A stretch of 64,000 bases of DNA. It comes from Candidatus Nitrospira allomarina. Lineage in GTDB: Bacteria > Nitrospirota > Nitrospiria > Nitrospirales > UBA8639. Below the pieces are notes generated by a model. The model ran no database searches, was not told the DNA's origin, and saw nothing but the letters and a program-made list of their open reading frames with translations. Both the position numbers and the translations under genes were made by a program. Positions 1-64,000 of this stretch are shown in pieces. The stretch lies in NCBI RefSeq assembly GCF_032050975.1, contig NZ_CP116967.1:2415001-2479000 (forward strand), in the 5' to 3' direction. The number at the start of each line of letters is the position of its first letter. Position 1 is the stretch's first letter.

Positions 1-294
1 AAAGAATTTAGTGAGAGCCATAAACCTATCGCGGCCATTTGTATCGCGCCGGCTATCATGGCATTGGCTTTGGGAAAAAAAGGCGTCAATGTGACCATTG
101 GAGAAGACGCCGGAACCGCGTCTGAGTTAGAAAAAACCGGTGCCAAACATCAGAATTGCGCGGTGGAACAATATGTCGTGGATCACAGTAATAAAGTCAT
201 CACCACGCCTGCCTATATGTATGGATCAGCCAGGCCCCACCAGATTTTCGCCGGTGTCAGTGGGGCGATTGCGGAATTGATTAAGATGGCCTGA
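1..294 (+). CDS. elbB: ElbB-type DJ-1/PfpI family protein, C-terminal part
   Basis: The reading frame is open from base 1, so the gene starts upstream of the window; only the last 97 residues are present. The visible part carries the AICIAPA nucleophile-elbow motif with its cysteine, then the NCxVxxYVVDxxNKVITTPAYM stretch that I recognise from E. coli ElbB (glyoxalase III-like, named for lycopene enhancement). The family belongs to the class I glutamine amidotransferase/DJ-1 fold and is cytoplasmic; its physiological substrate is not settled. Its 3' end overlaps by 69 bases with the convergent gene on the other strand, an unusually long tail-to-tail overlap. Family assignment is secure; function is only as good as the family's. 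Confidence 0.85.
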   Translation, partial: KEFSESHKPIAAICIAPAIMALALGKKGVNVTIGEDAGTASELEKTGAKHQNCAVEQYVVDHSNKVITTPAYMYGSARPHQIFAGVSGAIAELIKMA

Positions 295-663
295 CGGCAG
301 GGGTCGAGTCCAGATAAACAGTAAAACTCCGCTCCCAATGCAGACCAGAAAAATTGTCAAGAAAGCCGAAAAATGAAAAATCAGGAGGGAGCATCCGAAA
401 AGTCCAAGCATGAAAACCGTTGCCGTGACTTTCGTGTTCTGATTGATACTGCCTTCATGGTGCCAATTTTGTATCATCGGGCCCAACAGGGGTTGACTGA
501 GCAGCCATGAATTGATGCGAGGAGAACTTTTGGAGAAGCACGAGGCGGCAAGCAGGACAAATGGCATGGTGGGCAGGAGTGGAAAAAATAACCCCAAAAT
601 CCCGAGAGCAAGACTGACCCACCCTATAACCAGCAGAATAAGTCGTACGGGCCAGGCTGGCAT
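226..663 (-). CDS. YbaN/DUF454 family inner-membrane protein
   Basis: A 145-residue protein with an N-terminal hydrophobic segment (about residues 6-40) containing the family signature LGxxGLFxPLLPTxPFVLLAAxCFSKSSPR, then a short amphipathic stretch with the W(L)LxxPxxGPxIxxW pattern, and a second long hydrophobic region (about 80-118). That is the layout of DUF454 (E. coli YbaN), small membrane proteins of unknown function. Length matches the family. It converges on the elbB-type gene and its C-terminal 23 codons lie within that gene's 3' end, so the last part (after the final membrane segment) may be poorly conserved. Confidence 0.8.
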   Translation of the reverse strand: MPAWPVRLILLVIGWVSLALGILGLFFPLLPTMPFVLLAASCFSKSSPRINSWLLSQPLLGPMIQNWHHEGSINQNTKVTATVFMLGLFGCSLLIFHFSAFLTIFLVCIGSGVLLFIWTRPLPSGHLNQFRNRPTDTGENLVGPG

Positions 664-812
664 GCTTATGAATCCTAATGGGAATGAGTCATGACTGGCG
701 AAATTTTTTGGTGATTCATTGTGAATGTTATCGGCCTCATTACGCGAAAAATTGACAGATGCATTTGGGATGAACGTGATGGTCTGTCAACGATGACTTT
801 GCTGCGCTTGTA

Positions 813-836
813 CGACTACAACACGAGTTGTCGTCG
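813..836 (+). other. Hairpin in the leader of the zinc-ribbon gene
   Basis: Ten-base arms (813-822 and 827-836, one mismatch) enclose the tetraloop ACGA. It lies about 50 bases upstream of the start codon at 889 and could be a leader structure; I see no T-run and no known riboswitch consensus. Confidence 0.3.
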
Positions 837-888
837 CAAGTGGCAACCTGATTTCAAAACGGTGTGTTCACATGTAAAGGAGGTGAAG

Positions 889-1248
889 ATGGGACCTACA
901 AAAGTCATTCCCAAAGACGGTGCACTTTACGAGGTCAAGACCGGCAAACTTGTTCAAGACGGTCTTCCGACACGAACCGAGCAGGAGGCCTATGTGGCGC
1001 AACATTATCTGGTCCTGCCGGTTATTGATAAGGCGGGGAAGCCATGGGCTCTTGATGGGCAACCGGTGTATTGTCTCCACGGCACGCAATTCGAAACCGT
1101 CGACGATCAAAAGGTCCATTTAGCCCGATGCCCTGATTGTGGGGGAATGGGTATCCGGGATGACGAACCGTTGGTGGAATCCGATTGTATCCGATGTGTC
1201 CAATGCGGGCATGAGTTCGATACCAGGCTCGAGATGATGGAGAACTGA
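889..1248 (+). CDS. Small zinc-ribbon protein of unknown function
   Basis: I chose the ATG at 889 because it follows an excellent Shine-Dalgarno sequence (AAAGGAGGTGA, 877-887), giving 119 residues; the longer GTG-started frame from 721 lacks one and its extra residues look non-coding. The C-terminal half has two CxxC knuckles, CPDCGG at about residue 83 and CVQCGHEF at about 104, with a further Cys just before the second, the pattern of a rubredoxin-like zinc ribbon. The N-terminal part (about 75 residues) is not recognised. Probably cytoplasmic; no signal peptide. It stands alone between ybaN-like and nirK. Confidence 0.7.
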   Translation: MGPTKVIPKDGALYEVKTGKLVQDGLPTRTEQEAYVAQHYLVLPVIDKAGKPWALDGQPVYCLHGTQFETVDDQKVHLARCPDCGGMGIRDDEPLVESDCIRCVQCGHEFDTRLEMMEN

Positions 1249-1410
1249 AAAATGCAAGAAGTTCTCTCCGGGTCTAGAGCCAAAAGGCAGCTGGAAAGAA
1301 AACGTACGGGTTATTTTGGAGTAGCGTTCTTGAGGATCGCTTAAAAGGTCACGGGCATTCTGGCGGAAATACTCGAGGATCGTGAATGGAGGGTGGGGGA
1401 GAACACGGTT

Positions 1411-1445
1411 CTTCGTGGGAGGCGATAAGCATGCCTCCCACGAAG
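1411..1445. terminator. Perfect 13-bp stem-loop downstream of nirK
   Basis: Arms 1411-1423 and 1433-1445 are perfect complements (CTTCGTGGGAGGC) around a nine-base loop. It starts 27 bases past the nirK stop codon (minus strand) and 160 bases past the zinc-ribbon gene (plus strand). There is no T-run on either side, so this is either a bidirectional or factor-assisted terminator or an mRNA 3'-end stabiliser. Confidence 0.5.
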
Positions 1446-1472
1446 CGATAGGCGGGTCAAGAAAGATGCCTT

Positions 1473-2450
1473 TTACTTATTTTGGGCAATTTTTTCCGTG
1501 GCTTGGGGAGCCACCGAAGGCATCAGAGCCAGATCCTTGGCTTCATCGCTTACTTCAAGAAGAGCAATGGCTCCCGTGAGCGCATCTTTCAGCGAGTGGG
1601 TTACGATCGGATAGACCCCTTTTTGTTCCACGACGACATCCAGAATCGCTCCATCCGCCGCGCCGATCACCTGGGTTTGGATCCCTTGCATGCGGTTGGC
1701 GGGGTTTCCGCTGGGCCAGACATCGTCCCAAATTTCTGCAATCGGATGAAGTGAGGAAAAATTATTCGGCCCGATGTTGACGAAGTAAAACCGTACTCGC
1801 TCCCCCGGCTTGGCGGTGAGGAACTCTCCTCCCTTTGCTGCATGGACGGGATCATACTTAAATATCCCGCCGTTGAAGACAACATGGTCATTTTTCGCGT
1901 CCATCATCGCCGCGACGTCATCAGGATCTTTGGTGAATAACTCCGATTGCACCAACACATATTCCCGGTCAGCCTTTGGCATCGCGCTGGCATCTTTGGG
2001 ATCCACAATGACAGCCCCGAACATGCCGCGGGCAATATGTTGAATCATGGGGAACGCGCCGCAGTGATAGGCAAAGACTCCAGGCCGTTTCGCTTCCCAA
2101 ACATATTCCAGAGATTCTCCAGGGTTGACGTCACGATAATTCGCGAGAAAATCCGTTTCCGCTGCATGAAAGTCCATGGAATGTGGGCGACTATTGTTTT
2201 CATGGTTTTTAAGGATGAAATGCACCTGGTCACCCTCGGTCACGCGGACGACGGGACCAGGAACCTGACCATTAAAGGTCCATGCTTTATAAGTGGTGCC
2301 TTTACCGTCAATAATGACTTCCGTTTCCACGGCGGTGAGTTCCACCTTCACCTTTTTAGCCTCGACTTGTGAGGCAAATGTGAAAAGACTTCCGGTCAGT
2401 GCTACTAGCGCAATTCCCAACCCTATCCGCCCTGAATGTTGATTCTTCAT
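1473..2450 (-). CDS. nirK: Copper-containing nitrite reductase (NO-forming)
   Basis: Two-domain multicopper oxidase of 325 residues that reduces nitrite to nitric oxide in the periplasm. A signal peptide (about residues 1-31) precedes the first cupredoxin domain. By comparison with the well-studied Alcaligenes enzyme every ligand is present: type 1 copper H90, C130, H138 and M143; type 2 copper H95, H129 and H285; and the proton-relay pair D93 and H235. The C-terminal tail after residue 300 is a low-complexity extension. The start is supported by GGATGGAAGA just upstream. The gene is transcribed divergently from a PAS-type sigma-54 activator, and the space between them holds a sigma-54 promoter reading toward nirK plus repeated operators, so sigma-54 control is likely. 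In nitrite oxidisers NirK is common but its role is debated. Confidence 0.92.
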   Translation of the reverse strand: MKNQHSGRIGLGIALVALTGSLFTFASQVEAKKVKVELTAVETEVIIDGKGTTYKAWTFNGQVPGPVVRVTEGDQVHFILKNHENNSRPHSMDFHAAETDFLANYRDVNPGESLEYVWEAKRPGVFAYHCGAFPMIQHIARGMFGAVIVDPKDASAMPKADREYVLVQSELFTKDPDDVAAMMDAKNDHVVFNGGIFKYDPVHAAKGGEFLTAKPGERVRFYFVNIGPNNFSSLHPIAEIWDDVWPSGNPANRMQGIQTQVIGAADGAILDVVVEQKGVYPIVTHSLKDALTGAIALLEVSDEAKDLALMPSVAPQATEKIAQNK

Positions 2451-2545
2451 TCTTCCATCCTTTCCAAACGAATATAAATGTGATTAATGCGAGAGATGTC
2501 TGACTATATTTGCCAACGGATGCAACATATCCTGCTAATGTTCTT

Positions 2546-2561
2546 AGCAGATGTCATGCCA
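2546..2561 (-). promoter_or_regulatory. Sigma-54 promoter for nirK
   Basis: On the minus strand the sequence reads TGGCATG, four bases, then CTGCT, which matches the -24/-12 consensus TGGCAYG-N4-TTGCW with the invariant GG and GC ten bases apart and a single departure at one T. Transcription would begin near 2536, leaving a leader of about 85 bases before the nirK start. The neighbouring gene encodes a sigma-54 activator with the GAFTGA loop needed to contact sigma-54. Confidence 0.7.
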
Positions 2562-2624
2562 GACGCCTGAAATGTGTAAGATATTGATTTTTAAGTAATA
2601 AATTACATTAATTTAAAGAAGTTT

Positions 2625-2677
2625 ACAGCAATATTTTGTTCAACACCAATATTTTGCTGTATGACAGCAATATATTG
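2625..2677. promoter_or_regulatory. Three copies of a 14-bp operator, likely enhancer sites
   Basis: ACAGCAATATTTTG occurs at 2625-2638 (plus), in inverted form at 2647-2660, and as ACAGCAATATATTG at 2664-2677 (plus). The second and third copies form a 14-bp-arm palindrome with a three-base spacer and one mismatch. The group lies roughly 90-140 bases upstream of the inferred nirK transcription start, the usual place for enhancer-binding-protein sites, and about 75-125 bases before the activator's own start codon, so autoregulation is possible. The sequence does not match the FNR/Dnr (TTGAT-N4-ATCAA) box. Confidence 0.6.
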
Positions 2678-2749
2678 TTTAATATGAGAGGAACATCAAA
2701 TTCTTCATGTTTTTCCATTTTTCAACACCCCTAAAGGGTCAATAGACCG

Positions 2750-4720
2750 ATGAGCAATACCAATGGCAGTTATCTGGCAGAGATGCGGTTTCGGGCCGTA
2801 GCCCAGTCATCGCACGATGCCATCATCATCGCGGATCAATCAGGGACCATCCTGTTTTGGAATAAGGGGGCCAAAGACATCTTCGGCTATGAAAGCGAGG
2901 AGACCGTCGGCCAGCCCCTCATCATGCTTATGCCGGATCGCTACCGACAGGCGCATCAAGCCGGGCTTGAGCGATACAGCACCAGGGGAGAAACGCGAAT
3001 TCTCGGAGAGACCGTGGAACTGAGTGGTTTGCGAAGAACTGGAGAAGAATTCCCCCTCGAACTCACGCTTTCGGCCTGGAAAGAAGAAGAGCGGCTCTTT
3101 TTCAGCGGAATCATTCGGGATATTTCTCAACGAAAAGAAGCCGAAGAAGCCCTTCAGCGATCGGAAGAAAAGTATCGCGCCATCTTTAATCAGGCTGTGG
3201 AAGGGATCTACCAGGCGACACCTGCCGGTGCCTTCCTCAATGCCAACACGGCTCTGAGTCATTTGTTGGGGTACGACTCCCCTCAAGCGCTGATGGACAC
3301 CGTCCAGGATATCGGTTCCCAACTCTATGTCGAGCCAACGAAGCGGGAGGAGTTTTGCCGGTTGCTCGAGCACCAGGACGTCATCACGGATTTTGAGTCG
3401 CAGGTCTATCAGGCGGACGGAACACCAATTTGGATTTCAGAAAATGCCCGTGTGATCCGCAACGCGGAAGGAGCAGTGCAGTGGTATCAAGGATTTCTGG
3501 TCGATATTAGCGGGCGTAAACAGGCGGAAGCCCTCCTGGAACGGCAAAACCGCTTGCAAGCGGAAAACCGGTACCTACAGGAAGAAGTCCTCGAAGCCGG
3601 GGCCTTCGGGGATCTCGTAGGGCAGAGTCCGGCCCTGCACAACGTGATCCGTCAAATCGCTCTCGTGGCACCCACGGAGGCCACTGTCCTGATTCTCGGT
3701 GAATCCGGAACCGGGAAAGAATTGGTTGCCAGGGAAATTCATAAACGCAGTCAACGGAAAGACCGGCCGTTAATCCGCGTGAATTGCGCCTCCATTCCGC
3801 GGGACCTGTTTGAAAGTGAGTTTTTCGGCCACGTGAAAGGGGCATTTACCGGCGCGGTCAAAGATCGGGCCGGACGATTTGGCGCGGCGGATGGGGGAAC
3901 CTTGTTTTTGGATGAGGTCGGCGAAATTCCCCTGGACCTCCAAAGCAAATTCCTGCGGGTGCTGCAGGAGCAGCAATTTGAACGCGTGGGCGAGGAACGC
4001 ACTCGTCATGTGGACGTCAGAGTGATTGCCGCGACCAACAAGGATTTAAAACAGGAAGTGGAAAACGGTCGTTTCCGGCAGGATCTGTATTATCGCCTTA
4101 ATGTTTTTCCACTTGAAATGGCTCCGCTTCGTGAACGGAAAGAAGATATTCCGCTCTTAGCCGAGTATCTTCTCGGGGTCACATCAAAGAAGCTCCACTG
4201 TGCGCAACCGAAACTGACGAAAGCCCTTGTGGGGCAATTGCAACGTTATAACTGGCCGGGAAATGTTCGGGAGTTGCAAAACGTCATAGAGCGGGGTCTG
4301 ATTCTTTCCGAACGGCAGGGATTAGCCTTCGATATCCCTCAGCCGGGAGGAGGACGAGCTTCTTTGCACTCTCAGGAGTCCCATGCTTCACTCATGGCAC
4401 GGAGTGTAATGACGGAACGAGAAATGCGTCTTCAGGAACGGGAAAATACCTTGGCGGCACTTGAACAGGCGGACTGGAGAATTTATGGAAAAGGCGGTGC
4501 GGCAGAACGACTTGGTATTAAACCCACAACGTTGGTTGCCCGCATCAAAAAAATGGGAATTATGAAGGGAAGAATGAACACGCAAGGTGAAGGTCGGAAT
4601 GTCGTTGGAGCGGATAGCCACGCCTTACCCCTCACATCTCTGAGTCGTTTTCACTGGACCCACAGAGAGTTTAAGACAGTGTTGAATAATAAGGTCACCC
4701 ATAGGCAAATACGCCTATGA
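2750..4720 (+). CDS. PAS-PAS sigma-54-dependent transcriptional activator
   Basis: A 656-residue enhancer-binding protein. Two PAS domains (about residues 13-130 and 140-260) are followed by a short coiled linker, the AAA+ domain (about 285-525) with Walker A GESGTGKE near 317, the sigma-54-contacting GAFTGA loop near 364 and Walker [11 protein letters not shown] near 383, and a Fis-type helix-turn-helix near 570-610. About 45 residues of unrecognised tail follow. There is no receiver domain, so the signal must enter through the PAS domains (redox, oxygen, haem or small ligand; not readable here). The divergent nirK with a sigma-54 promoter is the obvious target. The last codons and stop lie inside a small inverted repeat (CATAGGC/GCCTATG). 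Confidence 0.9.
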
Positions 4721-4737
4721 TCATCTGGAATGGCAGA

Positions 4738-4865
4738 GGCTTCGGGCCGGTTCAAAAAAAGTCGTCCAGCAAGGCCACAGCCATTTTTGCGCGCGGAGCG
4801 TACACGGAGTACGTGAGCACGGGAAAATGGCGAGAACGCCGCTGGGAGCTTTTTTCAACAGGCTC
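4738..4865 (+). repeat. Dispersed palindromic repeat, copy A
   Basis: About 128 bases running from GGCTTCGGG through GCGGAGCGTAC and GTACGTGAGCACGGG to TTTTTTCAACAGGCTC. Read as its reverse complement, almost the same sequence recurs at 21123-21249, and the right half recurs within 7290-7437. The centre (GAGCGTAC...GTACGTGAGC) and the poly-A/poly-T ends (TTCAAAAAA and TTTTTTCAA) give it an imperfect palindromic structure, like a REP or MITE-type non-coding repeat. It begins 17 bases past the activator's stop. The remaining 224 bases to the next gene show no gene; a TCTGATC/GCAGATC cluster at about 5018-5043 is the only structure I see. Confidence 0.75.
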
Positions 4866-5089
4866 TATAAGGAATTCGGCGGGAACGGCCTGTTCTTCTC
4901 CAGGCGCTGTTATTCTCAGGAATACACCCCAGTCTTCGTCGGATCCCTCCGCATCAAAATCGTCAAATTTCTCTACCTCACATCAATGCGCAATCTTCAC
5001 ATTTGAGATGTGGAGTCGCGTGTCTGATCTCTGATCGCAGATCGAACAAATGCTGATTTGCCTGTGCTGTCCCGGCTAGACAAAGCTTA

Positions 5090-6568
5090 ATGGTGGCTGG
5101 GAAGATACATGCGGAAACCGGACATATGAAACCCTACTCGATTTATCTGTTCATTGGTGGATGCGGTATGGCCGCGTTGATGATGGGCGTCGTCCTTCCG
5201 GAGGTGTTGCCGGGGTGGGGTTGGACCCATGAGCCCCTCCATTCTACATTGGAAACTGTCGGTGGATTGGCCGCCATTTCCATGGGAATTGTCCTACTTC
5301 AAAGAACCCCTGACCCTACCATGCAGAAATTCTTTCCCCTCGCGGGTGGCTTTTTCGGGATGGGGATTCTTGAAATTTTTCATGCGATATCGGTACCAGG
5401 GAATGGATTCGTGTTATTGCGGAGCCTTGCAAGCTTGTTGGGAGGCTTGGGATTCGGGCTGATGTGGCTCTCTGCAACGGGAAAATATCATACAACGATT
5501 AAATGGATGCCGTGGGTGATGGCCGGTGGAGCCCTTGCCCTTGGCTTATGGACGATTGGATTTCCGCAATATTTACCGGCAATGGTTCGGGAAGGGGCAT
5601 TCACGCCAACCGCCGTGGCTCCCAAAAGTTTTGCGAGCATGTTGTTCTTTGCCGGATCGCTCCGGTTCTTTTTGGATTATCGAACCTCGGGTCGATCGGA
5701 AGATATCCTGTTTGCCTCATTGGCACTTATGTTCGGATTTGCGGAATTGATGTTTACCTATTCCGTGATTTGGGACAGTCGATGGTGGTTTTGGCATTTC
5801 CTGCGGTTGATGGCGTATTTTTTAGTCCTGGGGTATGTCGGGCGAGGGTATCTGGCCACCGTCTCTGATCTACGGACATCATTGATTCAGACCAAACAGG
5901 CTGACCAGGCCAGTCGTCGCAGTGAACAACAGCTCCGGGCAGTTTTGGAAGCCCGGGAACGTATGGCCCAGGACCTTCATGACGGCGTCATTCAATCGAC
6001 GTTTGCCTTAAAGCTGAATTTGGAACGGTGTCAGCAACTCATTCCACGGCATCCTCAAGAAGCTCTCACCGGCATCAGCGATGTCTTGATGGAACTCAAA
6101 TTCGTGATTCAAGACTTGCGCCGTCATATTAGCGGTCTTGAACCAGAATGCCTGAATGGACAGCAATGGGTAGAAGAGATGCGCACGCTTGTGCAGACCG
6201 TGGAAAAATCCCAGAACCTGCCCTTTCATCTGCAGATCGATCAGGAGGCGGCTGACCTGCTCACGCCCGAGGAAGCCACCCATCTGCTGTATGTGGTGAA
6301 AGAATCCATTAGCAACAGTGTGCGACATTCACATGCCACGTCAGGCACGGTGTCGCTTCAAGTGCGTGAGGGGGCCGTGTGCTTGGAAGTTATGGACGAT
6401 GGTCTGGGCTTTGATCCTGAGAATTCGGATGAGGGAGTTCACGGATTAAAAAATATAGCCGCACGCGCGAAGCGCCTGGGAGCGCATTTTCAGGTGTGGT
6501 CGAAACCTCATCGTGGGACTCGAGTTTTTTTTGAGATTGCCAAGAAAGGGAGCCATGCCCAGGCGTAA
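5090..6568 (+). CDS. Membrane sensor histidine kinase, NarL/HisKA_3 type
   Basis: 492 residues. About seven hydrophobic segments (residues 15-260) form an unrecognised membrane sensor with HEPLHSTLETVGG near residue 46, resembling MASE-type sensors. A coiled linker leads to the HisKA_3 dimerisation helix with the phospho-acceptor in DLHDGVIQ (His near 295), then an HATPase domain with the N-box ESISNSVRHS and GLG-type motif DDGLGFD. A second ATG at 5126 may be the true start; neither has a strong ribosome-binding site. The following response regulator gene starts inside this one, so the two are translationally coupled partners. Confidence 0.88.
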   Translation: MVAGKIHAETGHMKPYSIYLFIGGCGMAALMMGVVLPEVLPGWGWTHEPLHSTLETVGGLAAISMGIVLLQRTPDPTMQKFFPLAGGFFGMGILEIFHAISVPGNGFVLLRSLASLLGGLGFGLMWLSATGKYHTTIKWMPWVMAGGALALGLWTIGFPQYLPAMVREGAFTPTAVAPKSFASMLFFAGSLRFFLDYRTSGRSEDILFASLALMFGFAELMFTYSVIWDSRWWFWHFLRLMAYFLVLGYVGRGYLATVSDLRTSLIQTKQADQASRRSEQQLRAVLEARERMAQDLHDGVIQSTFALKLNLERCQQLIPRHPQEALTGISDVLMELKFVIQDLRRHISGLEPECLNGQQWVEEMRTLVQTVEKSQNLPFHLQIDQEAADLLTPEEATHLLYVVKESISNSVRHSHATSGTVSLQVREGAVCLEVMDDGLGFDPENSDEGVHGLKNIAARAKRLGAHFQVWSKPHRGTRVFFEIAKKGSHAQA

Positions 6569-7214
6569 CACAAACACCATCCGTCTCTTATTGGTCGATG
6601 ATCATGAGGTGCTTCGCCTGGGCCTGAAAACGCTCTTTACTGAAACAGCGAGCATTCAGGTCGTGGGTGAAGCAGGGACCAGAGCTGCGGCGGTGTCCGA
6701 AGCCGACCGGCTTCATCCCGATGTGGTGCTCATGGATGTCCGTCTGCCGGACGGGAGCGGTGTCGAGGCCTGCCGTGAGATTCGGAATGCATCTCCCCAT
6801 ATCCGGGTGTTATTTTTGACGTCCTTTGCCGACGACGAGGCGGTCATGGCGACCATCATGGCAGGAGCCAAAGGCTTTTTGCTGAAAGAAATCAGCGGGG
6901 AGGAGTTAGTCCGTGCGGTACAAACGGTGGCTGCCGGTCAGTCTATTCTCGATCCTGCGATCACACAACGCGTCCTCACCAAAATGCAGCATCTCTCCAT
7001 CTCTTCCGCCGATGGCAAGAAAGAATCCTTAGCTCCACAGGAATTGAAGGTGCTGACACTGGTGGCCGAAGGTCAAACCAATAAGGAAATTGCCGTCGCA
7101 CTCGACCTGAGCGATAAAACCGTTGGTCATTATCTCGAAAATATTTTCCAGAAATTACAAGTGACCCGCCGTTCTCAAGCTGCGGCAGAGTTCGTCCGCC
7201 GGTTCTCCCCCTAG
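6555..7214 (+). CDS. NarL/FixJ-family response regulator
   Basis: 219 residues from the ATG at 6555, which follows AAGAAAGGGAG and overlaps the kinase gene by 14 bases. The receiver domain (about 8-125) has the acidic pair DD, the phospho-acceptor Asp in VLMDVRLPDGSG, the conserved Thr in LFLTSF and the Lys in LLKE. A LuxR-type helix-turn-helix (about 155-210; LAPQELKVLTLVAEGQTNKEIA) completes it. It is the cognate partner of the preceding HisKA_3 kinase. Three evenly spaced TAGGGG/CCCCTA half-sites lie 227 bases downstream in front of the DsrE-thioredoxin-CcdA operon and resemble NarL-type heptamers, so that operon is a plausible target. Confidence 0.9.
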   Translation: MPRRNTNTIRLLLVDDHEVLRLGLKTLFTETASIQVVGEAGTRAAAVSEADRLHPDVVLMDVRLPDGSGVEACREIRNASPHIRVLFLTSFADDEAVMATIMAGAKGFLLKEISGEELVRAVQTVAAGQSILDPAITQRVLTKMQHLSISSADGKKESLAPQELKVLTLVAEGQTNKEIAVALDLSDKTVGHYLENIFQKLQVTRRSQAAAEFVRRFSP

Positions 7215-7289
7215 GGGCTGTTGGATATTTCAAATGTTTTGCCTGTTCATCAGCAAATGGATGATTGAAACTTTCACCGGGGAAATTGA

Positions 7290-7437
7290 GGGAGTGTTCA
7301 AAAATGCTCGTCCAGTCTTGTCCTGAGGCTTCTCGAAGGGAAGGCTGCAGCCGATTGGGCGGGCGGAGCGTACGGAGGAGTACGTGAGCACGGCCAGGCG
7401 GCGAAAACGCCGCTGGCGGCAATTTTTCAACACTCCC
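7290..7437 (+). repeat. Dispersed palindromic repeat, copy B
   Basis: A 148-base element bounded by 16-bp inverted ends, GGGAGTGTTCAAAAAT and ATTTTTCAACACTCCC (one mismatch). Its right half (GGCGGAGCGTACGGAGGAG and on to CGCCGCTGGCGGCAATTTTTCAACA) matches copies at 4738-4865 and 21123-21249; the left half differs. The clear terminal inverted repeats suggest a MITE-like unit. Just upstream (7212-7226) TAGGGGCTGTTGGATATTTC resembles the other end-sequence GGGGCTGTTGAAAAA and may be a remnant of another copy. Confidence 0.7.
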
Positions 7438-7440
7438 CAT

Positions 7441-7470
7441 TAGGGGCATTTACCCCTAGTCGCATAGGGG
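7441..7470. promoter_or_regulatory. Three half-site operator, NarL-like heptamers
   Basis: TAGGGG at 7441-7446, CCCCTA at 7453-7458 and TAGGGG at 7465-7470 are spaced exactly 12 bases apart in alternating orientation. The inner site reads TACCCCT, which fits the NarL heptamer (TACYYMT). It lies 132 bases upstream of the DsrE-like gene and downstream of a NarL-family regulator gene. Confidence 0.5.
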
Positions 7471-7601
7471 AAGAATAGTCGCTAGCCTCCAGGTGTTCTC
7501 ACCTACCATCCCGGGCTCTATTTGATACACAATACCCTCAGACGATGAAGACTCCGACACGGAGCCTGTTTTCATCCACTGTTTAATCCAAGGAGGCCGT
7601 C

Positions 7602-8078
7602 ATGCCGAATTTCATTTCTAAGTCATTCCTGATGCTCTCGACACTGGTGTTTACTTGTGTGTATGGACTTATTTTAAGTCCCGGTTCGGTTCAGGCAGAT
7701 AAGATAGCGGGCCAGGACACAGTGAAAGTGTTGTATCACCTAAATAGTAACGATCCAGCTCTCGCCAAATACACAATGGCCTTGATTAACAAACATATCG
7801 AGGCCGAAGGCGGACCGGACAAGATTGACCTGGTGCTGGTTGTGCATGGGCCGGCCCTGAAATTGTTTGAAAGCGATACGGTCGATCAGGAGTTGAAAGA
7901 TAAATTGAAGGCGGTGATTGACAAAGGGATCAAGGCTGAAATGTGTCAGGTCTCAATGAAACTGTATGGGACACCACTGGAGAAATTAGTAGCGGGGTTC
8001 ATACCCACCGAGCATCCGGTAGCCGTCAAGCGGATTGCCGATCTTCAACGCGCGGGATATGTTTATATCAAACCGTAA
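7602..8078 (+). CDS. Exported DsrE/DsrF-like protein
   Basis: 158 residues with a signal peptide (about 1-32, ending VQA-DK) and a DsrE/F-type sulfur-relay fold: VKVLYHLNSNDP, then IDLVLVVHGPALKLF, and a single mature cysteine in IKAEMCQVSMKLYG at the place where DsrE-family proteins keep their active cysteine. Export is unusual compared with the cytoplasmic DsrEFH complex but known for related single-gene members. Start is fixed by AAGGAGGCCGTC. It is the first gene of a three-gene operon with a TlpA-like thioredoxin (9 bases downstream) and CcdA, which suggests that the cysteine is handled by a periplasmic thiol-redox relay. Confidence 0.82.
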   Translation: MPNFISKSFLMLSTLVFTCVYGLILSPGSVQADKIAGQDTVKVLYHLNSNDPALAKYTMALINKHIEAEGGPDKIDLVLVVHGPALKLFESDTVDQELKDKLKAVIDKGIKAEMCQVSMKLYGTPLEKLVAGFIPTEHPVAVKRIADLQRAGYVYIKP

Positions 8079-8087
8079 GGAGAAAAT

Positions 8088-8681
8088 ATGCGGAATAAGC
8101 TTTATATATCCACGACCCACAAAAGAACCGCATCCAGTGGGAGCCTCCTGGGCTCCCACCGGGGCCAATGGCTCACGGCAATCAGATGCGGAGTAGCGGG
8201 GTTCATGATGGTCAATCTCAGTCTTTTTTTCGGAGCCTTTCCGGCTCCTGCGGCCTCCTCCGTTCCGGCTCCGAAATTTCAACTCCAGACGTTATCTGGT
8301 GAGCCGTACAGTAAAGCTTCCTTGCAAGGTCGCCCGACGCTTCTCGTCTTTTGGGCGCCATGGTGTCGGTATTGCCAAATGGAATTGCCGATTCTCGCGA
8401 AATTTTATCAGGGAAACAAACCGGACCAACTCCAGGTTTTGACGGTGGCCTTCTCGGACAGTCTGGCCCATGTGGAGGAATATGTCTCAGCCAACCCGGA
8501 CACCTTTATCTTTCCCACCGCCTATGATCAGGAAAATGAGGTGGCGCAGGCTTTCGGTGTCAATGTCACCCCGACATTCGTGGTGATGAACGCACAAGGG
8601 GAAATGATCCTTGCCCACCGTGGTGCAGGGATCAACCAGAATCCTCAGTACCAGAAGTTTCTTGAGAGTTTGAACCCATAA
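8088..8681 (+). CDS. TlpA-like thiol-disulfide oxidoreductase
   Basis: 197 residues. The N-terminus (about 1-58) is long, with a hydrophobic signal or anchor segment around residues 35-57, then a TlpA/ResA-type thioredoxin fold with the active site WAPWCRYCQMELP near residue 90 and the cis-proline in NVTPTFVVMN. It is therefore periplasmic and faces the same compartment as its two neighbours. AAGGAGAAAAT precedes the start. CcdA-type proteins commonly keep such thioredoxins reduced; with the DsrE-like protein upstream the likely chain is CcdA to thioredoxin to DsrE or to a cytochrome c apoprotein. Confidence 0.85.
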   Translation: MRNKLYISTTHKRTASSGSLLGSHRGQWLTAIRCGVAGFMMVNLSLFFGAFPAPAASSVPAPKFQLQTLSGEPYSKASLQGRPTLLVFWAPWCRYCQMELPILAKFYQGNKPDQLQVLTVAFSDSLAHVEEYVSANPDTFIFPTAYDQENEVAQAFGVNVTPTFVVMNAQGEMILAHRGAGINQNPQYQKFLESLNP

Positions 8682-8727
8682 CTGTTCAGCCGGGAGGAAT
8701 CGATTCGCCAGGTATAGAACACTTACG

Positions 8728-9480
8728 ATGGAGTCCGGCATATACATTTCTCAGGTGACCTTGTCGGGGGCGTTTGGAGCCGGGCTCTTGTCAGTGGTTT
8801 CCCCTTGTGTGCTTCCTCTGGTGCCGTCCTACCTCTCCTATATCACGGGACTTTCCATTGACCAACTTCGCGATTCATCGGCACCCCACAGGATTCGCAA
8901 AACGATTATGTTCAATTCGTTATGGTTGATCGGGGGCTTTTCCGTCGTCTTCATCGCGTTTGGCTTCTCAGCCAGTTTGTTCGGCCAATGGCTGTTCAAC
9001 TACCAGAACTATCTGAGAGAGTTCGGAGGAGGGCTGCTTATCCTGTTTGGTCTGTATGTGCTGGGCCTGTTCAACTTTAAATTTGTGCCTCAAGAACGGC
9101 GGCTCCATTTCCAGAATCGCCCGGTAGGCTATCTGGGCTCGTTTCTCATCGGGGGCACCTTTGCCGCAGGCTGGACACCCTGCGTGGGTCCGATACTCGC
9201 GTCTATCTTTTTGTATGCCGGCACCACGGATACCGCTGCTGATGGACTGGCCCTCCTCGTGTTCTACTCAATTGGGCTTGGACTTCCCCTGCTTGTCACT
9301 GCTGTATGGCTCGATCGGTTCTTAACCCATTTCCGGCAGATCCGGAACTATATCAGACCCCTCTCCATCCTGAGTGGATTGTTACTGGTGGCAGTCGGCG
9401 GTCTCCTCTATACCAATTCATTCTTTCTCCTGACGAGCTATTTTGAACGCTCGGGTATTGGATGGTACATCGGCCAATAG
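8728..9480 (+). CDS. ccdA: CcdA-type thiol-redox membrane transporter
   Basis: 250 residues with six hydrophobic segments. Both conserved cysteine motifs are visible: SPCVLPLVPSY in the first membrane helix and GWTPCVGPILA in the fourth. CcdA (short DsbD-like) proteins pass electrons from cytoplasmic thioredoxin across the inner membrane to periplasmic thioredoxins for cytochrome c maturation or similar jobs. It follows the TlpA-like gene by 46 bases; GGGAGGAAT lies rather far upstream of the chosen ATG, so the start could be slightly off. Confidence 0.9.
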   Translation: MESGIYISQVTLSGAFGAGLLSVVSPCVLPLVPSYLSYITGLSIDQLRDSSAPHRIRKTIMFNSLWLIGGFSVVFIAFGFSASLFGQWLFNYQNYLREFGGGLLILFGLYVLGLFNFKFVPQERRLHFQNRPVGYLGSFLIGGTFAAGWTPCVGPILASIFLYAGTTDTAADGLALLVFYSIGLGLPLLVTAVWLDRFLTHFRQIRNYIRPLSILSGLLLVAVGGLLYTNSFFLLTSYFERSGIGWYIGQ

Positions 9481-9567
9481 ATTCTACTTGGCTGCTGTCT
9501 CTCGTTTTCAATTCCTTTCCTGCCAATTTACGTAAATACGTTGCCCGGCCACAATAATATCGTTTAC

Positions 9568-9606
9568 CCTTGCGACAGATGAACGCAAGGTCCCGCTTTG
9601 CGGGCC
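9568..9606 (+). terminator. Two tandem hairpins after the ccdA operon
   Basis: CCTTGCG (9568-9574) pairs with CGCAAGG (9584-9590), and immediately after, CCCGC (9592-9596) pairs with GCGGG (9600-9604). They lie 88 bases beyond ccdA and 56 bases before the DUF1015 gene. No long T-run follows, so they may end the operon weakly or form a leader for the next gene. Confidence 0.35.
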
Positions 9607-9661
9607 AGCGCAGTGGTGTATTAATAGGTTTGAGGATCCAATTAAAAAGGAGTATGACCGT

Positions 9662-10909
9662 ATGGCGACAATTGCGCCCTTTCGAGCTGTGAGGCCCAAA
9701 TCTGAATTAGCCAGTCAAGTGGCGGCCCCTCCCTATGATGTGGTCTCTTTGCAAGAGGCACGTGATTTAGCGGATGGAAATCCCTATTGCTTTCTTCGCA
9801 TTGGTCGTGCGGAGCTTGAGCTTGGGGATGGAGTCGACCCGTATTCCGCTGAGGTCTATCAAAGAGGGGCCGATAATCTCCGGAAGCTCATCAATGACGG
9901 GGTTTTGGCCCAAGAGCCACAACCACTCTTCGGAGTCTACCGACAAAAGTGGGGCCAGCATGAGCAGACCGGCATCGTGGCACTGGCATCCGTCGACGAA
10001 TATGACCGGGGCATCATCAAAAAACATGAATATACCCGACCGGTCAAGGAAGCTGACCGGGTGCGGATTATCGAAACCCATGAATCGCAATCGGGGCCGG
10101 TTTTACTCTTTTTTCGCCAGACGGCCAAAATTGATCAGTGGTTGAAAGAGGTGACAAGTACGAAGCCGGATGTCCATTTTGTCGCTCATGATAAGATCGA
10201 GCACACCGTGTGGAGCGTGCGAGATTCACTGGCCATCCAGGAGATCATGAAGAACTTTCAAGATCTCCCGGCCTTATATATAGCCGACGGGCATCATCGA
10301 TCGGCTGCGGCAAGTCGGGTTCGTGCGTCTCGTGGCCAGGCCGGCGCACAGCCTGCTGGAAATCATGAAGATGGCTTTTTGGCAGTTATCTTTCCACATG
10401 ATCAATTACAAATCCTTCCCTACAATCGGGTTGTGCGGGATTTAAATGGATTCACGCCCAAGGAATTGCTCGAGAAATTAGCTCCGCACTTTGATTTGCA
10501 GGTGACCGCCGGACCAGGGGATCCACCTGCTGCCGGTTTCGATATGTATCTGGAAGGGCAATGGCATCGCGCGAAACCCAAAAAGGATCCGTCGTTGAAC
10601 AGTCAGCAGGATCCGGTGCGTGCGCTAGCCGTTTCAGAATTGACAGAACGGGTCTTGGATCCGTTGTTAGGCATCAAAGACCAACGGTCAGATCCACGCA
10701 TAGATTTCGTAGGCGGTATTCGCGGCACCCAACAACTTGCAGCGTTGGTGGACAGTGGGGACTGGGCTGTCGCCTTCTGGTTGTATCCGACAACGGTTGA
10801 GGAATTGATGGCGGTGGCGGATGCGGATCGCGTCATGCCTCCCAAAAGCACATGGTTTGAACCCAAGCTCCGTGATGGCCTCTTCGTCCACATGCTGCAC
10901 GACAAATAA
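9662..10909 (+). CDS. DUF1015 family protein
   Basis: 415 residues. Family landmarks are the N-terminal IAPFRAVRP, AAPPYDVV and the stretch NPYCFLRI, the central KKHEYTRPVKEADRVRI-ETHESQSGPVLLFF, and the C-terminal YIADGHHRSAAA histidine-pair motif. DUF1015 proteins are soluble, widely conserved and uncharacterised in bacteria; some relatives are described as kinases of free serine, but I would not transfer that role. AAAAAGGAG nine bases before the ATG supports the start. It is followed by an unrelated acetyltransferase gene. Confidence 0.85.
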   Translation: MATIAPFRAVRPKSELASQVAAPPYDVVSLQEARDLADGNPYCFLRIGRAELELGDGVDPYSAEVYQRGADNLRKLINDGVLAQEPQPLFGVYRQKWGQHEQTGIVALASVDEYDRGIIKKHEYTRPVKEADRVRIIETHESQSGPVLLFFRQTAKIDQWLKEVTSTKPDVHFVAHDKIEHTVWSVRDSLAIQEIMKNFQDLPALYIADGHHRSAAASRVRASRGQAGAQPAGNHEDGFLAVIFPHDQLQILPYNRVVRDLNGFTPKELLEKLAPHFDLQVTAGPGDPPAAGFDMYLEGQWHRAKPKKDPSLNSQQDPVRALAVSELTERVLDPLLGIKDQRSDPRIDFVGGIRGTQQLAALVDSGDWAVAFWLYPTTVEELMAVADADRVMPPKSTWFEPKLRDGLFVHMLHDK

Positions 10910-11002
10910 GGCACATATTTCCCCAAGCCAAAACCAATTTGTCTCAGAGCAATATGGAGAGGTAAGGATCGAGAAACTTTACGTGTTGCCGTTCTTCATG
11001 TC

Positions 11003-11467
11003 ATGTCCAATAGCCAGTGGGAAGTAACAACGTTTCAGCATTTGACTGTCCAACGGTTGTATGACGTATTGCAGTTGAGGGTGGATGTGTTTGTGGTCGA
11101 GCAACAATGTGCCTATCGGGAATTGGATGAGTATGATCGACATCCGGAGGCGAAACATCTTTCTGGCCGCAATGAGGGTGGAGAACTGATTGCTTATGCA
11201 CGGATTCTCCCCCCTGGACTCTGTCATCCTGAGGTGAATCTGGGGCGGTTTGTGGTGAAGGCTGATTTCCGTAAGCAGGGGATCGGGCATCAACTGTTAC
11301 AGACAGCCTTGCAGGAAATAGCCGGTTGGTGGCCTGAGACGCCTATAAAAATGTCGGCACAAACGTACCTACACCGATTTTATGCGCAGTATGGGTTTAT
11401 TCAGGTATCAGATGGCTATCTCGAAGATGGAATCCCTCATGTTGATATGGTGAAAGAATCTTGTTGA
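11003..11467 (+). CDS. ElaA-like GNAT acetyltransferase
   Basis: 154 residues, the length and pattern of the ElaA branch of the GNAT superfamily: an early LYDVLQLRVDVFVVEQQCAYRELDEYD, then LIAYARILPP and the acetyl-CoA loop region LGRFVVKADFRKQGIGHQLLQTAL, ending with the Tyr/Phe-rich HRFYAQYGFIQVSDGYLEDGIPHVDM. ElaA proteins transfer an acetyl group to an unknown acceptor; the cellular substrate is not known. No signal peptide. Probably a stand-alone gene. Confidence 0.85.
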   Translation: MSNSQWEVTTFQHLTVQRLYDVLQLRVDVFVVEQQCAYRELDEYDRHPEAKHLSGRNEGGELIAYARILPPGLCHPEVNLGRFVVKADFRKQGIGHQLLQTALQEIAGWWPETPIKMSAQTYLHRFYAQYGFIQVSDGYLEDGIPHVDMVKESC

Positions 11468-12055
11468 ATGTTCTGACTGTTTGTCATGGTTTATAAGGCA
11501 TTTCAGTGTGGCATCAGAAAGTTCTTGGGCACTTTCCAGGACGTCCATTTCAACTAAACTACTATCGGTCATGTCCAACCGATGAGGGATATTGCCGGGT
11601 TTCGCCCCGGCAGACGAGGTTTTTTGTTTCGGCAAAAGGACCCAAAACCATTCACGCCCCGTTCGGCCTAATTGGATTGGGCGAATGCAGGGAAGAGCGC
11701 GGGCCGACTCGCCAGGCTCAGACAAGGCCCGCCAAGAATAAGAGCATCCTCCCATAGGGCCGAACGGCAGGCGTCGCGGATACCTGCGGAGTCTACCCTG
11801 AGTCATGCCGAAGGGATCAAACAATGCGCGCCTTTCTCCCGATGTCGGCTGCACTGCTCGGCCACACCACCAGGCCAGGTGAAGCTACTGAAAGACGGAG
11901 ATTTTTCTTTGAGTGGTCCAACTCGCTACTAAATGTGGTGACCATACAAACGTTAGAAGAGCCTCAAGACCCAGATAGCATTCGGATGAAAATATTGAGG
12001 ATGACTACAGATGAGTTTTATGGTTGCTGTTTAAACTGATGGCTCGCGCCGGCTA
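11468..12055. other. 588-base stretch with no convincing gene
   Basis: Open frames exist on both strands but none has a credible start, composition or family match. GCCGGG (11594-11599) pairs with CCCGGC (11606-11611) and a T-run follows at 11620-11625, so a weak plus-strand terminator is possible. The stretch at about 11620-11660 (TTTTGTTTCGGCAAAAGG and following) reminds me of a sequence scattered in several bacterial genomes, but there is no second copy in this window. Confidence 0.4.
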
Positions 12056-13207
12056 ATGAAAACAAACCCCCTAGGCGATGTCTCGCTTGAAACATTTTTA
12101 GCTGAATATTGGCAGAAGAAGCCGTTGTTGATTCGGCAGGCCTTGCCCGGGATCAAGCCGCCGATTGCGGCTGATGAATTGGCCGGTCTCGCGTGCGAAG
12201 AACAAGTCGAATCGAGGCTGATCATACAAGATCCCGTAAGCGACCAATGGGAGCTTTCTCATGGTCCGTTTACTGATGCGACCTTTTCCGCCCTGCCATC
12301 CGCCCATTGGACTTTGTTGGTTCAGGCTGTCGATCATTGGGTGCCGGCCGCCGCTGACTTTCTTGCGCAATTTTATTTTATCCCCAGTTGGCGGGTTGAT
12401 GATTTGATGATCAGCTATTCCGGCGACAAGGGTGGTGTCGGACCGCATTATGATAACTATGATGTGTTTCTGGTGCAGGTCAGTGGCTGCCGCCAATGGG
12501 AAGTCGGGGGAATCTATGATGAAACCTCTCCTCGTCGTACCGATGTTCCGGTCAAGATTTTGTCCGAATGGAATCCGGAACAACGGTGGATATTGGAGCC
12601 GGGCGATCTGCTTTATATCCCCCCGCGTGTCGGACATAACGGGATAGCCGTGGGTGAGGATTGCATGACCTGTTCGGTGGGATTTCGCGCTCCGTCTCAT
12701 CGGGATATCTTGCTCGACCATTCCGAGTCTGTTGGAGAAGCGCTGAGCGAAGAGTTTCGCTATGCGGATTCGGATCTGGTTCCGCAAGCCAATCCCGGCC
12801 AGATTACATCCGAGGCGGTTAGAAAAGTTCAGAGGATCTTTACCCGGTATGTCGAGGATGATGCGAAACTGGCTCAATGGTTTGGTTGTTATATGACCTC
12901 TCCGAAATATCAGGAAGAGGAGACGACGCCGGAGGAACACCGTTTGGAAGATGTTCGTACCCATCTTTCGGAGGGAGGAAAACTTGTCAGAAATGAAGGC
13001 TCACGTTTTGCGTTTCATGAACATGGACAGAATATCTGGCTATTTGTTGATGGACGTCAGTATACCTGCAGTGGGCTCATGACAGATCTGGTGAAAACCT
13101 TGTGCGCCAAACGCCAAATCGGTTCGGAGCATTACGTCCCGTCGGAAGGGCATGATTCCTTACTTCTCGATTTGTTGAGCCATGGCAGTCTCTATTTTTC
13201 GGCCTGA
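12056..13207 (+). CDS. RoxA/YcfD-type JmjC ribosomal oxygenase
   Basis: 383 residues. The N-terminus (FLAEYWQKKPLLIRQALPG) is the hallmark of the YcfD/RoxA group of JmjC-cupin oxygenases that hydroxylate an arginine of ribosomal protein L16 using Fe(II), oxygen and 2-oxoglutarate. The iron triad is visible as HYD in GVGPHYDNYDVFLVQVSG (about residue 128) and the distal His in YIPPRVGHNGIAV (about 198). A winged-helix-like C-terminal region follows, as in the family. No strong ribosome-binding site, but the start coincides with the family N-terminus. Cytoplasmic, ribosome-acting. Confidence 0.87.
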   Translation: MKTNPLGDVSLETFLAEYWQKKPLLIRQALPGIKPPIAADELAGLACEEQVESRLIIQDPVSDQWELSHGPFTDATFSALPSAHWTLLVQAVDHWVPAAADFLAQFYFIPSWRVDDLMISYSGDKGGVGPHYDNYDVFLVQVSGCRQWEVGGIYDETSPRRTDVPVKILSEWNPEQRWILEPGDLLYIPPRVGHNGIAVGEDCMTCSVGFRAPSHRDILLDHSESVGEALSEEFRYADSDLVPQANPGQITSEAVRKVQRIFTRYVEDDAKLAQWFGCYMTSPKYQEEETTPEEHRLEDVRTHLSEGGKLVRNEGSRFAFHEHGQNIWLFVDGRQYTCSGLMTDLVKTLCAKRQIGSEHYVPSEGHDSLLLDLLSHGSLYFSA

Positions 13208-13301
13208 AAAATACTTTTCCGCCTTTCCTGGAAAGAGAGGCTCCCTTTCAGGCCAAAGCAACTAATCGGCCCCCTGGTTGGCTGCCATCATCTGTGAAAA
13301 A

Positions 13302-14054
13302 TTAGAGTTGTGTGGCGCCTCCATCGACGGTGAGGTCAATCCCTGTAATGTACGATGAATCATCTGATGCGAGAAAGAGCGCGGCTGTGGCAACTTCATG
13401 TGAGGTTCCCATTCGTTTCATGGGATTTTGATCACCAAAGCTTGCTTTCATGCCTGGAACTTCTTCTGCAGGAACACCCACTTTCTCAAAAATTGGTGTA
13501 TCAATTGGTCCAGGGGCCAGGGCGTTCACCCGGATTTTTCTCTCAAGAAATTCAGTCGACAGGGTTCTGGCCAGATTCCGAACGGCCGCTTTGGTTGCGC
13601 CATAGACACTGGAATTGGGAAATCCTTTCTGGTCCGCGATGGACGAATTGATAATGATCGACGCTCCTTCATTCAGAAGCGGCGAGGCTTTTTGAATATT
13701 GAAGAACAGGCCTTTAAAATTGACATTGACCATCTTATCGAATGTGGCTTCATCTACGGTGTCAAATGGGCCAAAGATCGCAATGCCGGCATTGAGGAAG
13801 AGAACATCGATCCTTCCCGCAGTCCTGTGTATTTGTTGATACAAATCCGCGATGTCATTGAGATTCCCGGTATCTGATACGAAACCGGCACTTGCTCCTC
13901 CGATTTCTTTCACTGCCCCTTCCACCGCCTCCTTCCTTCTTCCCGTAATGATCACTCTGGCCCCTTCAGCCTGAAATAATTTAGCTGCGGCCAAACCAAT
14001 CCCGCTATTGCCACCCGTAATGACGGCCACTTTGTCTTTGAGTCTTTGAGACAT
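13302..14054 (-). CDS. Short-chain dehydrogenase/reductase
   Basis: 250 residues from the ATG at 14054, preceded by GAAAGGAAAA; a start 11 codons upstream exists but is less likely. Classical SDR features: nucleotide loop TGGNSGIGLAAA, the LNAG motif, catalytic Ser in IINSSIA, YxxxK in YGATKAA, and the C-terminal TGIDLTVDGGATQL. The arginine-containing ITGRRKEAVEG after strand two suggests NADP preference. Substrate unknown. It sits alone between the oxygenase and the peptidase-like gene. Confidence 0.88.
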   Translation of the reverse strand: MSQRLKDKVAVITGGNSGIGLAAAKLFQAEGARVIITGRRKEAVEGAVKEIGGASAGFVSDTGNLNDIADLYQQIHRTAGRIDVLFLNAGIAIFGPFDTVDEATFDKMVNVNFKGLFFNIQKASPLLNEGASIIINSSIADQKGFPNSSVYGATKAAVRNLARTLSTEFLERKIRVNALAPGPIDTPIFEKVGVPAEEVPGMKASFGDQNPMKRMGTSHEVATAALFLASDDSSYITGIDLTVDGGATQL

Positions 14055-14193
14055 AGAAATTTTCCTTTCAAGGTAGATAGAGAGCATTCCGATCGTGTGT
14101 CACTCAAGTAAAACATTTTAGAATGAAATTTTCATCTCTCTTCCAACAACACATTGCTGAATGGTTCTGAGGTGTTTGTCATGAGACAACCCA

Positions 14194-15138
14194 TCAGAGA
14201 TCATTGTCATCTTCTTCCCATTCTCTCTTGATGGCTGCGGCTCGCTTCCGCTGTCTGGTAAATGCCCAAAAGGCCAGGAGGGTGATCGCGAGCCAAACCA
14301 TTCCGGAACTGGTGGCCACAGGGATCCAGCGATTCCAAAGGGTTTGCCGACCCCAGAACTGCTCTTCTGCTTCTGTGAGTGTCATGAAGGTGGTTTGTGC
14401 AAAGGCTTCAGGAAAGGACATGCCCTGTTGGATTCTTGCCAGAATACGTTTGGGGGTATCCTGGCCTGTGTGTTCCAGGAGGTCTCGCGTAAAGGCGTAA
14501 GCTAGCACATAAGCCCGTCGGACAGAGGTCTCGTCCTTGCTGAAGAGCGTATTGAGTTCATTCAGGGAGACTTGCGTGTCTGAGACCATTGCCCAGACTA
14601 ATCGGGCTCGGTCTTCCAAATCCCACCTTCGGGCGGCCATCATCGCTAATCCCTCATCAAACCATCGGGGCAAAGGCTGTTCTCCTGCCGCCCGATGGGC
14701 CAGGATATGGCTGATTTCATGCAGGAAGACTTCGTTGAGTGAATCATTCGGATAGGTCAAACTCCGGTCAGTGAGAAGCACAATTGTGGAAGTCTGACTG
14801 ACTGCGTAACCTGATATCCATTCCGGCGCTTCCTGTGCAAGGGGCGATTCCTTTGGGGCCAGGATGACTCGAATGGGAAGTCCGGGATGTTCAAGTCCCA
14901 TAAAGTCCATCATATGCTGAAGAGCTTGTGGGTTGCTGTCCGTCAAGTGGGCGGCTAAGGGTTCCAAGGATTCTGGGGCTTCAATGATGAATTGGGGGGA
15001 GGCGGCTCCCATCATTAGTCCGGGGCCAGCCATTATCAAAATGAGCGTCAGAAACAGGAGTTGTATTTTAATTTTTGCAAGCTTTGCAAAATGACCCTTG
15101 GATTTGCGAAATTTTTGTTGGATTCTGCAAAAACGCAT
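14194..15138 (-). CDS. Membrane-anchored peptidase-MA-like metalloprotease
   Basis: 314 residues: a basic N-terminus with a hydrophobic signal segment (about 25-50), an extracytoplasmic domain, and a C-terminal membrane helix (about 275-298) followed by a charged tail (KRAAAIKREWEEDDND). The zinc-binding motif HEISH in FLHEISHILAHRAAG, followed by WFDEGLAMMAARRW that supplies the glutamate, identifies the gluzincin peptidase-MA superfamily. All catalytic residues seem present. The domain should face the periplasm. No obvious operon partner: it follows the toxin-antitoxin genes on the same strand by 70 bases. Confidence 0.78.
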   Translation of the reverse strand: MRFCRIQQKFRKSKGHFAKLAKIKIQLLFLTLILIMAGPGLMMGAASPQFIIEAPESLEPLAAHLTDSNPQALQHMMDFMGLEHPGLPIRVILAPKESPLAQEAPEWISGYAVSQTSTIVLLTDRSLTYPNDSLNEVFLHEISHILAHRAAGEQPLPRWFDEGLAMMAARRWDLEDRARLVWAMVSDTQVSLNELNTLFSKDETSVRRAYVLAYAFTRDLLEHTGQDTPKRILARIQQGMSFPEAFAQTTFMTLTEAEEQFWGRQTLWNRWIPVATSSGMVWLAITLLAFWAFTRQRKRAAAIKREWEEDDNDL

Positions 15139-15208
15139 TGGCTAGTCGAGGACTGAAGTTTTTTTGAGGAAAGCGTGAAGGGCTGGATGGATTTCCAAAT
15201 GCCCGGCT

Positions 15209-15538
15209 TCAGATCTCTGCATGCAGGTGATCAAGGATGATGCGGGCGTCGGTGACGGGATCCGTGGTCATGGGCAATTGTGTCTGTTCCGTCACTTTGG
15301 TCAGCAGTCGTTGCGCGGCCGCTCTCACCGGTGGTGGAAACGTGGTTTCTGCTTGGATCTGCCGAAGGTGATGCATGGCATCTCCCTTCCAGGTTGCCAG
15401 ATTTTGTTGCTCGGCCCATTGCTGGGAGGCCAGTGCGACGGCCCGTCGTGCGCACACTCTGGCCAAACCATCGTTCCCATTCTGGAGTCCCCTGGCGGCT
15501 TTGGTGAGTTCCTGTTCGATCTGTTCCGACCGACTCAT
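15209..15538 (-). CDS. Unrecognised third gene of a toxin-antitoxin operon
   Basis: 109 residues, predicted mostly helical and soluble (SRSEQIEQELTKAARGLQNGNDGLARVCARRAVALA). The helix pattern with GLARVCARRAV is reminiscent of small HEPN or four-helix proteins, but I cannot assign it. The start ATGA overlaps the stop of the RelE/ParE-like toxin gene, so it is almost certainly translated from the same mRNA. Possible roles are chaperone, regulator or accessory toxin; none is shown by the sequence. Confidence 0.65.
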   Translation of the reverse strand: MSRSEQIEQELTKAARGLQNGNDGLARVCARRAVALASQQWAEQQNLATWKGDAMHHLRQIQAETTFPPPVRAAAQRLLTKVTEQTQLPMTTDPVTDARIILDHLHAEI

Positions 15539-15822
15539 GAGTCCTGAGGTACGGTGCGATTGGCGTACAGTTTTCGCCTGGTCGCAATTCGATGGATGTG
15601 GACGACATGCTCGTCCGGGTCGATGGAGTAGAGAATGCGCCAGTCTCCCACGGCGTATTGGACGAGACCGGGAAGATCCTCATGCAGGGGTTCATGTCGA
15701 AGGTTGGCGACATTCGAGGCCAACCACTTGGTCTTATCCAACAGGCGCTGGGCCATACCCTGGTCGGTTGATTGAAGGTCGTCCAGGATTGAAGGTTGAT
15801 AGGTGACGCGATACCAGGCCAT
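15535..15822 (-). CDS. RelE/ParE-superfamily toxin
   Basis: 95 residues with the standard order for the family: VTYQPSILDDLQSTD, a helical middle, and the diagnostic C-terminal block YAVGDWRILYSIDPDEHVVHIHRIATRRKLY. Members either cut mRNA at the ribosome or poison gyrase; the sequence alone does not say which. It starts seven bases after the antitoxin gene ends, behind GGTGAG, and its last codon overlaps the third gene by four bases. Confidence 0.85.
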   Translation of the reverse strand: MAWYRVTYQPSILDDLQSTDQGMAQRLLDKTKWLASNVANLRHEPLHEDLPGLVQYAVGDWRILYSIDPDEHVVHIHRIATRRKLYANRTVPQDS

Positions 15823-15828
15823 GTCATC

Positions 15829-16032
15829 TCACCACTTAAGACCCAGTCGTTCCGCGACGGTTTCTCCCGTCACCCGCTCCGGGGAATTCAATACTTGCTT
15901 TAATTGCGCGCGCACCTTGTCATCCAGAGCCAGGCCAAGATCGGGGTCGCCCAGCAGTTCACACAACCGGTCATCCACCATGCTATTAACCAGTTCTTTA
16001 AATTCTTTCTGAGAAAGGTCGGAGATTTTCAT
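15829..16032 (-). CDS. Antitoxin partner of the RelE/ParE toxin
   Basis: 67 residues from the ATG at 16032, behind a clear GGAGG; a longer frame from 16146 exists but has no ribosome-binding site. The sequence is acidic and helical (LSQKEFKELVNSMVDDRLCELLGDPDLGLALDDKVRAQLKQVL), with EFKELVNSMVDDRL and a C-terminal toxin-wrapping tail, the pattern of antitoxins that accompany RelE-type toxins. No obvious ribbon-helix-helix is visible, so DNA binding is uncertain. Confidence 0.75.
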   Translation of the reverse strand: MKISDLSQKEFKELVNSMVDDRLCELLGDPDLGLALDDKVRAQLKQVLNSPERVTGETVAERLGLKW

Positions 16033-16241
16033 TGTAAATCCTCCATTCGGATAAATACCTGATCCTGTCATGTTTGATAGTTCTTCTACCTCATTTGATG
16101 GGGCTGAACGAAATGTAATTGGATGTTGGTCCTTTTGCCTCCACAAAAAAGTCGTCCTCTTCGAGACGCATCAGGCAAATTCTCAATTTCCGGATCGGAG
16201 CCTGGGAACTCGTCCATCAAGAAAAATTTAGAGAACGAAGT

Positions 16242-17876
16242 TTAGAAACTTCCAGCTTCGACAACATCATCGAGGCTGTTAATGTCCAGCCAATGTCCGA
16301 CGGTGTAGAGCACCCGAATCGGATAGTTTCTTCGTAATAACTCCTGGAACAGGACGGCCATTCCTGCTTTCCTGTGATCCGGGTCGGCAAGCAGTTCGGT
16401 AAGGATCTCATGCAATTGTGTGACACCTTGAGCCGAGACTTTAAAAAACCCCATCCATACGCCATGAATCATGTCCGAAGGCACTGACCTGCCTAATTGC
16501 TTGAGATGAATCTGGGCGTTAAAGGCCTTTCGGGAATTTGGAGCGGTACATTCAGCAAATCCACCAAGCCTCGTGTAACTCGTTTTTTCCTGCCAGTGGC
16601 TATCCACAAAAATGACAAAGTCATCTTTGGTTTGCAGCAATGCCTGAGGAATGTACGTGTTAAACAAAACATCGCCATAGGACACGATGGTGTCGTGGAA
16701 TCGGGCTTCTTTTGATTGAAGCGCTTTCAATAAGGAATTTAATTCTCCCGTTTCCGCGAAGGCATCGTTATCGACATAAGTCAAATTGGGAAGATTGACG
16801 GCTTCTTTTTTATACCCCCGGACCACAAGAATGTCCTTGATGCCCACACTGTTGTAGGCGTCAACGATATGAGCAAGGAGGGGAACACCACGAATATTCA
16901 CCATGGTTTTTGGTTTGTCTTCGGTGAGGTCCCCTAACTCATCCCCACGGGAAGCGGCGAGGACAATAGCCGATGCGCGGTCGGCACTTTTAGGAAGGTA
17001 CCGTTGCTCGGCTTCCATAAGTTCATCTGCACCTTGCAGACGAAAAACCTCAGAGACCGGCACAATGTTATCCTCAATGAATAAAAGATTTTCGTGTTCC
17101 TTCAGAACTCGGGCGGTCGTTTGCATGGTGGCGACTGCGGCGCGGAGCATGTGATTGGCCCAAATCACCATGGAAAAGCCATGCTGCCGGAACACATCAG
17201 TGGGAGTGGAATAATATTTTGTCGGCACAATCACCACGGGTGAACGATTGCTCCATTCCCGCTTAAACGACAAAATCTCATCCGGCACCGCCAGCGCACT
17301 GTGAATCAGAATGCCATCCGCCCCGGCCTGGCGATACGCCTCTGCCCGTCGCAAGGCTTCCGCCAGTCCCCATCCACAGATGAACGCTTCCACCCGGGCG
17401 ATGATGCAGAAATCCGGATCGGATTGCGCATCTTTACCGGCTTTGATTTTTCCACAAAATTCTTCCATGTCGGCCATGGGCTGTGTGTCACCCTTGAGAA
17501 AGCTATTCGTCTTCGGAAACAACTTGTCTTCAATGCACACGGCCGCAATATGCCGTTGTTCGAGTTTGCGAATGAGACGTTGCATATTATTGAAGTTGCC
17601 GTATCCCGTATCTCCATCGAGGAGAATCGGAATGCGGGCCGCGTCAGACATAAATTCCAGATTGTCCAGGACCTGGGTCCAACTGGCCTCGTTGTTATCT
17701 CGCACGCCGAATTGAGCCGAAATTGAGAGTCCGCTGGCCCAGATGCCATGGAATCCTGCTTCTTCCACGATCTTGGCGCTAAGCCCATTGTGAGCCTCGC
17801 AGATAAATTCAAGCTGGGGGGACAAGAGGAGCTTTTTGAATTGCGTGGATTTTGGCGGCTGGGGTTCGCTTGGCAT
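16242..17876 (-). CDS. Phosphoenolpyruvate mutase-nucleotidyltransferase fusion
   Basis: 544 residues from the ATG at 17876 (a TTG two codons upstream is an alternative). The N-terminal half (to about 290) is a PEP mutase of the isocitrate-lyase superfamily: metal-binding [10 protein letters not shown] near residue 89 and the mutase-specific loop [12 protein letters not shown] near 120, which separates true mutases from carboxyphosphonoenolpyruvate relatives. The C-terminal half (about 300-544) is a nucleotidyltransferase with [27 protein letters not shown], as in phosphonate cytidylyltransferases (PntC-like). Known fusions of this kind start phosphonate synthesis and activate the product with CTP. 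Phosphonopyruvate decarboxylase and AEP transaminase are not nearby. Cytoplasmic. Confidence 0.85.
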
Positions 17877-18126
17877 AATCAATAACTGTGACAGTGTTTC
17901 AGATCGTTCAATGAAGTATTAAAGTCTACATCAAGGGGAATCCTGCTGCCAAACCTTTCCGTATCTGATTGGGGAGCCGGGAAGACGTGTGGTCCTGGAA
18001 TCTGTCGGATGAAGAAGTGGGAAGAATGATTGACCCCAAGGCTTGTGACAGGTTTTGAAAATGATGGGGTCAGGAAAAGGGCATGGCCACGAAACCATGC
18101 CCTTGTCCATATGAACCGTGAACAAT

Positions 18127-18408
18127 TTATGAAGTGCGGCTGGTAATCTCAAGAAGATGATAACCAAACTGGGTTTTGACCGGGCCGTGGACCTTGCCGA
18201 GTTCCCCGCTGAACACAACCTCATCAAATTCTTTAACCATTTGACCCGGGCCGAACTCGCCCAGATCGCCACCTTGTTTGCCCGATGGACAGGTGGAATG
18301 TTCCTTCGCGGCGGCAGCAAAATCTCCACCACCCTCAATTTGTGTTTTTAAGTTTTTGCATGCTTCTTCTGTTGAAACCAAAATGTGACGGGCGCGCGCT
18401 TTCGCCAT
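18127..18408 (-). CDS. ppiC: Parvulin-type peptidyl-prolyl isomerase
   Basis: 93 residues from the ATG at 18408, seven bases after AAGGAG. It is a minimal single-domain parvulin like E. coli PpiC: RARHILVSTEEACKNL, the FAAAAKEHSTCPSGKQGGDLGEFGPGQMVKEFDEVVF core, and the closing VKTQFGYHLLEI. No signal peptide, so cytoplasmic. Length equals the family's usual 92-94 residues. Confidence 0.93.
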   Translation of the reverse strand: MAKARARHILVSTEEACKNLKTQIEGGGDFAAAAKEHSTCPSGKQGGDLGEFGPGQMVKEFDEVVFSGELGKVHGPVKTQFGYHLLEITSRTS

Positions 18409-18679
18409 GAGCATTCTCCTTCTAGGCTAGAAAATTGGACAATGGTCCTTTTCTCATGATTGACCAGTCAAGGTCAAATTTCATGAGAATCAGCCAGCGC
18501 AGCGAGGGAAATTCTCTTGTTCATAATGATTGTGAAAGGGCGAATGTTTTGGTGATCAGGAACGGGTCAGGTGGACGAGGTCCTGTGCCGGTGGGACTGA
18601 AGGCCGGTGAAAGGGGAAAGAGTCCTGGTAGAAGAGCGCGAAATTCGCAAGAACGAGAGGCGGTAATGGAGGTGATAGA

Positions 18680-19096
18680 TTAGTTGTCGGGATTCATCGC
18701 CAGGTAATCACAAATAAAATCCAAAACCAATTCGTCAAAATTATTGAAAATGGTTTTGACCCCGCCCGCCGTCACGACGCCCTGTTCCCAGGTGATGGCG
18801 TGTCCTGTGGAGGAGTTATGAACCAGGGCGACCAGTTGGTGGACTTCGAGGTCGATCCGACAGGCGTAACGCTTTGGGCCCAAGGGAAGAGCCGCCATAT
18901 TGACATATAAATACGGCTCTCCGGGTAATTTGGCAGCTTCGAGTTCTTTGACCAGGCGAATCCCCGCCCTTTGCAATTGTGCTTCCACTCGTTTGCGCAC
19001 CTCACTTCGGTTTAAAACTCCCCTCAGCTCCGGACCTAAATCCTCAACAACTACATAGATGCCATGTATCCCCCTTAGTGATTCTTTCCTCAGCAT
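18680..19096 (-). CDS. Conserved hypothetical protein
   Basis: 138 residues, not recognised by name. The pattern (IYVVVEDL, a lipid- or membrane-free alpha/beta core, LYVNMAALPLGPKRYACRIDLEVHQLVAL, TWEQGVVTAGG, then FDELVLDFICDYLAMNPDN) resembles a group of uncharacterised proteins that end in a helix with D-x-FxxDYLxxNP; relatives usually have a signal peptide but none is visible here. GGAGAGG lies upstream of the start. Not obviously in an operon with parvulin or YajD, which share its strand. Confidence 0.65.
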   Translation of the reverse strand: MLRKESLRGIHGIYVVVEDLGPELRGVLNRSEVRKRVEAQLQRAGIRLVKELEAAKLPGEPYLYVNMAALPLGPKRYACRIDLEVHQLVALVHNSSTGHAITWEQGVVTAGGVKTIFNNFDELVLDFICDYLAMNPDN

Positions 19097-19176
19097 AGGA
19101 TGATCGACCTCTCCGTCAATTCGTTCAAGCCCATAACAAGTGTTCTGCGTTCCCTCAGGGATTGTAGACTGATCCC

Positions 19177-19530
19177 CTATGCCTTGTCCTCTTTCGCCTT
19201 GCGCAAATAATCACCTAGGATTCCCCGGCTGTGTTCATCATCGTGGCAGTAGACGCAGAGGTTCTCCCAGTTCGATCCGTCCGGTGGATTGTTGTGGTGA
19301 TTGCCGTCCTTATGGTGTACCGTGAGCAGATGTCTGTTCTTGAGGTCGAATTCTCTGGCGCATTTGGCACAAATGAGCCCGTGAATGTTCAGTGACTGTT
19401 CCCGATAGGAGCTGTTGCTCGAGGCCGAAGGCTTGGGTCGCAGTCCTTTGAGGATTTCGTCAATGGGTTTGTCGACGGCAGGTTTTTGGAGCCGTCGCAG
19501 TTTGTGACGACCCCGGTATGCATTCCCCAT
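19177..19530 (-). CDS. yajD: HNH nuclease family protein YajD
   Basis: 117 residues with the YajD arrangement: a basic N-terminus (MGNAYRGRHKLRR), a CAKCAREFD zinc knuckle, the HNH catalytic core LLTVHHKDGNHHNNPPDGSNWENLCVYCHDDEH and a short charged tail. Start is behind AAAGGACG. YajD proteins are small single-domain HNH proteins without known role; they are chromosomal and not linked to a mobile element here. Confidence 0.88.
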   Translation of the reverse strand: MGNAYRGRHKLRRLQKPAVDKPIDEILKGLRPKPSASSNSSYREQSLNIHGLICAKCAREFDLKNRHLLTVHHKDGNHHNNPPDGSNWENLCVYCHDDEHSRGILGDYLRKAKEDKA

Positions 19531-19810
19531 GATGTGCGTCCTTTCAAGTGATGGCGTCGTGGTGGTTTGGCGCCAGCGATGAATAGCCGCGTGATGTCAA
19601 TGCCAGGATTCTCAAAGTTTTCCTGGGCTTTGTCAATGCGATTTGAACGGATATCGCGTTGAGCATGCCTGATGTGGGGGCAACCGCGGGATGAGGCCTC
19701 TCGATGGTTGGGGAGGAATCGTATGGAGTGAGGCCTGCGAGCGCTATGAGGTAAGTGTTAGTATGAGAATAAGTGCTGCGGATAGGGTTAGTCTGATGAT
19801 TCCTTTTACA

Positions 19811-19851
19811 GGCACCCGCTTCGAGACGGGTGCTCTCACCAGGAGGGTGCC
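19811..19851 (+). promoter_or_regulatory. Leader with two exclusive pairings at the ribosome-binding site
   Basis: GGCACCC at 19811-19817 can pair with CGGGTGC (19827-19833) to form a hairpin that leaves AGGAGG (19841-19846) free, or with GGGTGCC (19845-19851), which overlaps the Shine-Dalgarno end and abuts the ATG at 19852. The second pairing would block initiation. No known riboswitch consensus was recognised. Confidence 0.45.
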
Positions 19852-20244
19852 ATGTTCGGTCCTATTACGCTTCCCTTTGGGGCAAAAATGTTGTTTAACA
19901 CCGTCAAATTAAAGCCCGGGGTTTCCTTCGATCAGGTGGAGCTGGCCGTTGGAGAGATGTGCATGGTCGTCAAAGAAACGTATGGGGGAGACAAAGGGGG
20001 CTTCATCGCCGGACAGGTGTTCAAGTTTTCCGGTTTCGTATCTGACGAAGGGTCCTTAAGTGCATCAAAAACCGCAGATGACCATTTCGCGATTGTGACC
20101 TATTGGAGTTCATTTGAGGATCACGAAAAATCTCATGCCGATGAACTGTTCAATAAGACATTCGCGGCTTTGGCTTCCATGTGTTCTGAGACGAAAGAAC
20201 TCGGCTACGATATGCTATGGCAGGGGGCAGCGAAGACTGCGTAA
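19852..20244 (+). CDS. Small alpha/beta-barrel-like hypothetical protein
   Basis: 130 residues, soluble, behind AGGAGGGTGCC. The body (MLFNTVKLKPGVSFDQVELAVGEMCMVVKETYG, later FAIVTYWSSFEDHEKSHADELFNKTFAALASMC) has the look of a dimeric ferredoxin-like barrel (antibiotic-biosynthesis-monooxygenase or Dabb type), with the WxSxEDHEKSHxDELF helix typical of that fold. No catalytic residues can be named. Its leader holds the alternative hairpins described at 19811-19851. Confidence 0.65.
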   Translation: MFGPITLPFGAKMLFNTVKLKPGVSFDQVELAVGEMCMVVKETYGGDKGGFIAGQVFKFSGFVSDEGSLSASKTADDHFAIVTYWSSFEDHEKSHADELFNKTFAALASMCSETKELGYDMLWQGAAKTA

Positions 20245-20377
20245 GCTTTTCGAAATAGAAAGATCTCCGTCACCCATCTGGCCAGGCGTCGGTCAGTTTG
20301 GCGCGTGCGTACAGAGGATGACGTCATGCCGGGACGAGAGTGCGTGAGACGGACGCGATCTGAAATCCCATGCTGAT

Positions 20378-20866
20378 TCAGGCGCTTCCACAGCATTTTT
20401 TATACTTTTTCCCGCTGCCGCAAGGGCACGGATCGTTCCGTCCAATCTTGGCCTCGCTACGCACGACGGTCTGAACTCCAGGACTTTTTCCGTCGGTGAA
20501 ATACCAGGTCCCCTTATGTTTCCGAAACTCGCTTAGTTCATGATGGATTTGAGGGCCTTCTTCGGTCTCAAATGTGGCTTTGAATTCGACGAGGCCCGCT
20601 TCGTCTTCTATTCCACCCCGTTTCGTCGCCAGAATTTCTAACCCCGTCCATTTGGTGGTTTCTGCCCACTTGCGATTGGCCTCAAGGTCAATGTCGTGTT
20701 TGGTTTTCGGGTCATGGGTCTTTTCGATGAAATCCATCTGGACTTGCGTATAGGCCGAATATCTGGCCCGCATAAGTTGTTCGGCAGTTTCTGCCTGTTT
20801 CACTCCGGTGATGAGGGGCTCACAGCATTGCTTGAAGGTCTTTCCGCTCTGACACGGACACTGCAT
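20378..20866 (-). CDS. YchJ-type protein with two SEC-C motifs
   Basis: 162 residues. The N-terminus [13 protein letters not shown] and the C-terminus [16 protein letters not shown] are both SEC-C zinc-binding motifs; between them is the NTF2-like domain of the UPF0225/YchJ family ([26 protein letters not shown], later VEFKATF and [19 protein letters not shown]). Start behind AAAAGGAG. Function unknown; SEC-C motifs bind zinc and often contact SecB or ribosomes. Confidence 0.92.
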
Positions 20867-21122
20867 ATGCGACTCCTTTTCTAAGTGAAGGCAAATGATG
20901 ATTGACTCTTGTACGTCGCGAGTGACGGAAAAGTCAAAAGGTCCGGCATCTCATTTTTCTGGAAAAATATTGGTGAGTCCCGGTGGCAGTTTTCCCGTCA
21001 TTTGTCTCTGCTCGTCCCTCTCTTAAATAGCTGGTCCGTTTCTGTCGCTAAAGCCATGCGCGGAGAACATTTTTTTATGCCGCGTACTCAGATTTTGGCA
21101 CCCCTATTGCGCATCATGCATG

Positions 21123-21249
21123 GGGCTGTTGAAAAAAGCCGCCAGCGCCGTTCTCGTCATTTTCCCGTGCTCACGTACTGGAAGTACGCTCTGCGCGCAA
21201 AAATGACTGCGGCCTTGCTGAACGAACTTTTTTGAACCGCCCCGAAGCC
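21123..21249 (-). repeat. Dispersed palindromic repeat, copy C
   Basis: Reverse complement of the unit at 4738-4865: from the GGCTTCGGG end (here CCCGAAGCC at 21241-21249) to the TTTTTTCAACAGCCCC end (here GGGGCTGTTGAAAAAA at 21122-21137), with nearly every base in between shared by eye. Together with 7290-7437 it defines a family of about 130-150 bases. A further end-like TTCAACACTCCC occurs at about 21301-21312. No gene fills the 827 bases between ychJ and the repeat-protein gene. Confidence 0.75.
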
Positions 21250-21546
21250 TCAAAAATACCACGTGCCTGTAGGTCAAGATGCCCTTGGAAATCAGTTTTA
21301 TTCAACACTCCCATGCATGATTTCATCGGGAATGGGGTTTATGCTGCAGAAAAGTCATTTCTAATTTTTACTAGATTCCGGGATGTTGTTGGGGGTGAAG
21401 GCTGATGAGCGAATGGGGTCATTGAAGAATGTGTGGAAGTTATTCGTCAGTTGAGTTAGGCTTTTTTGCGAATCTGACCGGGCGTCGCTCTGATAGAAAG
21501 AAGCTTTGCGTCAAAATGATGAAATGGCGCAGGAATTTGAGCAGGC

Positions 21547-21600
21547 CGTAGACGTTCTTTTTATGCGAACCCGGGTTCGCATCACCGGGAGTAGTCTACG
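21547..21600. repeat. Nested inverted repeat with a 20-bp perfect palindrome
   Basis: ATGCGAACCCGGGTTCGCAT at 21563-21582 is a perfect 20-bp palindrome. It sits inside a second inverted pair, CGTAGAC (21547-21553) and GTCTACG (21594-21600). The block lies about 95 bases before the start codon of the exported repeat protein. It could be a regulator-binding site or a cruciform-forming element. Confidence 0.6.
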
Positions 21601-21693
21601 CATGACGTGTTCTCCATTTGGTAAGGCGCAGTAGCAATGATTTCATACATGGCTTTATTCCTAAAACTCATTCAGGGTTCTGGAGGAACACAC

Positions 21694-23871
21694 ATGAAAC
21701 ATATCAACCAAATGGTCACGACGGGCACAATCGTCCTCATGCTCGTATTGCTTGCACCCATGACCTATGGGGCGGAGACGGCCCGAGTCAGTGTCAGCAC
21801 TGGAAATTTGCAGGGCAATAACAATAGTTTTCTTCCGGACCTTAATGAAAATGGCCGGTTTGTTACCTACTATTCCTTGTCGACCAATCTGGTGCCCGGT
21901 GATACCAACGGGGTACGAGATATATTCGTGTACGATCGGCAAACCCAGCAAACTACGCGCGTGAGCGTGGCGACAAACGGAGGGCAGGCCAATGGCGAGA
22001 GCCTTGAGCCGGCCATAAGCGCCAATGGGCGTTATGTGGCATTTCGGTCGGCTGCCACGAACCTGGTTCCGGGGGATACCAATGGCACCATTGATGTGTT
22101 CGTCCATGATCGACAGACAGGCATCACGAGCCGGGTCAGTGTTGCGACGGGTGGGGGACAGTCCAATAACAATAGTTTTTCACCAGTCCTGAGTGCTGAC
22201 GGCAGATTTGTGGCGTTCCACTCCTTTGCGAACAACCTGGTGCCGGGCGACACCAATGGAGTGTTAGATGTGTTCGTTCATGATCGGCAAACGGGGACGA
22301 CGACGCGCGTGAGTGTGGCCACAGGCGCAATCCAGGGGAATAATACCAGTCGAGCGGGGTTTCTCAGTGCAAATGGTGGTTTGGTTGCGTTTGAATCGGA
22401 TGCGACTAACCTGGTCCCGGGTGATACCAATGGTGTGCGAGATCTGTTCATTCATGATCGGCAAACAAGAGTGACGGCGCGTGTGAGTGTGGCCACAGGC
22501 GGAGGGCAGGTCAATGGTGAGAGTGTGGATGCCGAATTGAGTGCGGATGGTCGCTATGTCACCTTTCAATCGGATGCGACGAATCTCGTTGCTGGCGATA
22601 CCAATGGAGTGGGTGATGTGTTTGTCCATGACCGTCAAACGAACACCACCACCCGCGTGAGTGTGGCAAGTGGTGGTCTCCAAGGAGGAGGAGAGAGCTC
22701 AGAGGGGACCATCAGCGGGGATGGACGATTCGTGGCTTTTCTTTCTTTTGCTACCAATCTCGTTCCGGGCGACACGAATGGAGAGGGTGATGTGTTTGTG
22801 CATGATCGTCAGACCAACACGACCACCAGAATGAGTGTGACGACTGGAGGCGTGCAAGGCAATGATTTTAGTTGTAATCCTGCAATCAGTCAGGATGGTC
22901 GGATCGTTGGTTTTTTCTCGGATTCAACCAACCTTGTTCCGGGAGATACGAATGCAATCCGGGATATTTTTATTCATAATCGCACGGTGAATTTTGATTT
23001 GGATGGAGATGGCAAGGCTGACATCGTGTGGCGCAATATCAATAATGGCAGCACGGCCATTTGGTTTATGAATGGGACGGCAATTGCTTTCCCGAGTTTT
23101 CCTGGCGGCGTCCCTCCGGCTTGGGAGATTACCGGTATCGGCGATGTGAATGCGGATGGTAAGGCTGATGTGGTTTGGCGCAATAGCACCAGTGGTACGG
23201 TGGCGGTGTGGTTAATGAACGGGAATACCATCGCTTCGGTAGGATTCCCGGGCACGGTTCCTACTGGTTGGGTGCTTGAGCAACTTGGAGATGTGGACGG
23301 AAATGGCACGGCAGACCTGGTTTGGCGAAACATTAATAGCAAGGTGGTTGTCGTGTGGCTGATGAATGGAGCGACCATTGCCCAATCCAAATCGCTCGGT
23401 GGTGTTCCGGGTGAGTGGAAGATTGTCGGAATGGGCGATGTCAATGCCGATCGCAAAGCCGATATCATTTGGCGGAATAGCAACAGTGGGGCAGTAGCCG
23501 TATGGTTAATGAACGGTCTCTCGGTCCTGTCGATCGGAGTCCCAGGGAGTGCCAGCTTGGTTTTTGAGGTGGCTGGGGTGGGGGATGTTGATGGGAATGG
23601 GACCGCTGATGTGATCTGGCGCAATACCGGAACCGGTGGGGTGGCATTCTGGCTGATGAATGGGCTCACTCTTGGCAGCACGGGTGCCTTGGCGGGCAAG
23701 GCCTTGGAATGGGACATTGCCCAGGTCAGTGATCGGGACGGTAGCGGAAAAGTAGATTTGACCTGGTTCAATACCGATACCGGTGAGGTCGAGGTGTGGT
23801 TGATGAATGGGGTCACGGTCGGCTCAACAGGTTCACCAGGGACCACCTCTCCGAGCTGGGAGATACAATAG
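21694..23871 (+). CDS. Exported propeller-repeat and FG-GAP-like repeat protein
   Basis: 725 residues from the ATG at 21694 (GGAGG seven bases before). A signal peptide ends at about residue 27 (MTYGAE). The first part has about seven to eight copies of a 58-residue unit, NLVPGDTNGxxDxFVHDRQTxxTTRVSVATGGxQxN..S..xxLSADGRFVAFxS, a PD40/WD40-like beta-propeller repeat. The second part has about six copies of a 49-51-residue unit with DVDGNGxADxVWRN...AVWLMNGxTI, an FG-GAP/VCBS-like calcium-binding repeat. The repeats are also similar at DNA level (period about 174 bases). No anchor or catalytic domain is seen; likely secreted or surface protein with a binding role. Confidence 0.85.
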   Translation: MKHINQMVTTGTIVLMLVLLAPMTYGAETARVSVSTGNLQGNNNSFLPDLNENGRFVTYYSLSTNLVPGDTNGVRDIFVYDRQTQQTTRVSVATNGGQANGESLEPAISANGRYVAFRSAATNLVPGDTNGTIDVFVHDRQTGITSRVSVATGGGQSNNNSFSPVLSADGRFVAFHSFANNLVPGDTNGVLDVFVHDRQTGTTTRVSVATGAIQGNNTSRAGFLSANGGLVAFESDATNLVPGDTNGVRDLFIHDRQTRVTARVSVATGGGQVNGESVDAELSADGRYVTFQSDATNLVAGDTNGVGDVFVHDRQTNTTTRVSVASGGLQGGGESSEGTISGDGRFVAFLSFATNLVPGDTNGEGDVFVHDRQTNTTTRMSVTTGGVQGNDFSCNPAISQDGRIVGFFSDSTNLVPGDTNAIRDIFIHNRTVNFDLDGDGKADIVWRNINNGSTAIWFMNGTAIAFPSFPGGVPPAWEITGIGDVNADGKADVVWRNSTSGTVAVWLMNGNTIASVGFPGTVPTGWVLEQLGDVDGNGTADLVWRNINSKVVVVWLMNGATIAQSKSLGGVPGEWKIVGMGDVNADRKADIIWRNSNSGAVAVWLMNGLSVLSIGVPGSASLVFEVAGVGDVDGNGTADVIWRNTGTGGVAFWLMNGLTLGSTGALAGKALEWDIAQVSDRDGSGKVDLTWFNTDTGEVEVWLMNGVTVGSTGSPGTTSPSWEIQ

Positions 23872-24324
23872 CAATGCCTTTGGCCTCTTTCCCTCAATTT
23901 AAAACAGAGTTACAGGTCTGGCCAAGGACTGGGGAGAAAAGTTTTCTTAACTGACTGGGTCAGGGGAAAGGAATCTCTACCTGAATGGTAAAAAGGGGTG
24001 GAAGATCACAGGGGACTGGTTTTGTCAAAGGTCAACTCCCTTCGTCGAACAATGAAAGACCCTCCTATCCGAGGAAACAGACTGTTCATCGCAAAATGGT
24101 GGGGATTGGTATGGGGAAATACAAAATGACTCATTTTTCCAGAGGCGGCAACACCACCTGTTTTCTGCAGAAACCGCTCAATGACTAGATATTTACTTCA
24201 TTTTGGGAACTCATCCGTCTATAACATTTCTGCATCAGATCTGTTGAAATGAAAACTAATTGGAATATTACTGATAGGATTATCGGATTTCATATCTTGC
24301 AGGATTAAAAGGAACGAAACCCCT
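23872..24324. other. 453-base intergenic stretch, no gene seen
   Basis: A 67-codon frame at 23985-24188 has no ribosome-binding site and unlikely composition. The last 120 bases are AT-rich and probably carry the promoter of the DUF4112 gene. No strong hairpin was found. Confidence 0.4.
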
Positions 24325-24801
24325 ATGGTGAGAAACTCCCGAAAATTTGAACTGGCCAAACACCTGGCGGAAATATTAGACCGGCGTTTTACGATTCCCG
24401 GAACCTCAATTCGTATCGGGTTAGATCCGATCCTTGGGCTGATTCCAGGTGTGGGCGATGCCCTCGCAGGTCTGGCTGGATCAGTTATTCTAGTCGTGGC
24501 GGCTCAATCCCAACTTCCTAGAATCGTCCTTATCCGTATGAGTCTCAATATTGCCATTAATAGCGTGGTCGGGGCCATTCCCATTCTCGGTGATTTGTTC
24601 TCTGTCTGGTTTAAAAGTAATGTGAAAAATGTAGAGTTGTTGGAGCGATATGCTGTTGGAGATCGTCCAAGCTCCACTACAGGGGATTGGGTTTTCGTAA
24701 TAGGGTTATTGTTAGTCGTGGCTTTGGTGATTGCCGGAACGGTGGTAGGAATCCTCTGGCTTCTTATGCGAATCTGGGAAATCCTGCAAGGCATGCAATA
24801 A
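24325..24801 (+). CDS. DUF4112 membrane protein
   Basis: 158 residues. The N-terminal block (LAEILDRRFTIPGTSIRIGLDPILGLIPGVGDALAGLAG) followed by VVGAIPILGDLFSVWFKSNVKNVELLE is the full DUF4112 signature. Hydrophobic segments lie at about 38-62, 76-92 and 120-150, so it is an inner-membrane protein. Function unknown. AAAGGAACG precedes the start. Confidence 0.9.
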   Translation: MVRNSRKFELAKHLAEILDRRFTIPGTSIRIGLDPILGLIPGVGDALAGLAGSVILVVAAQSQLPRIVLIRMSLNIAINSVVGAIPILGDLFSVWFKSNVKNVELLERYAVGDRPSSTTGDWVFVIGLLLVVALVIAGTVVGILWLLMRIWEILQGMQ

Positions 24802-25017
24802 AACTTACATTTATGACCCCGTCAGAGCGAAGGCGATGATGGGGGAGCGACGGTTCATGGGGGATCGTGGGAAATCTGCTCGCAAAACTTGAGCGAACGG
24901 CTATAGAGAATGGGACTACCCTTTACGATGTCCCTATCCACATCCATTTAAACTATTCCTGTATTTTTGAAAAACCAATCCTGTTGACTCCCTCCCGAGA
25001 TGATTGGAAGGAATACA

Positions 25018-26388
25018 TTAATTGTTGAGATTGACTTCAAGTCGCGCGCCTACCACGACGGCGTTATTCCTGCCGGGAACCGTCCCGGGATTAATGACGT
25101 ATTGAAAATCCGGTTGAATGACGAGGTTTTGATTCACAAAGATGGAATACGTGCATTCCAGCGTGATCTCCGTATTTTCAACCCGTTGTCCTGCCCGCCG
25201 TTGAGACTGTTTATACTCATGGCTATTCACTGCGGCTGCCACCCCGAACGCGGTTCGGTCAATGTTTCGCCCCGGAATTAATCCCTTATAGATGAACCCG
25301 CCGCCATAATACTGGGAAATGCGGTTCACATTGGGGTCAGCCATTCCGGCTCGGCCAAAGAGAGTCAATCCTTGATCTTTGTCGTCCTTTTCATAATACA
25401 CATCATATTCCGCTAACCCATATATCCCGAAAGTGCCATTTTGTTTTACCGGTTCTCCCGAACTATTGACCTTGTTGAGTTGATCCAGGGAAGTGGTGTA
25501 CCCCCAGAATCCGAGGGCAACTTTGGCTTCATACACGAGAGGAGCGGATCTTCCAATCCGGCGGAAGATCAGACGACGAGGGAGCTCTTGGACCGTTTTT
25601 TCCTTTGTTTGTGTTAAATCAGCCGTGTTGTATTTGTAATATGCCAATTCCATGGAACCGAACAGGCCATCATCTTTTTTTAAACGAACATGAGTACCCC
25701 GAGCATTATTGGGATCCCCCGGAATGCCATCGGCGACCACGGCGCGAACCATGAGAGAATCGGTGAGGATGGCTTGCGCCCTGATTCCCAGAGAGGTTGC
25801 AGGAAAGGTGGACAGGTTGTTTCTGCCACCCGCTCCAAGTTCCGCTCCAGTCCCGAAGGAGCTATTCAGAAAAAGTGTCGACGCGGATACGATGACATCA
25901 AACTCTGAGGTGATATCATACAGGCCGGCAAGCAGAGAAACGCGTTTAAAAAGATTGTGCTGGTACCAGGCTTCGAACAGTTTCCATGTATCTGGTGCCG
26001 CAATGTTGCTCACCCCTTGGATGTCACCGACATTGTTGCTTGGATCGCCCCCATACAAGCCCAAGCCATACAGAAAAACCGTACCCCTCCAGCTAGGAAC
26101 TAATTTTTTTATATCGACGGTGAGCAAAAGATCCAGATCGCCGGTGAGAGTGGTTTTTCGATGCACGCCGCCGGATATATTGGAGAGGATATCCATCGTA
26201 TTGGTGACTTCCAGGAGGAGTCCCTGATCCTTTAAACTTTTTTGGGCAGCCTTTGGTTTTTCGATGATCTTTTCCAATTGTTCAACCGCCTGACTTTCTT
26301 CAGAATAGGCTGGCATCGGAATCAACAATACCAAAAGGAATAGTCCATACACGGTTGTAAGAATCATTCTTGTTGGGGAGAGTCTCAT
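25018..26388 (-). CDS. OprB-family carbohydrate-selective porin
   Basis: 456 residues: a signal peptide (to about residue 30, AYSEE), a short coiled or linker region, then a beta-rich body with the OprB pattern (GDLDLLLTVDIKKL...GTVFLYGLGLYGG, WKLFEAWYQHNLFKRVSLLAGLYDITSEFD, SSFGTGAELG) and a last strand AVVVGARLEVNLNN without a terminal Phe, ending in Asn. OprB porins sit in the outer membrane and pass sugars or other small solutes; the substrate cannot be told. This gene is good evidence for a double-membrane organism. Confidence 0.82.
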   Translation of the reverse strand: MRLSPTRMILTTVYGLFLLVLLIPMPAYSEESQAVEQLEKIIEKPKAAQKSLKDQGLLLEVTNTMDILSNISGGVHRKTTLTGDLDLLLTVDIKKLVPSWRGTVFLYGLGLYGGDPSNNVGDIQGVSNIAAPDTWKLFEAWYQHNLFKRVSLLAGLYDITSEFDVIVSASTLFLNSSFGTGAELGAGGRNNLSTFPATSLGIRAQAILTDSLMVRAVVADGIPGDPNNARGTHVRLKKDDGLFGSMELAYYKYNTADLTQTKEKTVQELPRRLIFRRIGRSAPLVYEAKVALGFWGYTTSLDQLNKVNSSGEPVKQNGTFGIYGLAEYDVYYEKDDKDQGLTLFGRAGMADPNVNRISQYYGGGFIYKGLIPGRNIDRTAFGVAAAVNSHEYKQSQRRAGQRVENTEITLECTYSIFVNQNLVIQPDFQYVINPGTVPGRNNAVVVGARLEVNLNN

Positions 26389-26554
26389 GCTGGTGAATCA
26401 GGTTCGTACCGGCTTGGACCTTCAGATTTTGTGGATGAGGCTAATGCGTGTGAAATCAAATATTCTATTGATGCCGTAAATCAGCCCGTGAAGGCAGGCA
26501 GGGGCAGCACTGGTTTGTGGCCTGCTACCATTCCCCATGTGCGTTTCCCGGTCC

Positions 26555-27022
26555 CTAGGCTTTTTCATCTTTCTGGTTGGCCAGGGTCGTTAAATAGTAG
26601 TCGAGATGTTTGGCGAATAATTGCCGGTCCCGTTGACTCAGGGCCGACGGCCCACCGGTTTCGACACCGCTGGCCCGGAGGGTCTCCATGAAGTCCCGCA
26701 TCATGAGGCGGGCTTGAATCGTGTCGGGTGAATGCATCTCCCCGCGCGGATCAAGCGCATGCCCACCCTTCGCAATCACCTCGGCGGCAAGCGGAATGTC
26801 AGCGGTGATCACCAGGTCGCCGGCCTCGAGCCTTTTCACGATTTCGGAATCCGCCACATCAAATCCATCGGCGACTTGGATGGCCGAAATATAGGGTGAC
26901 GTCGGGGTATACAAGAGGCGATTGGCGACAAGCGTCACCTGGACCGCCGTCCGGTCTGCGGCGCGAAATAAAATTTCCTTTATCACCTTGGGGCAGGCAT
27001 CGGCATCAACCCAGATTGGCAT
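26555..27022 (-). CDS. YaiI/YqxD family (UPF0178) protein
   Basis: 155 residues with the family signature [20 protein letters not shown] at the start, then [28 protein letters not shown] and [28 protein letters not shown]. The fold is PIN-like and the conserved aspartates (D6, D8, D58, D72) suggest a metal site, but no activity is established. AAAGGGCG precedes the start. Stand-alone gene. Confidence 0.92.
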
Positions 27023-27140
27023 GGTCGCCCTTTATAGTTGAGGAGTAAACAGGAACCGTGTTTTTTGGATGTTGTAAAAGTCCATCCGGATTAAAAGAAG
27101 ATGAGGACGATGTTGTTTCATAAGAACGGGAAGTGCACGT

Positions 27141-27995
27141 TCACTCACACTTTGTGACCCAGACCCCGACATGAAGGCTTGAGCCTGGGGGCCCAACGAA
27201 GGATCCCTCGATGGGCGGTACGGATTCGGGCAATCTTGCGACGGCCACGGCAATATGATCGGTTCCGGCCATGGTTCCACCAGTGGGATCAAATCCCTTC
27301 CACCCGGCCCCTGGCAGGTAGACTTCGGCCCAGGCATGGGTGGCGCCATAATCGGTTGCTGATGGTGGGGCGTGAAGATACCCGCTGACAAAGCGCGCGG
27401 CGAGACCCAAGCACCGTGCGGCTTCCATAAACAGCAAGGCAAAATCACGGCATGAGCCGGTGCCGTATTCCAGTGTTTGCCCCACCGTTTGAACGCCAGG
27501 TTCTTCCCGCACGCGATAGGACAGGGTTTGGTTGATGTGGGTACCTAGCCGCTGCAAGAGTGTGTAGGTTTGAATCGGTTCAGTGGAGTGCCAGAACCCG
27601 GCTATCCATTCAGTCAGTTGAGTTTTGGTGTTCGGCTCAGGAAAAGCCATGTAGGGTAATAGCATGATCCGGTCATCGGGTTGATAGGCAAACGGATAAT
27701 TAACCGCGTAGTCGGCGACGAGAAAGTCCAGTGGAGCCTCATTGAATTGCTGGATCAAGACTTCGCTCTCAATCACGAGCTGGTTGGCAGGCACCTCGAA
27801 GGTGGCCGTGGCCACCGAATTGCCTTCCACGTCCCGATGCCACAGCAGGGTAGCCGGCGGTGTGAGCTTCAGGTTTAACGACTCAATGTGCAGGTCATAG
27901 TCTTCCCTCGGACGCAGACGCAAGTAATGCGGTCCGAGCGTCACCGCTCCGGAAAAATTATAATAGGTCCGATGAAGAATCTTATAACGCTGCAT
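27141..27995 (-). CDS. Transglutaminase-like cysteine protease-fold protein
   Basis: 284 residues. An N-terminal bacterial transglutaminase beta-sandwich (YKILHRTYYNFSGAVTLGPHYLRLRPRE, about 1-95) precedes the catalytic core with Cys in GTGSCRDFALLFMEAAR, His in ATHAWAEVYLPGAGWKGFDPTGG and Asp in the same block, so the Cys-His-Asp triad is complete. No signal peptide; cytoplasmic. Relatives often lie beside alpha-E proteins and circularly permuted ATP-grasp proteins in a peptide-modifying cluster, but those are absent here. Confidence 0.87.
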   Translation of the reverse strand: MQRYKILHRTYYNFSGAVTLGPHYLRLRPREDYDLHIESLNLKLTPPATLLWHRDVEGNSVATATFEVPANQLVIESEVLIQQFNEAPLDFLVADYAVNYPFAYQPDDRIMLLPYMAFPEPNTKTQLTEWIAGFWHSTEPIQTYTLLQRLGTHINQTLSYRVREEPGVQTVGQTLEYGTGSCRDFALLFMEAARCLGLAARFVSGYLHAPPSATDYGATHAWAEVYLPGAGWKGFDPTGGTMAGTDHIAVAVARLPESVPPIEGSFVGPPGSSLHVGVWVTKCE

Positions 27996-28077
27996 CTATT
28001 AGCCTAAACCCTACTTTCAACGGCAACCAGGCCTGGTTTAAGTGACTACCGGTAGGCACGTCTTTTTGAGTAATAAA

Positions 28078-28536
28078 TTAGCCATCAACCCAGAGAACCT
28101 CTTTGCCCAGTTCGTCGTTTCGTCGACCGAGGATGACATGAGCTGTCTGGATATATTCTAGCTGATTTCGAATAGCCGGAAGTTTGGCATGGTCATAAAT
28201 CCAACTCTCCCCGGGCTTCTTCATCTCAAGTGCAAGTAAATTGTCCGTGTCCGAGCCTCGTTTATGAACAATGAAGTCTGGAAACACCGTTGTCGCACGG
28301 ATCTCACAATTTTCGGTTTGACGGCGTTTTAGGTTTAGACGTTTGGGATCATCAAAGTGCCGATTGTATTCATAGTCGACATTGAAGCCTTCAGTTACCA
28401 TTTTACCGAGGTACCGGGCGAGATGATGCGAAAGTGCGCGCTCTGTGACATTCAAGTCTAGATGTTGCGGCTCGTTCTCTATGAGTAGGTTGATAGCCTT
28501 GTTGACCAGATTATTGTCGATAGCTTCACGATTCAT
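28078..28536 (-). CDS. Putative PD-(D/E)xK nuclease-fold protein
   Basis: 152 residues from the ATG at 28536; an upstream frame to 28656 exists, but relatives I recall begin near this methionine. The body (NLVNKAINLLIENEPQHLDLNVTERALSHHLARYLGKM...NVDYEYNR) leads to FPDFIVHKRGSDTDNLLALEMKKPG, where Asp and E-x-K are placed as in the PD-(D/E)xK nuclease core. Related hypothetical proteins are common in accessory regions and may be DNA-acting, but activity is not demonstrated. No methyltransferase or other defence gene is adjacent. Confidence 0.65.
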   Translation of the reverse strand: MNREAIDNNLVNKAINLLIENEPQHLDLNVTERALSHHLARYLGKMVTEGFNVDYEYNRHFDDPKRLNLKRRQTENCEIRATTVFPDFIVHKRGSDTDNLLALEMKKPGESWIYDHAKLPAIRNQLEYIQTAHVILGRRNDELGKEVLWVDG

Positions 28537-28696
28537 TCGCGGTTCACTTACAAGTAATCCATAATTAGACCGGTTTGAATAACGAATAAGATATGGAGTG
28601 CAGATTTTTTGTCCGTATGACAGGTCACGGGGCTCTTGCCTAGGCCTTCTTCTCAAGATTTTCCGCCATTCGCAGAGTTGGAGTGCCTCAGGAATT

Positions 28697-28722
28697 GTGG
28701 GCTTCGCTTAGGCGAAGCCCAC
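28697..28722 (-). terminator. Hairpin downstream of the small Lys-rich gene
   Basis: GTGGGCTTCGC at 28697-28707 pairs with GCGAAGCCCAC at 28712-28722 around TTAG. It lies 27 bases beyond the stop of the 28-residue gene on the minus strand. No T-run, so perhaps factor-dependent. Confidence 0.5.
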
Positions 28723-28748
28723 CATTTCGATCGAAGAATGTGTCTCGC

Positions 28749-28835
28749 CTATTTCTTTTTGTCCTTTTTTTTCTGTTGATCGGCTTTTTGCTTTTGCGCT
28801 TTGTCTTTGTCTTTTTTTCCGCCTTTGTCTCCCAT
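28749..28835 (-). CDS. 28-residue Lys/Gln-rich small protein
   Basis: An ATG at 28835 stands six bases after a strong AAGGAGG (about 28842-28848) and opens a frame of 28 codons of very unusual composition: MGDKGGKKDKDKAQKQK at the start, ending in DKKK, more than half Lys. Very small basic proteins with an MGDK-start occur in many bacteria and remain uncharacterised; I rely on the ribosome-binding site and on the hairpin placed just behind the stop. The opposite strand frame (28683-28877) is the shadow. Confidence 0.65.
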   Translation of the reverse strand: MGDKGGKKDKDKAQKQKADQQKKKDKKK

Positions 28836-29056
28836 GGTGTTCCTCCTTTCTTTCTAAGATTGACCGTCTTTCCGTGAAGGGTGCTCCGAACTATTTATTT
28901 GGATCCTGTGATTGGCTATTTCCCTAATCCTTAGGATCAACGATTAAGCTTACCATGATACTGGGGTAAGAGATCCGTTTAGACGCCCTTTCAATCCATC
29001 GACGGGCTTTCCAATTTTTAGACCATCCTTTCTTTCGTCATGCCCCTCTTCTTTTT

Positions 29057-30526
29057 TCATGGGGGTGTACCAGGATTTTGAGCACAGCGGAAACCAAGAC
29101 CTCCATCCGTGTGGGTTGGTAAAGCAGAAGAGCGCAATGCTGCTCTCAGATATTCGTCCTTGGCGTTCCATGCTCCACCTCGTATAACTTTTTGGGAACC
29201 CGCGACGGTCTCATTCGCATCCCGGTCTGGATTCCGCAATTCATCCCAGGTATCTGCCGTCCACTCACTCACATTTCCGGCCAAGTCATACACTCCATAG
29301 GGACTTCTATCCTTTTCGAATGTTCCGACCGGAGAAAGTTTTGACACGTCAAAGTCTCCAAATGTGGCGAAATTTGTGTATTGGCTCGTCGGTGGCTCAT
29401 TGCCCCATGGATACATGCGTCCGTCGGTTCCTCGTGCGCTTTTCTCCCATTCATCTTCGGTCGGTAATCGCTTCGTGGCCCAATGGCAGTAGGCTTTGGC
29501 CTCCGGCCATGTCACGCCGACGACTGGGCGATTGGCATCCCGGGACATATTGATATGATCCCAATATTCCGGGGATGTTCGACCGGTGACCTGTAGAAAT
29601 TTCCCATACCGTTCAATGGTGACTTCATTTTTGTCGATGAAGAATTCTTCCACATAGACGGTATATCGACTCCCTTCGGTAATGTCCCCGGTTCCTGAGC
29701 GTGATTCTAGATTCGTTTCAAACTGCCCTGCAGGGATCCGAACCATCGGCGCACCGTCTGCGCCTGAAATTTCTCGTGATAACGAGTCGCTCCCCGATGG
29801 TTCCACATGCCATCCTTTCAGTGCGATCGACAAAACCGGTGTGGAAACTGCATATCCCAGACGTCCCTGAGCATCTGTCACGACTCCGATCACTTTGCCA
29901 TTTAGCAGAAGGGGGCCACCCGAATGGCCTTCCTCCACTAATGCCTGAAACATCAGGTATGGCCCTTTACTCCCGCTGATATTTCCGGTTGAGACAGTCC
30001 AGGGAGCGAGATTAGGTGGAAATCCGATAAAGGTAATGGGTTCTCCCCCCGAAGCTTGTGTTGTCTGATCGAGCGGAAGCGCCACGAGTCCATCTGGAAG
30101 GGTATCGGAAACACGCAACGTGGCCAACCCGTTCTCATTGGTGCCATCGATGCCTAATACCTGTGAAGCAAACGATTGATGGGGAAGAGGAAAGAACCAC
30201 ACCTGTGGCTTGCTATCTCCGGAAATCACATGTGCGGCAGTCACGATGTAGGCGGCGTTCCTGTCGAGCTTCACGATAAATCCCGTTCCGACATTGGGTT
30301 GCCCATTTACGATCGCAGTAATTTTGACGACGCCCTTCTTGAACTCTTCAATCTCCGCGGCCTCCGCGACACAAACAACACCGGGAAAGAGCAGAAAGAA
30401 AGAGAGAGACATGATGCGGCCGATAAAAGGTACCCGTATCCATGAATGGCCCCGCACCCTATTGGAGGCTGTCGATGTTCGTTGGTTCTTGTTTGTTCTG
30501 ATGGTTGGGACAACCGTTGGGTTCAC
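29057..30526 (-). CDS. Trypsin-like domain fused to a SUMF1/FGE-like domain
   Basis: 489 residues from a GTG; a signal peptide begins at about residue 39 (MSLSFFLLFPGVVCVAEAA), so an ATG at 30412 may be the real start. Residues 60-245 form an HtrA/trypsin-like domain with His in YIVTAAHVIS and Ser in EEGHSGGPLL, but the expected Asp (D in DLAVL of HtrA) falls at Gly in NENGLATL. Residues 258-485 are a SUMF1/formylglycine-enzyme-like domain (MVRIPAGQFE, VTWPEAKAYCHWATKRLPTEDEWEKSARG, YPWGNE, DLAGNVSEWTAD, VIRGGAW). The FGE copper-binding cysteine pair is not apparent, so this is probably a lectin-like or binding module. Exported. Confidence 0.8.
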   Translation of the reverse strand: MNPTVVPTIRTNKNQRTSTASNRVRGHSWIRVPFIGRIMSLSFFLLFPGVVCVAEAAEIEEFKKGVVKITAIVNGQPNVGTGFIVKLDRNAAYIVTAAHVISGDSKPQVWFFPLPHQSFASQVLGIDGTNENGLATLRVSDTLPDGLVALPLDQTTQASGGEPITFIGFPPNLAPWTVSTGNISGSKGPYLMFQALVEEGHSGGPLLLNGKVIGVVTDAQGRLGYAVSTPVLSIALKGWHVEPSGSDSLSREISGADGAPMVRIPAGQFETNLESRSGTGDITEGSRYTVYVEEFFIDKNEVTIERYGKFLQVTGRTSPEYWDHINMSRDANRPVVGVTWPEAKAYCHWATKRLPTEDEWEKSARGTDGRMYPWGNEPPTSQYTNFATFGDFDVSKLSPVGTFEKDRSPYGVYDLAGNVSEWTADTWDELRNPDRDANETVAGSQKVIRGGAWNAKDEYLRAALRSSALPTHTDGGLGFRCAQNPGTPP

Positions 30527-30663
30527 CGAAAATTTTCTCTTTAGTCGGGAGTGCCTAGGCTACCTGCGCTTTTTTTTTCTTTGGCCGCAACTCACTTTAC
30601 CATGATCCAAAAATAATAGAATCATTTCGGTGCCCGTCTGTATTGTGAACCGTTTAGACTCGC

Positions 30664-32178
30664 TCACGCTCGGTCTCCCGACCGGGGGATGTTGAGCCCA
30701 TGTTCTGGTCGAATGAAGATCCAACAGAGTCCGCCGAGTAGGGCAATCCCGGCGCCGATGCCGAGAGAGACCGACCAGCCGAAGGTGTCAGCCAGCCAGG
30801 GCGTCAGTGTGGGGGAGAGGGTTCCACCCAGGTTGGCGCCGGTGTTCATGAGGCCTGAGAGGGTGCCGGCGTAGGGTTTGGATAAGTCCGTGGTCGAGGA
30901 CCAGAATGGGCCAACCGTGAAGTAGAGCCACCCAGCGCCGAGCGAGAGGAAGCCGATTGCGACATAGGGCGCTTCGATGTTGGCGCCGATAATGATAGAA
31001 AACGCGGCCAGAATCATTCCTGCTCCTCCCACGCTCGCGCGGCCACGGTTGATCCCGTATTGTTCGGTGAGACGATCGGTCACCCATCCTCCCAATGGGC
31101 AGAAGATGGCCATCGCGATAAACGGCGCCGAGGCGAAGAAAGCACCTTGAAGGATGGCAAAACCCCTTACATTGACGAGGTAGAGATAGAACCAGGACAT
31201 ATAAACATAGGCGACATAGCCGAGACAGGTGTAGCTGAGCGTGAGCCACCAGACGGTGGGTGTGGTGAGGATGGCTTTCCAGGGGACGGTGGTCGTCTTT
31301 GACTTCTGATCAGGCGCTGGTTCGTTTTTCTTTCCGGTTTGTAGTGGGGAGGTGGAGTTGGGGTTGTCCTTCTTCCCCCCGGTCCCGTTGCCTTTTGCCT
31401 GTGAGGCTGGAGGCCGTCCTTCACGTGTTTCGAATTCGGTGGAGACATCATGGACCGTTCCCCAGGCCTTGCCGGATCGTCCTTCCAAGGGAGCAGGAGG
31501 GGCGGGAAGAGATTCCGAACCCTCGATCAGTTCGGCCTCCGCGGTGTTGACATGTGCATGTTGCCTGGGATGATCGGTTGCGTACCAGTACCACAAGAGG
31601 GCGATGCCAATACCTAACCCGCCTGCGACATAAAACGCCGTTTGCCAGCCATAATTGACCATGATCCAGGCGGTGAGAGGTGGTGTGAGGGCTGAGCCCA
31701 GGCCGATCCCTCCGATGGTGATGCCAATGCCTAACCCCCGTTCATTCGGGGGATGCCAGTTTGCGACGGCTCGATTGAAATTGGGCAGCGCAGCGGCTTC
31801 GCCGATGCCGATGAGGAATCGCACAACCATGAGTGAGCCCATTATTCCGATCAGGTTGGCCAGTGGGAGCGTGGGAGCGACGGCCGTGAGAGCTGTAAAG
31901 ATCGACCACCAGATGAGGGCGAAGGTCAATATGCGACGTGGTCCCCAGCGATCGCCCAACCAGCCACCGGGAATTTGAAAGAGGGCGTAACCAAAGACAA
32001 AGGCCGAAAAGATTTGACCCATTTGCAGATCGGTGAGACCGAGTGCCGGCATCATTTGGCGGGCGGTGACGGAAATATTCACCCGGTCGATATAAGTGAT
32101 GATGCTGATAAGGAGGAGCAGAAGAAGAATTCGCCAGCGAATTCGAGTCGGTGGGGGGGAGGATGAAAGCTGGTGCAT
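30664..32178 (-). CDS. MFS transporter, anion:cation symporter type
   Basis: 504 residues with twelve membrane helices. Helix 1 (ISIITYIDRVNISVTARQMMPALGL), the FGYALFQIPGGWLGDRWGPRR loop and FLIGIGEAAALPNFNRAVANWHPPNERGLGIG are those of the ACS family (hexuronate, glucarate, tartrate and similar organic anions). A long Pro/Gly/Lys-rich cytoplasmic loop of about 90 residues (about 215-300) joins the two halves, longer than usual. Substrate unknown. It follows the tRNA nucleotidyltransferase fusion gene by 42 bases and may be cotranscribed. Confidence 0.88.
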   Translation of the reverse strand: MHQLSSSPPPTRIRWRILLLLLLISIITYIDRVNISVTARQMMPALGLTDLQMGQIFSAFVFGYALFQIPGGWLGDRWGPRRILTFALIWWSIFTALTAVAPTLPLANLIGIMGSLMVVRFLIGIGEAAALPNFNRAVANWHPPNERGLGIGITIGGIGLGSALTPPLTAWIMVNYGWQTAFYVAGGLGIGIALLWYWYATDHPRQHAHVNTAEAELIEGSESLPAPPAPLEGRSGKAWGTVHDVSTEFETREGRPPASQAKGNGTGGKKDNPNSTSPLQTGKKNEPAPDQKSKTTTVPWKAILTTPTVWWLTLSYTCLGYVAYVYMSWFYLYLVNVRGFAILQGAFFASAPFIAMAIFCPLGGWVTDRLTEQYGINRGRASVGGAGMILAAFSIIIGANIEAPYVAIGFLSLGAGWLYFTVGPFWSSTTDLSKPYAGTLSGLMNTGANLGGTLSPTLTPWLADTFGWSVSLGIGAGIALLGGLCWIFIRPEHGLNIPRSGDRA

Positions 32179-32220
32179 GGGGAATGAATAGAAAACTTGC
32201 CGGGAGAACGAACCGGAAGG

Positions 32221-34959
32221 CTATCCTCCGCTGCCTTTCCTTGCCAATGAAGGGGATTTTGCGTGTCTTCCTGAAGCGGTTTCTTGTGCAATAAAGGTTT
32301 TGGCAAGGCGATATTCATCCTCCTGTGTGGTCACCAGGCTATCCAGTTTGGCTTTGAAGATGCGATCGAGCACCCGGCGATACGCCGGCCCTTTGGGAAG
32401 GCCCATGTCCTCCAGGTCGTGGCCGGTTAAGGTGATCGCGACATGTTGAAACGTGGTGAGATAATCCCGGATCCGTTCCATGGCCGCATGAATCGTTGGC
32501 TTGCTTTGCGCCTTGGCCATGAGGAATAACACCAGTTCCTTCGGCCATGGCGTGAGGAGATCGTAGATTTCTGAAGGAGCCAGGTGCTTTCTGTTGAGGG
32601 TTCTTATCAACGTGGACTGGGCCTGTAAGAACTCTCCGACGGTTGCTGTGGTTCGTTGCGGGAATCCCAATCGTTTCCAGGTTTTGACCAATTCGGTTTT
32701 GCCCAACGATTCGAACCAGGCCAGGGCATAGAGCAGCCATCGCTCGGTTCCTGATCGGGCACTCTCCACCTCATGCCAGGCGAGTATTTTTTCTCCGGAT
32801 GCAAAGAGCGTCGGAGCCGGTTCCTTCCACTGCAGCTTGGGATGAATAAAGGGAAAGAGTTTAAATTGACTCAATCGCAAAATGCCTTTGGCCGGCTCGG
32901 GTTCCTCTAATATGTGGATCAATTCATTCCCTAATCGTACGCCGGAAAGCCGGTGAAACAGTTCCATGGTTTGGGCTTGTTGAATGAAATGCTGAGTTTC
33001 CTTACTGATCTGGAAACCAAAACGTTGTTCGAAGCGAATGGCTCGAAAGACCCGGGTGGGATCTTCCACGAAGCTGAGGCTATGAAGGACCCGCACGATT
33101 TTATCCTTAATGTCCCGCCGGCCCCCGAAAAAGTCCAGGAGTTCACCGGGCGTCCTGTTTAGTCGAATGGCCAGGGCATTGATGGTGAAATCCCGCCGGT
33201 AGAGGTCTTTTTTTATTGAACTGCGTTCCACGGTCGGTAGCGCGGTGGGATATTCATAATATTCCGTTCGAGCCGTGGCAATGTCCAGGTGATGCATCTG
33301 TGGAATGTTAAGAGCCTTGGGGATGGCGATCGAGACTGTTCCAAATCGTTCATGAATGGTCCATTCGGCCTTCAGTTCCTGTGCTAACGCTTTGCCAAAA
33401 CGAATGCCGTCTCCTTCGATCACCACGTCCAAATCGAAATTGGGGATGTTCATCAGAAAATCCCGTACGAATCCGCCAACGAGGAAGGCGGCGACCTCCT
33501 GGGTGTCGGCGAGCTTCTCGATGATCTGGAGGAGGGTGAGAAGTGGCGGAGGTAAACGGGTTTCCAATTGTTTGTGGAGATTGGAAGTCCGCAACGTTGT
33601 CGAAGGGGCCGTCGCGGCGAGTGAAACTGGCTTGTCAGAGCGCTCGAAGTCCCCTTCCTGAAACGGGAGTGCCTGGTGCATTGCCCGAAGTAAATCGGTC
33701 CGGCTGAAAATACCAACAATTTGGTCGTGATCCAACACCGGGACGATCCGCTGATTCCGTTCGACCATATGCTGTTGGACCTCGTCAAACGGTGTGTCGG
33801 GTGTGGCCAGAAAGATATCCCTGAGCATGATGTGCTCGATGGGGTGGGTGGCCAGTTTGTGATAGAGGGCTTTTTGTACGGCTTCCCGGGTGGCTAATCC
33901 CATGAAACCGCCTTTAGCACTCACAACGGGTAGGGCGTTGACTTCGTATTGTGTCATGAGGCGTTCGGTCTGTTTGATCGTGGTGTTGGTTTCCACCGTT
34001 CTGACAGGTGTGGTCATGAGCCGTTGGATGGGAAGCCAGGCTTTGGCTTGTTCCTGCAAAAGGGCGTGGATTTTCTGTTCGACCTCGACGATAGTGAGTC
34101 CCTTTATGCTGGCGGCGGCAGCCATGGTGTGCCCTCCTCCGCCAAAGGCCTTGGTGATCGAATTCATGTCCATGTCGGGATGGCGGCTGCGTCCGATGAT
34201 TTGTACCTTGCCTTCCATGGCGACAGCGGCGATGATGGCATCGGCTCCATGTAATTGCGCCAGTTGTTGAACCACCGGGGCCATGTCTTGCACATAATCC
34301 GGCCAGGTGAGGGCGGTGAGCAGAACCCTTCGATGTCCAAGGTTCAGTGTTTGCGCCGATTGCAACAGTGCATGGAATAATTCGAGTTGCGGCGGTGTCC
34401 AGTGCCGGGCGATGTACTTCGTGACCTGGTTTAAATCTGCACCGGTTTGCACAAGAACCCCGCCGATCTGGAAATCACGGGGCGTGGTATTCCGGTAGCT
34501 AAATTGACCGGTTTCCTCATAGAGGGCTATGGCAAAGAGAGTGGCTTCTTCGGGTGTCCATGAGAGTGCTCTGGCCTGAAGTTCTTCGCAGAGGAGTGTG
34601 ATGGTAGCCCCCACCGACTCCACTTTGCAGTAGTCTGCCCGCGGAAGCAGGGGATTGGTTGTCTCCATGGGGTGATGATCATAAATGTGAACCGAAAGGT
34701 GCTGATTTTCAAGAACTTTTTCGAGCGGACCTAACCGGTCCTGATGCTGGGCATCCACTAAGATCAGGCGGGTGACTTCCGGAAAATTCAGACTCGTGAG
34801 TGCCGTGAAGGAAAGGGGGTGTTCCGCGAGAAAGGCCCGCTCGCTGGATTGGGCTCCAGCCGGGAGGACGAGGCGTGCCTGCGGGTAGAGCTTTTGAGCG
34901 GCCACCATTGAGGCGAGGCCATCGAAATCCGCCTCGAGATGCGTGGTAATAATTTCCAT
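32221..34959 (-). CDS. DHH-CBS-tRNA nucleotidyltransferase fusion
   Basis: 912 residues. Order: DHH phosphoesterase domain (about 1-305; EADFDGLAS, LILVDAQH, DHHP near 98, then DHHA1 GGGGHTMAAAASI), two CBS repeats (about 315-430; MTTPVRTVETNTTI, IFSRTDLLRAM), and a class II nucleotidyltransferase (about 480 onward; AAFLVGGFVRDFLMNIPNFDLDVVIEGDG, RRDFTINALAI, RAIRFEQRFGF). This architecture is known in deltaproteobacteria, Aquificae and Nitrospirota, where the polymerase part is the A-adding or CCA-adding tRNA enzyme. All catalytic motifs seem intact. Probable partner split of tRNA 3'-end addition cannot be decided here. Confidence 0.9.
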   Translation of the reverse strand: MEIITTHLEADFDGLASMVAAQKLYPQARLVLPAGAQSSERAFLAEHPLSFTALTSLNFPEVTRLILVDAQHQDRLGPLEKVLENQHLSVHIYDHHPMETTNPLLPRADYCKVESVGATITLLCEELQARALSWTPEEATLFAIALYEETGQFSYRNTTPRDFQIGGVLVQTGADLNQVTKYIARHWTPPQLELFHALLQSAQTLNLGHRRVLLTALTWPDYVQDMAPVVQQLAQLHGADAIIAAVAMEGKVQIIGRSRHPDMDMNSITKAFGGGGHTMAAAASIKGLTIVEVEQKIHALLQEQAKAWLPIQRLMTTPVRTVETNTTIKQTERLMTQYEVNALPVVSAKGGFMGLATREAVQKALYHKLATHPIEHIMLRDIFLATPDTPFDEVQQHMVERNQRIVPVLDHDQIVGIFSRTDLLRAMHQALPFQEGDFERSDKPVSLAATAPSTTLRTSNLHKQLETRLPPPLLTLLQIIEKLADTQEVAAFLVGGFVRDFLMNIPNFDLDVVIEGDGIRFGKALAQELKAEWTIHERFGTVSIAIPKALNIPQMHHLDIATARTEYYEYPTALPTVERSSIKKDLYRRDFTINALAIRLNRTPGELLDFFGGRRDIKDKIVRVLHSLSFVEDPTRVFRAIRFEQRFGFQISKETQHFIQQAQTMELFHRLSGVRLGNELIHILEEPEPAKGILRLSQFKLFPFIHPKLQWKEPAPTLFASGEKILAWHEVESARSGTERWLLYALAWFESLGKTELVKTWKRLGFPQRTTATVGEFLQAQSTLIRTLNRKHLAPSEIYDLLTPWPKELVLFLMAKAQSKPTIHAAMERIRDYLTTFQHVAITLTGHDLEDMGLPKGPAYRRVLDRIFKAKLDSLVTTQEDEYRLAKTFIAQETASGRHAKSPSLARKGSGG

Positions 34960-35138
34960 GGAGACCCGATTCTAACAGGGATGTTGAATGACCGGAAGTT
35001 TCTTGAAAAGGCAAAGAATTTCCTTCGTAAAAATATTCTGTTGCTTGAGAGGGTCTCTCCATGTTAGATGGGGGCAACTCAGGAGACGATCCATCGCAGA
35101 TGGATCATTTGTCGATCACATAATCAGGAGGGTGACAC

Positions 35139-36002
35139 ATGGCTGCCATGGCTAAGCCCAAGTCAAAGGCCAAGCCCAAACAGAAGCCTGCGGGGAAGCG
35201 AACAACTCATGCGAAAGCTCAACCGAAGACAAAAGCCAAACCTAAGAAGTCTGTGAAGCCTCAACGATCACCGTCTACCAAAGCGAAGTCCAAGAATACG
35301 AAGGTCGGCTCCAAGGCTCGGACCAAGGGACCCGTTAAGTCTCAAGCCAAAGGGAGTAAGAAGGCTCGAGTGAAGGGGACATCCAAAACCGTGACTCAAG
35401 CGCAACCACGATCCAAAGCGACGCCGAAAAAGGCGGTGAAAGGGAAAGAGAAGAAGTTGACTACATCTGACAATGTTTCGAAAACGACAACTGCGGCGAA
35501 AACCGGGGCGAATCGTACCAAGTCTGCTCCCACCACCAAATCGGTGAAGAAGGCGGCGCCGTCTGAGGCCAAAAAGAAACCGGGAAGGCCAAAAAAAGAA
35601 TCGCCTGTGGAAAAAGGCCTTGATGCCAAAAAAAGAAAGAACGCCTTCCCCGTTGATGCGGATGCGGAGGAGATTCTTAGCCAGGAACCCGATACGGATA
35701 TTGAGGATACGTCCCTGCCCGACGACATTGATACCGAATTGGATATTGAAGTGGAAACCGATACCGATATCACTCTGGATTCATTGACCACTGAACTCGA
35801 TGATGTCACTGATCCCCTGGATGTGGATGATCTTGCGGATGATTTTGATGATGATGAGTTTTCCGAGGACTCCACCGATGATGCCGATGAGGATTTGGAT
35901 TTGACGGAAGACTTATCAGAAGAATTGGGCACGGATAAGTTTTTTCGTGATACTGAATCTAATCATGAGGATGATGAAGAGGAAATTCCTCGCTCCTGGT
36001 GA
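35139..36002 (+). CDS. Bipolar Lys-rich/Asp-rich low-complexity protein
   Basis: 287 residues behind CAGGAGGGTGACAC. Residues 1-160 are Lys/Pro/Ala-rich in a histone-H1-like or AlgP-like style (repeated K-x-K-P-K), including an AT-hook-like KKPGRPKKES near 146-155. Residues 185-287 are extremely acidic (runs of D/E such as LADDFDDDEFSEDSTDDADEDLDL), like the tail of RNA polymerase delta. Only about 20 residues separate the two. The first half should bind DNA or RNA; the second could mimic nucleic acid or regulate it in cis. No folded domain is recognised. Confidence 0.7.
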   Translation: MAAMAKPKSKAKPKQKPAGKRTTHAKAQPKTKAKPKKSVKPQRSPSTKAKSKNTKVGSKARTKGPVKSQAKGSKKARVKGTSKTVTQAQPRSKATPKKAVKGKEKKLTTSDNVSKTTTAAKTGANRTKSAPTTKSVKKAAPSEAKKKPGRPKKESPVEKGLDAKKRKNAFPVDADAEEILSQEPDTDIEDTSLPDDIDTELDIEVETDTDITLDSLTTELDDVTDPLDVDDLADDFDDDEFSEDSTDDADEDLDLTEDLSEELGTDKFFRDTESNHEDDEEEIPRSW

Positions 36003-36153
36003 TTCTGGCCGGTTATGGGCCAAGGTTGTGCCAGGGTTATTCACTTCACCATCTCACTAGTTTTATTCGTATTCCCGGTTTTAATAGACAAGCCGGGATT
36101 GCTCCCTTCGCCTACGGTGGAGGGGGATAGTTTTGCCAACTGAAGGAGGTTTC

Positions 36154-36918
36154 ATGTCGGAAGAACGAGGGTTGCCTCGCATAGGGGATCATGCACCGGA
36201 CTTTTCCGCGGTGACGACGCAACAGACCGATTTTAATTTTAGCGTATGGCAGGAGCAGCATTGGGTGGTATTGTTTTCTCACCCGGCGGATTTTACTCCG
36301 GTGTGTACGACGGAATTGATGGCCTTTGCCCTAGCCAGTGAGCAATTTCGTCAGCGGGGAGTGAAGCTCATAGGGTTGAGTGTGGATAGTATACATGCTC
36401 ATTTAGCCTGGCTTCGCAGTATTCACGAGAAAATGGGTGCCACAATTCCGTTTCCTATGATTGCCGATGTTGATATGCGTGTCGCGAAACTGTATGGCAT
36501 GATCCATGCCAATGCGAGTTCCACCGCGACGGTGCGTGCGGTGTTTGTTATTGACCCGAAGCGGGTGATTCGGGCCTTGCTGTATTACCCTCTCAATGCC
36601 GGACGCAATGTGGATGAAATCCTACGGTTGGTCACTGCCCTGCAAACCACTGACCGCTTTGCTTGTGCGACGCCTGCCAATTGGCGGGAAGGAGACAAGG
36701 TGGTGGTGCCACCGCCTAAGACCGTTCAGGAAGTTGATCAAGCCTTGGCTAAATCCGAATATGAACATCGGGATTTCTATTTGGCGCTCAAAAATGTGTC
36801 CCCGGTCGCGACCCCAAAGCCTGCGGAAGTGAAGGAGCCTCAACCTGCGGAAGCCGAGGCTCCCAAGCCAGTTCCACCCGAGCCGGCTCAATCTGCTGAG
36901 AATACCCCTTCCACCTAG
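36154..36918 (+). CDS. 1-Cys (Prx6-type) peroxiredoxin
   Basis: 254 residues from the ATG at 36154, behind AAGGAGG. The peroxidatic cysteine lies in HPADFTPVCTTEL (about residue 50). The second cysteine (FACATPANWREGDKVVVPPP) belongs to the Prx6 C-terminal pattern TPANWxxGDxVxVPP, so the enzyme reduces peroxides using an external thiol. A 38-residue Pro/Ala/Glu tail (KPAEVKEPQPAEAEAPKPV) extends beyond the family end and is of unknown use. The stop lies within a weak hairpin, CCCC-N7-GGGG (36905-36922). Cytoplasmic. Confidence 0.9.
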   Translation: MSEERGLPRIGDHAPDFSAVTTQQTDFNFSVWQEQHWVVLFSHPADFTPVCTTELMAFALASEQFRQRGVKLIGLSVDSIHAHLAWLRSIHEKMGATIPFPMIADVDMRVAKLYGMIHANASSTATVRAVFVIDPKRVIRALLYYPLNAGRNVDEILRLVTALQTTDRFACATPANWREGDKVVVPPPKTVQEVDQALAKSEYEHRDFYLALKNVSPVATPKPAEVKEPQPAEAEAPKPVPPEPAQSAENTPST

Positions 36919-37145
36919 GGGCTGTCCGAGATGAGACGGACGTATACGATTGTGCAGGATTCGGCCAGATTCTCTGATCCTTTTGTTCAATAACTCCGCT
37001 CGCCCCGAACGGTCGAATAATTTGACTCAGTCCAACACAACCTCGTGACGATCACCTATCTTCAACAGTCTCTTTGCGTATGCGCCCGAGTGGAGGCAGT
37101 GGGTTTACCTGTTTGCCATACCATGCTCATGTGATGTGGGCATAC

Positions 37146-38234
37146 ATGAAACCCTGGGGAGCAAAATATTCTCTGCAGCTCGGCTTGTTTGTCCTGCTGG
37201 GACTGTCTTCTATTAATGCCGAGGCTTGCCGTCTCCTGCCGTCTCCTCCCGGAAGCGAAAATGTTTTCTGGGTGCATGTTGAGGGACCCTGTTTGCCTGA
37301 GGAAGAGGCAGCCTTGGCCGTGAAGGGTGCTGATCTGCTGGAAGCGCTTGTGCAGGGCAAGCGGATTGATCTGGACCACGTGTTGGTGGTTGATCAGGTG
37401 ATGCTAGATCTTCTGCCCCAACAGGCCATTTCGGAATATCCCGCCATTCCCCCGTCAGTGGGAAAACCCCTGAACGAGAAAGGTATGACTGCGGTTCGCG
37501 TCATTCCAGAGACAATTTCCATCCGACATTCTCGATTTGAAAAAGTGCTTGCCACCAATCTGGTTGAAGGGGTTCTCCTGATCTTGGGGACGGTAGATTT
37601 CACGGGAACCGTTTTTCAACAATCAATTGATCTTTCTAAGACGGTGTTTGTGGGCCCGGTGAGGTTTTCAGACGCGCGAGTTGATTTTGAGGGGTTTTTT
37701 ATTGGTTCTCAATTTGCCCAAGGGGTGGATTTTTCTCACGTCACGTTTGGAACGCATTCCCGGTTTCACCAGGCTCAATTTCGTGATCGGGTCACCTTTG
37801 CCGATGCTCATTTCACCGGAGTTGCTGAGTTTTTGGAAGTCGAGTTTCAGCAGGCGGCAGATTTCTCCCGAACGGCTTTTGCCAGTGGGACAGGCTTTTC
37901 AGGGTCCTTGTTTAAAGGCCCTGCCGATTTTTCAGCCATCTCGGTCGTTCATGAAATCTATTTTCGGTTTACCGAATTTCGAGAGTCCGTGACGTTTGCC
38001 CAATCACAATTCCATACCGTGGTCGATTTTTCAAACGCCAGGTTTGATGGAGCCAAAGATTTTTCCGGAACCGAGTTCCGCACCATGCCGGAATTAACCG
38101 GGAGTAACCTCCCGCTTGATGTGGTGTCGATTCAAAATGGGCGGAGGCTATATGGCCAGATCGGGATATTTTTGGGGCTGGTTATTCTGGTGCTTTGTTA
38201 CCTCTGGCTTTCCAAAAGGAAGAAGACAGTTTAG
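37146..38234 (+). CDS. Exported pentapeptide-like repeat protein with C-terminal anchor
   Basis: 362 residues from the ATG at 37146, which gives a proper signal peptide (MKPWGAKYSLQLGLFVLLGLSSINAEA); an upstream ATG at 37074 would spoil it. The middle and C-terminal parts (about 165-330) are a run of F-x-g-x-x-x-F-x-x-A-x-F five-residue coils (DFSHVTFGTHSRFHQAQFRDRVTFADAHF), the pentapeptide repeat solenoid. A final membrane helix (IGIFLGLVILVLCYLWL) with a KRKK tail anchors it, with the solenoid in the periplasm. Role unknown. Confidence 0.78.
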   Translation: MKPWGAKYSLQLGLFVLLGLSSINAEACRLLPSPPGSENVFWVHVEGPCLPEEEAALAVKGADLLEALVQGKRIDLDHVLVVDQVMLDLLPQQAISEYPAIPPSVGKPLNEKGMTAVRVIPETISIRHSRFEKVLATNLVEGVLLILGTVDFTGTVFQQSIDLSKTVFVGPVRFSDARVDFEGFFIGSQFAQGVDFSHVTFGTHSRFHQAQFRDRVTFADAHFTGVAEFLEVEFQQAADFSRTAFASGTGFSGSLFKGPADFSAISVVHEIYFRFTEFRESVTFAQSQFHTVVDFSNARFDGAKDFSGTEFRTMPELTGSNLPLDVVSIQNGRRLYGQIGIFLGLVILVLCYLWLSKRKKTV

Positions 38235-38337
38235 AGGGCTCAACCACTATATTTGGTTAGGATATTGCGGCTTTACACAAAAGATGGTATACCAATTTAA
38301 ATATCTGCACTGTGGAACCCAGTCGAAAGGCACTTGA

Positions 38338-39157
38338 TTGGAATCCGTCCCCTCCCTGATTGTTTCTGACCTTGAAGATGACGATGCGTATCAGGTCAAA
38401 CTTGAGGCCTTTACCGGCCCCATGGATTTGCTTCTCCATTTGATTCGGAAACACCAAATCAACATTTATGACATTCCGGTGGCGCTGATTGCTCAGCAAT
38501 ATCTGGAATATTTGTCCATAATGAAGACGTTGAACCTGTCTCTGGCGGGGGAATTTCTGGTCATGGCAGCCACCCCTGCTATATATTAAATCCCGGATGC
38601 TTCTTCCCAAAGAGGAAAAACCGGAGACGGAAGATGAGGAAGGTCTGGATCCTCGTGCGGAATTGGTCCGGCAATTGGTCGAATATGAGCGGTTCAAGGA
38701 GGCAGCAGGGAGCCTGGTTATTCGCGAACGTCTTTGGCGGGAGTCCTTTACTCGTGATCCTCTCCCCTTGCCAACTGAGTCAGCGGTCGAGGAGGATATG
38801 GCTACGGAAGATCTCCAATTATTTGATCTTCTGAGTGCATTCCAGGAGGTTCTGGATCGAGCCCCAACTAATGAAATCGTGGAATTGGCCAGGGAAACCT
38901 GGACGGTTCAGGACCGTATTCAGGTCATCTTGGAGCGGTTGGAAGCGGAGTCGACCGTTCCTTTTGAGAGGTTATTTGAACACCATTGGTCCAAGCCATT
39001 GGTCATAGCTACATTTCTGGCTTTGTTGGAACTGGTCAGGATGAACCTGGTTCGATTGTTTCAAGGAGAATGGTTAGGTCCCATCCAGGTGACCAGGCGT
39101 TTTGTTCCAGCCGGGGGGACTGGTTCTAGTGAAAGTTTTCCTGTGGATTCATTGTGA
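38338..39157 (+). pseudogene. scpA: scpA, segregation and condensation protein A, frameshifted
   Basis: Begins at a TTG (38338) behind GAAAGG. Residues 1-80 are good ScpA ([39 protein letters not shown]). After MAAT the frame runs into a stop at 38587. Removing one C from the CCCC run at 38573-38576 restores [14 protein letters not shown], the expected ScpA sequence, and the frame then continues to 39157 with the kleisin C-terminal helices. So the gene is intact except for one extra base. ScpA bridges SMC heads and pairs with ScpB, whose gene follows and is intact. Either a sequencing error in a C run or a true inactivation or programmed slip. Confidence 0.85.
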
Positions 39158-39278
39158 CACGTATGAGCCGGGTATTGATCGGAGGACGCATGGGGGGATG
39201 GAAGAATGGCCTGGGGGAATTAGGCATGGGGCAAGGTGAGATGATCGGGTTCAGTCCGCAGAGGAGGACTCAATAATC

Positions 39279-40046
39279 ATGGACGCACTCTCCAATGGAC
39301 ACCAACCTTCGGACACTTCCGATGCCGACGAGGTGACGGAAGACCTTACGGTAAGCGAGGCCTCAGAATTCTCAGATGAAAGCCGGGACGCAGAAGAAGT
39401 GAAGGATTCCGGGATTGTAGACCAGGAACCGGCGTTGGACATTGGTGAGCTCAAAGCGGCGTTTGAGGCCCTGCTCTTTGTTTCGCATGACCCTCTGAGT
39501 CTTGAGAAGCTGGCGCTGGTTCTCGAAGGGGTCCCTAAATCTTCCGTTAAAAGCGCAATGCAGGACCTTCAAGCCGAGTATGAGACGTCAGGCCGTGGTT
39601 TGCAAATTTTGGAAGTGGCCGGCGGATATGTCATGGTCACGCGACCTGAGCACAGTCTATATATCAAACGATTGACCAGTAAGGCCAAACCGGCAGCTAA
39701 GGTTTCCCGGTCGGCACTGGAAGCCCTGGCAATTGTGAGTTATAAACAGCCTATAACCAGAGCAGATATTGAAAGAATTAGAGGCGTCGAAACCTCGGGT
39801 GTGTTGCGTACCCTCCTGGATCAGAAGTTAATTCGAATCGTTGGACGGCAGGATATCCCGGGCCGACCGATTTTGTATGGAACCGGCAAACAGTTTCTTC
39901 AACGTTTTGGTCTGCGGGACTTACGAGATTTACCTCCGCTGAAAGAACTCAAAGAGTTGGGTAGCCCGGAACAATTCCCTATGGAGCTTCCTTTTGCCAC
40001 AGAGGAACAGGAGGGAGAGGCCCGGGTTTCCGATCTTTCTGCTTAA
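39279..40046 (+). CDS. scpB: Segregation and condensation protein B
   Basis: 255 residues behind AGGAGGACTCAATAATC. An acidic, low-complexity N-terminal extension of about 50 residues precedes the winged-helix pair typical of ScpB: LKAAFEALLFVSHDPLSLEKLALVLEG, then LEVAGGYVMVTRPEHSLYIKRL, SRSALEALAIVSYKQPITRADIERIRGVETSGVLRTLLDQKLIRIVGRQDIPGRPILYGTGKQFLQRFGL. It forms the kleisin-associated dimer of the SMC complex for chromosome segregation. It lies 121 bases after scpA, the usual order. Confidence 0.93.
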   Translation: MDALSNGHQPSDTSDADEVTEDLTVSEASEFSDESRDAEEVKDSGIVDQEPALDIGELKAAFEALLFVSHDPLSLEKLALVLEGVPKSSVKSAMQDLQAEYETSGRGLQILEVAGGYVMVTRPEHSLYIKRLTSKAKPAAKVSRSALEALAIVSYKQPITRADIERIRGVETSGVLRTLLDQKLIRIVGRQDIPGRPILYGTGKQFLQRFGLRDLRDLPPLKELKELGSPEQFPMELPFATEEQEGEARVSDLSA

Positions 40047-40152
40047 ATCGACCGTGAGGCCACGCGTCCTGCTGTGGTCTGTTTGTTTTCCTTCCTGTTT
40101 TCTCTCTGACAAGGGTTGTGCGCCATCCTCATAGGGAGCAGAATAAATTCCT

Positions 40153-42960
40153 ATGGCATTATTGCTACCTGAAAAAAAATCTTCCTTGGGGCCCGATTTA
40201 GCCAAAAAATTGGGCCAGGATAAGGTTCGGTGGGATTGGGCCACGCTGAAAGCCTATTCCGTCGATGCCAGTATCTACAAAATTCCGCCCCAGGTTGTTG
40301 TGCTTCCTGAAACAGAAGAAGACATTCATGCCGTGATGGAGTATGCCGTCAAGGTTGGAGTGCCTCTGACTCCACGGGCTGCCGGAACGAATCTGACCGG
40401 ATCAGCCATCGGAGCCGGCATTATCGTGGATATCTCCCGAATGAATCGCTTGCTGGAAGTGAATCGAGACGAGCAGTGGGCGCGGGTGCAACCAGGCCTG
40501 GTGTTATCCGAATTCAATAAGCAGTTGGCCCCTATGGGATTGATGTATGGGCCTGATCCTTCAAGCGGGGATATGTGCAAATTAGGAGGCATGTTCGGCA
40601 ACAATTCGGCTGGTCCGCATACGCTTCGCTATGGATCAGTTAAGGACAATGTTCATACTCTCCGGATTCGGCTGCTTACGGAGGGTTGGCTTGACGCGCA
40701 GTCCGTTCATATTGGAGGCCCGGCTCATACCTCCTTGTTGAAAGGGTTTCCATCCCTCAAGGCGGTGTGGACTATGATTCAAGAGGAGCAAGCATTGATC
40801 CGCGCCAGGCGTCCAAAGGTGAGTAAGAACAGTTCCGGCTATAACGTCTTTGATTTGGTGGATGGACTGGAACGGGGCGTATTTGAGGTTCAAAAATTAT
40901 TTATCGGGAGCGAGGGAACGCTTGGCATTATGAGTGAAGCAACAGTCAAGTTGGTTAAACGCCCTGATGCCACCGTGACGGGTCTCATCCATTTTCGACA
41001 TCTGGAAGGTATGGGCGAATCAGTTCCCCACTTATTGGAGTTGAATCCCAATGCCTTGGAGGTGATGGATGGAAATTCGTTGGATTTGATCGGGCGAAAT
41101 CGCTATGGCATTCCATCCGATGCGGCGGCGACGCTGCTCATTGAATTTGATGAAGGCGGAGGCGCAGATCGTCGTCATCGTTTGATGGAGATGTGTAAAA
41201 GTTTTCCGCTCACCGGAGAGGTGAGGCTGGCATCGGATCCAGCCCAACAGGGGGAGTTGTGGAAAGCCCGCAAGGCGTTGTTTCCGATGCTTTATCGTTT
41301 TGATCCTCGAAAAAAGCCCATCAATTTTGTCGATGATGTGGTCGTGCCGGCCTCACGCACCGGAGAATTGATCCGGTATTTGGAAGAGTACTTTGGAGGA
41401 CGATCGGTGCCGGTCGCCATCTTTGGACATGTGGGAAATGGCAATGCTCATATTGTGCCGCTGCTCGATTTGCACAATCAACATGATGTTGATGCCATGG
41501 TTGAAGCTCACCGGGAGATTCACCAGACGGTCTTAGACCGGTTTGACGGCTCAATTTGTGGAGAGCATGGAGACGGGCGTATTCGCGCCGAGACCGTTCG
41601 CTTGATGTATGGGGAAGAGGTGTATCAAATTTTTGTTCGAGTGAAGCAGGCGTTTGATCCACAGGGGATGATGAATCCTGGGGTCAAAATCAGTGATACC
41701 TCTTTTACGGAACATATTGATGTGGAGCGCATGGGCAAACCCTGTGCAACTTGTGCAAAATGTAATTCCGTGTGTCCGGTATATGATGTGTTTCAGTCTG
41801 AAGATATGAGTGCGCGCGGATGGTTCGAGATTGTAACGGCTTCGGATTACTCGTATCTTCAATCGGAACGGGTGGTCGAAGCCTGTTTGAATTGCAAATC
41901 CTGCCGGACTATTTGTCCGGCCGGGGTCGATGTGTCCGAACTGATTCTTCAACGACGGGCGGAGCAACCCAACGAACTGGCCGGTTGGGTTTTTGCCCTC
42001 CATGCCCGTCAATGGATTTTTCATCCCCTGCTGAAGCTCGTGGCATGGACCCAATCTTTTTGGGATCGTCCGGTTCTTCGAGGCATGTTGGAAAAACTGA
42101 CCCGCCCGGTATTGCGCAAGTTGGCTCCCACCGCAAAGATTCCCCGAGATATGGTTCTGCCGACGTTTGCTAAACGGCATTTGCGTGATCGGTATCCTGA
42201 ACTATGTCATTCTGAACATCTCCGGCAGGCCTCAATCGCATATTTTCACGGGTGTGCGGCCAACTATTTTGAGGATGGAGTGGGGGATGCTGTGATCGGA
42301 CTTTTAGCTGACTACGGTGTCAAGGTCGCTCTTCCTCCTCAACGATGCTCGGGGACGCCGATTGAAACCTACGGGTTACGGGATTTGGTAAAAGAAGGCG
42401 CGCGAGAAAATCTGGCTCATTTGGCATCGTATGCCACCGTGATCACCAGTTGTGCTTCGTGCACGTTAAGTCTCAAAGATTATGTCACGCTGTTTCATGG
42501 AGAGCCGGAGGAAGCCGCAGCCATTGATTTATCCAAACGCGTGAAGCATATCTCTGAATATCTTGTTGAACAGGGGATGTCGTCGGCCAATACGCACTCA
42601 ACCCGGATATCGGCCGAGGGGAAGTTGGAGAAAGTGACGTACCATTCTTCGTGCCATCTTCGTGCCGCGGGTGTGTCCCAGGCTCCCAGAGACTTATTAG
42701 CCTCTGTGGCTGACCTTGAATTTGTCGAAATGCAGGATGCCGATCGATGCGCGGGCGGAGCGGGTACGTATATCGTCAAAAATTATGAAACCTCCCAGAA
42801 AATTTTCCAACGTAAGAAGCGGGCTATTCAAGAAAGCGGGGCACAGGTGGTGGCAACGAGTTGCCCTGCATGTATGATTCAGTTAAAAAATGGACTTCGT
42901 GGGATAGCAGAGGTCAAACATATTGCGCAGGTCATGCGGGAGCATCCAGGGAGGAAGTAA
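40153..42960 (+). CDS. FAD- and Fe-S-binding dehydrogenase (GlcD-GlcF/LldE-like fusion)
   Basis: 935 residues. The N-terminal half is an FAD-linked oxidase (about 35-250; PRAAGTNLTGSAIGAGIIVD, PDPSSGDMCKLGGMFGNNSAGPHTLRYG, with the FAD_oxidase_C domain to about 510, AIFGHVGNGNAHIV, CGEHGDGRIRAE). Two CxxCxxCxxxCP ferredoxin clusters follow (CATCAKCNSVCPV near 530 and CLNCKSCRTICPAG near 578). The rest has the two CCG domains of heterodisulfide-reductase-like subunits (FHGCAANYFEDGVG, SCHLRAAGVSQAPRDLL, RCAGGAGTYIVKNYE, SCPACMIQLKNGL). Such fusions oxidise 2-hydroxyacids, e.g. D-lactate or glycolate, and pass electrons to quinone or another carrier; the substrate is not fixed by sequence. Confidence 0.87.
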   Translation: MALLLPEKKSSLGPDLAKKLGQDKVRWDWATLKAYSVDASIYKIPPQVVVLPETEEDIHAVMEYAVKVGVPLTPRAAGTNLTGSAIGAGIIVDISRMNRLLEVNRDEQWARVQPGLVLSEFNKQLAPMGLMYGPDPSSGDMCKLGGMFGNNSAGPHTLRYGSVKDNVHTLRIRLLTEGWLDAQSVHIGGPAHTSLLKGFPSLKAVWTMIQEEQALIRARRPKVSKNSSGYNVFDLVDGLERGVFEVQKLFIGSEGTLGIMSEATVKLVKRPDATVTGLIHFRHLEGMGESVPHLLELNPNALEVMDGNSLDLIGRNRYGIPSDAAATLLIEFDEGGGADRRHRLMEMCKSFPLTGEVRLASDPAQQGELWKARKALFPMLYRFDPRKKPINFVDDVVVPASRTGELIRYLEEYFGGRSVPVAIFGHVGNGNAHIVPLLDLHNQHDVDAMVEAHREIHQTVLDRFDGSICGEHGDGRIRAETVRLMYGEEVYQIFVRVKQAFDPQGMMNPGVKISDTSFTEHIDVERMGKPCATCAKCNSVCPVYDVFQSEDMSARGWFEIVTASDYSYLQSERVVEACLNCKSCRTICPAGVDVSELILQRRAEQPNELAGWVFALHARQWIFHPLLKLVAWTQSFWDRPVLRGMLEKLTRPVLRKLAPTAKIPRDMVLPTFAKRHLRDRYPELCHSEHLRQASIAYFHGCAANYFEDGVGDAVIGLLADYGVKVALPPQRCSGTPIETYGLRDLVKEGARENLAHLASYATVITSCASCTLSLKDYVTLFHGEPEEAAAIDLSKRVKHISEYLVEQGMSSANTHSTRISAEGKLEKVTYHSSCHLRAAGVSQAPRDLLASVADLEFVEMQDADRCAGGAGTYIVKNYETSQKIFQRKKRAIQESGAQVVATSCPACMIQLKNGLRGIAEVKHIAQVMREHPGRK

Positions 42961-43045
42961 AGGTATAAGATGCGGTGCTCTGGCGGGATATCATTGTGAT
43001 AGTTGGAATCGGGATGGATTTTCATTTTTGCATGAGGAACATCGG

Positions 43046-43327
43046 ATGGTAAAAGTATTGATATTTGGCCTTTCGCTTCGTGAAGCGGTTGAAGACCCGG
43101 AAGTTGAAATTAGCTTAGAAAACGCCACCACCATTAGGCAATTGCTAGAGGATTTCCCCGATCATTTTCAAGGGTTAATGCCTTTTCTTCAGGCCAATGA
43201 ACTCATGTTGACCATTAATCAGAAAATCTCCACCTTGGAAGCCAAAGTGAAAAATGGGGATATCCTGAAAATAACTCACCAGGGAGGTGACAACCTTGCG
43301 GACGGTGCGATGTGGCAGAATCCCTGA
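43046..43327 (+). CDS. MoaD/ThiS-like ubiquitin-fold protein
   Basis: 93 residues from the ATG at 43046, eight bases after GAGG. Beta-grasp pattern VKVLIFGLSLREAVEDPEVEISLENATTIRQLLEDFP, then LMLTINQKISTLEAKVKNGDILKI. MoaD and ThiS end with a Gly-Gly that is adenylated and thiocarboxylated; here the GG is in ITHQGGDNLADGAMWQNP, 13 residues before the end. Activation would need proteolytic trimming, or the protein has another role. It follows the large dehydrogenase gene by 85 bases. Confidence 0.75.
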   Translation: MVKVLIFGLSLREAVEDPEVEISLENATTIRQLLEDFPDHFQGLMPFLQANELMLTINQKISTLEAKVKNGDILKITHQGGDNLADGAMWQNP

Positions 43328-43453
43328 TTCAGTTTCTCATCAGCTCATGGCTTATTGAATTCCTGTGGCAACGTTTTTCGATCACGTGACGGATCCTGCA
43401 CCATTGGCAGGTATGGTGCACATCCTGGTGGCTCGTAAACCGAAGCGAACATC

Positions 43454-44629
43454 TTAAGGATGAGTAGGTTGGGGATCCTCTGTTACGTCTGTTCCGGTTG
43501 GAGAACCTATCGAGGATTTGTTGGTGGGAAAGGGAATGCTGAAATGAAACGCCGTGCCCTGGTTGAGTGTGGATTCCACCCAAATAGAACCCCCATGGAT
43601 CTCTACGATTTTTTTACATAAGGCCAATCCGATTCCCGTCCCTTCGGCCGGTGTGCCGGTTTCTATTCGTTGGAAGAGGTTGAATATTTTTTCAATACCT
43701 TCAGGAGGAATGCCGATGCCATTGTCCTTGAAGGTAAATATCCATTCCGATTCTTTGGCCTCTGCGGATACCCGGATCATAAGCGGGCGATCGCTGTAAA
43801 ACTTGAGGGCATTCCCAATCAAATTTTGAAATAACTCCTGGAGAAAACATTTATGGCCGACGACTGTCGGGAGAGGGTGTTGCTCGATGGACGCACCGAT
43901 TTTAAGAATGTTAATTTCTAATTGAGAGAGAACCTCTTTGATGACCTTATTTAAATCCACGGAAGTAAATGAATTCCGTGCTCCTCCAACCAAGGAATAA
44001 TTGAGAAGATCTTGTATCAATTGTTTCATGTAGATGGCGCTTTTCATAGCGCGACTCAGGTAGTCCTTGGGGCGAGCTGGCAGTGGGTCGGAGAGTTCAC
44101 GTTGAAACAGTTCAAGAAATTTGATGATGCGTCTGACCGGCGCTTGGAGATCGTGAGCGGCGGTATAGGCAAACTGTTCCAGATCGCGCTGCGACCGTTC
44201 GATCTCTACGCGTTGTTTCTCGTTGGTTCGCAGAAGGCTTGATTTTTCAGTGGCGCGGGTGACGGCCCGGTACAAGCCTTCCGGCGTTATTTTGTTTTTC
44301 ACCAGATAGTCGCTGGCTCCGTTCTTCAATGCGTCAGAAGCGATTTCCTCATTACCCTGCCCGGTCAGCATGAGAACGGGTAAAAATCTGGGATCGTGAC
44401 TTTCGGCAAAAGATTCAAGAAATTCCAATCCATCAACGTCGGGGAGCTGATAGTCAACTAAAATGCAGTGGAATGTGTGATGGGTGCAGAGCTGCAATCC
44501 TTCTATGCCCGAATCGGCTTCCATGATATGGAATGCCGTTTGAGGATGATGAGAGAGGAGCCGGCTCAGGTACTCACGGTCCTCGGAACAATCGTCGACG
44601 ATCAACAAAGAGAGGGAATTGAAATTCAT
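43454..44629 (-). CDS. Receiver-histidine kinase hybrid
   Basis: 391 residues. An N-terminal receiver (about 5-125; DD pair, phospho-acceptor in CILVDYQLPDVDG, Thr in MLTGQG, Lys in LVKN) is followed by a HisKA domain with EQFAYTAAHDLQAPVRR (His near 160) and an HATPase domain (NLIGNALKFYSDRPL, DNGIGIPPEGIEKIFNLFQR, GTGIGLALCKKIVEIHGG). No membrane or sensor part, so it is a phosphorelay intermediate fed by another kinase. The start overlaps the upstream response regulator by four bases. Last gene of the minus-strand operon headed by the ethylene-receptor-like gene. Confidence 0.9.
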   Translation of the reverse strand: MNFNSLSLLIVDDCSEDREYLSRLLSHHPQTAFHIMEADSGIEGLQLCTHHTFHCILVDYQLPDVDGLEFLESFAESHDPRFLPVLMLTGQGNEEIASDALKNGASDYLVKNKITPEGLYRAVTRATEKSSLLRTNEKQRVEIERSQRDLEQFAYTAAHDLQAPVRRIIKFLELFQRELSDPLPARPKDYLSRAMKSAIYMKQLIQDLLNYSLVGGARNSFTSVDLNKVIKEVLSQLEINILKIGASIEQHPLPTVVGHKCFLQELFQNLIGNALKFYSDRPLMIRVSAEAKESEWIFTFKDNGIGIPPEGIEKIFNLFQRIETGTPAEGTGIGLALCKKIVEIHGGSIWVESTLNQGTAFHFSIPFPTNKSSIGSPTGTDVTEDPQPTHP

Positions 44630-45084
44630 ACTTCCTCTGTCACCTTTGGAATGATCACAACCTCAAACCAAAAATCTTTCAAACGAGTCATCGCTTGCAG
44701 AAATCCTTCGAAGTTGAGGGGTTTGGGAACGTAACTATTTGCCCCCATGGCATAACAATCCTGTATGTCCCTTTCATCCGCGGAGGTCGATAACACAATG
44801 ATCGGTATGAGTTTTAACTGAGGGTCTTGTTTGATTTCCTGGAGAACTTCACGTCCGTCTGTACCGGGCATATTGAGGTCCAGAAGAATGATGCCCGGAG
44901 GTAAGGATGTGTGTGGATCTTGATAAATGCCTCTCCGGTATAGGTAATCTAATGCTTCATCCCCGTCAGAACAACGCTGAATAGGATTTTTCAGTCCAGC
45001 GGCCCGCAAGCTCCGCGTGGCTACTTCATAATCCTCCGGACTGTCCTCCACAAGTAGAATGGGCTGATTGGGCGTATTGATCAT
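44626..45084 (-). CDS. Single-domain response regulator (Rcp1-like)
   Basis: 152 residues from the ATG at 45084, behind GGAGGGGGGAG. A lone receiver of the Rcp1 type: acidic pair in LLVEDSPEDYEVA, phospho-acceptor in GIILLDLNMPGTDGREVL, Thr in VLSTSAD, Lys in YVPKPLNF. It has no output domain, so it should shuttle phosphate or act by protein contact. Its first 59 bases overlap the 3' end of the large kinase gene and its last four overlap the receiver-kinase gene: tight coupling within the operon. Confidence 0.9.
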   Translation of the reverse strand: MINTPNQPILLVEDSPEDYEVATRSLRAAGLKNPIQRCSDGDEALDYLYRRGIYQDPHTSLPPGIILLDLNMPGTDGREVLQEIKQDPQLKLIPIIVLSTSADERDIQDCYAMGANSYVPKPLNFEGFLQAMTRLKDFWFEVVIIPKVTEEV

Positions 45085-47569
45085 GGCGACTCCCCCCTCC
45101 AAGAGTAAAATAAAATGTTGTGCCTTCTCCGACCGTCGATTCAATCCAAATATCTCCTCCATGCCGCTCGATTAACTTTTTCGTAATGGTTAATCCCACG
45201 CCGCTTCCGCCTCCATATTTATCTTGACTATGAAGACGCTTGAAAATACGAAATACGCTTTTGTAATGTTTGGCTCGTATCCCGATGCCGTTGTCCTTGA
45301 TGTAAAAGACTGGGATTCCCGGCTGAATCTGTCTTGAGTCCCATACGCGTTCCTCACTCTGTAGGTACCCAATCTCCACGTGTTTTTCCGGTTTATCATT
45401 GTATTTTATGGCATTTGTGATGAGATTCAGGAGGATCTCTCCTGTCCGAACAGCATCACAATTAATGGTGGGCAACGGTCTGGGTATATCGATGACCGCA
45501 TTCTCCTCTGTTAACAGCACGACCAAAGAATCCATTATGTCTTTGATCGTCGCGTCAAGATCCGTGTCACGCATGCCCATTTCCGTCCGGCCGGCGCGGG
45601 AGAAATACAACAGGGAATCCACTAAATTCTCCATTCTCATCGATAAACGTATCAACGTTTCACATTTATTCATCGCATCCTGATTGAAATCTTTGCCGTA
45701 ATCTTCAATCAGGATTTTGGCGAAATTATGGATCCCACGGATTGGCTCTTTCAGATCGTGCGAGGCGATATACGCGAATTGGTCAAGTTCTTCATTACTT
45801 CGAACCAATTCCTGGTTTCTTGCCGCGATGATGTGTTCAGCCTGTTTACGGTTGGTGATATCATTAAAAATGACGACTGCACCAGAAAGTTGATTATTTT
45901 CATTCCGAATCGGAGTACTAATATATTCCACGGGAAATGCTGTACCGTCTTTGCGCCACATTATTTCGTCTTCGACCCTCTGGACAGAACCGTTGCGTAA
46001 GGCAGCATGAATCAGACAGTCTTCAATGGGATAGGGAGATCCATCGGGTTTGCTGTGATGCACCGTCAGATGCATCGGTAAGCCGATCAGTTCTTCCGGC
46101 TGATATCCCAACATTCTGGCGCCGGCAGGATTAATAAACGTGCTTCGCCCTTCCCTGTCCACTTCATAGATCCCCTCACCGGCAGAATTCAAAATACGTT
46201 CACTCTGTTGTGAGAGCTGGTGATGCGCACGCCCGATTTGATAACGGTCAACGGCCATCGCAATTCGATCGCCTCCCAATTTAAGGGTATTGGCCGTCGA
46301 ATCGGGCACAGGCTCTTTGAAAAATACATCCATGACTCCCAACACGTCCTGGCCACGGAGCAGGGGATATCCCGCATAGGCCACTATTCCCTCTTGTGTA
46401 GCCCAGTCTTGATGGGGAAAACGGGGATTACCGATGACCGCAATGGTCAATTCGGGTTTTTTGCGATTTGCAATTCCCGCGGCATGAAATGGTCCGTCGG
46501 GGATACCCAAATGATGATTTTCAGGATGGTGAAAGTGTCCTGCGCTTGCCTGTAACTCGAGGATCTGCTGATTCGGACTGAATAACCATACGCGGGCAAA
46601 TGCAGCGTTTAGGTGGTCGCAAATTGCTTGAGTACATGCCTGAAGCATGGACTGAAGGTCTCCTCCCTGGATGATGATATGACTGAGCGCAGCATCGAAG
46701 GCCAGTAAGCGTGTCTGCTGGACTAACATGGCCTCGGAAAGTTTGCGTTCAGTGATATCGACCAGTGAAGCCAGGATATAAGTCACATCTCCACTTTTTA
46801 AAGGGTTCAGACCTATTTCCACAGGAAACTCGGAGCCGTCTTTGCGTCTGGCATACAGGTCCCGACCGGTTCCTATGGCCCGGGGATGGGGGTTTTTCAT
46901 AAACTCCCCTCGATGGGCCACATGGGTGTTTCGAAAGCGTTCCGGAAGTAAATGCTCAATGTGATTTCCGAGGATTTCGTCTTTTGTATAGCCAAAAAGA
47001 TTCACGATAATCTCATTAATCAATATAATTTGCCCCTGCTCATCAACCATAACCATGCCACTTGGAAAGGCATCAATAAAGAGATTCAAACGAGCTTGTT
47101 TTTCTTCCAATTGGAGTTTGACCCGTTCCATGTCATCGAGCAGGTTCAGCATGGCATCATTCTGTTGTTTTAACTCCACTGTCTGCGTCTCAAATTGCTT
47201 TTCCAGATCATCCTTTAATGATCGAAGCTTTTGGCTTGAGGAGAGATTTCTTAAAACCATGAACCCGGTAACCCACACGCCCAAAATAGATAGTAACCGG
47301 TTTACCAGGGCGTAATTCTCCTCAAGACCGGGAGGAGATGTCCAAAACCCCGCAATAATTAAGACGGTCGACACCCATATGGAGCCCATAGTAAAAAGCT
47401 TATGGTGGCTCGGTAAGGTAGCCAGCACGACCAGAACGTAGAGCACACCCTCGGCAATTCCCAGATGCGTCATTGAATCCAAACAGAAGAAAGCGAAAGC
47501 CATTAGGGCGATAAACACTATTTGAAGATTGAGATTTAGTAAAAGAGACGTATGTTTAATGACATTCAT
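45026..47569 (-). CDS. Large membrane PAS-GAF-PAS sensor histidine kinase
   Basis: 847 residues. Five hydrophobic segments (about 12-105) are followed by a coiled helix, a PAS domain (about 145-260), a GAF domain (about 280-425), a second PAS domain (about 440-560), a HisKA domain with the phospho-acceptor in FAYIASHDLKEPIRGIHNFA (His near 603) and an HATPase domain (GEILLNLITNAIKYND, DNGIGI, GSGVGLTITKKLIERHGG). It begins 45 bases downstream of the ethylene-receptor-like gene, which lacks a kinase, so the two may form a sensor-kinase pair. The 3' end overlaps the next regulator gene by 59 bases. Confidence 0.9.
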   Translation of the reverse strand: MNVIKHTSLLLNLNLQIVFIALMAFAFFCLDSMTHLGIAEGVLYVLVVLATLPSHHKLFTMGSIWVSTVLIIAGFWTSPPGLEENYALVNRLLSILGVWVTGFMVLRNLSSSQKLRSLKDDLEKQFETQTVELKQQNDAMLNLLDDMERVKLQLEEKQARLNLFIDAFPSGMVMVDEQGQIILINEIIVNLFGYTKDEILGNHIEHLLPERFRNTHVAHRGEFMKNPHPRAIGTGRDLYARRKDGSEFPVEIGLNPLKSGDVTYILASLVDITERKLSEAMLVQQTRLLAFDAALSHIIIQGGDLQSMLQACTQAICDHLNAAFARVWLFSPNQQILELQASAGHFHHPENHHLGIPDGPFHAAGIANRKKPELTIAVIGNPRFPHQDWATQEGIVAYAGYPLLRGQDVLGVMDVFFKEPVPDSTANTLKLGGDRIAMAVDRYQIGRAHHQLSQQSERILNSAGEGIYEVDREGRSTFINPAGARMLGYQPEELIGLPMHLTVHHSKPDGSPYPIEDCLIHAALRNGSVQRVEDEIMWRKDGTAFPVEYISTPIRNENNQLSGAVVIFNDITNRKQAEHIIAARNQELVRSNEELDQFAYIASHDLKEPIRGIHNFAKILIEDYGKDFNQDAMNKCETLIRLSMRMENLVDSLLYFSRAGRTEMGMRDTDLDATIKDIMDSLVVLLTEENAVIDIPRPLPTINCDAVRTGEILLNLITNAIKYNDKPEKHVEIGYLQSEERVWDSRQIQPGIPVFYIKDNGIGIRAKHYKSVFRIFKRLHSQDKYGGGSGVGLTITKKLIERHGGDIWIESTVGEGTTFYFTLGGGSRHDQYAQSAHSTCGGQSGGL

Positions 47570-47614
47570 ACAAATGGTCCCCGTATTGCCAGCTTAGTCA
47601 TACAAGGAAAAGTT

Positions 47615-48220
47615 TTAGGTCAATAAAGAAATGTTGGGATAGGGTTGCGGCTGGTGTGTGGCGAGTGAAAGCCTGTTGATTTCCTTTTTCAGTTCAAGCA
47701 TACGAAGTTCTTGATCGCACAAATGCAGGTTAAGTCGGCGCAATTGATTGTTGGCTTTCTGAAGGTGTTCGCTTTGAGATCGGGTGACAGCTTCGATGGT
47801 TTTATGTGTCTGGATTTCCTTTTTCATTAAAAGATTGGATTCTTGTAAAAGAAACGAATTTGGCAGTTTGCTCGCCTTATAAACCAGTGGCCATAAAGCA
47901 ATCGCCGTAATTACCGAAATGACGGCAGTAAAAAGTTTGCCTAATCCTTCCGGATAATAATCGGGTTTCCATATGGTCCATATGTTGAACATATGTGTCA
48001 TGCCACAGGCTAAGATGAACGCACAAAACAAAAAGATAATAGGTTTGAAGGGCAATTTCCCTCCTATCTTTGTGAAATACCAGAGTGCCAGGGGAATTGA
48101 ACAATAGGAAAGCGCAATGAGACTGTCTGAAATGACATGTAACCACAACAGCGAGGAATCCCAAAGAAAACACATCCCATGCGGCATAAAATTGTTCAAC
48201 GGTTCAAGAAATGGCGACAT
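47615..48220 (-). CDS. Ethylene-receptor-like (ETR1-type) copper sensor protein
   Basis: 201 residues from the ATG at 48220, eight bases after GGAGGG; a longer frame from 48439 exists but the N-terminus MSPFLEPLNNFMPHGMCFLW is the one expected for the family. Three membrane helices (about 25-45, 60-80, 97-115) carry D32, Y39, I42, P43, I69, C72 and H76. I recall ETR1 D25, Y32, I35, P36, I62, C65 and H69 as needed for copper-dependent ethylene binding; every one is matched with a constant offset of seven. A coiled coil (about 125-185) follows, but no GAF, kinase or receiver domain. The output is probably the kinase encoded 45 bases downstream. Ethylene binding is a family inference and has not been shown. 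Confidence 0.85.
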   Translation of the reverse strand: MSPFLEPLNNFMPHGMCFLWDSSLLWLHVISDSLIALSYCSIPLALWYFTKIGGKLPFKPIIFLFCAFILACGMTHMFNIWTIWKPDYYPEGLGKLFTAVISVITAIALWPLVYKASKLPNSFLLQESNLLMKKEIQTHKTIEAVTRSQSEHLQKANNQLRRLNLHLCDQELRMLELKKEINRLSLATHQPQPYPNISLLT

Positions 48221-48561
48221 CCGGGCTGCCCTCCAGATTTTTTCCAGTGGATCTATTGGATTGACAAAAACGAAGTTGTGTTTTGTGGAGTCCGTTTCTC
48301 TTTCAATATAATTCAGGATTATTGTTAATGCCAGAGGAGGTGCGGACGTGTAAGTGCAGTGCGATTCCAATACGTCGGTGATGTCCTCGTGAAAAACAAG
48401 GCACAATTTGCCGAGCTGAAAACTCAGCCTCATTTTCAAAAGGACCCTCGATCTTTATGTGCGACTTGAGAACGTGTCTCCTCCTCTCCATGACGCCACA
48501 ACTCCTATGTCGCAGGCCAATGTTGAGGTTAAGGTTTGGGGTCATGGGCCGATAAGGAATG
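48221..48561. other. Divergent control region of the two signalling operons
   Basis: 341 bases between the ethylene-receptor-like gene and the riboswitch. The frame that extends the receptor gene upstream to 48439 is probably not translated. The region must contain promoters for both operons; I could not identify -35/-10 boxes with confidence. Confidence 0.5.
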
Positions 48562-48660
48562 ATAAAGTGAAAATCGCAAACCACCCGTGAGGTTGGGACG
48601 CAAAGCCTAGGGACCTTTTCTCTCTGACAGTTAGGAAGGTTCGCCCGGTTGCCACTTTAC
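48562..48660 (+). ncRNA. Cyclic di-GMP-I (GEMM-I) riboswitch
   Basis: The conserved core is readable: GCAAACC at 48576-48582, a P2 hairpin with GNRA loop GTGA (48587-48590), the nearly invariant GGGACGCAAAGCCT (48595-48608), and on the 3' side GGTTCGCCCGGTTGCC (48638-48653). P1 is closed by TAAAGTG (48563-48569) with CACTTTA (48653-48659). These match the consensus of the c-di-GMP-I aptamer. A terminator lies 23 bases downstream, then the start of a four-gene phosphorelay operon. Confidence 0.93.
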
Positions 48661-48682
48661 ACGAATCCGCTTGGGTAGATTT

Positions 48683-48716
48683 GCGCCAATCTTTGCAGGA
48701 AGATGGCGTTTTTTTT
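48683..48716 (+). terminator. Intrinsic terminator in the riboswitch leader
   Basis: GCGCCAATCTT pairs with AAGATGGCG (48700-48708, one bulge) around TGCAGG and is followed by eight Ts (48709-48716). Placed between the c-di-GMP aptamer and the first gene (48849), it is the likely expression platform. I could not define the antiterminator pairing, so whether c-di-GMP turns the operon on or off is open. Confidence 0.85.
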
Positions 48717-48848
48717 GTCATGGTTGTGTCACAGTCTGACGGGAGCCGGGTATGAGTACAGGAAACGATGGTGCGTTCCGCTCACGGATGATCAGAAAAG
48801 CGCCCGTTCCCTCAGAATGGATAACATCGCGAAGGAGGATAGTTGTCA

Positions 48849-49307
48849 ATGGTAAAACATTCGGTCCCTGGGGTAATTTTGATCGCTGAAGACAACATCG
48901 ACGATTGTGTCATCGCCTGTCGAGCGTGGGAGGAAAGTGGAATAAAGTGTGATATTCGACTGGTTCACAATGGTAGAGAGGTGTTGGATTTCCTGTACCG
49001 TCGCCGAAAATTTCGGAATCTCCAGATCACTCAGAATCCTGATTTGATCATCCTGGATTTGAATATGCCTCGGATGGATGGACGACAGGTCCTTCTGGAA
49101 CTGCGTGCAGATCACCGCTTATGCAGTATTCCCGTCGTCGTGTTTTCCGATTCCAAGATGCCGAAGGATATGGCCGAGTCCGAAACGATTGGAGCCCTTG
49201 AATATATTTCCAAACCGGAAAGTTTTTCCGAATATGTGGAGATCCTAAAACATTTAGGCCAATTTATTTTGAAAAACCCCGGGAGACTGGTCTATGCGGG
49301 CTGTTGA
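48849..49307 (+). CDS. Single-domain response regulator (Rcp1-like)
   Basis: 152 residues from the ATG at 48849, behind AAGGAGG; a TTG two codons upstream is an alternative. Receiver landmarks: EDNIDD acidic cluster, phospho-acceptor in DLIILDLNMPRMDGRQVL, Ser in VVFSDS, Lys in YISKPESF. No output domain. First gene after the c-di-GMP riboswitch and terminator, so expression should depend on c-di-GMP. Its stop overlaps the next gene by 14 bases. Similar in sequence style to the 44626-45084 regulator on the divergent operon. Confidence 0.9.
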   Translation: MVKHSVPGVILIAEDNIDDCVIACRAWEESGIKCDIRLVHNGREVLDFLYRRRKFRNLQITQNPDLIILDLNMPRMDGRQVLLELRADHRLCSIPVVVFSDSKMPKDMAESETIGALEYISKPESFSEYVEILKHLGQFILKNPGRLVYAGC

Positions 49308-50469
49308 GGGTGTCCAGGGGGATGTTCCTCTTAAAATTCTGCTGGTGGAGGATGATGAGGATGATGCCATTATCACGCGCAGTCTTCTGCAATTTAGCTC
49401 CGGCCCTCCTCTCATAGTGGATTGGGCTCCATCGTATGAGGCCGGGTGCGCCTCCCTCGAACAGCAACAGCATCATATCGGGTTGATCGATTACAACCTC
49501 GGATTGAAAAACGGGATTGATTTAGTCAAAGAAATACAGGCAAAAGGCTGCCATATGCCGATCATTATGCTGACAGGCCAAGGGAATGAATCGCTGGTGG
49601 TCGAGGCAATTAAGTCCGGTGCCATAGACTATATCCCTAAACATATTCTTTCAACCGAAAATCTAGAACGGGCTATTTGTCACGGATTGGAAAATTCCAA
49701 ACTGACCAATGAATTGAAATTAAGGCAGAGCCAGCTTGAACTATCCAATAGGGAACTCGAAAAGAGAAATGCCGAGATCCGGCGGTTTTATCATCTATTA
49801 GCTCATGAGTTGAAAACACCGCTCACGGCTGCATGGGAATTCGTCAATATTCTTCTAGAACAGATTCCCGGATCCTTGAATACATCTCAAAATGAATATC
49901 TCACCGTCATCCAGGAATGTTGCGCCCATTTAGATCGCAATATTAATGATCTTTATGATATTACGCGTCTAGAGACGGGAAAGTTACGGATACATATTCA
50001 GCCGTGCATCCTGGAGCCGATAATTACCGATGTCGTAACCTGTCTCGGTCCAAAGGCGAAATCTAAAAATATCCGGTTGTCCGCTCATTTCGATTCCTCT
50101 CTTTCCACTGTGAAGATAGATTCACAGCGAATTAAACAAGTATTACTCAATTTAGTCGGCAATGCTCTGAAGTTTACTCCCACGGGAGGAGAGGTGACTG
50201 TGACAGCTTCTGCGGATCGCCGTTGTCCTGAGAGAGTCCGGGTGGCTGTCCAGGACAACGGAATCGGTATTCCCAAAGATCAGCTCGAAAATATCTTTGA
50301 TCGATTATTTCAAATACAAGATGATATCGCCTCCTGTTCCCCGGGACTAGGTCTTGGGTTATTTATCTGTCGGGAAATCATCAAGTTACACGGAGGTACC
50401 ATGGTGGCAAGCAGTATTCCGGGTCGAGGGAGTGTCTTCAGTTTTACGCTCCAATGTGAACGGAAATGA
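49294..50469 (+). CDS. Receiver-histidine kinase hybrid
   Basis: 391 residues. Receiver (about 10-130; VEDDEDDA, phospho-acceptor in IGLIDYNLGLKNG, Thr in MLTGQG, Lys in IPKH), then HisKA with RRFYHLLAHELKTPLTAAWEF (His near 171) and HATPase (LLNLVGNALKFTPTGGEV, DNGIGIPKDQLENIFDRLF, GLGLGLFICREIIKLHGG). No membrane segment. Same domain order and same length as the 43454-44629 protein, so the divergent operons probably share an ancestor. Translationally coupled to the preceding regulator by a 14-base overlap. Confidence 0.9.
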   Translation: MRAVEGVQGDVPLKILLVEDDEDDAIITRSLLQFSSGPPLIVDWAPSYEAGCASLEQQQHHIGLIDYNLGLKNGIDLVKEIQAKGCHMPIIMLTGQGNESLVVEAIKSGAIDYIPKHILSTENLERAICHGLENSKLTNELKLRQSQLELSNRELEKRNAEIRRFYHLLAHELKTPLTAAWEFVNILLEQIPGSLNTSQNEYLTVIQECCAHLDRNINDLYDITRLETGKLRIHIQPCILEPIITDVVTCLGPKAKSKNIRLSAHFDSSLSTVKIDSQRIKQVLLNLVGNALKFTPTGGEVTVTASADRRCPERVRVAVQDNGIGIPKDQLENIFDRLFQIQDDIASCSPGLGLGLFICREIIKLHGGTMVASSIPGRGSVFSFTLQCERK

Positions 50470-50500
50470 TCGATTAACAACCCGAGGGAGGTAGGCAAAG

Positions 50501-50890
50501 GTGGAACAGACGGTGTTAATTATTGAGGATGATGAAAGTATTTCGAAAGCCCTGGAAGTCCGTTTACAGTCCAGAGGCTTCAGGGTGACCATCGCTTTCG
50601 ATGCAATTATGGGTATGCAGAAGGCGGCAGAACTTCTGCCTCAGGCGATTCTGCTCGATATTACCCTGCCGGGAGGAAACGGGTTATCTCTTGCTGAGCG
50701 GTTAAAAAACTCCGATCGAACCCAGAAGATCCCCATCATTTTTTTAACGGCGAGTAAACAGGCCGACTTACGACGATCAGCGATTGCAGTGGGAGGTGCG
50801 GCACTTTTTGAAAAGCCGTATGACTTTGAATATTTACTAGCAGCCTTGCGCGCCGTGATTCAACATCCGACCGTGCGGTTAGCAATATAG
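50501..50890 (+). CDS. Single-domain response regulator
   Basis: 129 residues from a GTG behind GGGAGGTAGGC. Receiver landmarks: IIEDDESISKAL, phospho-acceptor in QAILLDITLPGGNGLSLAERL, Thr in IFLTAS, Lys in FEKPYDF. CheY/OmpR-like lone receiver. Third gene of the riboswitch-controlled operon; 31 bases separate it from the preceding hybrid kinase and 29 from the next gene. Confidence 0.88.
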   Translation: MEQTVLIIEDDESISKALEVRLQSRGFRVTIAFDAIMGMQKAAELLPQAILLDITLPGGNGLSLAERLKNSDRTQKIPIIFLTASKQADLRRSAIAVGGAALFEKPYDFEYLLAALRAVIQHPTVRLAI

Positions 50891-50919
50891 ACTTCTAAAG
50901 GCGGGGACTATAGATTGCG

Positions 50920-52251
50920 ATGATGGCACTTCCGAGCGTGACGAATAAGCAAATTCGCGCATATGACGTTGACGACCATCACGTTGATGCATCGGTGCGG
51001 GTGTTGCTTGTCGATGACAATGAAGATGATGCCGTTATTGCGCAAGCGATGTTGGCAAGCCTGCAGGGAATGAATTTTGCCGTTGATTGGACATATTCAT
51101 TTGATGCAGGACTGAATAGATTAAAGCAAAACGAACATGACATTTGTCTGTTGGACTTTTGTTTAGGCCAACGCAGTGGCTTGGATTTGCTTCAGGAGGC
51201 TCTTCGATACGGGTGCCGTATCCCCATTGTGATGTTGACAGGCACCACTGATCGACAAATCGATTTGAAAGCCATTCAATCGGGTGCGGCGGATTACCTG
51301 GTCAAGGGCGAAACTAATCCGGGAATTCTCGAACGGGTGATTCGACATGCCAGAGAGCGGAAACGGGCGGAAGAAGAACGGGAGCATCTGACACAGCAAT
51401 TGATCGAGCGCTCCCGTCTGGCGGGGATGGGTGAGGTGGCGGCCAATGTTCTGCATAACGTAGGAAATTTATTGAATAGTCTCAATGTTTCCGCAATGCT
51501 GGTGGGCGATCAGCTGCATCATCTTCCCTTTCAGGATATCCAACGCGTGGCCCGCCTTCTGGAAAATCATTCTGATGACCTGGAGACCTTTATTCGTCAG
51601 GATGCCAAGGGACAACGTGTACCGGCATTTCTCCATCAGCTGGGAACTCATTTGAATGAGGGCTTGGAAACGGCCCAGAAGGAAATAAATAAGGTGGTAA
51701 CCCTCGTCGCTGCCTTAAAACAGATCATTGCCACCCAGCAGGAGATGGCTGCAACCACTGATGTTTTGCAGCCCGCCCTTCCGAAAGATCTTTTGGAGTG
51801 TGCCCTTTTGATCAATAAATCCGGATTTGAGAAACATCACATTGAGGTCGTAAGAGAATTTGGCGAACTTCCGCAAATAGTGGTGGATAGATATCAGGTC
51901 TTGCAAATTCTGACGGTTCTCATCCGCAATGCCATGGGTTCCATGAGCCACATCCCTTTCGGATCACGCCGGTTAACCTTGAAACTGAATCATCATCCTC
52001 TAGAGGAAGGATGGATCCAGATTCAGGTGGTAGATACGGGGAAAGGCTTGAATCCCGAAAGTTTCACCCGCATTTTTTCTCAGGAGGAAACTGACAAGAA
52101 AACCAGTTCAGGATTGGGACTTCATGGTAGTGCGCTTTTCGCCAAAAACCTGGGTGGGACGCTCTCGGTATGGAGTAAAGGAGAGGGTTACGGATCAACC
52201 TTTACGCTAGCCCTCCCGGGACAGCCGGCAAAAAAGCCTTTTCATGTTTGA
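50920..52251 (+). CDS. Receiver-kinase with LHNVGN-type H-box
   Basis: 443 residues. Receiver (about 24-150; DDNEDDAV, phospho-acceptor in DICLLDFCLGQRSGLD, Thr in MLTGTTD, Lys in LVKGE), a coiled linker, then RLAGMGEVAANVLHNVGNLLNSLNVSAMLV, the variant H-box of a kinase subgroup in which the acceptor His follows VL, and a HATPase domain (ILTVLIRNAMGSM, DTGKGLNPESFTRIFSQ, GLGLHGSALFAKNLGGTL). The variant H-box is known in family members that act with dedicated partners. Last gene of the riboswitch operon. Confidence 0.88.
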   Translation: MMALPSVTNKQIRAYDVDDHHVDASVRVLLVDDNEDDAVIAQAMLASLQGMNFAVDWTYSFDAGLNRLKQNEHDICLLDFCLGQRSGLDLLQEALRYGCRIPIVMLTGTTDRQIDLKAIQSGAADYLVKGETNPGILERVIRHARERKRAEEEREHLTQQLIERSRLAGMGEVAANVLHNVGNLLNSLNVSAMLVGDQLHHLPFQDIQRVARLLENHSDDLETFIRQDAKGQRVPAFLHQLGTHLNEGLETAQKEINKVVTLVAALKQIIATQQEMAATTDVLQPALPKDLLECALLINKSGFEKHHIEVVREFGELPQIVVDRYQVLQILTVLIRNAMGSMSHIPFGSRRLTLKLNHHPLEEGWIQIQVVDTGKGLNPESFTRIFSQEETDKKTSSGLGLHGSALFAKNLGGTLSVWSKGEGYGSTFTLALPGQPAKKPFHV

Positions 52252-52320
52252 AGAGAAACTCCAATCCATGCCATCACAACAGCAGATTTGATATCCTCCG
52301 CCTGATGGGTGGATAGATGA

Positions 52321-52512
52321 TTAATTCTTTTCGTCACATTTTTTGCAATTGAGGATGGTTTTGAGGTGGGCTCGACGTCCCTCTGGTGTCAGAACCCATG
52401 GGCGAAAACTAAGGGGAGGCTGATGTCGAACATGCTGCCCATGGCCGCAAGCCAGATCTGCCACCCAATCATCCAGGTCATCTTGATGAAACCCGATAAT
52501 GGGTTGGTTCAT
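52321..52512 (-). CDS. DUF3565 small metal-binding-like protein
   Basis: 63 residues with the compact DUF3565 signature IIGFHQDDLDDWVADLACGHGQHVRHQPPLSFRPWVLTPEGRR and a C-terminal CKKCDEKN; the CGH-Q-H pair and CKKC suggest a zinc or metal site. GGGAGAAAA precedes the ATG. Function unknown. Confidence 0.9.
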   Translation of the reverse strand: MNQPIIGFHQDDLDDWVADLACGHGQHVRHQPPLSFRPWVLTPEGRRAHLKTILNCKKCDEKN

Positions 52513-52558
52513 TTTTCTCCCAAGTTTTTATGATGGGGGACTATGATGGATTTGTGAA

Positions 52559-53281
52559 TTATTTGCCAAAGACATCCTTGAGTAAATCTGTAACGCGCGC
52601 TGCAGGGTTAGTCCTGATTTTTTGCTCTTCCTGGGCTAATGTGTGAAATAGCCCGTCCAAACTTTTTCCGACCACATAATCGTCCAGATCAAATGCCGGG
52701 ACTGTGACAAACGGTAGCATCGTATATTGTCCCACCAATTCCTTGTATTGCGTGGTAACCCCGACTTGGCTCATCGTCTTCTCCACTTCAGGTTTAAACG
52801 CCGTGGCAAGTTGATCGCGTGTTTTACCCTGGAAATAATCAGTTGCGGCGGTATTTCCTCCATCGAGAATTTTCTTGGCATCATCAAAACTCATGTTGGT
52901 GACCGCATCTTTGAATATGGGTTTGGCCAAGGGAGCGGCCTGCTCGGCGGCCCGGTTCATACTAACTACCAATTCATCAACCTGGGGCCCGAATCCGGCC
53001 AGTCGAAGAGCTTTGTCCATAGATTGAAGTTTTTCAGGTAGTAAAATTTTAATAGCGTCATTTTTTAAAAAACCGTCTGCGTTGCCGGTGAGTTTCACGG
53101 TATTTTCCGTTCCGACGATCAGTGCTTCTTTAAGTCCAGAGATTATCTTGTCATCTCCGAGGGTTTTTGCCCCAGGCAGAGAAAATTTGTCGATCTCTTT
53201 CATAAAGTCACCAAATTGTGCGAAGGCGATCTGCGGAAGGAGCAAGAGGAGAACACTCATGATGACGGGAGATTTGATCAT
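52559..53281 (-). CDS. DUF4197 exported protein
   Basis: 240 residues: signal peptide to about residue 21 (IAFAQ), then the DUF4197 body (ISGLKEALIVGTENTVKLTGNADGFLKNDAIKILLPEKLQSMDKALRLAGFGPQVDELVVSMNRAAEQAAPLAKPIFKDAVTNMSFDDAKKILDGGNTAATDYFQ and later LDDYVVGKSLDGLFHTLAQEEQKIRTNP). Helical periplasmic protein, function unknown. AGAGGAG precedes the start. Confidence 0.92.
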   Translation of the reverse strand: MIKSPVIMSVLLLLLPQIAFAQFGDFMKEIDKFSLPGAKTLGDDKIISGLKEALIVGTENTVKLTGNADGFLKNDAIKILLPEKLQSMDKALRLAGFGPQVDELVVSMNRAAEQAAPLAKPIFKDAVTNMSFDDAKKILDGGNTAATDYFQGKTRDQLATAFKPEVEKTMSQVGVTTQYKELVGQYTMLPFVTVPAFDLDDYVVGKSLDGLFHTLAQEEQKIRTNPAARVTDLLKDVFGK

Positions 53282-53549
53282 TGATCACTCCTCTTTTGAA
53301 AAGGAAGAATGGATTAGGAGGGTAAATGGAGAAAAACGGGAATCGGAGAGTAAAGGACATCAGATGCGATGCATTTCATACTCTTCCTGTGAGATGGGAC
53401 CCACAAGGAAGAGGGGGACGCTTGCGCCCTGGGATTATCCTGGGGAGGATAGACTAAAAATATAAGCAGTCTTCAAATCTCAGGAGGCAAAATCCAGCTC
53501 ATCCTCGTGGGTGGTTCAAAAGCACCCTGGAGTGTGAGATGCCTCAAAC

Positions 53550-53915
53550 TTAGGCTATAGGAGTACAACTCATCCCAGATCCCCTGCCCTTATTTGATGA
53601 TGCTAGGGGCCTAGAGAGGAGCGGACGGGTTTTCTTTTTCATCGCTTCCCGTTGGGGGTTGAGGCGATTTTCCAGAATGACGGGGTCAATGACTTCACCG
53701 CATTGCAGGCACCGTTTGGTCAGGATTTCCATTCCACCGGCATCATAATTCACATTCATGCACCAATGGGAAACCATAAATCCTCCACATCGTGTACAGG
53801 TGTCGGAGTGCCTTGGATCCACCGTTTTAGTGCTTGGAGCGGAGTGAGCTTCTTCTCGCTTAATGGGACTTTTCCCAAGTGTTGGGGTCTTTTTCTGTAT
53901 TCCGAAATGTCCCAT
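53550..53915 (-). CDS. Zinc-ribbon protein of unknown function
   Basis: 121 residues behind AAAAAGGAG. A four-cysteine zinc knuckle (CTRCGGFM near 40, CLQCGEVID near 68) with an extra Cys in SHWCMNV between them; the flanks are basic and low complexity. Similar small ribbon proteins are common in Nitrospirota-like genomes; this is not the same family as 889-1248. Function unknown. Confidence 0.72.
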   Translation of the reverse strand: MGHFGIQKKTPTLGKSPIKREEAHSAPSTKTVDPRHSDTCTRCGGFMVSHWCMNVNYDAGGMEILTKRCLQCGEVIDPVILENRLNPQREAMKKKTRPLLSRPLASSNKGRGSGMSCTPIA

Positions 53916-54259
53916 ATGTATCTCCTTTTTACTGTTTATCGTAACATATGTGTTAAAACGTCTTGTTGGTAGATATAGCTCTTTGATCTTAAGTCAAGAT
54001 TAATCCAATATTAAAAAATCCTCATAATTGTATAATAAGAAACATCAATAACTTCCATAAATGTGAATAAACCTTTAATAATCATATAGATTGAATATGA
54101 ATATAGTTCTTATGACTAAGTTTTTAAATTTAAGTATAACTACAATAAATTAAAAAATTAATGAATGATGGGCACAGGGAGAGTTGCAGATTGAAAGCCT
54201 GATGGTTTGGGGGCAAAAAACCCGAAAATCAGGACAATTTCCGGAGGAGAAAAACCATC
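53916..54259. other. AT-rich intergenic stretch without genes
   Basis: The part from about 53940 to 54160 is strikingly AT-rich (I estimate over 75% by eye) compared with the flanks. No frame of note, no clear inverted repeat. It could be a promoter or H-NS-like silencing target, or a relic of transferred DNA. Confidence 0.5.
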
Positions 54260-54847
54260 TTACCGCCAACGAAAGTGAACAGGAGTGGTCTTTTCTCCAG
54301 ATAGTGTGATGCTTTTTTCAATAGTGGTCCCTCCTGAATCGGTTGCTTTGACAACATATTTGCCTGGAGAAAGGTTGAGGAATAACCAAGGACCTTGTAC
54401 CTCTTCGCCTGGAATAGATACCAAAGTCGTCTGATCTGAGTTGATCACCTCAACCGCCACACCAGCTAAAAAAGAGCGGTCGCCTTTCACAAAGATCAAC
54501 TTAAGGGAATAGGGTGGGTAGGACAGGCTCCGTTCCTCCTTACCTAATCCGGCGCTGAAATATTGAACAGAATTCTGCTCATGGAGAGGAAACCTGAGTT
54601 TATCCGGGATGCTTCCGTCTTTCAGTGGAATTTCTAAAAACTTGGCGAGAGGTTTCGAGCCTTCACCTGCGGCGGCCCAGGATGAGGTTGAAAGGGCTGC
54701 CAAACTTAGGATCATCAATATACATGCACCCAATCCCAACGTCACAGACAACTCTTTGTTTCCTGCTTTTAAGCCTTTTTCCCAATCTGTTGTCGATCTG
54801 CTGGTAATTCCTGGTCCCACGTGCCACACCTCATCCTTTCCAAACAA
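54260..54847 (-). CDS. Membrane-anchored protein with carboxypeptidase-regulatory-like domain
   Basis: 195 residues from a TTG; the exact start is uncertain, and a GTG a few codons later is closer to GGAAAGGATGAG. A hydrophobic segment (about 35-58, ending SSWAAAG) suggests a signal or anchor. The rest (SLKLIFVKGDRSFLAGVAVEVINSDQTTLVSIP, then GPWLFLNLSPGKYVVKATDSGGTTIEKSITLSG) looks like a carboxypeptidase-regulatory or Cna-B-type beta-sandwich. Periplasmic or surface. Function unknown. Confidence 0.68.
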   Translation of the reverse strand: MFGKDEVWHVGPGITSRSTTDWEKGLKAGNKELSVTLGLGACILMILSLAALSTSSWAAAGEGSKPLAKFLEIPLKDGSIPDKLRFPLHEQNSVQYFSAGLGKEERSLSYPPYSLKLIFVKGDRSFLAGVAVEVINSDQTTLVSIPGEEVQGPWLFLNLSPGKYVVKATDSGGTTIEKSITLSGEKTTPVHFRWR

Positions 54848-55058
54848 AGGTTAATTCTTTAAACAAACCCTCAAATGACTATATATAATAACAATTTTTG
54901 GGTACTTAAAAATAGCGCTAATAGGAATTGATCAAACTTTGTCCCCAGGGAATACGGGCAGGCAGAAAGAACGGGGCAGCCCCGAATCAAGCACTATCCT
55001 TATGCAAGGGATTACTGATGTCATTCGAAAAAAGCGGGAGAGAAAATGTGCTTTCAAT

Positions 55059-56483
55059 TTATGAAGATGCGGGTGGAAAGTCTTCGGGAGGTGGTTCCAT
55101 TTCCCCAGGCGGTCTTGGCATGTGCTCGACGGATTTAAGGTCCATGAGGTCTTTTTTTGCGCTGATTCCAAGTGTTTTGAATTTCCTGGCCGTGGGCCAG
55201 ATCCGATTCTCCAATGAGGTGACCGTCGCATTATAGGATTCGACGGTCCGACCTAAAGCTTGTCCAATTCTTCCAAAATGTTCTGCCAGAGTGCCCAGTC
55301 GATCGGCGAGTTCTTGTCCGAGGATACTTATGCGTTGGGCCCCTTCCGCCACCTGTTCCTGGCGCCAGCCGTAGGCAATGGCCCGCAACAGGGCAATGAA
55401 GGTGGTGGGTGTGGCGATGACGACTTTTTTCGTTAAGGCCGACTCGACGAGGGAAGGGTCGCGTTCGGCGGCGGCAGCTAAGAACGAATCATTGGGGATA
55501 AATAAGACCACAAATTCAGGAGCGGCTGGAAATTGATCCCAATATTCTTTTGAGGCTAATTGGCTGATATGGCGTTTTACCTGGCCGAGATGTCGATTAA
55601 GGGCGGCTTCCCGATCTTCGTCCGTGTGCGTTTCCAGGCTATCTAAAAACGCACTGAGCGGCACTTTGGAATCGACCACCACATCTCTTCCTGCCGGGAG
55701 TTTGACGATCATATCGGGACGCAAGCGGCCGGTTTCGGTGGAGACACTTTCCTGTTCAAAAAAATCGCAGTTTTCTGACATGCCGGCCAATTCAGCCGTC
55801 CTTCGAAGCGCGATTTCTCCCCAGCGTCCTCGAACTTGTGGTGATCGTAAGGCATTCACCAATTTGGCTGTTTCGGCTTGGAGAGTGGTCTGGGCGGAAG
55901 CCAATTGGCGTAACTGTTCTCCCACGACACTGAGTTCACGAAGCCGCTTATCTTCTAAGGCTTGAGATTCTTTTTGATAGGTGCGTAGGGATTCAGTCAG
56001 CGGCTGCAACAAGGATTCAATGGAGGTCTGGCGTTGGTCGAAGGAAGCCGTCGCTTCATCCTTCAGGGCTTTAAACTTTTCCTCGGCCAGGGTCAGAAAT
56101 CCCCTATTGTTTCCTGCCAGGGCTTCCGAGGCTAAAGATCGAAAGGTATCCGATAAGGTCATTTTTGCATCCTCCAGCAAGGCTCGCTGTTCGGCTAAGT
56201 GTCGTTGTGTATTTTCAAGGTTTGTTTCAGCTGATACTTTGGCCACTTCCATCAAACGAAATTCTTGATGAATCCGGTCACGTTCCTGCTGAAGGGTGGC
56301 GAGTTGGGTCCGAAGTTCTCCAGTTTGGGCTTGGGCAGAAGCAAATCGGGTAGCGGTCTCTTGTAAGGCCTGGATCCTCCTTCCTCGATAGAGAATGGAA
56401 CAGATGCCCCACGCGATTGTCCCTCCGACCAGCAAGCCGGCCACGAGAATCCATAATAGCTGAGGGTCGTAAGAGGCGATCAT
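55059..56483 (-). CDS. rmuC: RmuC-family DNA recombination protein
   Basis: 474 residues. An N-terminal membrane helix (about 8-30) and a long coiled coil (about 38-210; ASAQAQTGELRTQLATLQQERDRIHQEF) precede the RmuC nuclease-like domain (RGRWGEIALRRTAELAGMSENCDFFEQESV, GRLRPDMIVKLPAGRDVVVDSKVPLSAFL, FVVLFIPNDSFLAAAAERDPSLVESALTKKVVIATPTTFIALLRAIAYGWRQEQV). RmuC limits DNA rearrangement at short inverted repeats; the catalytic details are unsettled. Length normal. Confidence 0.92.
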   Translation of the reverse strand: MIASYDPQLLWILVAGLLVGGTIAWGICSILYRGRRIQALQETATRFASAQAQTGELRTQLATLQQERDRIHQEFRLMEVAKVSAETNLENTQRHLAEQRALLEDAKMTLSDTFRSLASEALAGNNRGFLTLAEEKFKALKDEATASFDQRQTSIESLLQPLTESLRTYQKESQALEDKRLRELSVVGEQLRQLASAQTTLQAETAKLVNALRSPQVRGRWGEIALRRTAELAGMSENCDFFEQESVSTETGRLRPDMIVKLPAGRDVVVDSKVPLSAFLDSLETHTDEDREAALNRHLGQVKRHISQLASKEYWDQFPAAPEFVVLFIPNDSFLAAAAERDPSLVESALTKKVVIATPTTFIALLRAIAYGWRQEQVAEGAQRISILGQELADRLGTLAEHFGRIGQALGRTVESYNATVTSLENRIWPTARKFKTLGISAKKDLMDLKSVEHMPRPPGEMEPPPEDFPPASS

Positions 56484-56741
56484 GCTTGAGAAGAGAGAAC
56501 CTACCCGGACGATAAAAGTTCCTTACATCATGTTGACTTGCAAGAGATCATGGGGTTTTTCAACTTCTGGCCCATGCTCGAACGAAGGAGAGGGCCAGGT
56601 CTGCCGTCAGGCAGGAATGATGAGTCAGGGAAGAATTTTGTTTCATTTCGATAGACGTATTTCTGATTCTTGGGTACAGTAAGATTATGTTAACGTCGCG
56701 CGATTCAGGATCAGGCAGGAACAGGGGTTAGGATAGCAAAT

Positions 56742-58568
56742 ATGGAAAAAAAATATCGTGTCTCTATTTGGTATTTCATTATTGCGTTCTGGGGACTCAT
56801 TATCCTCCAGGAAATGTATTTTGCGGCCCAACATATGGATGAGGTGCCTTATAGTCAATTTAAAACCTGGGTTCAAGAAGATAAGGTGGCGGAGATCTCC
56901 ATTACCGACAAAGTCATTCACGGAAAATTAAAATCTGAAAAAGGCGGGGAAAGCCCCCAGTGGTTTCAGACAGTGCGCGTAGATGACCCGGAATTAGTGA
57001 AACTGTTGGAAGAAAGGCATGTGGAATATGCCGGAGTGATCGTCAGTACGCTCTGGAAAGACGTGGCCTCCTGGGTCGTCCCTATTCTGGTCTTTGCCGG
57101 GATCTGGTTTTGGATTTTGCGGAAAATGGGGCAAGGGGCGGGGGGCGGTTTTATGCGAATTGGGAAATCCAAAGCGAAGGTCTATATTGAAAGCGATATC
57201 AAGACTCGTATGAGTGATGTGGCCGGAGTCGATGAAGCCAAAGTGGAACTCATGGAAGTCGTCGAGTTCTTAAAGACCCCGGAAAAATTCACCAGGATTG
57301 GAGGCCGGATCCCCAAGGGGGTGCTCTTAGTGGGTCCGCCGGGCACAGGAAAAACCATGTTGGCGAAAGCTATTGCGGGAGAAGCCGGCGTGCCATTTTT
57401 TTCCATCAGCGGTTCGGAATTTGTCGAAATGTTTGTGGGGGTGGGAGCGGCCAGGGTGCGAGATTTGTTTGAACAGGCCATGGCTAAAGCGCCCTGTATC
57501 ATTTTCATTGATGAGTTGGATGCGTTGGGAAAAGCCCGGGGAACAGGGCCCATGATGCACGAAGAACGGGAGCAAACCCTGAATCAATTGCTGGTGGAAA
57601 TGGATGGGTTTGATCCTCGTGTGGGGGTCATCATGCTGGCCGCAACCAATCGTCCTGAAATTCTGGATCAGGCCTTGCTCCGTGCAGGCCGTTTTGATCG
57701 ACAGGTGCTGGTTGATCGCCCCGATCGACCTGGAAGAGCCGCTATCCTTGCCATACATGCTAAGTCCATCAAACTGGCTCCTGACGTCGATTTAGACAAA
57801 ATTGCCGCCATGACTCCGGGGATGGTAGGGGCTGACTTAGCCAATGTGGTGAATGAAGCTGCCCTATTGGCCATTCGAAGAAGTCGGGAGACGGCCGAAC
57901 ACCAGGATTTTGAGGAGGCCGTGGAACGGGTGATTGCCGGACTGGAAAAGAGAAACCGCGTCCTCAGTGTGGAAGAACGGAAGCGAGTGGCCCATCATGA
58001 GGTCGGTCACGCGTTAGTGGCGATGTCCTTGCCCGGGTGTGATCCTGTCCAAAAAATCTCGATCATTCCCCGTGGCATTGCCGCCTTGGGCTACACGCTA
58101 CAGCTCCCTGTTGAAGACCGTTATTTGCTCACCCGTTCCGAATTAGAAAATCGTATCGCCGTCTTGTTAGGGGGGCGTATGGCGGAAGAGTTGGTCTTTG
58201 GAGAAGCCTCCACAGGAGCGGCTGATGATTTGCAGAAAGCCACCACCATCGCCAAACGGATGGTCAAAGATTATGGGATGAGCGATAAATTGGGAACGGT
58301 GGCGTTAGATGAATCCGTGCAGCCGACGTTTTTAAAAAATATGGAGTCGCATGCGACCCCGACCTATTCCGAGCACACCGCTCAGCAGGTCGATCAAGAG
58401 GTGCGTCGCCTCATTGAAGAGCAAGGGAATCGCGTCCGGGAATTGCTGACAAGGCTCCGGCCGGTGCTGTTAAACGGGGCTGAGGCCTTGTTGAAGGCCG
58501 AAGTCATGACCGGGGAAGAGTTAATGGCGCTTCTCCACGCTAAGGAAGAAGAACCTATTCCAGGCTAG
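56742..58568 (+). CDS. ftsH: FtsH-type ATP-dependent zinc metalloprotease
   Basis: 608 residues: two membrane helices (about 8-28 and 105-125), AAA+ domain with Walker A GPPGTGKT (near 197), Walker [12 protein letters not shown], the [10 protein letters not shown] pore loop and SRH, and the M41 peptidase with HEVGH (near 418). Membrane-bound quality-control protease of the inner membrane. Its cytoplasmic N-terminal part between the helices (about 75 residues) is normal for the family. The gene is followed by a hairpin (58635-58659). Many bacteria have more than one FtsH; whether this is the main copy is unknown. Confidence 0.93.
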
Positions 58569-58634
58569 TTCCATCCGCCAACATGAGATTTTCGGTACCG
58601 AATACCTTAATCCTGCCATCTCCAATCATATCCT

Positions 58635-58659
58635 GCCGGGTCTGACATTCAGACCCGGC
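58635..58659 (+). terminator. Strong stem-loop after ftsH
   Basis: GCCGGGTCTGA (58635-58645) pairs with TCAGACCCGGC (58649-58659) around CAT. No T-run follows. It stands 66 bases beyond the ftsH stop. The rest of the 344-base gap before tryptophanase shows no gene; a Trp-containing leader peptide (tnaC) was sought and not found. Confidence 0.55.
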
Positions 58660-58912
58660 TGGACAAACACCATTCCAAAACATCCCGCAGTGTCGGTCTC
58701 CTCGTCTTGTTCGGGAGCAGATCAGGCATTCATCTCACCCAATTTTTCAAGAAAGCCGGTTAGCCTCAGGGTTTCATAAAATAGAGGCGGGGATCGTCGA
58801 GTCATGAATCCTTCGATGTGTTTCCAGAAGATGTTATGATTTCGGTGACCGGGAGTCATGGTCTTTTCCCGGATTATGAAATCAAGCGACAAGTAGAACC
58901 GGAGGACCGAAT

Positions 58913-60292
58913 ATGTTTAACGCGATCATCGAACCCTTTCGAATCAAAATGGTCGAACATATCCGTATGACGACAGAAACCGAACGCCGGGAATTAATTG
59001 CCAATGTCGGGTATAACGTATTTCGGCTGCACTCCGATGATGTCCTGATCGATCTCCTGACCGATAGTGGCACCGGGGCCATGAGTGCCAAACAGTGGGC
59101 GGCCATAATGCGGGGGGATGAAAGTTATGCAGGAAGTCCTTCGTTTTACCGGTTTGAAGCTGCGGTACAGGAACTCATGGGATTCCCGCTTGTCATTCCC
59201 ACCCATCAGGGAAGGGCGGCGGAACGCATCTTGTTTTCCACCATCTGCAAGGCTGGTGACGTGGTTCCCAATAATACGCACTTCGATACGACCAGGGCCA
59301 ACGTGGAATTTACCGGAGCCAAAGCGGTGGACTTGCCTTGTCCCGAGCTAGCGGACCTCTCCAGTGAGTTTCCCTTCAAAGGCAATATGGATGTCGAAAG
59401 TCTTCGCGCAGTTTTCCAAAAAGAAGGGCGCGACCGTATTCCGTTGGTGATGGTCACCGTCACCAATAATTCCGGTGGAGGCCAACCGGTCTCGATGGCC
59501 AACATCAGAGAAGTGGCCGAGGTCTGCCGCGCCTTTGACCGCCCGTTGTACCTGGATGCCTGCCGGATTGCAGAAAATGCCTATTTCATTAAACTGCGGG
59601 AACCGGGATATGCGGGCAAAATGGTCCGCGACATTGTTCGTGAAATGTGCGATCTGGCCGATGGCTGTACCATGTCCGCAAAAAAGGATGCCATTGTGAA
59701 CATTGGCGGATTTCTCGCCACACGCAACGCCGAGTTGGCCCAACAAGAGCAAAACCTGTTGATCTTAACCGAGGGGTTCCCCACCTATGGGGGCTTGGCC
59801 GGTCGGGATTTGGAAGCGATGGCGGTAGGATTACATGAAGGCGTGGAGGAAGATTACCTCCAGTATCGCATTACCTCCACGGGGTATCTGGGGAACCATT
59901 TGCATGAAGCCGGTGTGCCGACCCTCCGGCCCCCCGGTGGACATGCCATCTACCTGGATGCGGCCCGCTTCGCACCGCATCTCCAACCGCTCGATCTACC
60001 GGGTATTTCGCTCTGTGTGGAGTTATACGTATTGGGAGGCATTCGGGCGGTGGAAATCGGCACCGCGATGTTTGGCAAGCGCAATGTCGAAACCGGGAAA
60101 GAAGAGCCGGGCCCTCGTGAACTTGTTCGGTTGGCGATTCCCAGGCGGGTCTACACCCAAAGTCATGTGGATTATATTATCGAAGTGGTGGAAGAAGCGT
60201 TCCGGCGGCGTGAGGGCTTGAAGGCGTTTCGATTTCTGGAGCAAGCGCCCTTTCTCCGACATTTCACCGCTCGATATGGGATGGCAGAATGA
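58913..60292 (+). CDS. Tryptophanase/tyrosine phenol-lyase family beta-eliminating lyase
   Basis: 459 residues, PLP enzyme of fold type I. The pattern is that of TnaA: LHSDDVLIDLLTDSGTGAMSAKQWAAIMRGDESYAGSPSFYRFE, PTHQGRAAERI, LVMVTVTNNSGGGQPVSMAN, the pyridine-binding LDACRIAENAYFI, the PLP lysine in SAKKD (K257 or K258) and GGHAIYLDAARF. It cleaves tryptophan to indole, pyruvate and ammonia, or tyrosine to phenol; sequence does not decide between them reliably. GGAGGACCGAAT supports the start. No tnaB permease or tnaC leader is adjacent. Confidence 0.87.
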   Translation: MFNAIIEPFRIKMVEHIRMTTETERRELIANVGYNVFRLHSDDVLIDLLTDSGTGAMSAKQWAAIMRGDESYAGSPSFYRFEAAVQELMGFPLVIPTHQGRAAERILFSTICKAGDVVPNNTHFDTTRANVEFTGAKAVDLPCPELADLSSEFPFKGNMDVESLRAVFQKEGRDRIPLVMVTVTNNSGGGQPVSMANIREVAEVCRAFDRPLYLDACRIAENAYFIKLREPGYAGKMVRDIVREMCDLADGCTMSAKKDAIVNIGGFLATRNAELAQQEQNLLILTEGFPTYGGLAGRDLEAMAVGLHEGVEEDYLQYRITSTGYLGNHLHEAGVPTLRPPGGHAIYLDAARFAPHLQPLDLPGISLCVELYVLGGIRAVEIGTAMFGKRNVETGKEEPGPRELVRLAIPRRVYTQSHVDYIIEVVEEAFRRREGLKAFRFLEQAPFLRHFTARYGMAE

Positions 60293-60485
60293 TCGTGAGA
60301 ACGAACTTTGTATAAGTGGGGTTGAAGCATGGTGCCAGTTGTACCTTCCTCCTTTGTATGGATGTATGATGCTCTGCAAGATCAGGGATGAAGTAGATCC
60401 AAGCCCTATAATGACGAATCCGAGAGATCAATGACTGGAAGGGGCCTCCCGGCTGGGCGGAAAGAAAGAAGAAAGGAGCATGCTC

Positions 60486-61040
60486 ATGCGTTATTTACTC
60501 TCGCTCTTATCCCAATTTACGGCGTGTGTGTGTAAACGGGGCGTTCTTGCTGCGGGACTGATTTGCTGCCTGGTATACAGCGTGTCGGCTCAAGAAATTA
60601 CGGTGTCCGAAGGCATGTTCGGGTGCATTCTCGATTGGCCGAAGGTCAGGAATACTCGCATCAAGCATGACGATCCGGAAAAATTGAAGGAGGCCAAGCG
60701 AATCTTACGGGACAGCGTGCCGGAGACGGAGTATCCGGTTGGAACCATTCTGCAACTTGTTCCTCATGAAGCCATGGTGAAGCATTCGCATGACAAGTTT
60801 CCAAAAACGAACGGCTGGGAATTTTTCTTTTTGGAAGTCTCCAAAGAAGGCACCAAGATTGCGGATCGGGGAGACAACGTCGTCAATGTTTCGCAAGGAG
60901 TCACGTGCTTAAGTTGTCATCAGCCGGCGGCCAGGTTCGACTTCGTATGTGAAAAGGGGCATGGGTGCGCCCCAATCCCGTTCGATGATCAGAAGATCGC
61001 GGCCATTCAACAAGCAGACCCCCGCTGCACCAAAAATTAG
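60486..61040 (+). CDS. Exported monohaem cytochrome c-like protein
   Basis: 184 residues from the ATG at 60486, seven bases after AAAGGAG (an ATG two codons earlier is too close). Signal peptide to about residue 37 (VSAQE). One haem-binding CxxCH, in GVTCLSCHQPAARFDF near residue 141, and a preceding beta-rich part (TILQLVPHEAMVKHS, GWEFFFLEVSKEGTKI) that resembles cytochrome P460-like domains. Two further cysteines (CEKGHGC) and the C-terminal RCTKN are unexplained. Periplasmic electron carrier or catalytic haem protein. Confidence 0.75.
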   Translation: MRYLLSLLSQFTACVCKRGVLAAGLICCLVYSVSAQEITVSEGMFGCILDWPKVRNTRIKHDDPEKLKEAKRILRDSVPETEYPVGTILQLVPHEAMVKHSHDKFPKTNGWEFFFLEVSKEGTKIADRGDNVVNVSQGVTCLSCHQPAARFDFVCEKGHGCAPIPFDDQKIAAIQQADPRCTKN

Positions 61041-61254
61041 GGGGGATAGTTTTGCGGAGGGTGGGCTTGCCAGTGGTTCGGTGGAATAAAAACGCCTCCG
61101 ACCCCTAGTCGGTGCTTTAATTCGGATAACTCTCCAGATATTGTTTCAGTGTGTCAGCATGTGGAGAGAGGAGAAAAGACGCGGTAGTTAGGGTGGGTGG
61201 AATGTTGGCGGGCGCCTGAGTTTTGTGTGGAAATATTACGCTGAATTTCCATGT

Positions 61255-62271
61255 TCACGAATCAGGGAGGATGTAGAAGAGGCAATCGCTTTGGGCGATT
61301 TCTGCGTTTGTCGTGACCATCATGAGCCGACTGGGATGAGCCAATCGAAGTTCGCCGTTGTGCACGGAGAAAATCGCTTTGCTGACGTTTTGCCCCATCG
61401 CATTCTTGGCCCACAGGACATCCAAGCCCCGTTTCCCCACCCACCCCAGCGTTTCCTCCCGGGACCACAGTCCAAAATTCAATCGATCCACATCTGAAGG
61501 AAGGGTGAGATCCACTTCGGAAACCGGTCCACCGTTATAGGCCACGGTGGCCCCTTCCTGCAGTTCCACTCGAATGGGATGATGGAGCACGGTCACCGGT
61601 GACGAGATATCTGAAAAATTCATGGCCATGGCATACCGTGTAAATCCCCGAAAGGCCAGCTCATCGGCCTGTGGATCTTGTGCCCAGCCTGCTTCAATGG
61701 TGACGGTCGGCCAGTCGTATTCCGTCGCTTCCATTAATGTGCCTAACCGCAAATCGGTCACAATCAGATGATCACAAAAGACTCCCGTCAATGTTTCATG
61801 GGTTTCCCGGTTCAGGGTGGTCACACCATATGCCGGACTTCGACCCGAGGTGTTATGAAAGTCAATCAAGGCTTCAGGTTGGACCTGATGCAGTTCGTGG
61901 AGCATGGCTTGGGCGATATTCCCTTCCGGCCCCTCAAATGGAGACCGAAAACACCGATTGAGATCTGTGCCTTCTGGTGCGTATCGATGAGAAAACATTG
62001 GTCTGGTCAAGGCCGCTCCGATGGATCCGATAAAACAGAGCACATTGACCTGGGGTTGGCGTCCTTCCCGGATCCATCGATGAAGGGCGCGCACCCCTGA
62101 GGGTTCATTACCGTGCAATAAGGTACACATGGCCCGCGTGCGCGTGGTATCCAGGCCAGGAAGCCAAAGAAAGGTCGGCTCACCAAGCTTCATCAGGAAA
62201 TCCTCAACCGTCTGTCCCACGTCTTGTGGTGTGGGTGCTTCCCACCTGGGTATAGGTCGTGCGAGGCTCAT
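61255..62271 (-). CDS. Succinylglutamate desuccinylase/aspartoacylase family protein
   Basis: 338 residues from the ATG at 62271, which forms an ATGA overlap with the preceding ligase gene (an ATG at 62289 is less likely). Zinc carboxypeptidase-like fold of the AstE/ASPA type: LLHGNEPSGVRALHRWI carries the H and E zinc ligands, then GTDLNRCFRSPF, LIDFHNTSGRSPAYG with the third ligand, and YDWPTVTIEAGWAQDP with the catalytic Glu. A C-terminal beta domain follows. It hydrolyses an N-acyl amino acid or related amide; the true substrate is probably linked to the product of the overlapping GCS2-like ligase. Confidence 0.82.
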   Translation of the reverse strand: MSLARPIPRWEAPTPQDVGQTVEDFLMKLGEPTFLWLPGLDTTRTRAMCTLLHGNEPSGVRALHRWIREGRQPQVNVLCFIGSIGAALTRPMFSHRYAPEGTDLNRCFRSPFEGPEGNIAQAMLHELHQVQPEALIDFHNTSGRSPAYGVTTLNRETHETLTGVFCDHLIVTDLRLGTLMEATEYDWPTVTIEAGWAQDPQADELAFRGFTRYAMAMNFSDISSPVTVLHHPIRVELQEGATVAYNGGPVSEVDLTLPSDVDRLNFGLWSREETLGWVGKRGLDVLWAKNAMGQNVSKAIFSVHNGELRLAHPSRLMMVTTNAEIAQSDCLFYILPDS

Positions 62272-63761
62272 TCGAGGTTCAGACTCCATTGTGAAACGGG
62301 CGCGCCCGTATGTGAGGCTCGCAGATAATCTTCGAGCATGTGCGTTAGAGCCGTAGGGCGGTCATGCCCACGGCTCTCATACTGTTCCAGCCGATGGATC
62401 TGCCAACGGGCGCCATTCATACGGGTTTCCAAGCGACCCCGGATCACATTCAGCATGGTTTGGATTTCTTCCTTCTCCACCCCGCTCTCCTCCAAGCCCT
62501 TCTCGGCCACCGGCAACAATTCCCCGGCCAGGTCACACACGGAAATTTCGCGCAACCCATGCCCTGGCTGACCCGGGCATACTAACATGGCATCCATCCC
62601 ATATTCGGCCGACCGATAGAAATTCCGGTGCGCATATTCAAACGGAAACTGGTGAAGGAGCTGGTCGATCTGCTGACGCATGCCTAACGTCAGCCCTATC
62701 ACAAATGCCGCATTGGCCGCCATATCAATCGGCGTAGGTCCTGAGGGTAGAGATCGAAATTCGACGCGAAAATGTCCACCGGCATTGGCATCATAAATCG
62801 CCCGATTCCACCGCCAGACGGTTCCCTGGTGCAGGCGTAATTCTTCGAGCTGCGGCAGTTGCCCTCGACTGAGGCATTCCATGGGATCTTCCGGACTCAT
62901 GACCGGCAACAAGGGGGAATGAAGCGCCACGGCTTCGGCAAATAACTCATACGCCCCTCGGCGGACCCACCCATGGCCAAACGACACTCTGGCCGGTTGA
63001 TGCCAATCACTTTCCTGGGCTTTTCGACTGTCGATTGCTTGCTTGAACAAGGCCACGCGCGTTTCTTCCCACAGCCGATGGTGCAAAAAAATGGGACTAT
63101 TCGCACCGAGCGCCAAGGCAACGGGCGTGACCAGTTGCGCCGCATTAAAGACGTGAGCGAAATCCTGAGGGTTCACCCGAAGATGAATTTGAAAAGAAGT
63201 CGTGGCCCCTTCCAGCGTGACATCTGGACAGGTCACCGTTAAGGGCTCCGGTCCATTGATGTGTATCGCAAATGGCCCTTCCCGTAATCGTCGAAGGCCG
63301 GCCGAGAGCGCACGATAGCGTGGGAGATCCGACATCACCGGCGAATCCAGTTCTTCGGCGCAGAGAGTCGGCAGGATGCCAATCGGCGCAATGCGTCCTC
63401 CCAATCTATGCGCACAATATTCCAATGATTGAATGGCGTTCGCTAACTGCGCCCGGACATGGGAAAAGGGATGGCCCGCCAAGGCGACGGGAGACAAATT
63501 ATACTCTAAATTAAACCGGTCTAACTCGAGTTGGAGGTGTGCATCATGCGCGCAATTCAGAAGGGTGCGATTAATGGGATAGGCCCGGCCTTCGCTATTG
63601 ATAATCGAGAGTTCAAGTTCCGCCCCGATGGAGAGAGGACCGACACCAAACCCCGGCTGCTCCACCACATGCTTAAGAGCTTTCAAGCTTTGAATCAACC
63701 GTTGCCCGAACCGGGTAAAATCCTCTTCGTCAAACTGGTCGCGATCAATACATAAACCCAT
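62268..63761 (-). CDS. GCS2-type glutamate-cysteine ligase-like carboxylate-amine ligase
   Basis: 497 residues. Glutamate-cysteine ligase 2 superfamily: GPLSIGAELELSIINSEGRAYPIN near the start, LDRFNLEYNLSPV, the central IHLRVNPQDFAHVFNAAQLVTPVALALGANSPIFLHHRLWEETRV, and GGHFRVEFRSLPSGPTPIDMAANAAF. It should form an amide bond with ATP between a carboxylate and an amine, with glutamate as a frequent partner. It is longer than YbdK-type members. The stop overlaps the AstE/ASPA-like gene by four bases, so ligase and hydrolase act on related compounds. Neither is a canonical glutathione-pathway enzyme. Confidence 0.83.
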   Translation of the reverse strand: MGLCIDRDQFDEEDFTRFGQRLIQSLKALKHVVEQPGFGVGPLSIGAELELSIINSEGRAYPINRTLLNCAHDAHLQLELDRFNLEYNLSPVALAGHPFSHVRAQLANAIQSLEYCAHRLGGRIAPIGILPTLCAEELDSPVMSDLPRYRALSAGLRRLREGPFAIHINGPEPLTVTCPDVTLEGATTSFQIHLRVNPQDFAHVFNAAQLVTPVALALGANSPIFLHHRLWEETRVALFKQAIDSRKAQESDWHQPARVSFGHGWVRRGAYELFAEAVALHSPLLPVMSPEDPMECLSRGQLPQLEELRLHQGTVWRWNRAIYDANAGGHFRVEFRSLPSGPTPIDMAANAAFVIGLTLGMRQQIDQLLHQFPFEYAHRNFYRSAEYGMDAMLVCPGQPGHGLREISVCDLAGELLPVAEKGLEESGVEKEEIQTMLNVIRGRLETRMNGARWQIHRLEQYESRGHDRPTALTHMLEDYLRASHTGAPVSQWSLNLE

Positions 63762-63848
63762 AGTTGTGATTCATACCTGATTTTCCCGACAAGGTAAAGA
63801 ATCCCGCCTGCCCGAACCGTGTTCCCTGTTCACGTGAAGGTTGCGGGC

Positions 63849-63873
63849 TTTCATGAATATTTCATTCATGAAA
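63849..63873. other. Inverted repeat ahead of the gene at the window end
   Basis: TTTCATGAAT (63849-63858) and ATTCATGAAA (63864-63873) are perfect complements around ATTTC. It lies about 120 bases before a good ribosome-binding site at 63976-63983, in the position of an operator. Each arm also contains the six-base palindrome TCATGA. Confidence 0.5.
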
Positions 63874-63991
63874 TCAATAAATAGTTCCGAAATAGAGGCG
63901 GACAGGATTGTGTGAAGTCGCTTGGTGAGGCCTGTCAGTCGTCCGTATTGAAAACAGCGGCCGGCAGAACAATGAAAAGGAGAACGGAAAA

Positions 63992-64000
63992 ATGAAGCCG
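63992..64000 (+). CDS. Start of a gene cut by the window end
   Basis: The ATG at 63992 follows AAAAGGAG and a short spacer, so a new gene probably begins here; only three codons (MKP) are visible and nothing can be said of its product. Confidence 0.4.

Follow-up and report, generated by a model that had tools for sequence, protein, structure and literature searches.

Can an ethylene-type sensor that has no output domain work as a receptor through a separate histidine kinase? This question is raised by a small gene in the window, i.e., the whole stretch of 64,000 nucleotides of Candidatus Nitrospira allomarina DNA that was analysed.

Sensor gene and ethylene-type domain

The sensor features are listed with their basis.

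47615-48220, minus strand: ethylene-binding-domain protein of 201 aa, encoded on its own and without an output domain (ORF, PF25487 match, AzoEtr1 identity)
47867-48157, minus strand: three predicted transmembrane helices, residues 22-52, 59-84, and 88-118 (AlphaFold2 model, alignments)
47639-47764, minus strand: conserved tail at the C-terminus, residues 153-194, reading LCDQELRMLELKKEINRL...PY in this protein, where the long helix 122-187 ends (alignments, AlphaFold2)

The sensor ORF (48220-47615, minus strand) starts with ATG, and GGAGGG was found 8 bases upstream. In Pfam search, ETR1_N (PF25487) was the sole family in the 201 residues and was placed at residues 24-118 (E=6.7e-36, 122.9 bits vs a cut-off of 27). 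The remaining residues 119-201 (83 aa) matched no Pfam or NCBIfam family, i.e., no kinase, GAF or PAS output was recognized there. No second ETR1_N copy was detected elsewhere in the same genome (4.55 Mb, one contig).

AzoEtr1 of Azospirillum brasilense was located through tblastn of plasmid records and showed 46% identity to the sensor over 135 residues with zero gaps. The first 130 residues of AzoEtr1 bind ethylene (PMC11819568). The sensor residues D32, Y39, I42, P43, I69, C72, and H76 were aligned to AzoEtr1 D35, Y42, I45, P46, I72, C75, and H79, and K95 was aligned to K98, which corresponds to ETR1 K91. In an alignment of 20 sequences, D32, Y39, P43, C72, and H76 showed no variation and I42 almost none.

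The AlphaFold2 model of the sensor places D32, Y39, I42, and P43 on helix 1, I69, C72, and H76 on helix 2, and K95 on helix 3. One long helix of 66 residues (122-187) follows the membrane helices. The pLDDT was about 90-96 at residues 131-180, and block means were about 70-80 in the transmembrane helices; the model was built with 16 sequences, and its membrane part has only middling confidence. No solved structure matched the sensor by sequence search, Foldseek of the model against PDB gave no hit below E=0.001, and no solved ETR1 membrane domain was found in the structure searches.

The sensor is very likely an ETR1-type ethylene-binding domain. It can probably bind ethylene, a judgement that rests on homology with no binding data. 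Homology alone speaks for ethylene as the natural ligand, and this was considered slightly more doubtful than probable.

Kinase operon beside the sensor

The downstream genes form one operon with the following features.

45026-47569, minus strand: partner histidine kinase, 847 aa, with four-helix membrane domain, coiled coil, PAS-GAF-PAS, HisKA, and HATPase_c (Pfam, N-terminal model, relatives)
47132-47155, minus strand: partner motif of the kinase, AMLNLLDD at residues 139-146 with Asn142, within the coiled coil that follows the membrane domain (alignments)
44626-45162, minus strand: single-domain response regulator, as the listed ORF, true start likely near 45084 (PF00072, E=5e-19)
43454-44629, minus strand: receiver-HisKA-HATPase hybrid kinase, with which the operon ends (Pfam)

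The kinase starts 45 bases downstream of the sensor gene. Its N-terminal model gave four helices, the fourth of which continues as a coiled coil to residue 159. Because of the two models, sensor and kinase were both predicted as membrane proteins that exit the membrane as long helices. The two-component criterion, i.e., a histidine kinase and a response regulator in the same operon, was met by the HisKA, HATPase_c, and Response_reg domains. Neither the Pfam families nor 25 NCBIfam matches included the periplasmic copper sensor domain of CusS/CopS kinases.

A divergent phosphorelay operon is located about 620 bases from the sensor (48843-52251, plus strand). It is composed of a response regulator, two receiver-kinases, and a receiver, and cross-talk is possible. 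Elsewhere in the window, the protein at 29057-30526 carries both a trypsin-like peptidase domain and a formylglycine-generating-enzyme (FGE-sulfatase) domain.

An earlier note, made from the sequence alone, had described a 201-residue ORF carrying an ETR1-type three-helix domain, with no kinase domain in the polypeptide and with seven ethylene-site residues matching ETR1 at a constant offset of seven. These claims held, i.e., the first by ORF, Pfam ETR1_N, and AlphaFold2 helices, the second by Pfam and NCBIfam, and all seven residues by the gap-free AzoEtr1 alignment. The offset is right because AzoEtr1 D35, C75, and H79 were equated with ETR1 D25, C65, and H69, as was K98 with K91 (PMC11819568). 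The note would have been refuted by an alignment in which the D, C, and H positions fail to superpose; this was not the case, and D32, C72, and H76 all align. The order of a PAS-GAF-PAS histidine kinase 45 bases downstream, a response regulator, and a receiver-kinase also held, and the sensor as leading gene of a phosphorelay operon fits. The coiled coil at the sensor end, called short, failed on length, and the four-helix membrane domain of the kinase was absent from the description.

Conservation of the gene pair

In 7/49 genomes of the family, ETR1_N was found, always in a stand-alone-sized frame (211-279 aa). Other genomes of the order and class also have it, and elsewhere in the phylum it was mostly in a kinase-sized frame. 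A kinase-type protein, called by a related N-terminus or a kinase core, was the next same-strand gene in 9/9 stand-alone sensors (the window and L043-L050). In L043 and L046 the partner gene was cut off or short, and in L049 the kinase N-terminus was shorter under the start choice used; gene starts were taken from a simple ORF picker. The spacing between sensor and kinase ranged from a 32-base overlap (chosen start) to 162 bases. The window and its eight relatives fulfil the criterion of a sensor-kinase pair, i.e., a separate membrane sensor gene kept beside a membrane kinase gene. As these sequences are related, they do not represent independent events. It is likely that the sensor is partnered with the kinase at 45026-47569.

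The split could be a frameshift or stop artefact of a fused receptor, or the sensor could be a decaying remnant. In favour of this, the two frames of the window are in phase, with two TAA codons and 45 bases between them. However, the eight relatives have a separate gene with differing spacings and frames, the conserved tail ends just before the stop, start and site are intact, and the kinase has its own membrane domain. Since spacing and frame differ from relative to relative, a frameshift artefact at the window locus was rejected; the split is therefore not one shared sequencing error. This explanation is practically ruled out.

One further locus, L051:8703-10315 (G190), was rejected as a stand-alone sensor. 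Its ethylene-type domain is joined to a HisKA_3 start and the rest of the kinase is in another frame, and it is likely a fused HisKA_3 receptor interrupted by a frameshift.

Sensor tail and kinase coil motif

The tail consensus in the stand-alone ethylene-type sensors is GRExRMxELKxEIN, for which no Pfam model was found. In the sensor tail alignment, L13, N17, L20, N24, E31, L37, K38, N42, L44, and Y54 were invariant. The aligned partner kinases share a coil motif, AxLNLLED.

A profile of the tail only matched 42/198 genomes of the phylum. Tail counts were made on 32 fetched loci from tail-bearing genomes and the nine ethylene-type loci. The tail lies 12 or fewer residues from the C-terminus in 46/46 tail proteins. 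The 37 non-ethylene tail proteins carry PAS (34), GAF (11), receiver (5), and solute-binding (3) domains, and also MASE3, PocR, CHASE, and cache; no kinase, ATPase or HD domain was present among their 25 commonest families.

The motif AxLN(L/M)(L/M)ED was found in one of the next two same-strand genes of 29/46 tail proteins (9/9 ethylene-type, 20/37 others) and was missing there in the other 17. It was present in 27/63 downstream genes vs 1/274 other genes of the same loci (Fisher p=2e-21). Without the ethylene-type loci, these counts were 18/47 vs 1/153 (p=4e-12), and among kinase-like proteins only, 14/20 downstream vs 1/21 elsewhere. The motif-bearing partners (n=25) include HisKA in 16, HATPase_c in 15, and HD domains of the HD-GYP kind in six. 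The pattern was first seen in the ethylene-type partners and then adjusted on reading other loci, i.e., partly on the same data.

In the reverse test, a motif profile searched in 118 genomes of the phylum gave 22 matches in 19 genomes, and 19/19 of these genomes were also tail-positive. A tail match lay upstream on the same strand within about 4 kb in 15 of the 22, and the other seven, from six genomes of one family and G072, had no tail within about 4 kb. Several of the 22 matches are training sequences; six tail-adjacent ones are outside both the training set and the earlier partner count (G160:C72, G064:C10, G147:C52, G073:C76, G071:C21, and G080:C1:40192).

Some loci are worth recording separately. 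In L104, L114, L118, L119, L121, and L122, tail-bearing PAS sensors are followed by a partner with the motif xDAFLNMLED. This partner is in several cases an HD-domain protein (HD-GYP-like), and the wiring may possibly feed c-di-GMP enzymes too. The tail also ends PAS-type proteins in other bacteria, i.e., an Armatimonadetes bin (L009) and an uncultured bacterium (L010), the latter with a convergent neighbouring kinase bearing IMNILED.

Sensor-less paralogues

Thirteen kinases of the family have the full membrane domain and coil, seven beside a sensor and six without. The seven paired kinases retain Asn in the pattern x-N-L-L-x-D. No ethylene-type domain was found alongside the six sensor-less kinases within the fetched flanks, and their coils read TMSVLLED, TMGILLEN, TMTVLLED or TMADILED, with Leu-Asn altered in 6/6. 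In a membrane-domain tree with the motif excluded, the six nest inside the paired kinases with support 99/96. Because they form one clade, the losses count as about one event. Loss of the sensor thus coincided with loss of the motif core, probably once.

One of these operons is in the same genome (L123:6191-11321, about 4,270,190-4,275,320). From near 4,270,190 it shows the identical gene order of kinase, regulator, and receiver-kinase, and its coil reads TMSVLLED where the partner kinase has AMLNLLDD. This sensor-less kinase presumably works alone.

The sensor might instead be a mere neighbour. Its tail would then serve homodimerisation or another partner, and the kinase would sense through its own membrane domain, PAS and GAF. 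The existence of sensor-less paralogous operons and the seven of 22 motif matches without a nearby tail, six in one family, favour this explanation. However, the gene pair is kept in 9/9, the tail-motif association remains outside the ethylene-type loci, and the motif is altered where the sensor is missing. This explanation was considered unlikely.

The earlier note had proposed that the ethylene-type input is detached and that its kinase is a second protein. The comparison of relatives supports this beyond mere adjacency, because the next gene is of kinase type in all nine pairs, tail and motif travel together, and Leu-Asn is lost without the sensor.

Proposed mechanism and ligand

The domain identity, the kept site residues, the kept gene pair, the tail and motif co-occurrence, and their joint loss were shown by computation. 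The favoured reading, by a modest margin and with neither binding nor interaction data behind it, is an ethylene-type copper receptor made of two proteins, in which the sensor docks on the separate kinase by its tail. That tail and motif mediate the docking is inferred from indirect evidence, i.e., co-occurrence and joint loss, and was considered fairly likely.

In this reading, Cu(I) would be held by C72 and H76 in the three-helix ETR1-type site, with D32 positioning H76. Ligand binding would shift helix 3 and the 66-residue output helix that follows. The sensor tail would pair with the kinase coiled coil around AMLNLLDD, possibly in a four-helix bundle to which sensor and kinase contribute two helices each. 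This pairing may set or switch autokinase activity, the direction of control being inferred, and phosphate would pass to the downstream response regulator and receiver-kinase, as inferred from operon order. Against this reading, the kinase has its own membrane domain and PAS and GAF inputs, and it is possible that it acts alone.

Copper in the site is inferred, with no copper or binding data. It is possible that the two-protein receptor is right and the copper site reports copper itself, CO, NO, acetylene or another small ligand. The ETR1 site needs copper, no ethylene source was seen, and a multicopper oxidase gene is in the window (1473-2450). However, all seven ethylene-site residues are kept, and the 46%-identical AzoEtr1 binds ethylene. 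No copper-handling gene was identified beside the operon, and the multicopper oxidase is about 45 kb away. Ammonia monooxygenase acts on ethylene; a search for it gave no match, and the control genomes likewise gave none. That the protein senses copper, as the title of the earlier note has it, was not shown; copper would serve the ethylene-type site as its cofactor. For the alternative of another ligand suiting a copper nitrite reductase, no specific support was found, the distant multicopper oxidase being the only one seen.

Comparison with known systems

AzoEtr1 (PMC11819568) resembles the window sensor in its gap-free domain, the same site residues, and an operon with a single-domain response regulator. 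However, AzoEtr1 carries PAS and histidine kinase in a single polypeptide of 525 aa and lacks the tail, whereas sensor and kinase are separate in the window. SynEtr1 of Synechocystis and plant ETR1 have the three-helix ETR1_N with the D, Y, I, P, I, C, and H residues but are fused receptors with GAF and kinase domains. The window sensor does not meet the criterion of a canonical ethylene-receptor histidine kinase, i.e., output in the same polypeptide. Neither tail nor motif was found in the fused ethylene-type receptors examined.

Stand-alone proteins of Maricaulis (L002-L008) share the layout, in that a gene for an ethylene-type domain of about 118-127 aa immediately precedes one for a histidine kinase. 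However, they have no tail and no AxLNLLED motif and form a clade of their own, and their split from the kinase is likely independent of that in the window.

In UhpC/UhpB pairs, the membrane sensor has no kinase domain and controls a membrane histidine kinase that is a separate product of the same operon. The sensor fold is unrelated to that of the window, and UhpC/UhpB-type pairs are not known to have such a tail and coil motif. Accessory-protein systems such as QseG-QseE have been described (PMC12691602). The open-access literature searched described neither the tail nor any stand-alone ethylene-binding protein that has its kinase as a second polypeptide; this is a weak absence, as most subscription papers were outside the search.

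Possible meaning of the proposed detached receptor

The tail GRExRMxELKxEIN and the coil AxLN(L/M)(L/M)ED may be two halves of an undescribed docking code, a reading that could as well be wrong as right. In this code, output-less sensors (PAS, GAF, MASE3, PocR, solute-binding, and ethylene-type) would connect to partners encoded separately, either histidine kinases or HD-domain (HD-GYP-like) proteins, a proposal for and against which the evidence weighs equally. The ethylene-type sensor of the window would then be one input flavour of a plug-in system, which is no more certain than the code itself.

If the receptor reading is true, bacterial ethylene-type sensing extends beyond fused receptor kinases, and a detached receptor with a separate kinase would be a small system for studying ETR1-site signalling. 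Plant receptors signal through the separate kinase CTR1, which is Raf-like and not two-component. The window pair would be a parallel to plants, where the receptor likewise acts via a separate kinase. If the tail and coil motif are true partners, they would be a sequence rule that wires orphan sensors to kinases, a long-standing problem of two-component systems, and this wiring rule would be testable with short coiled-coil peptides.
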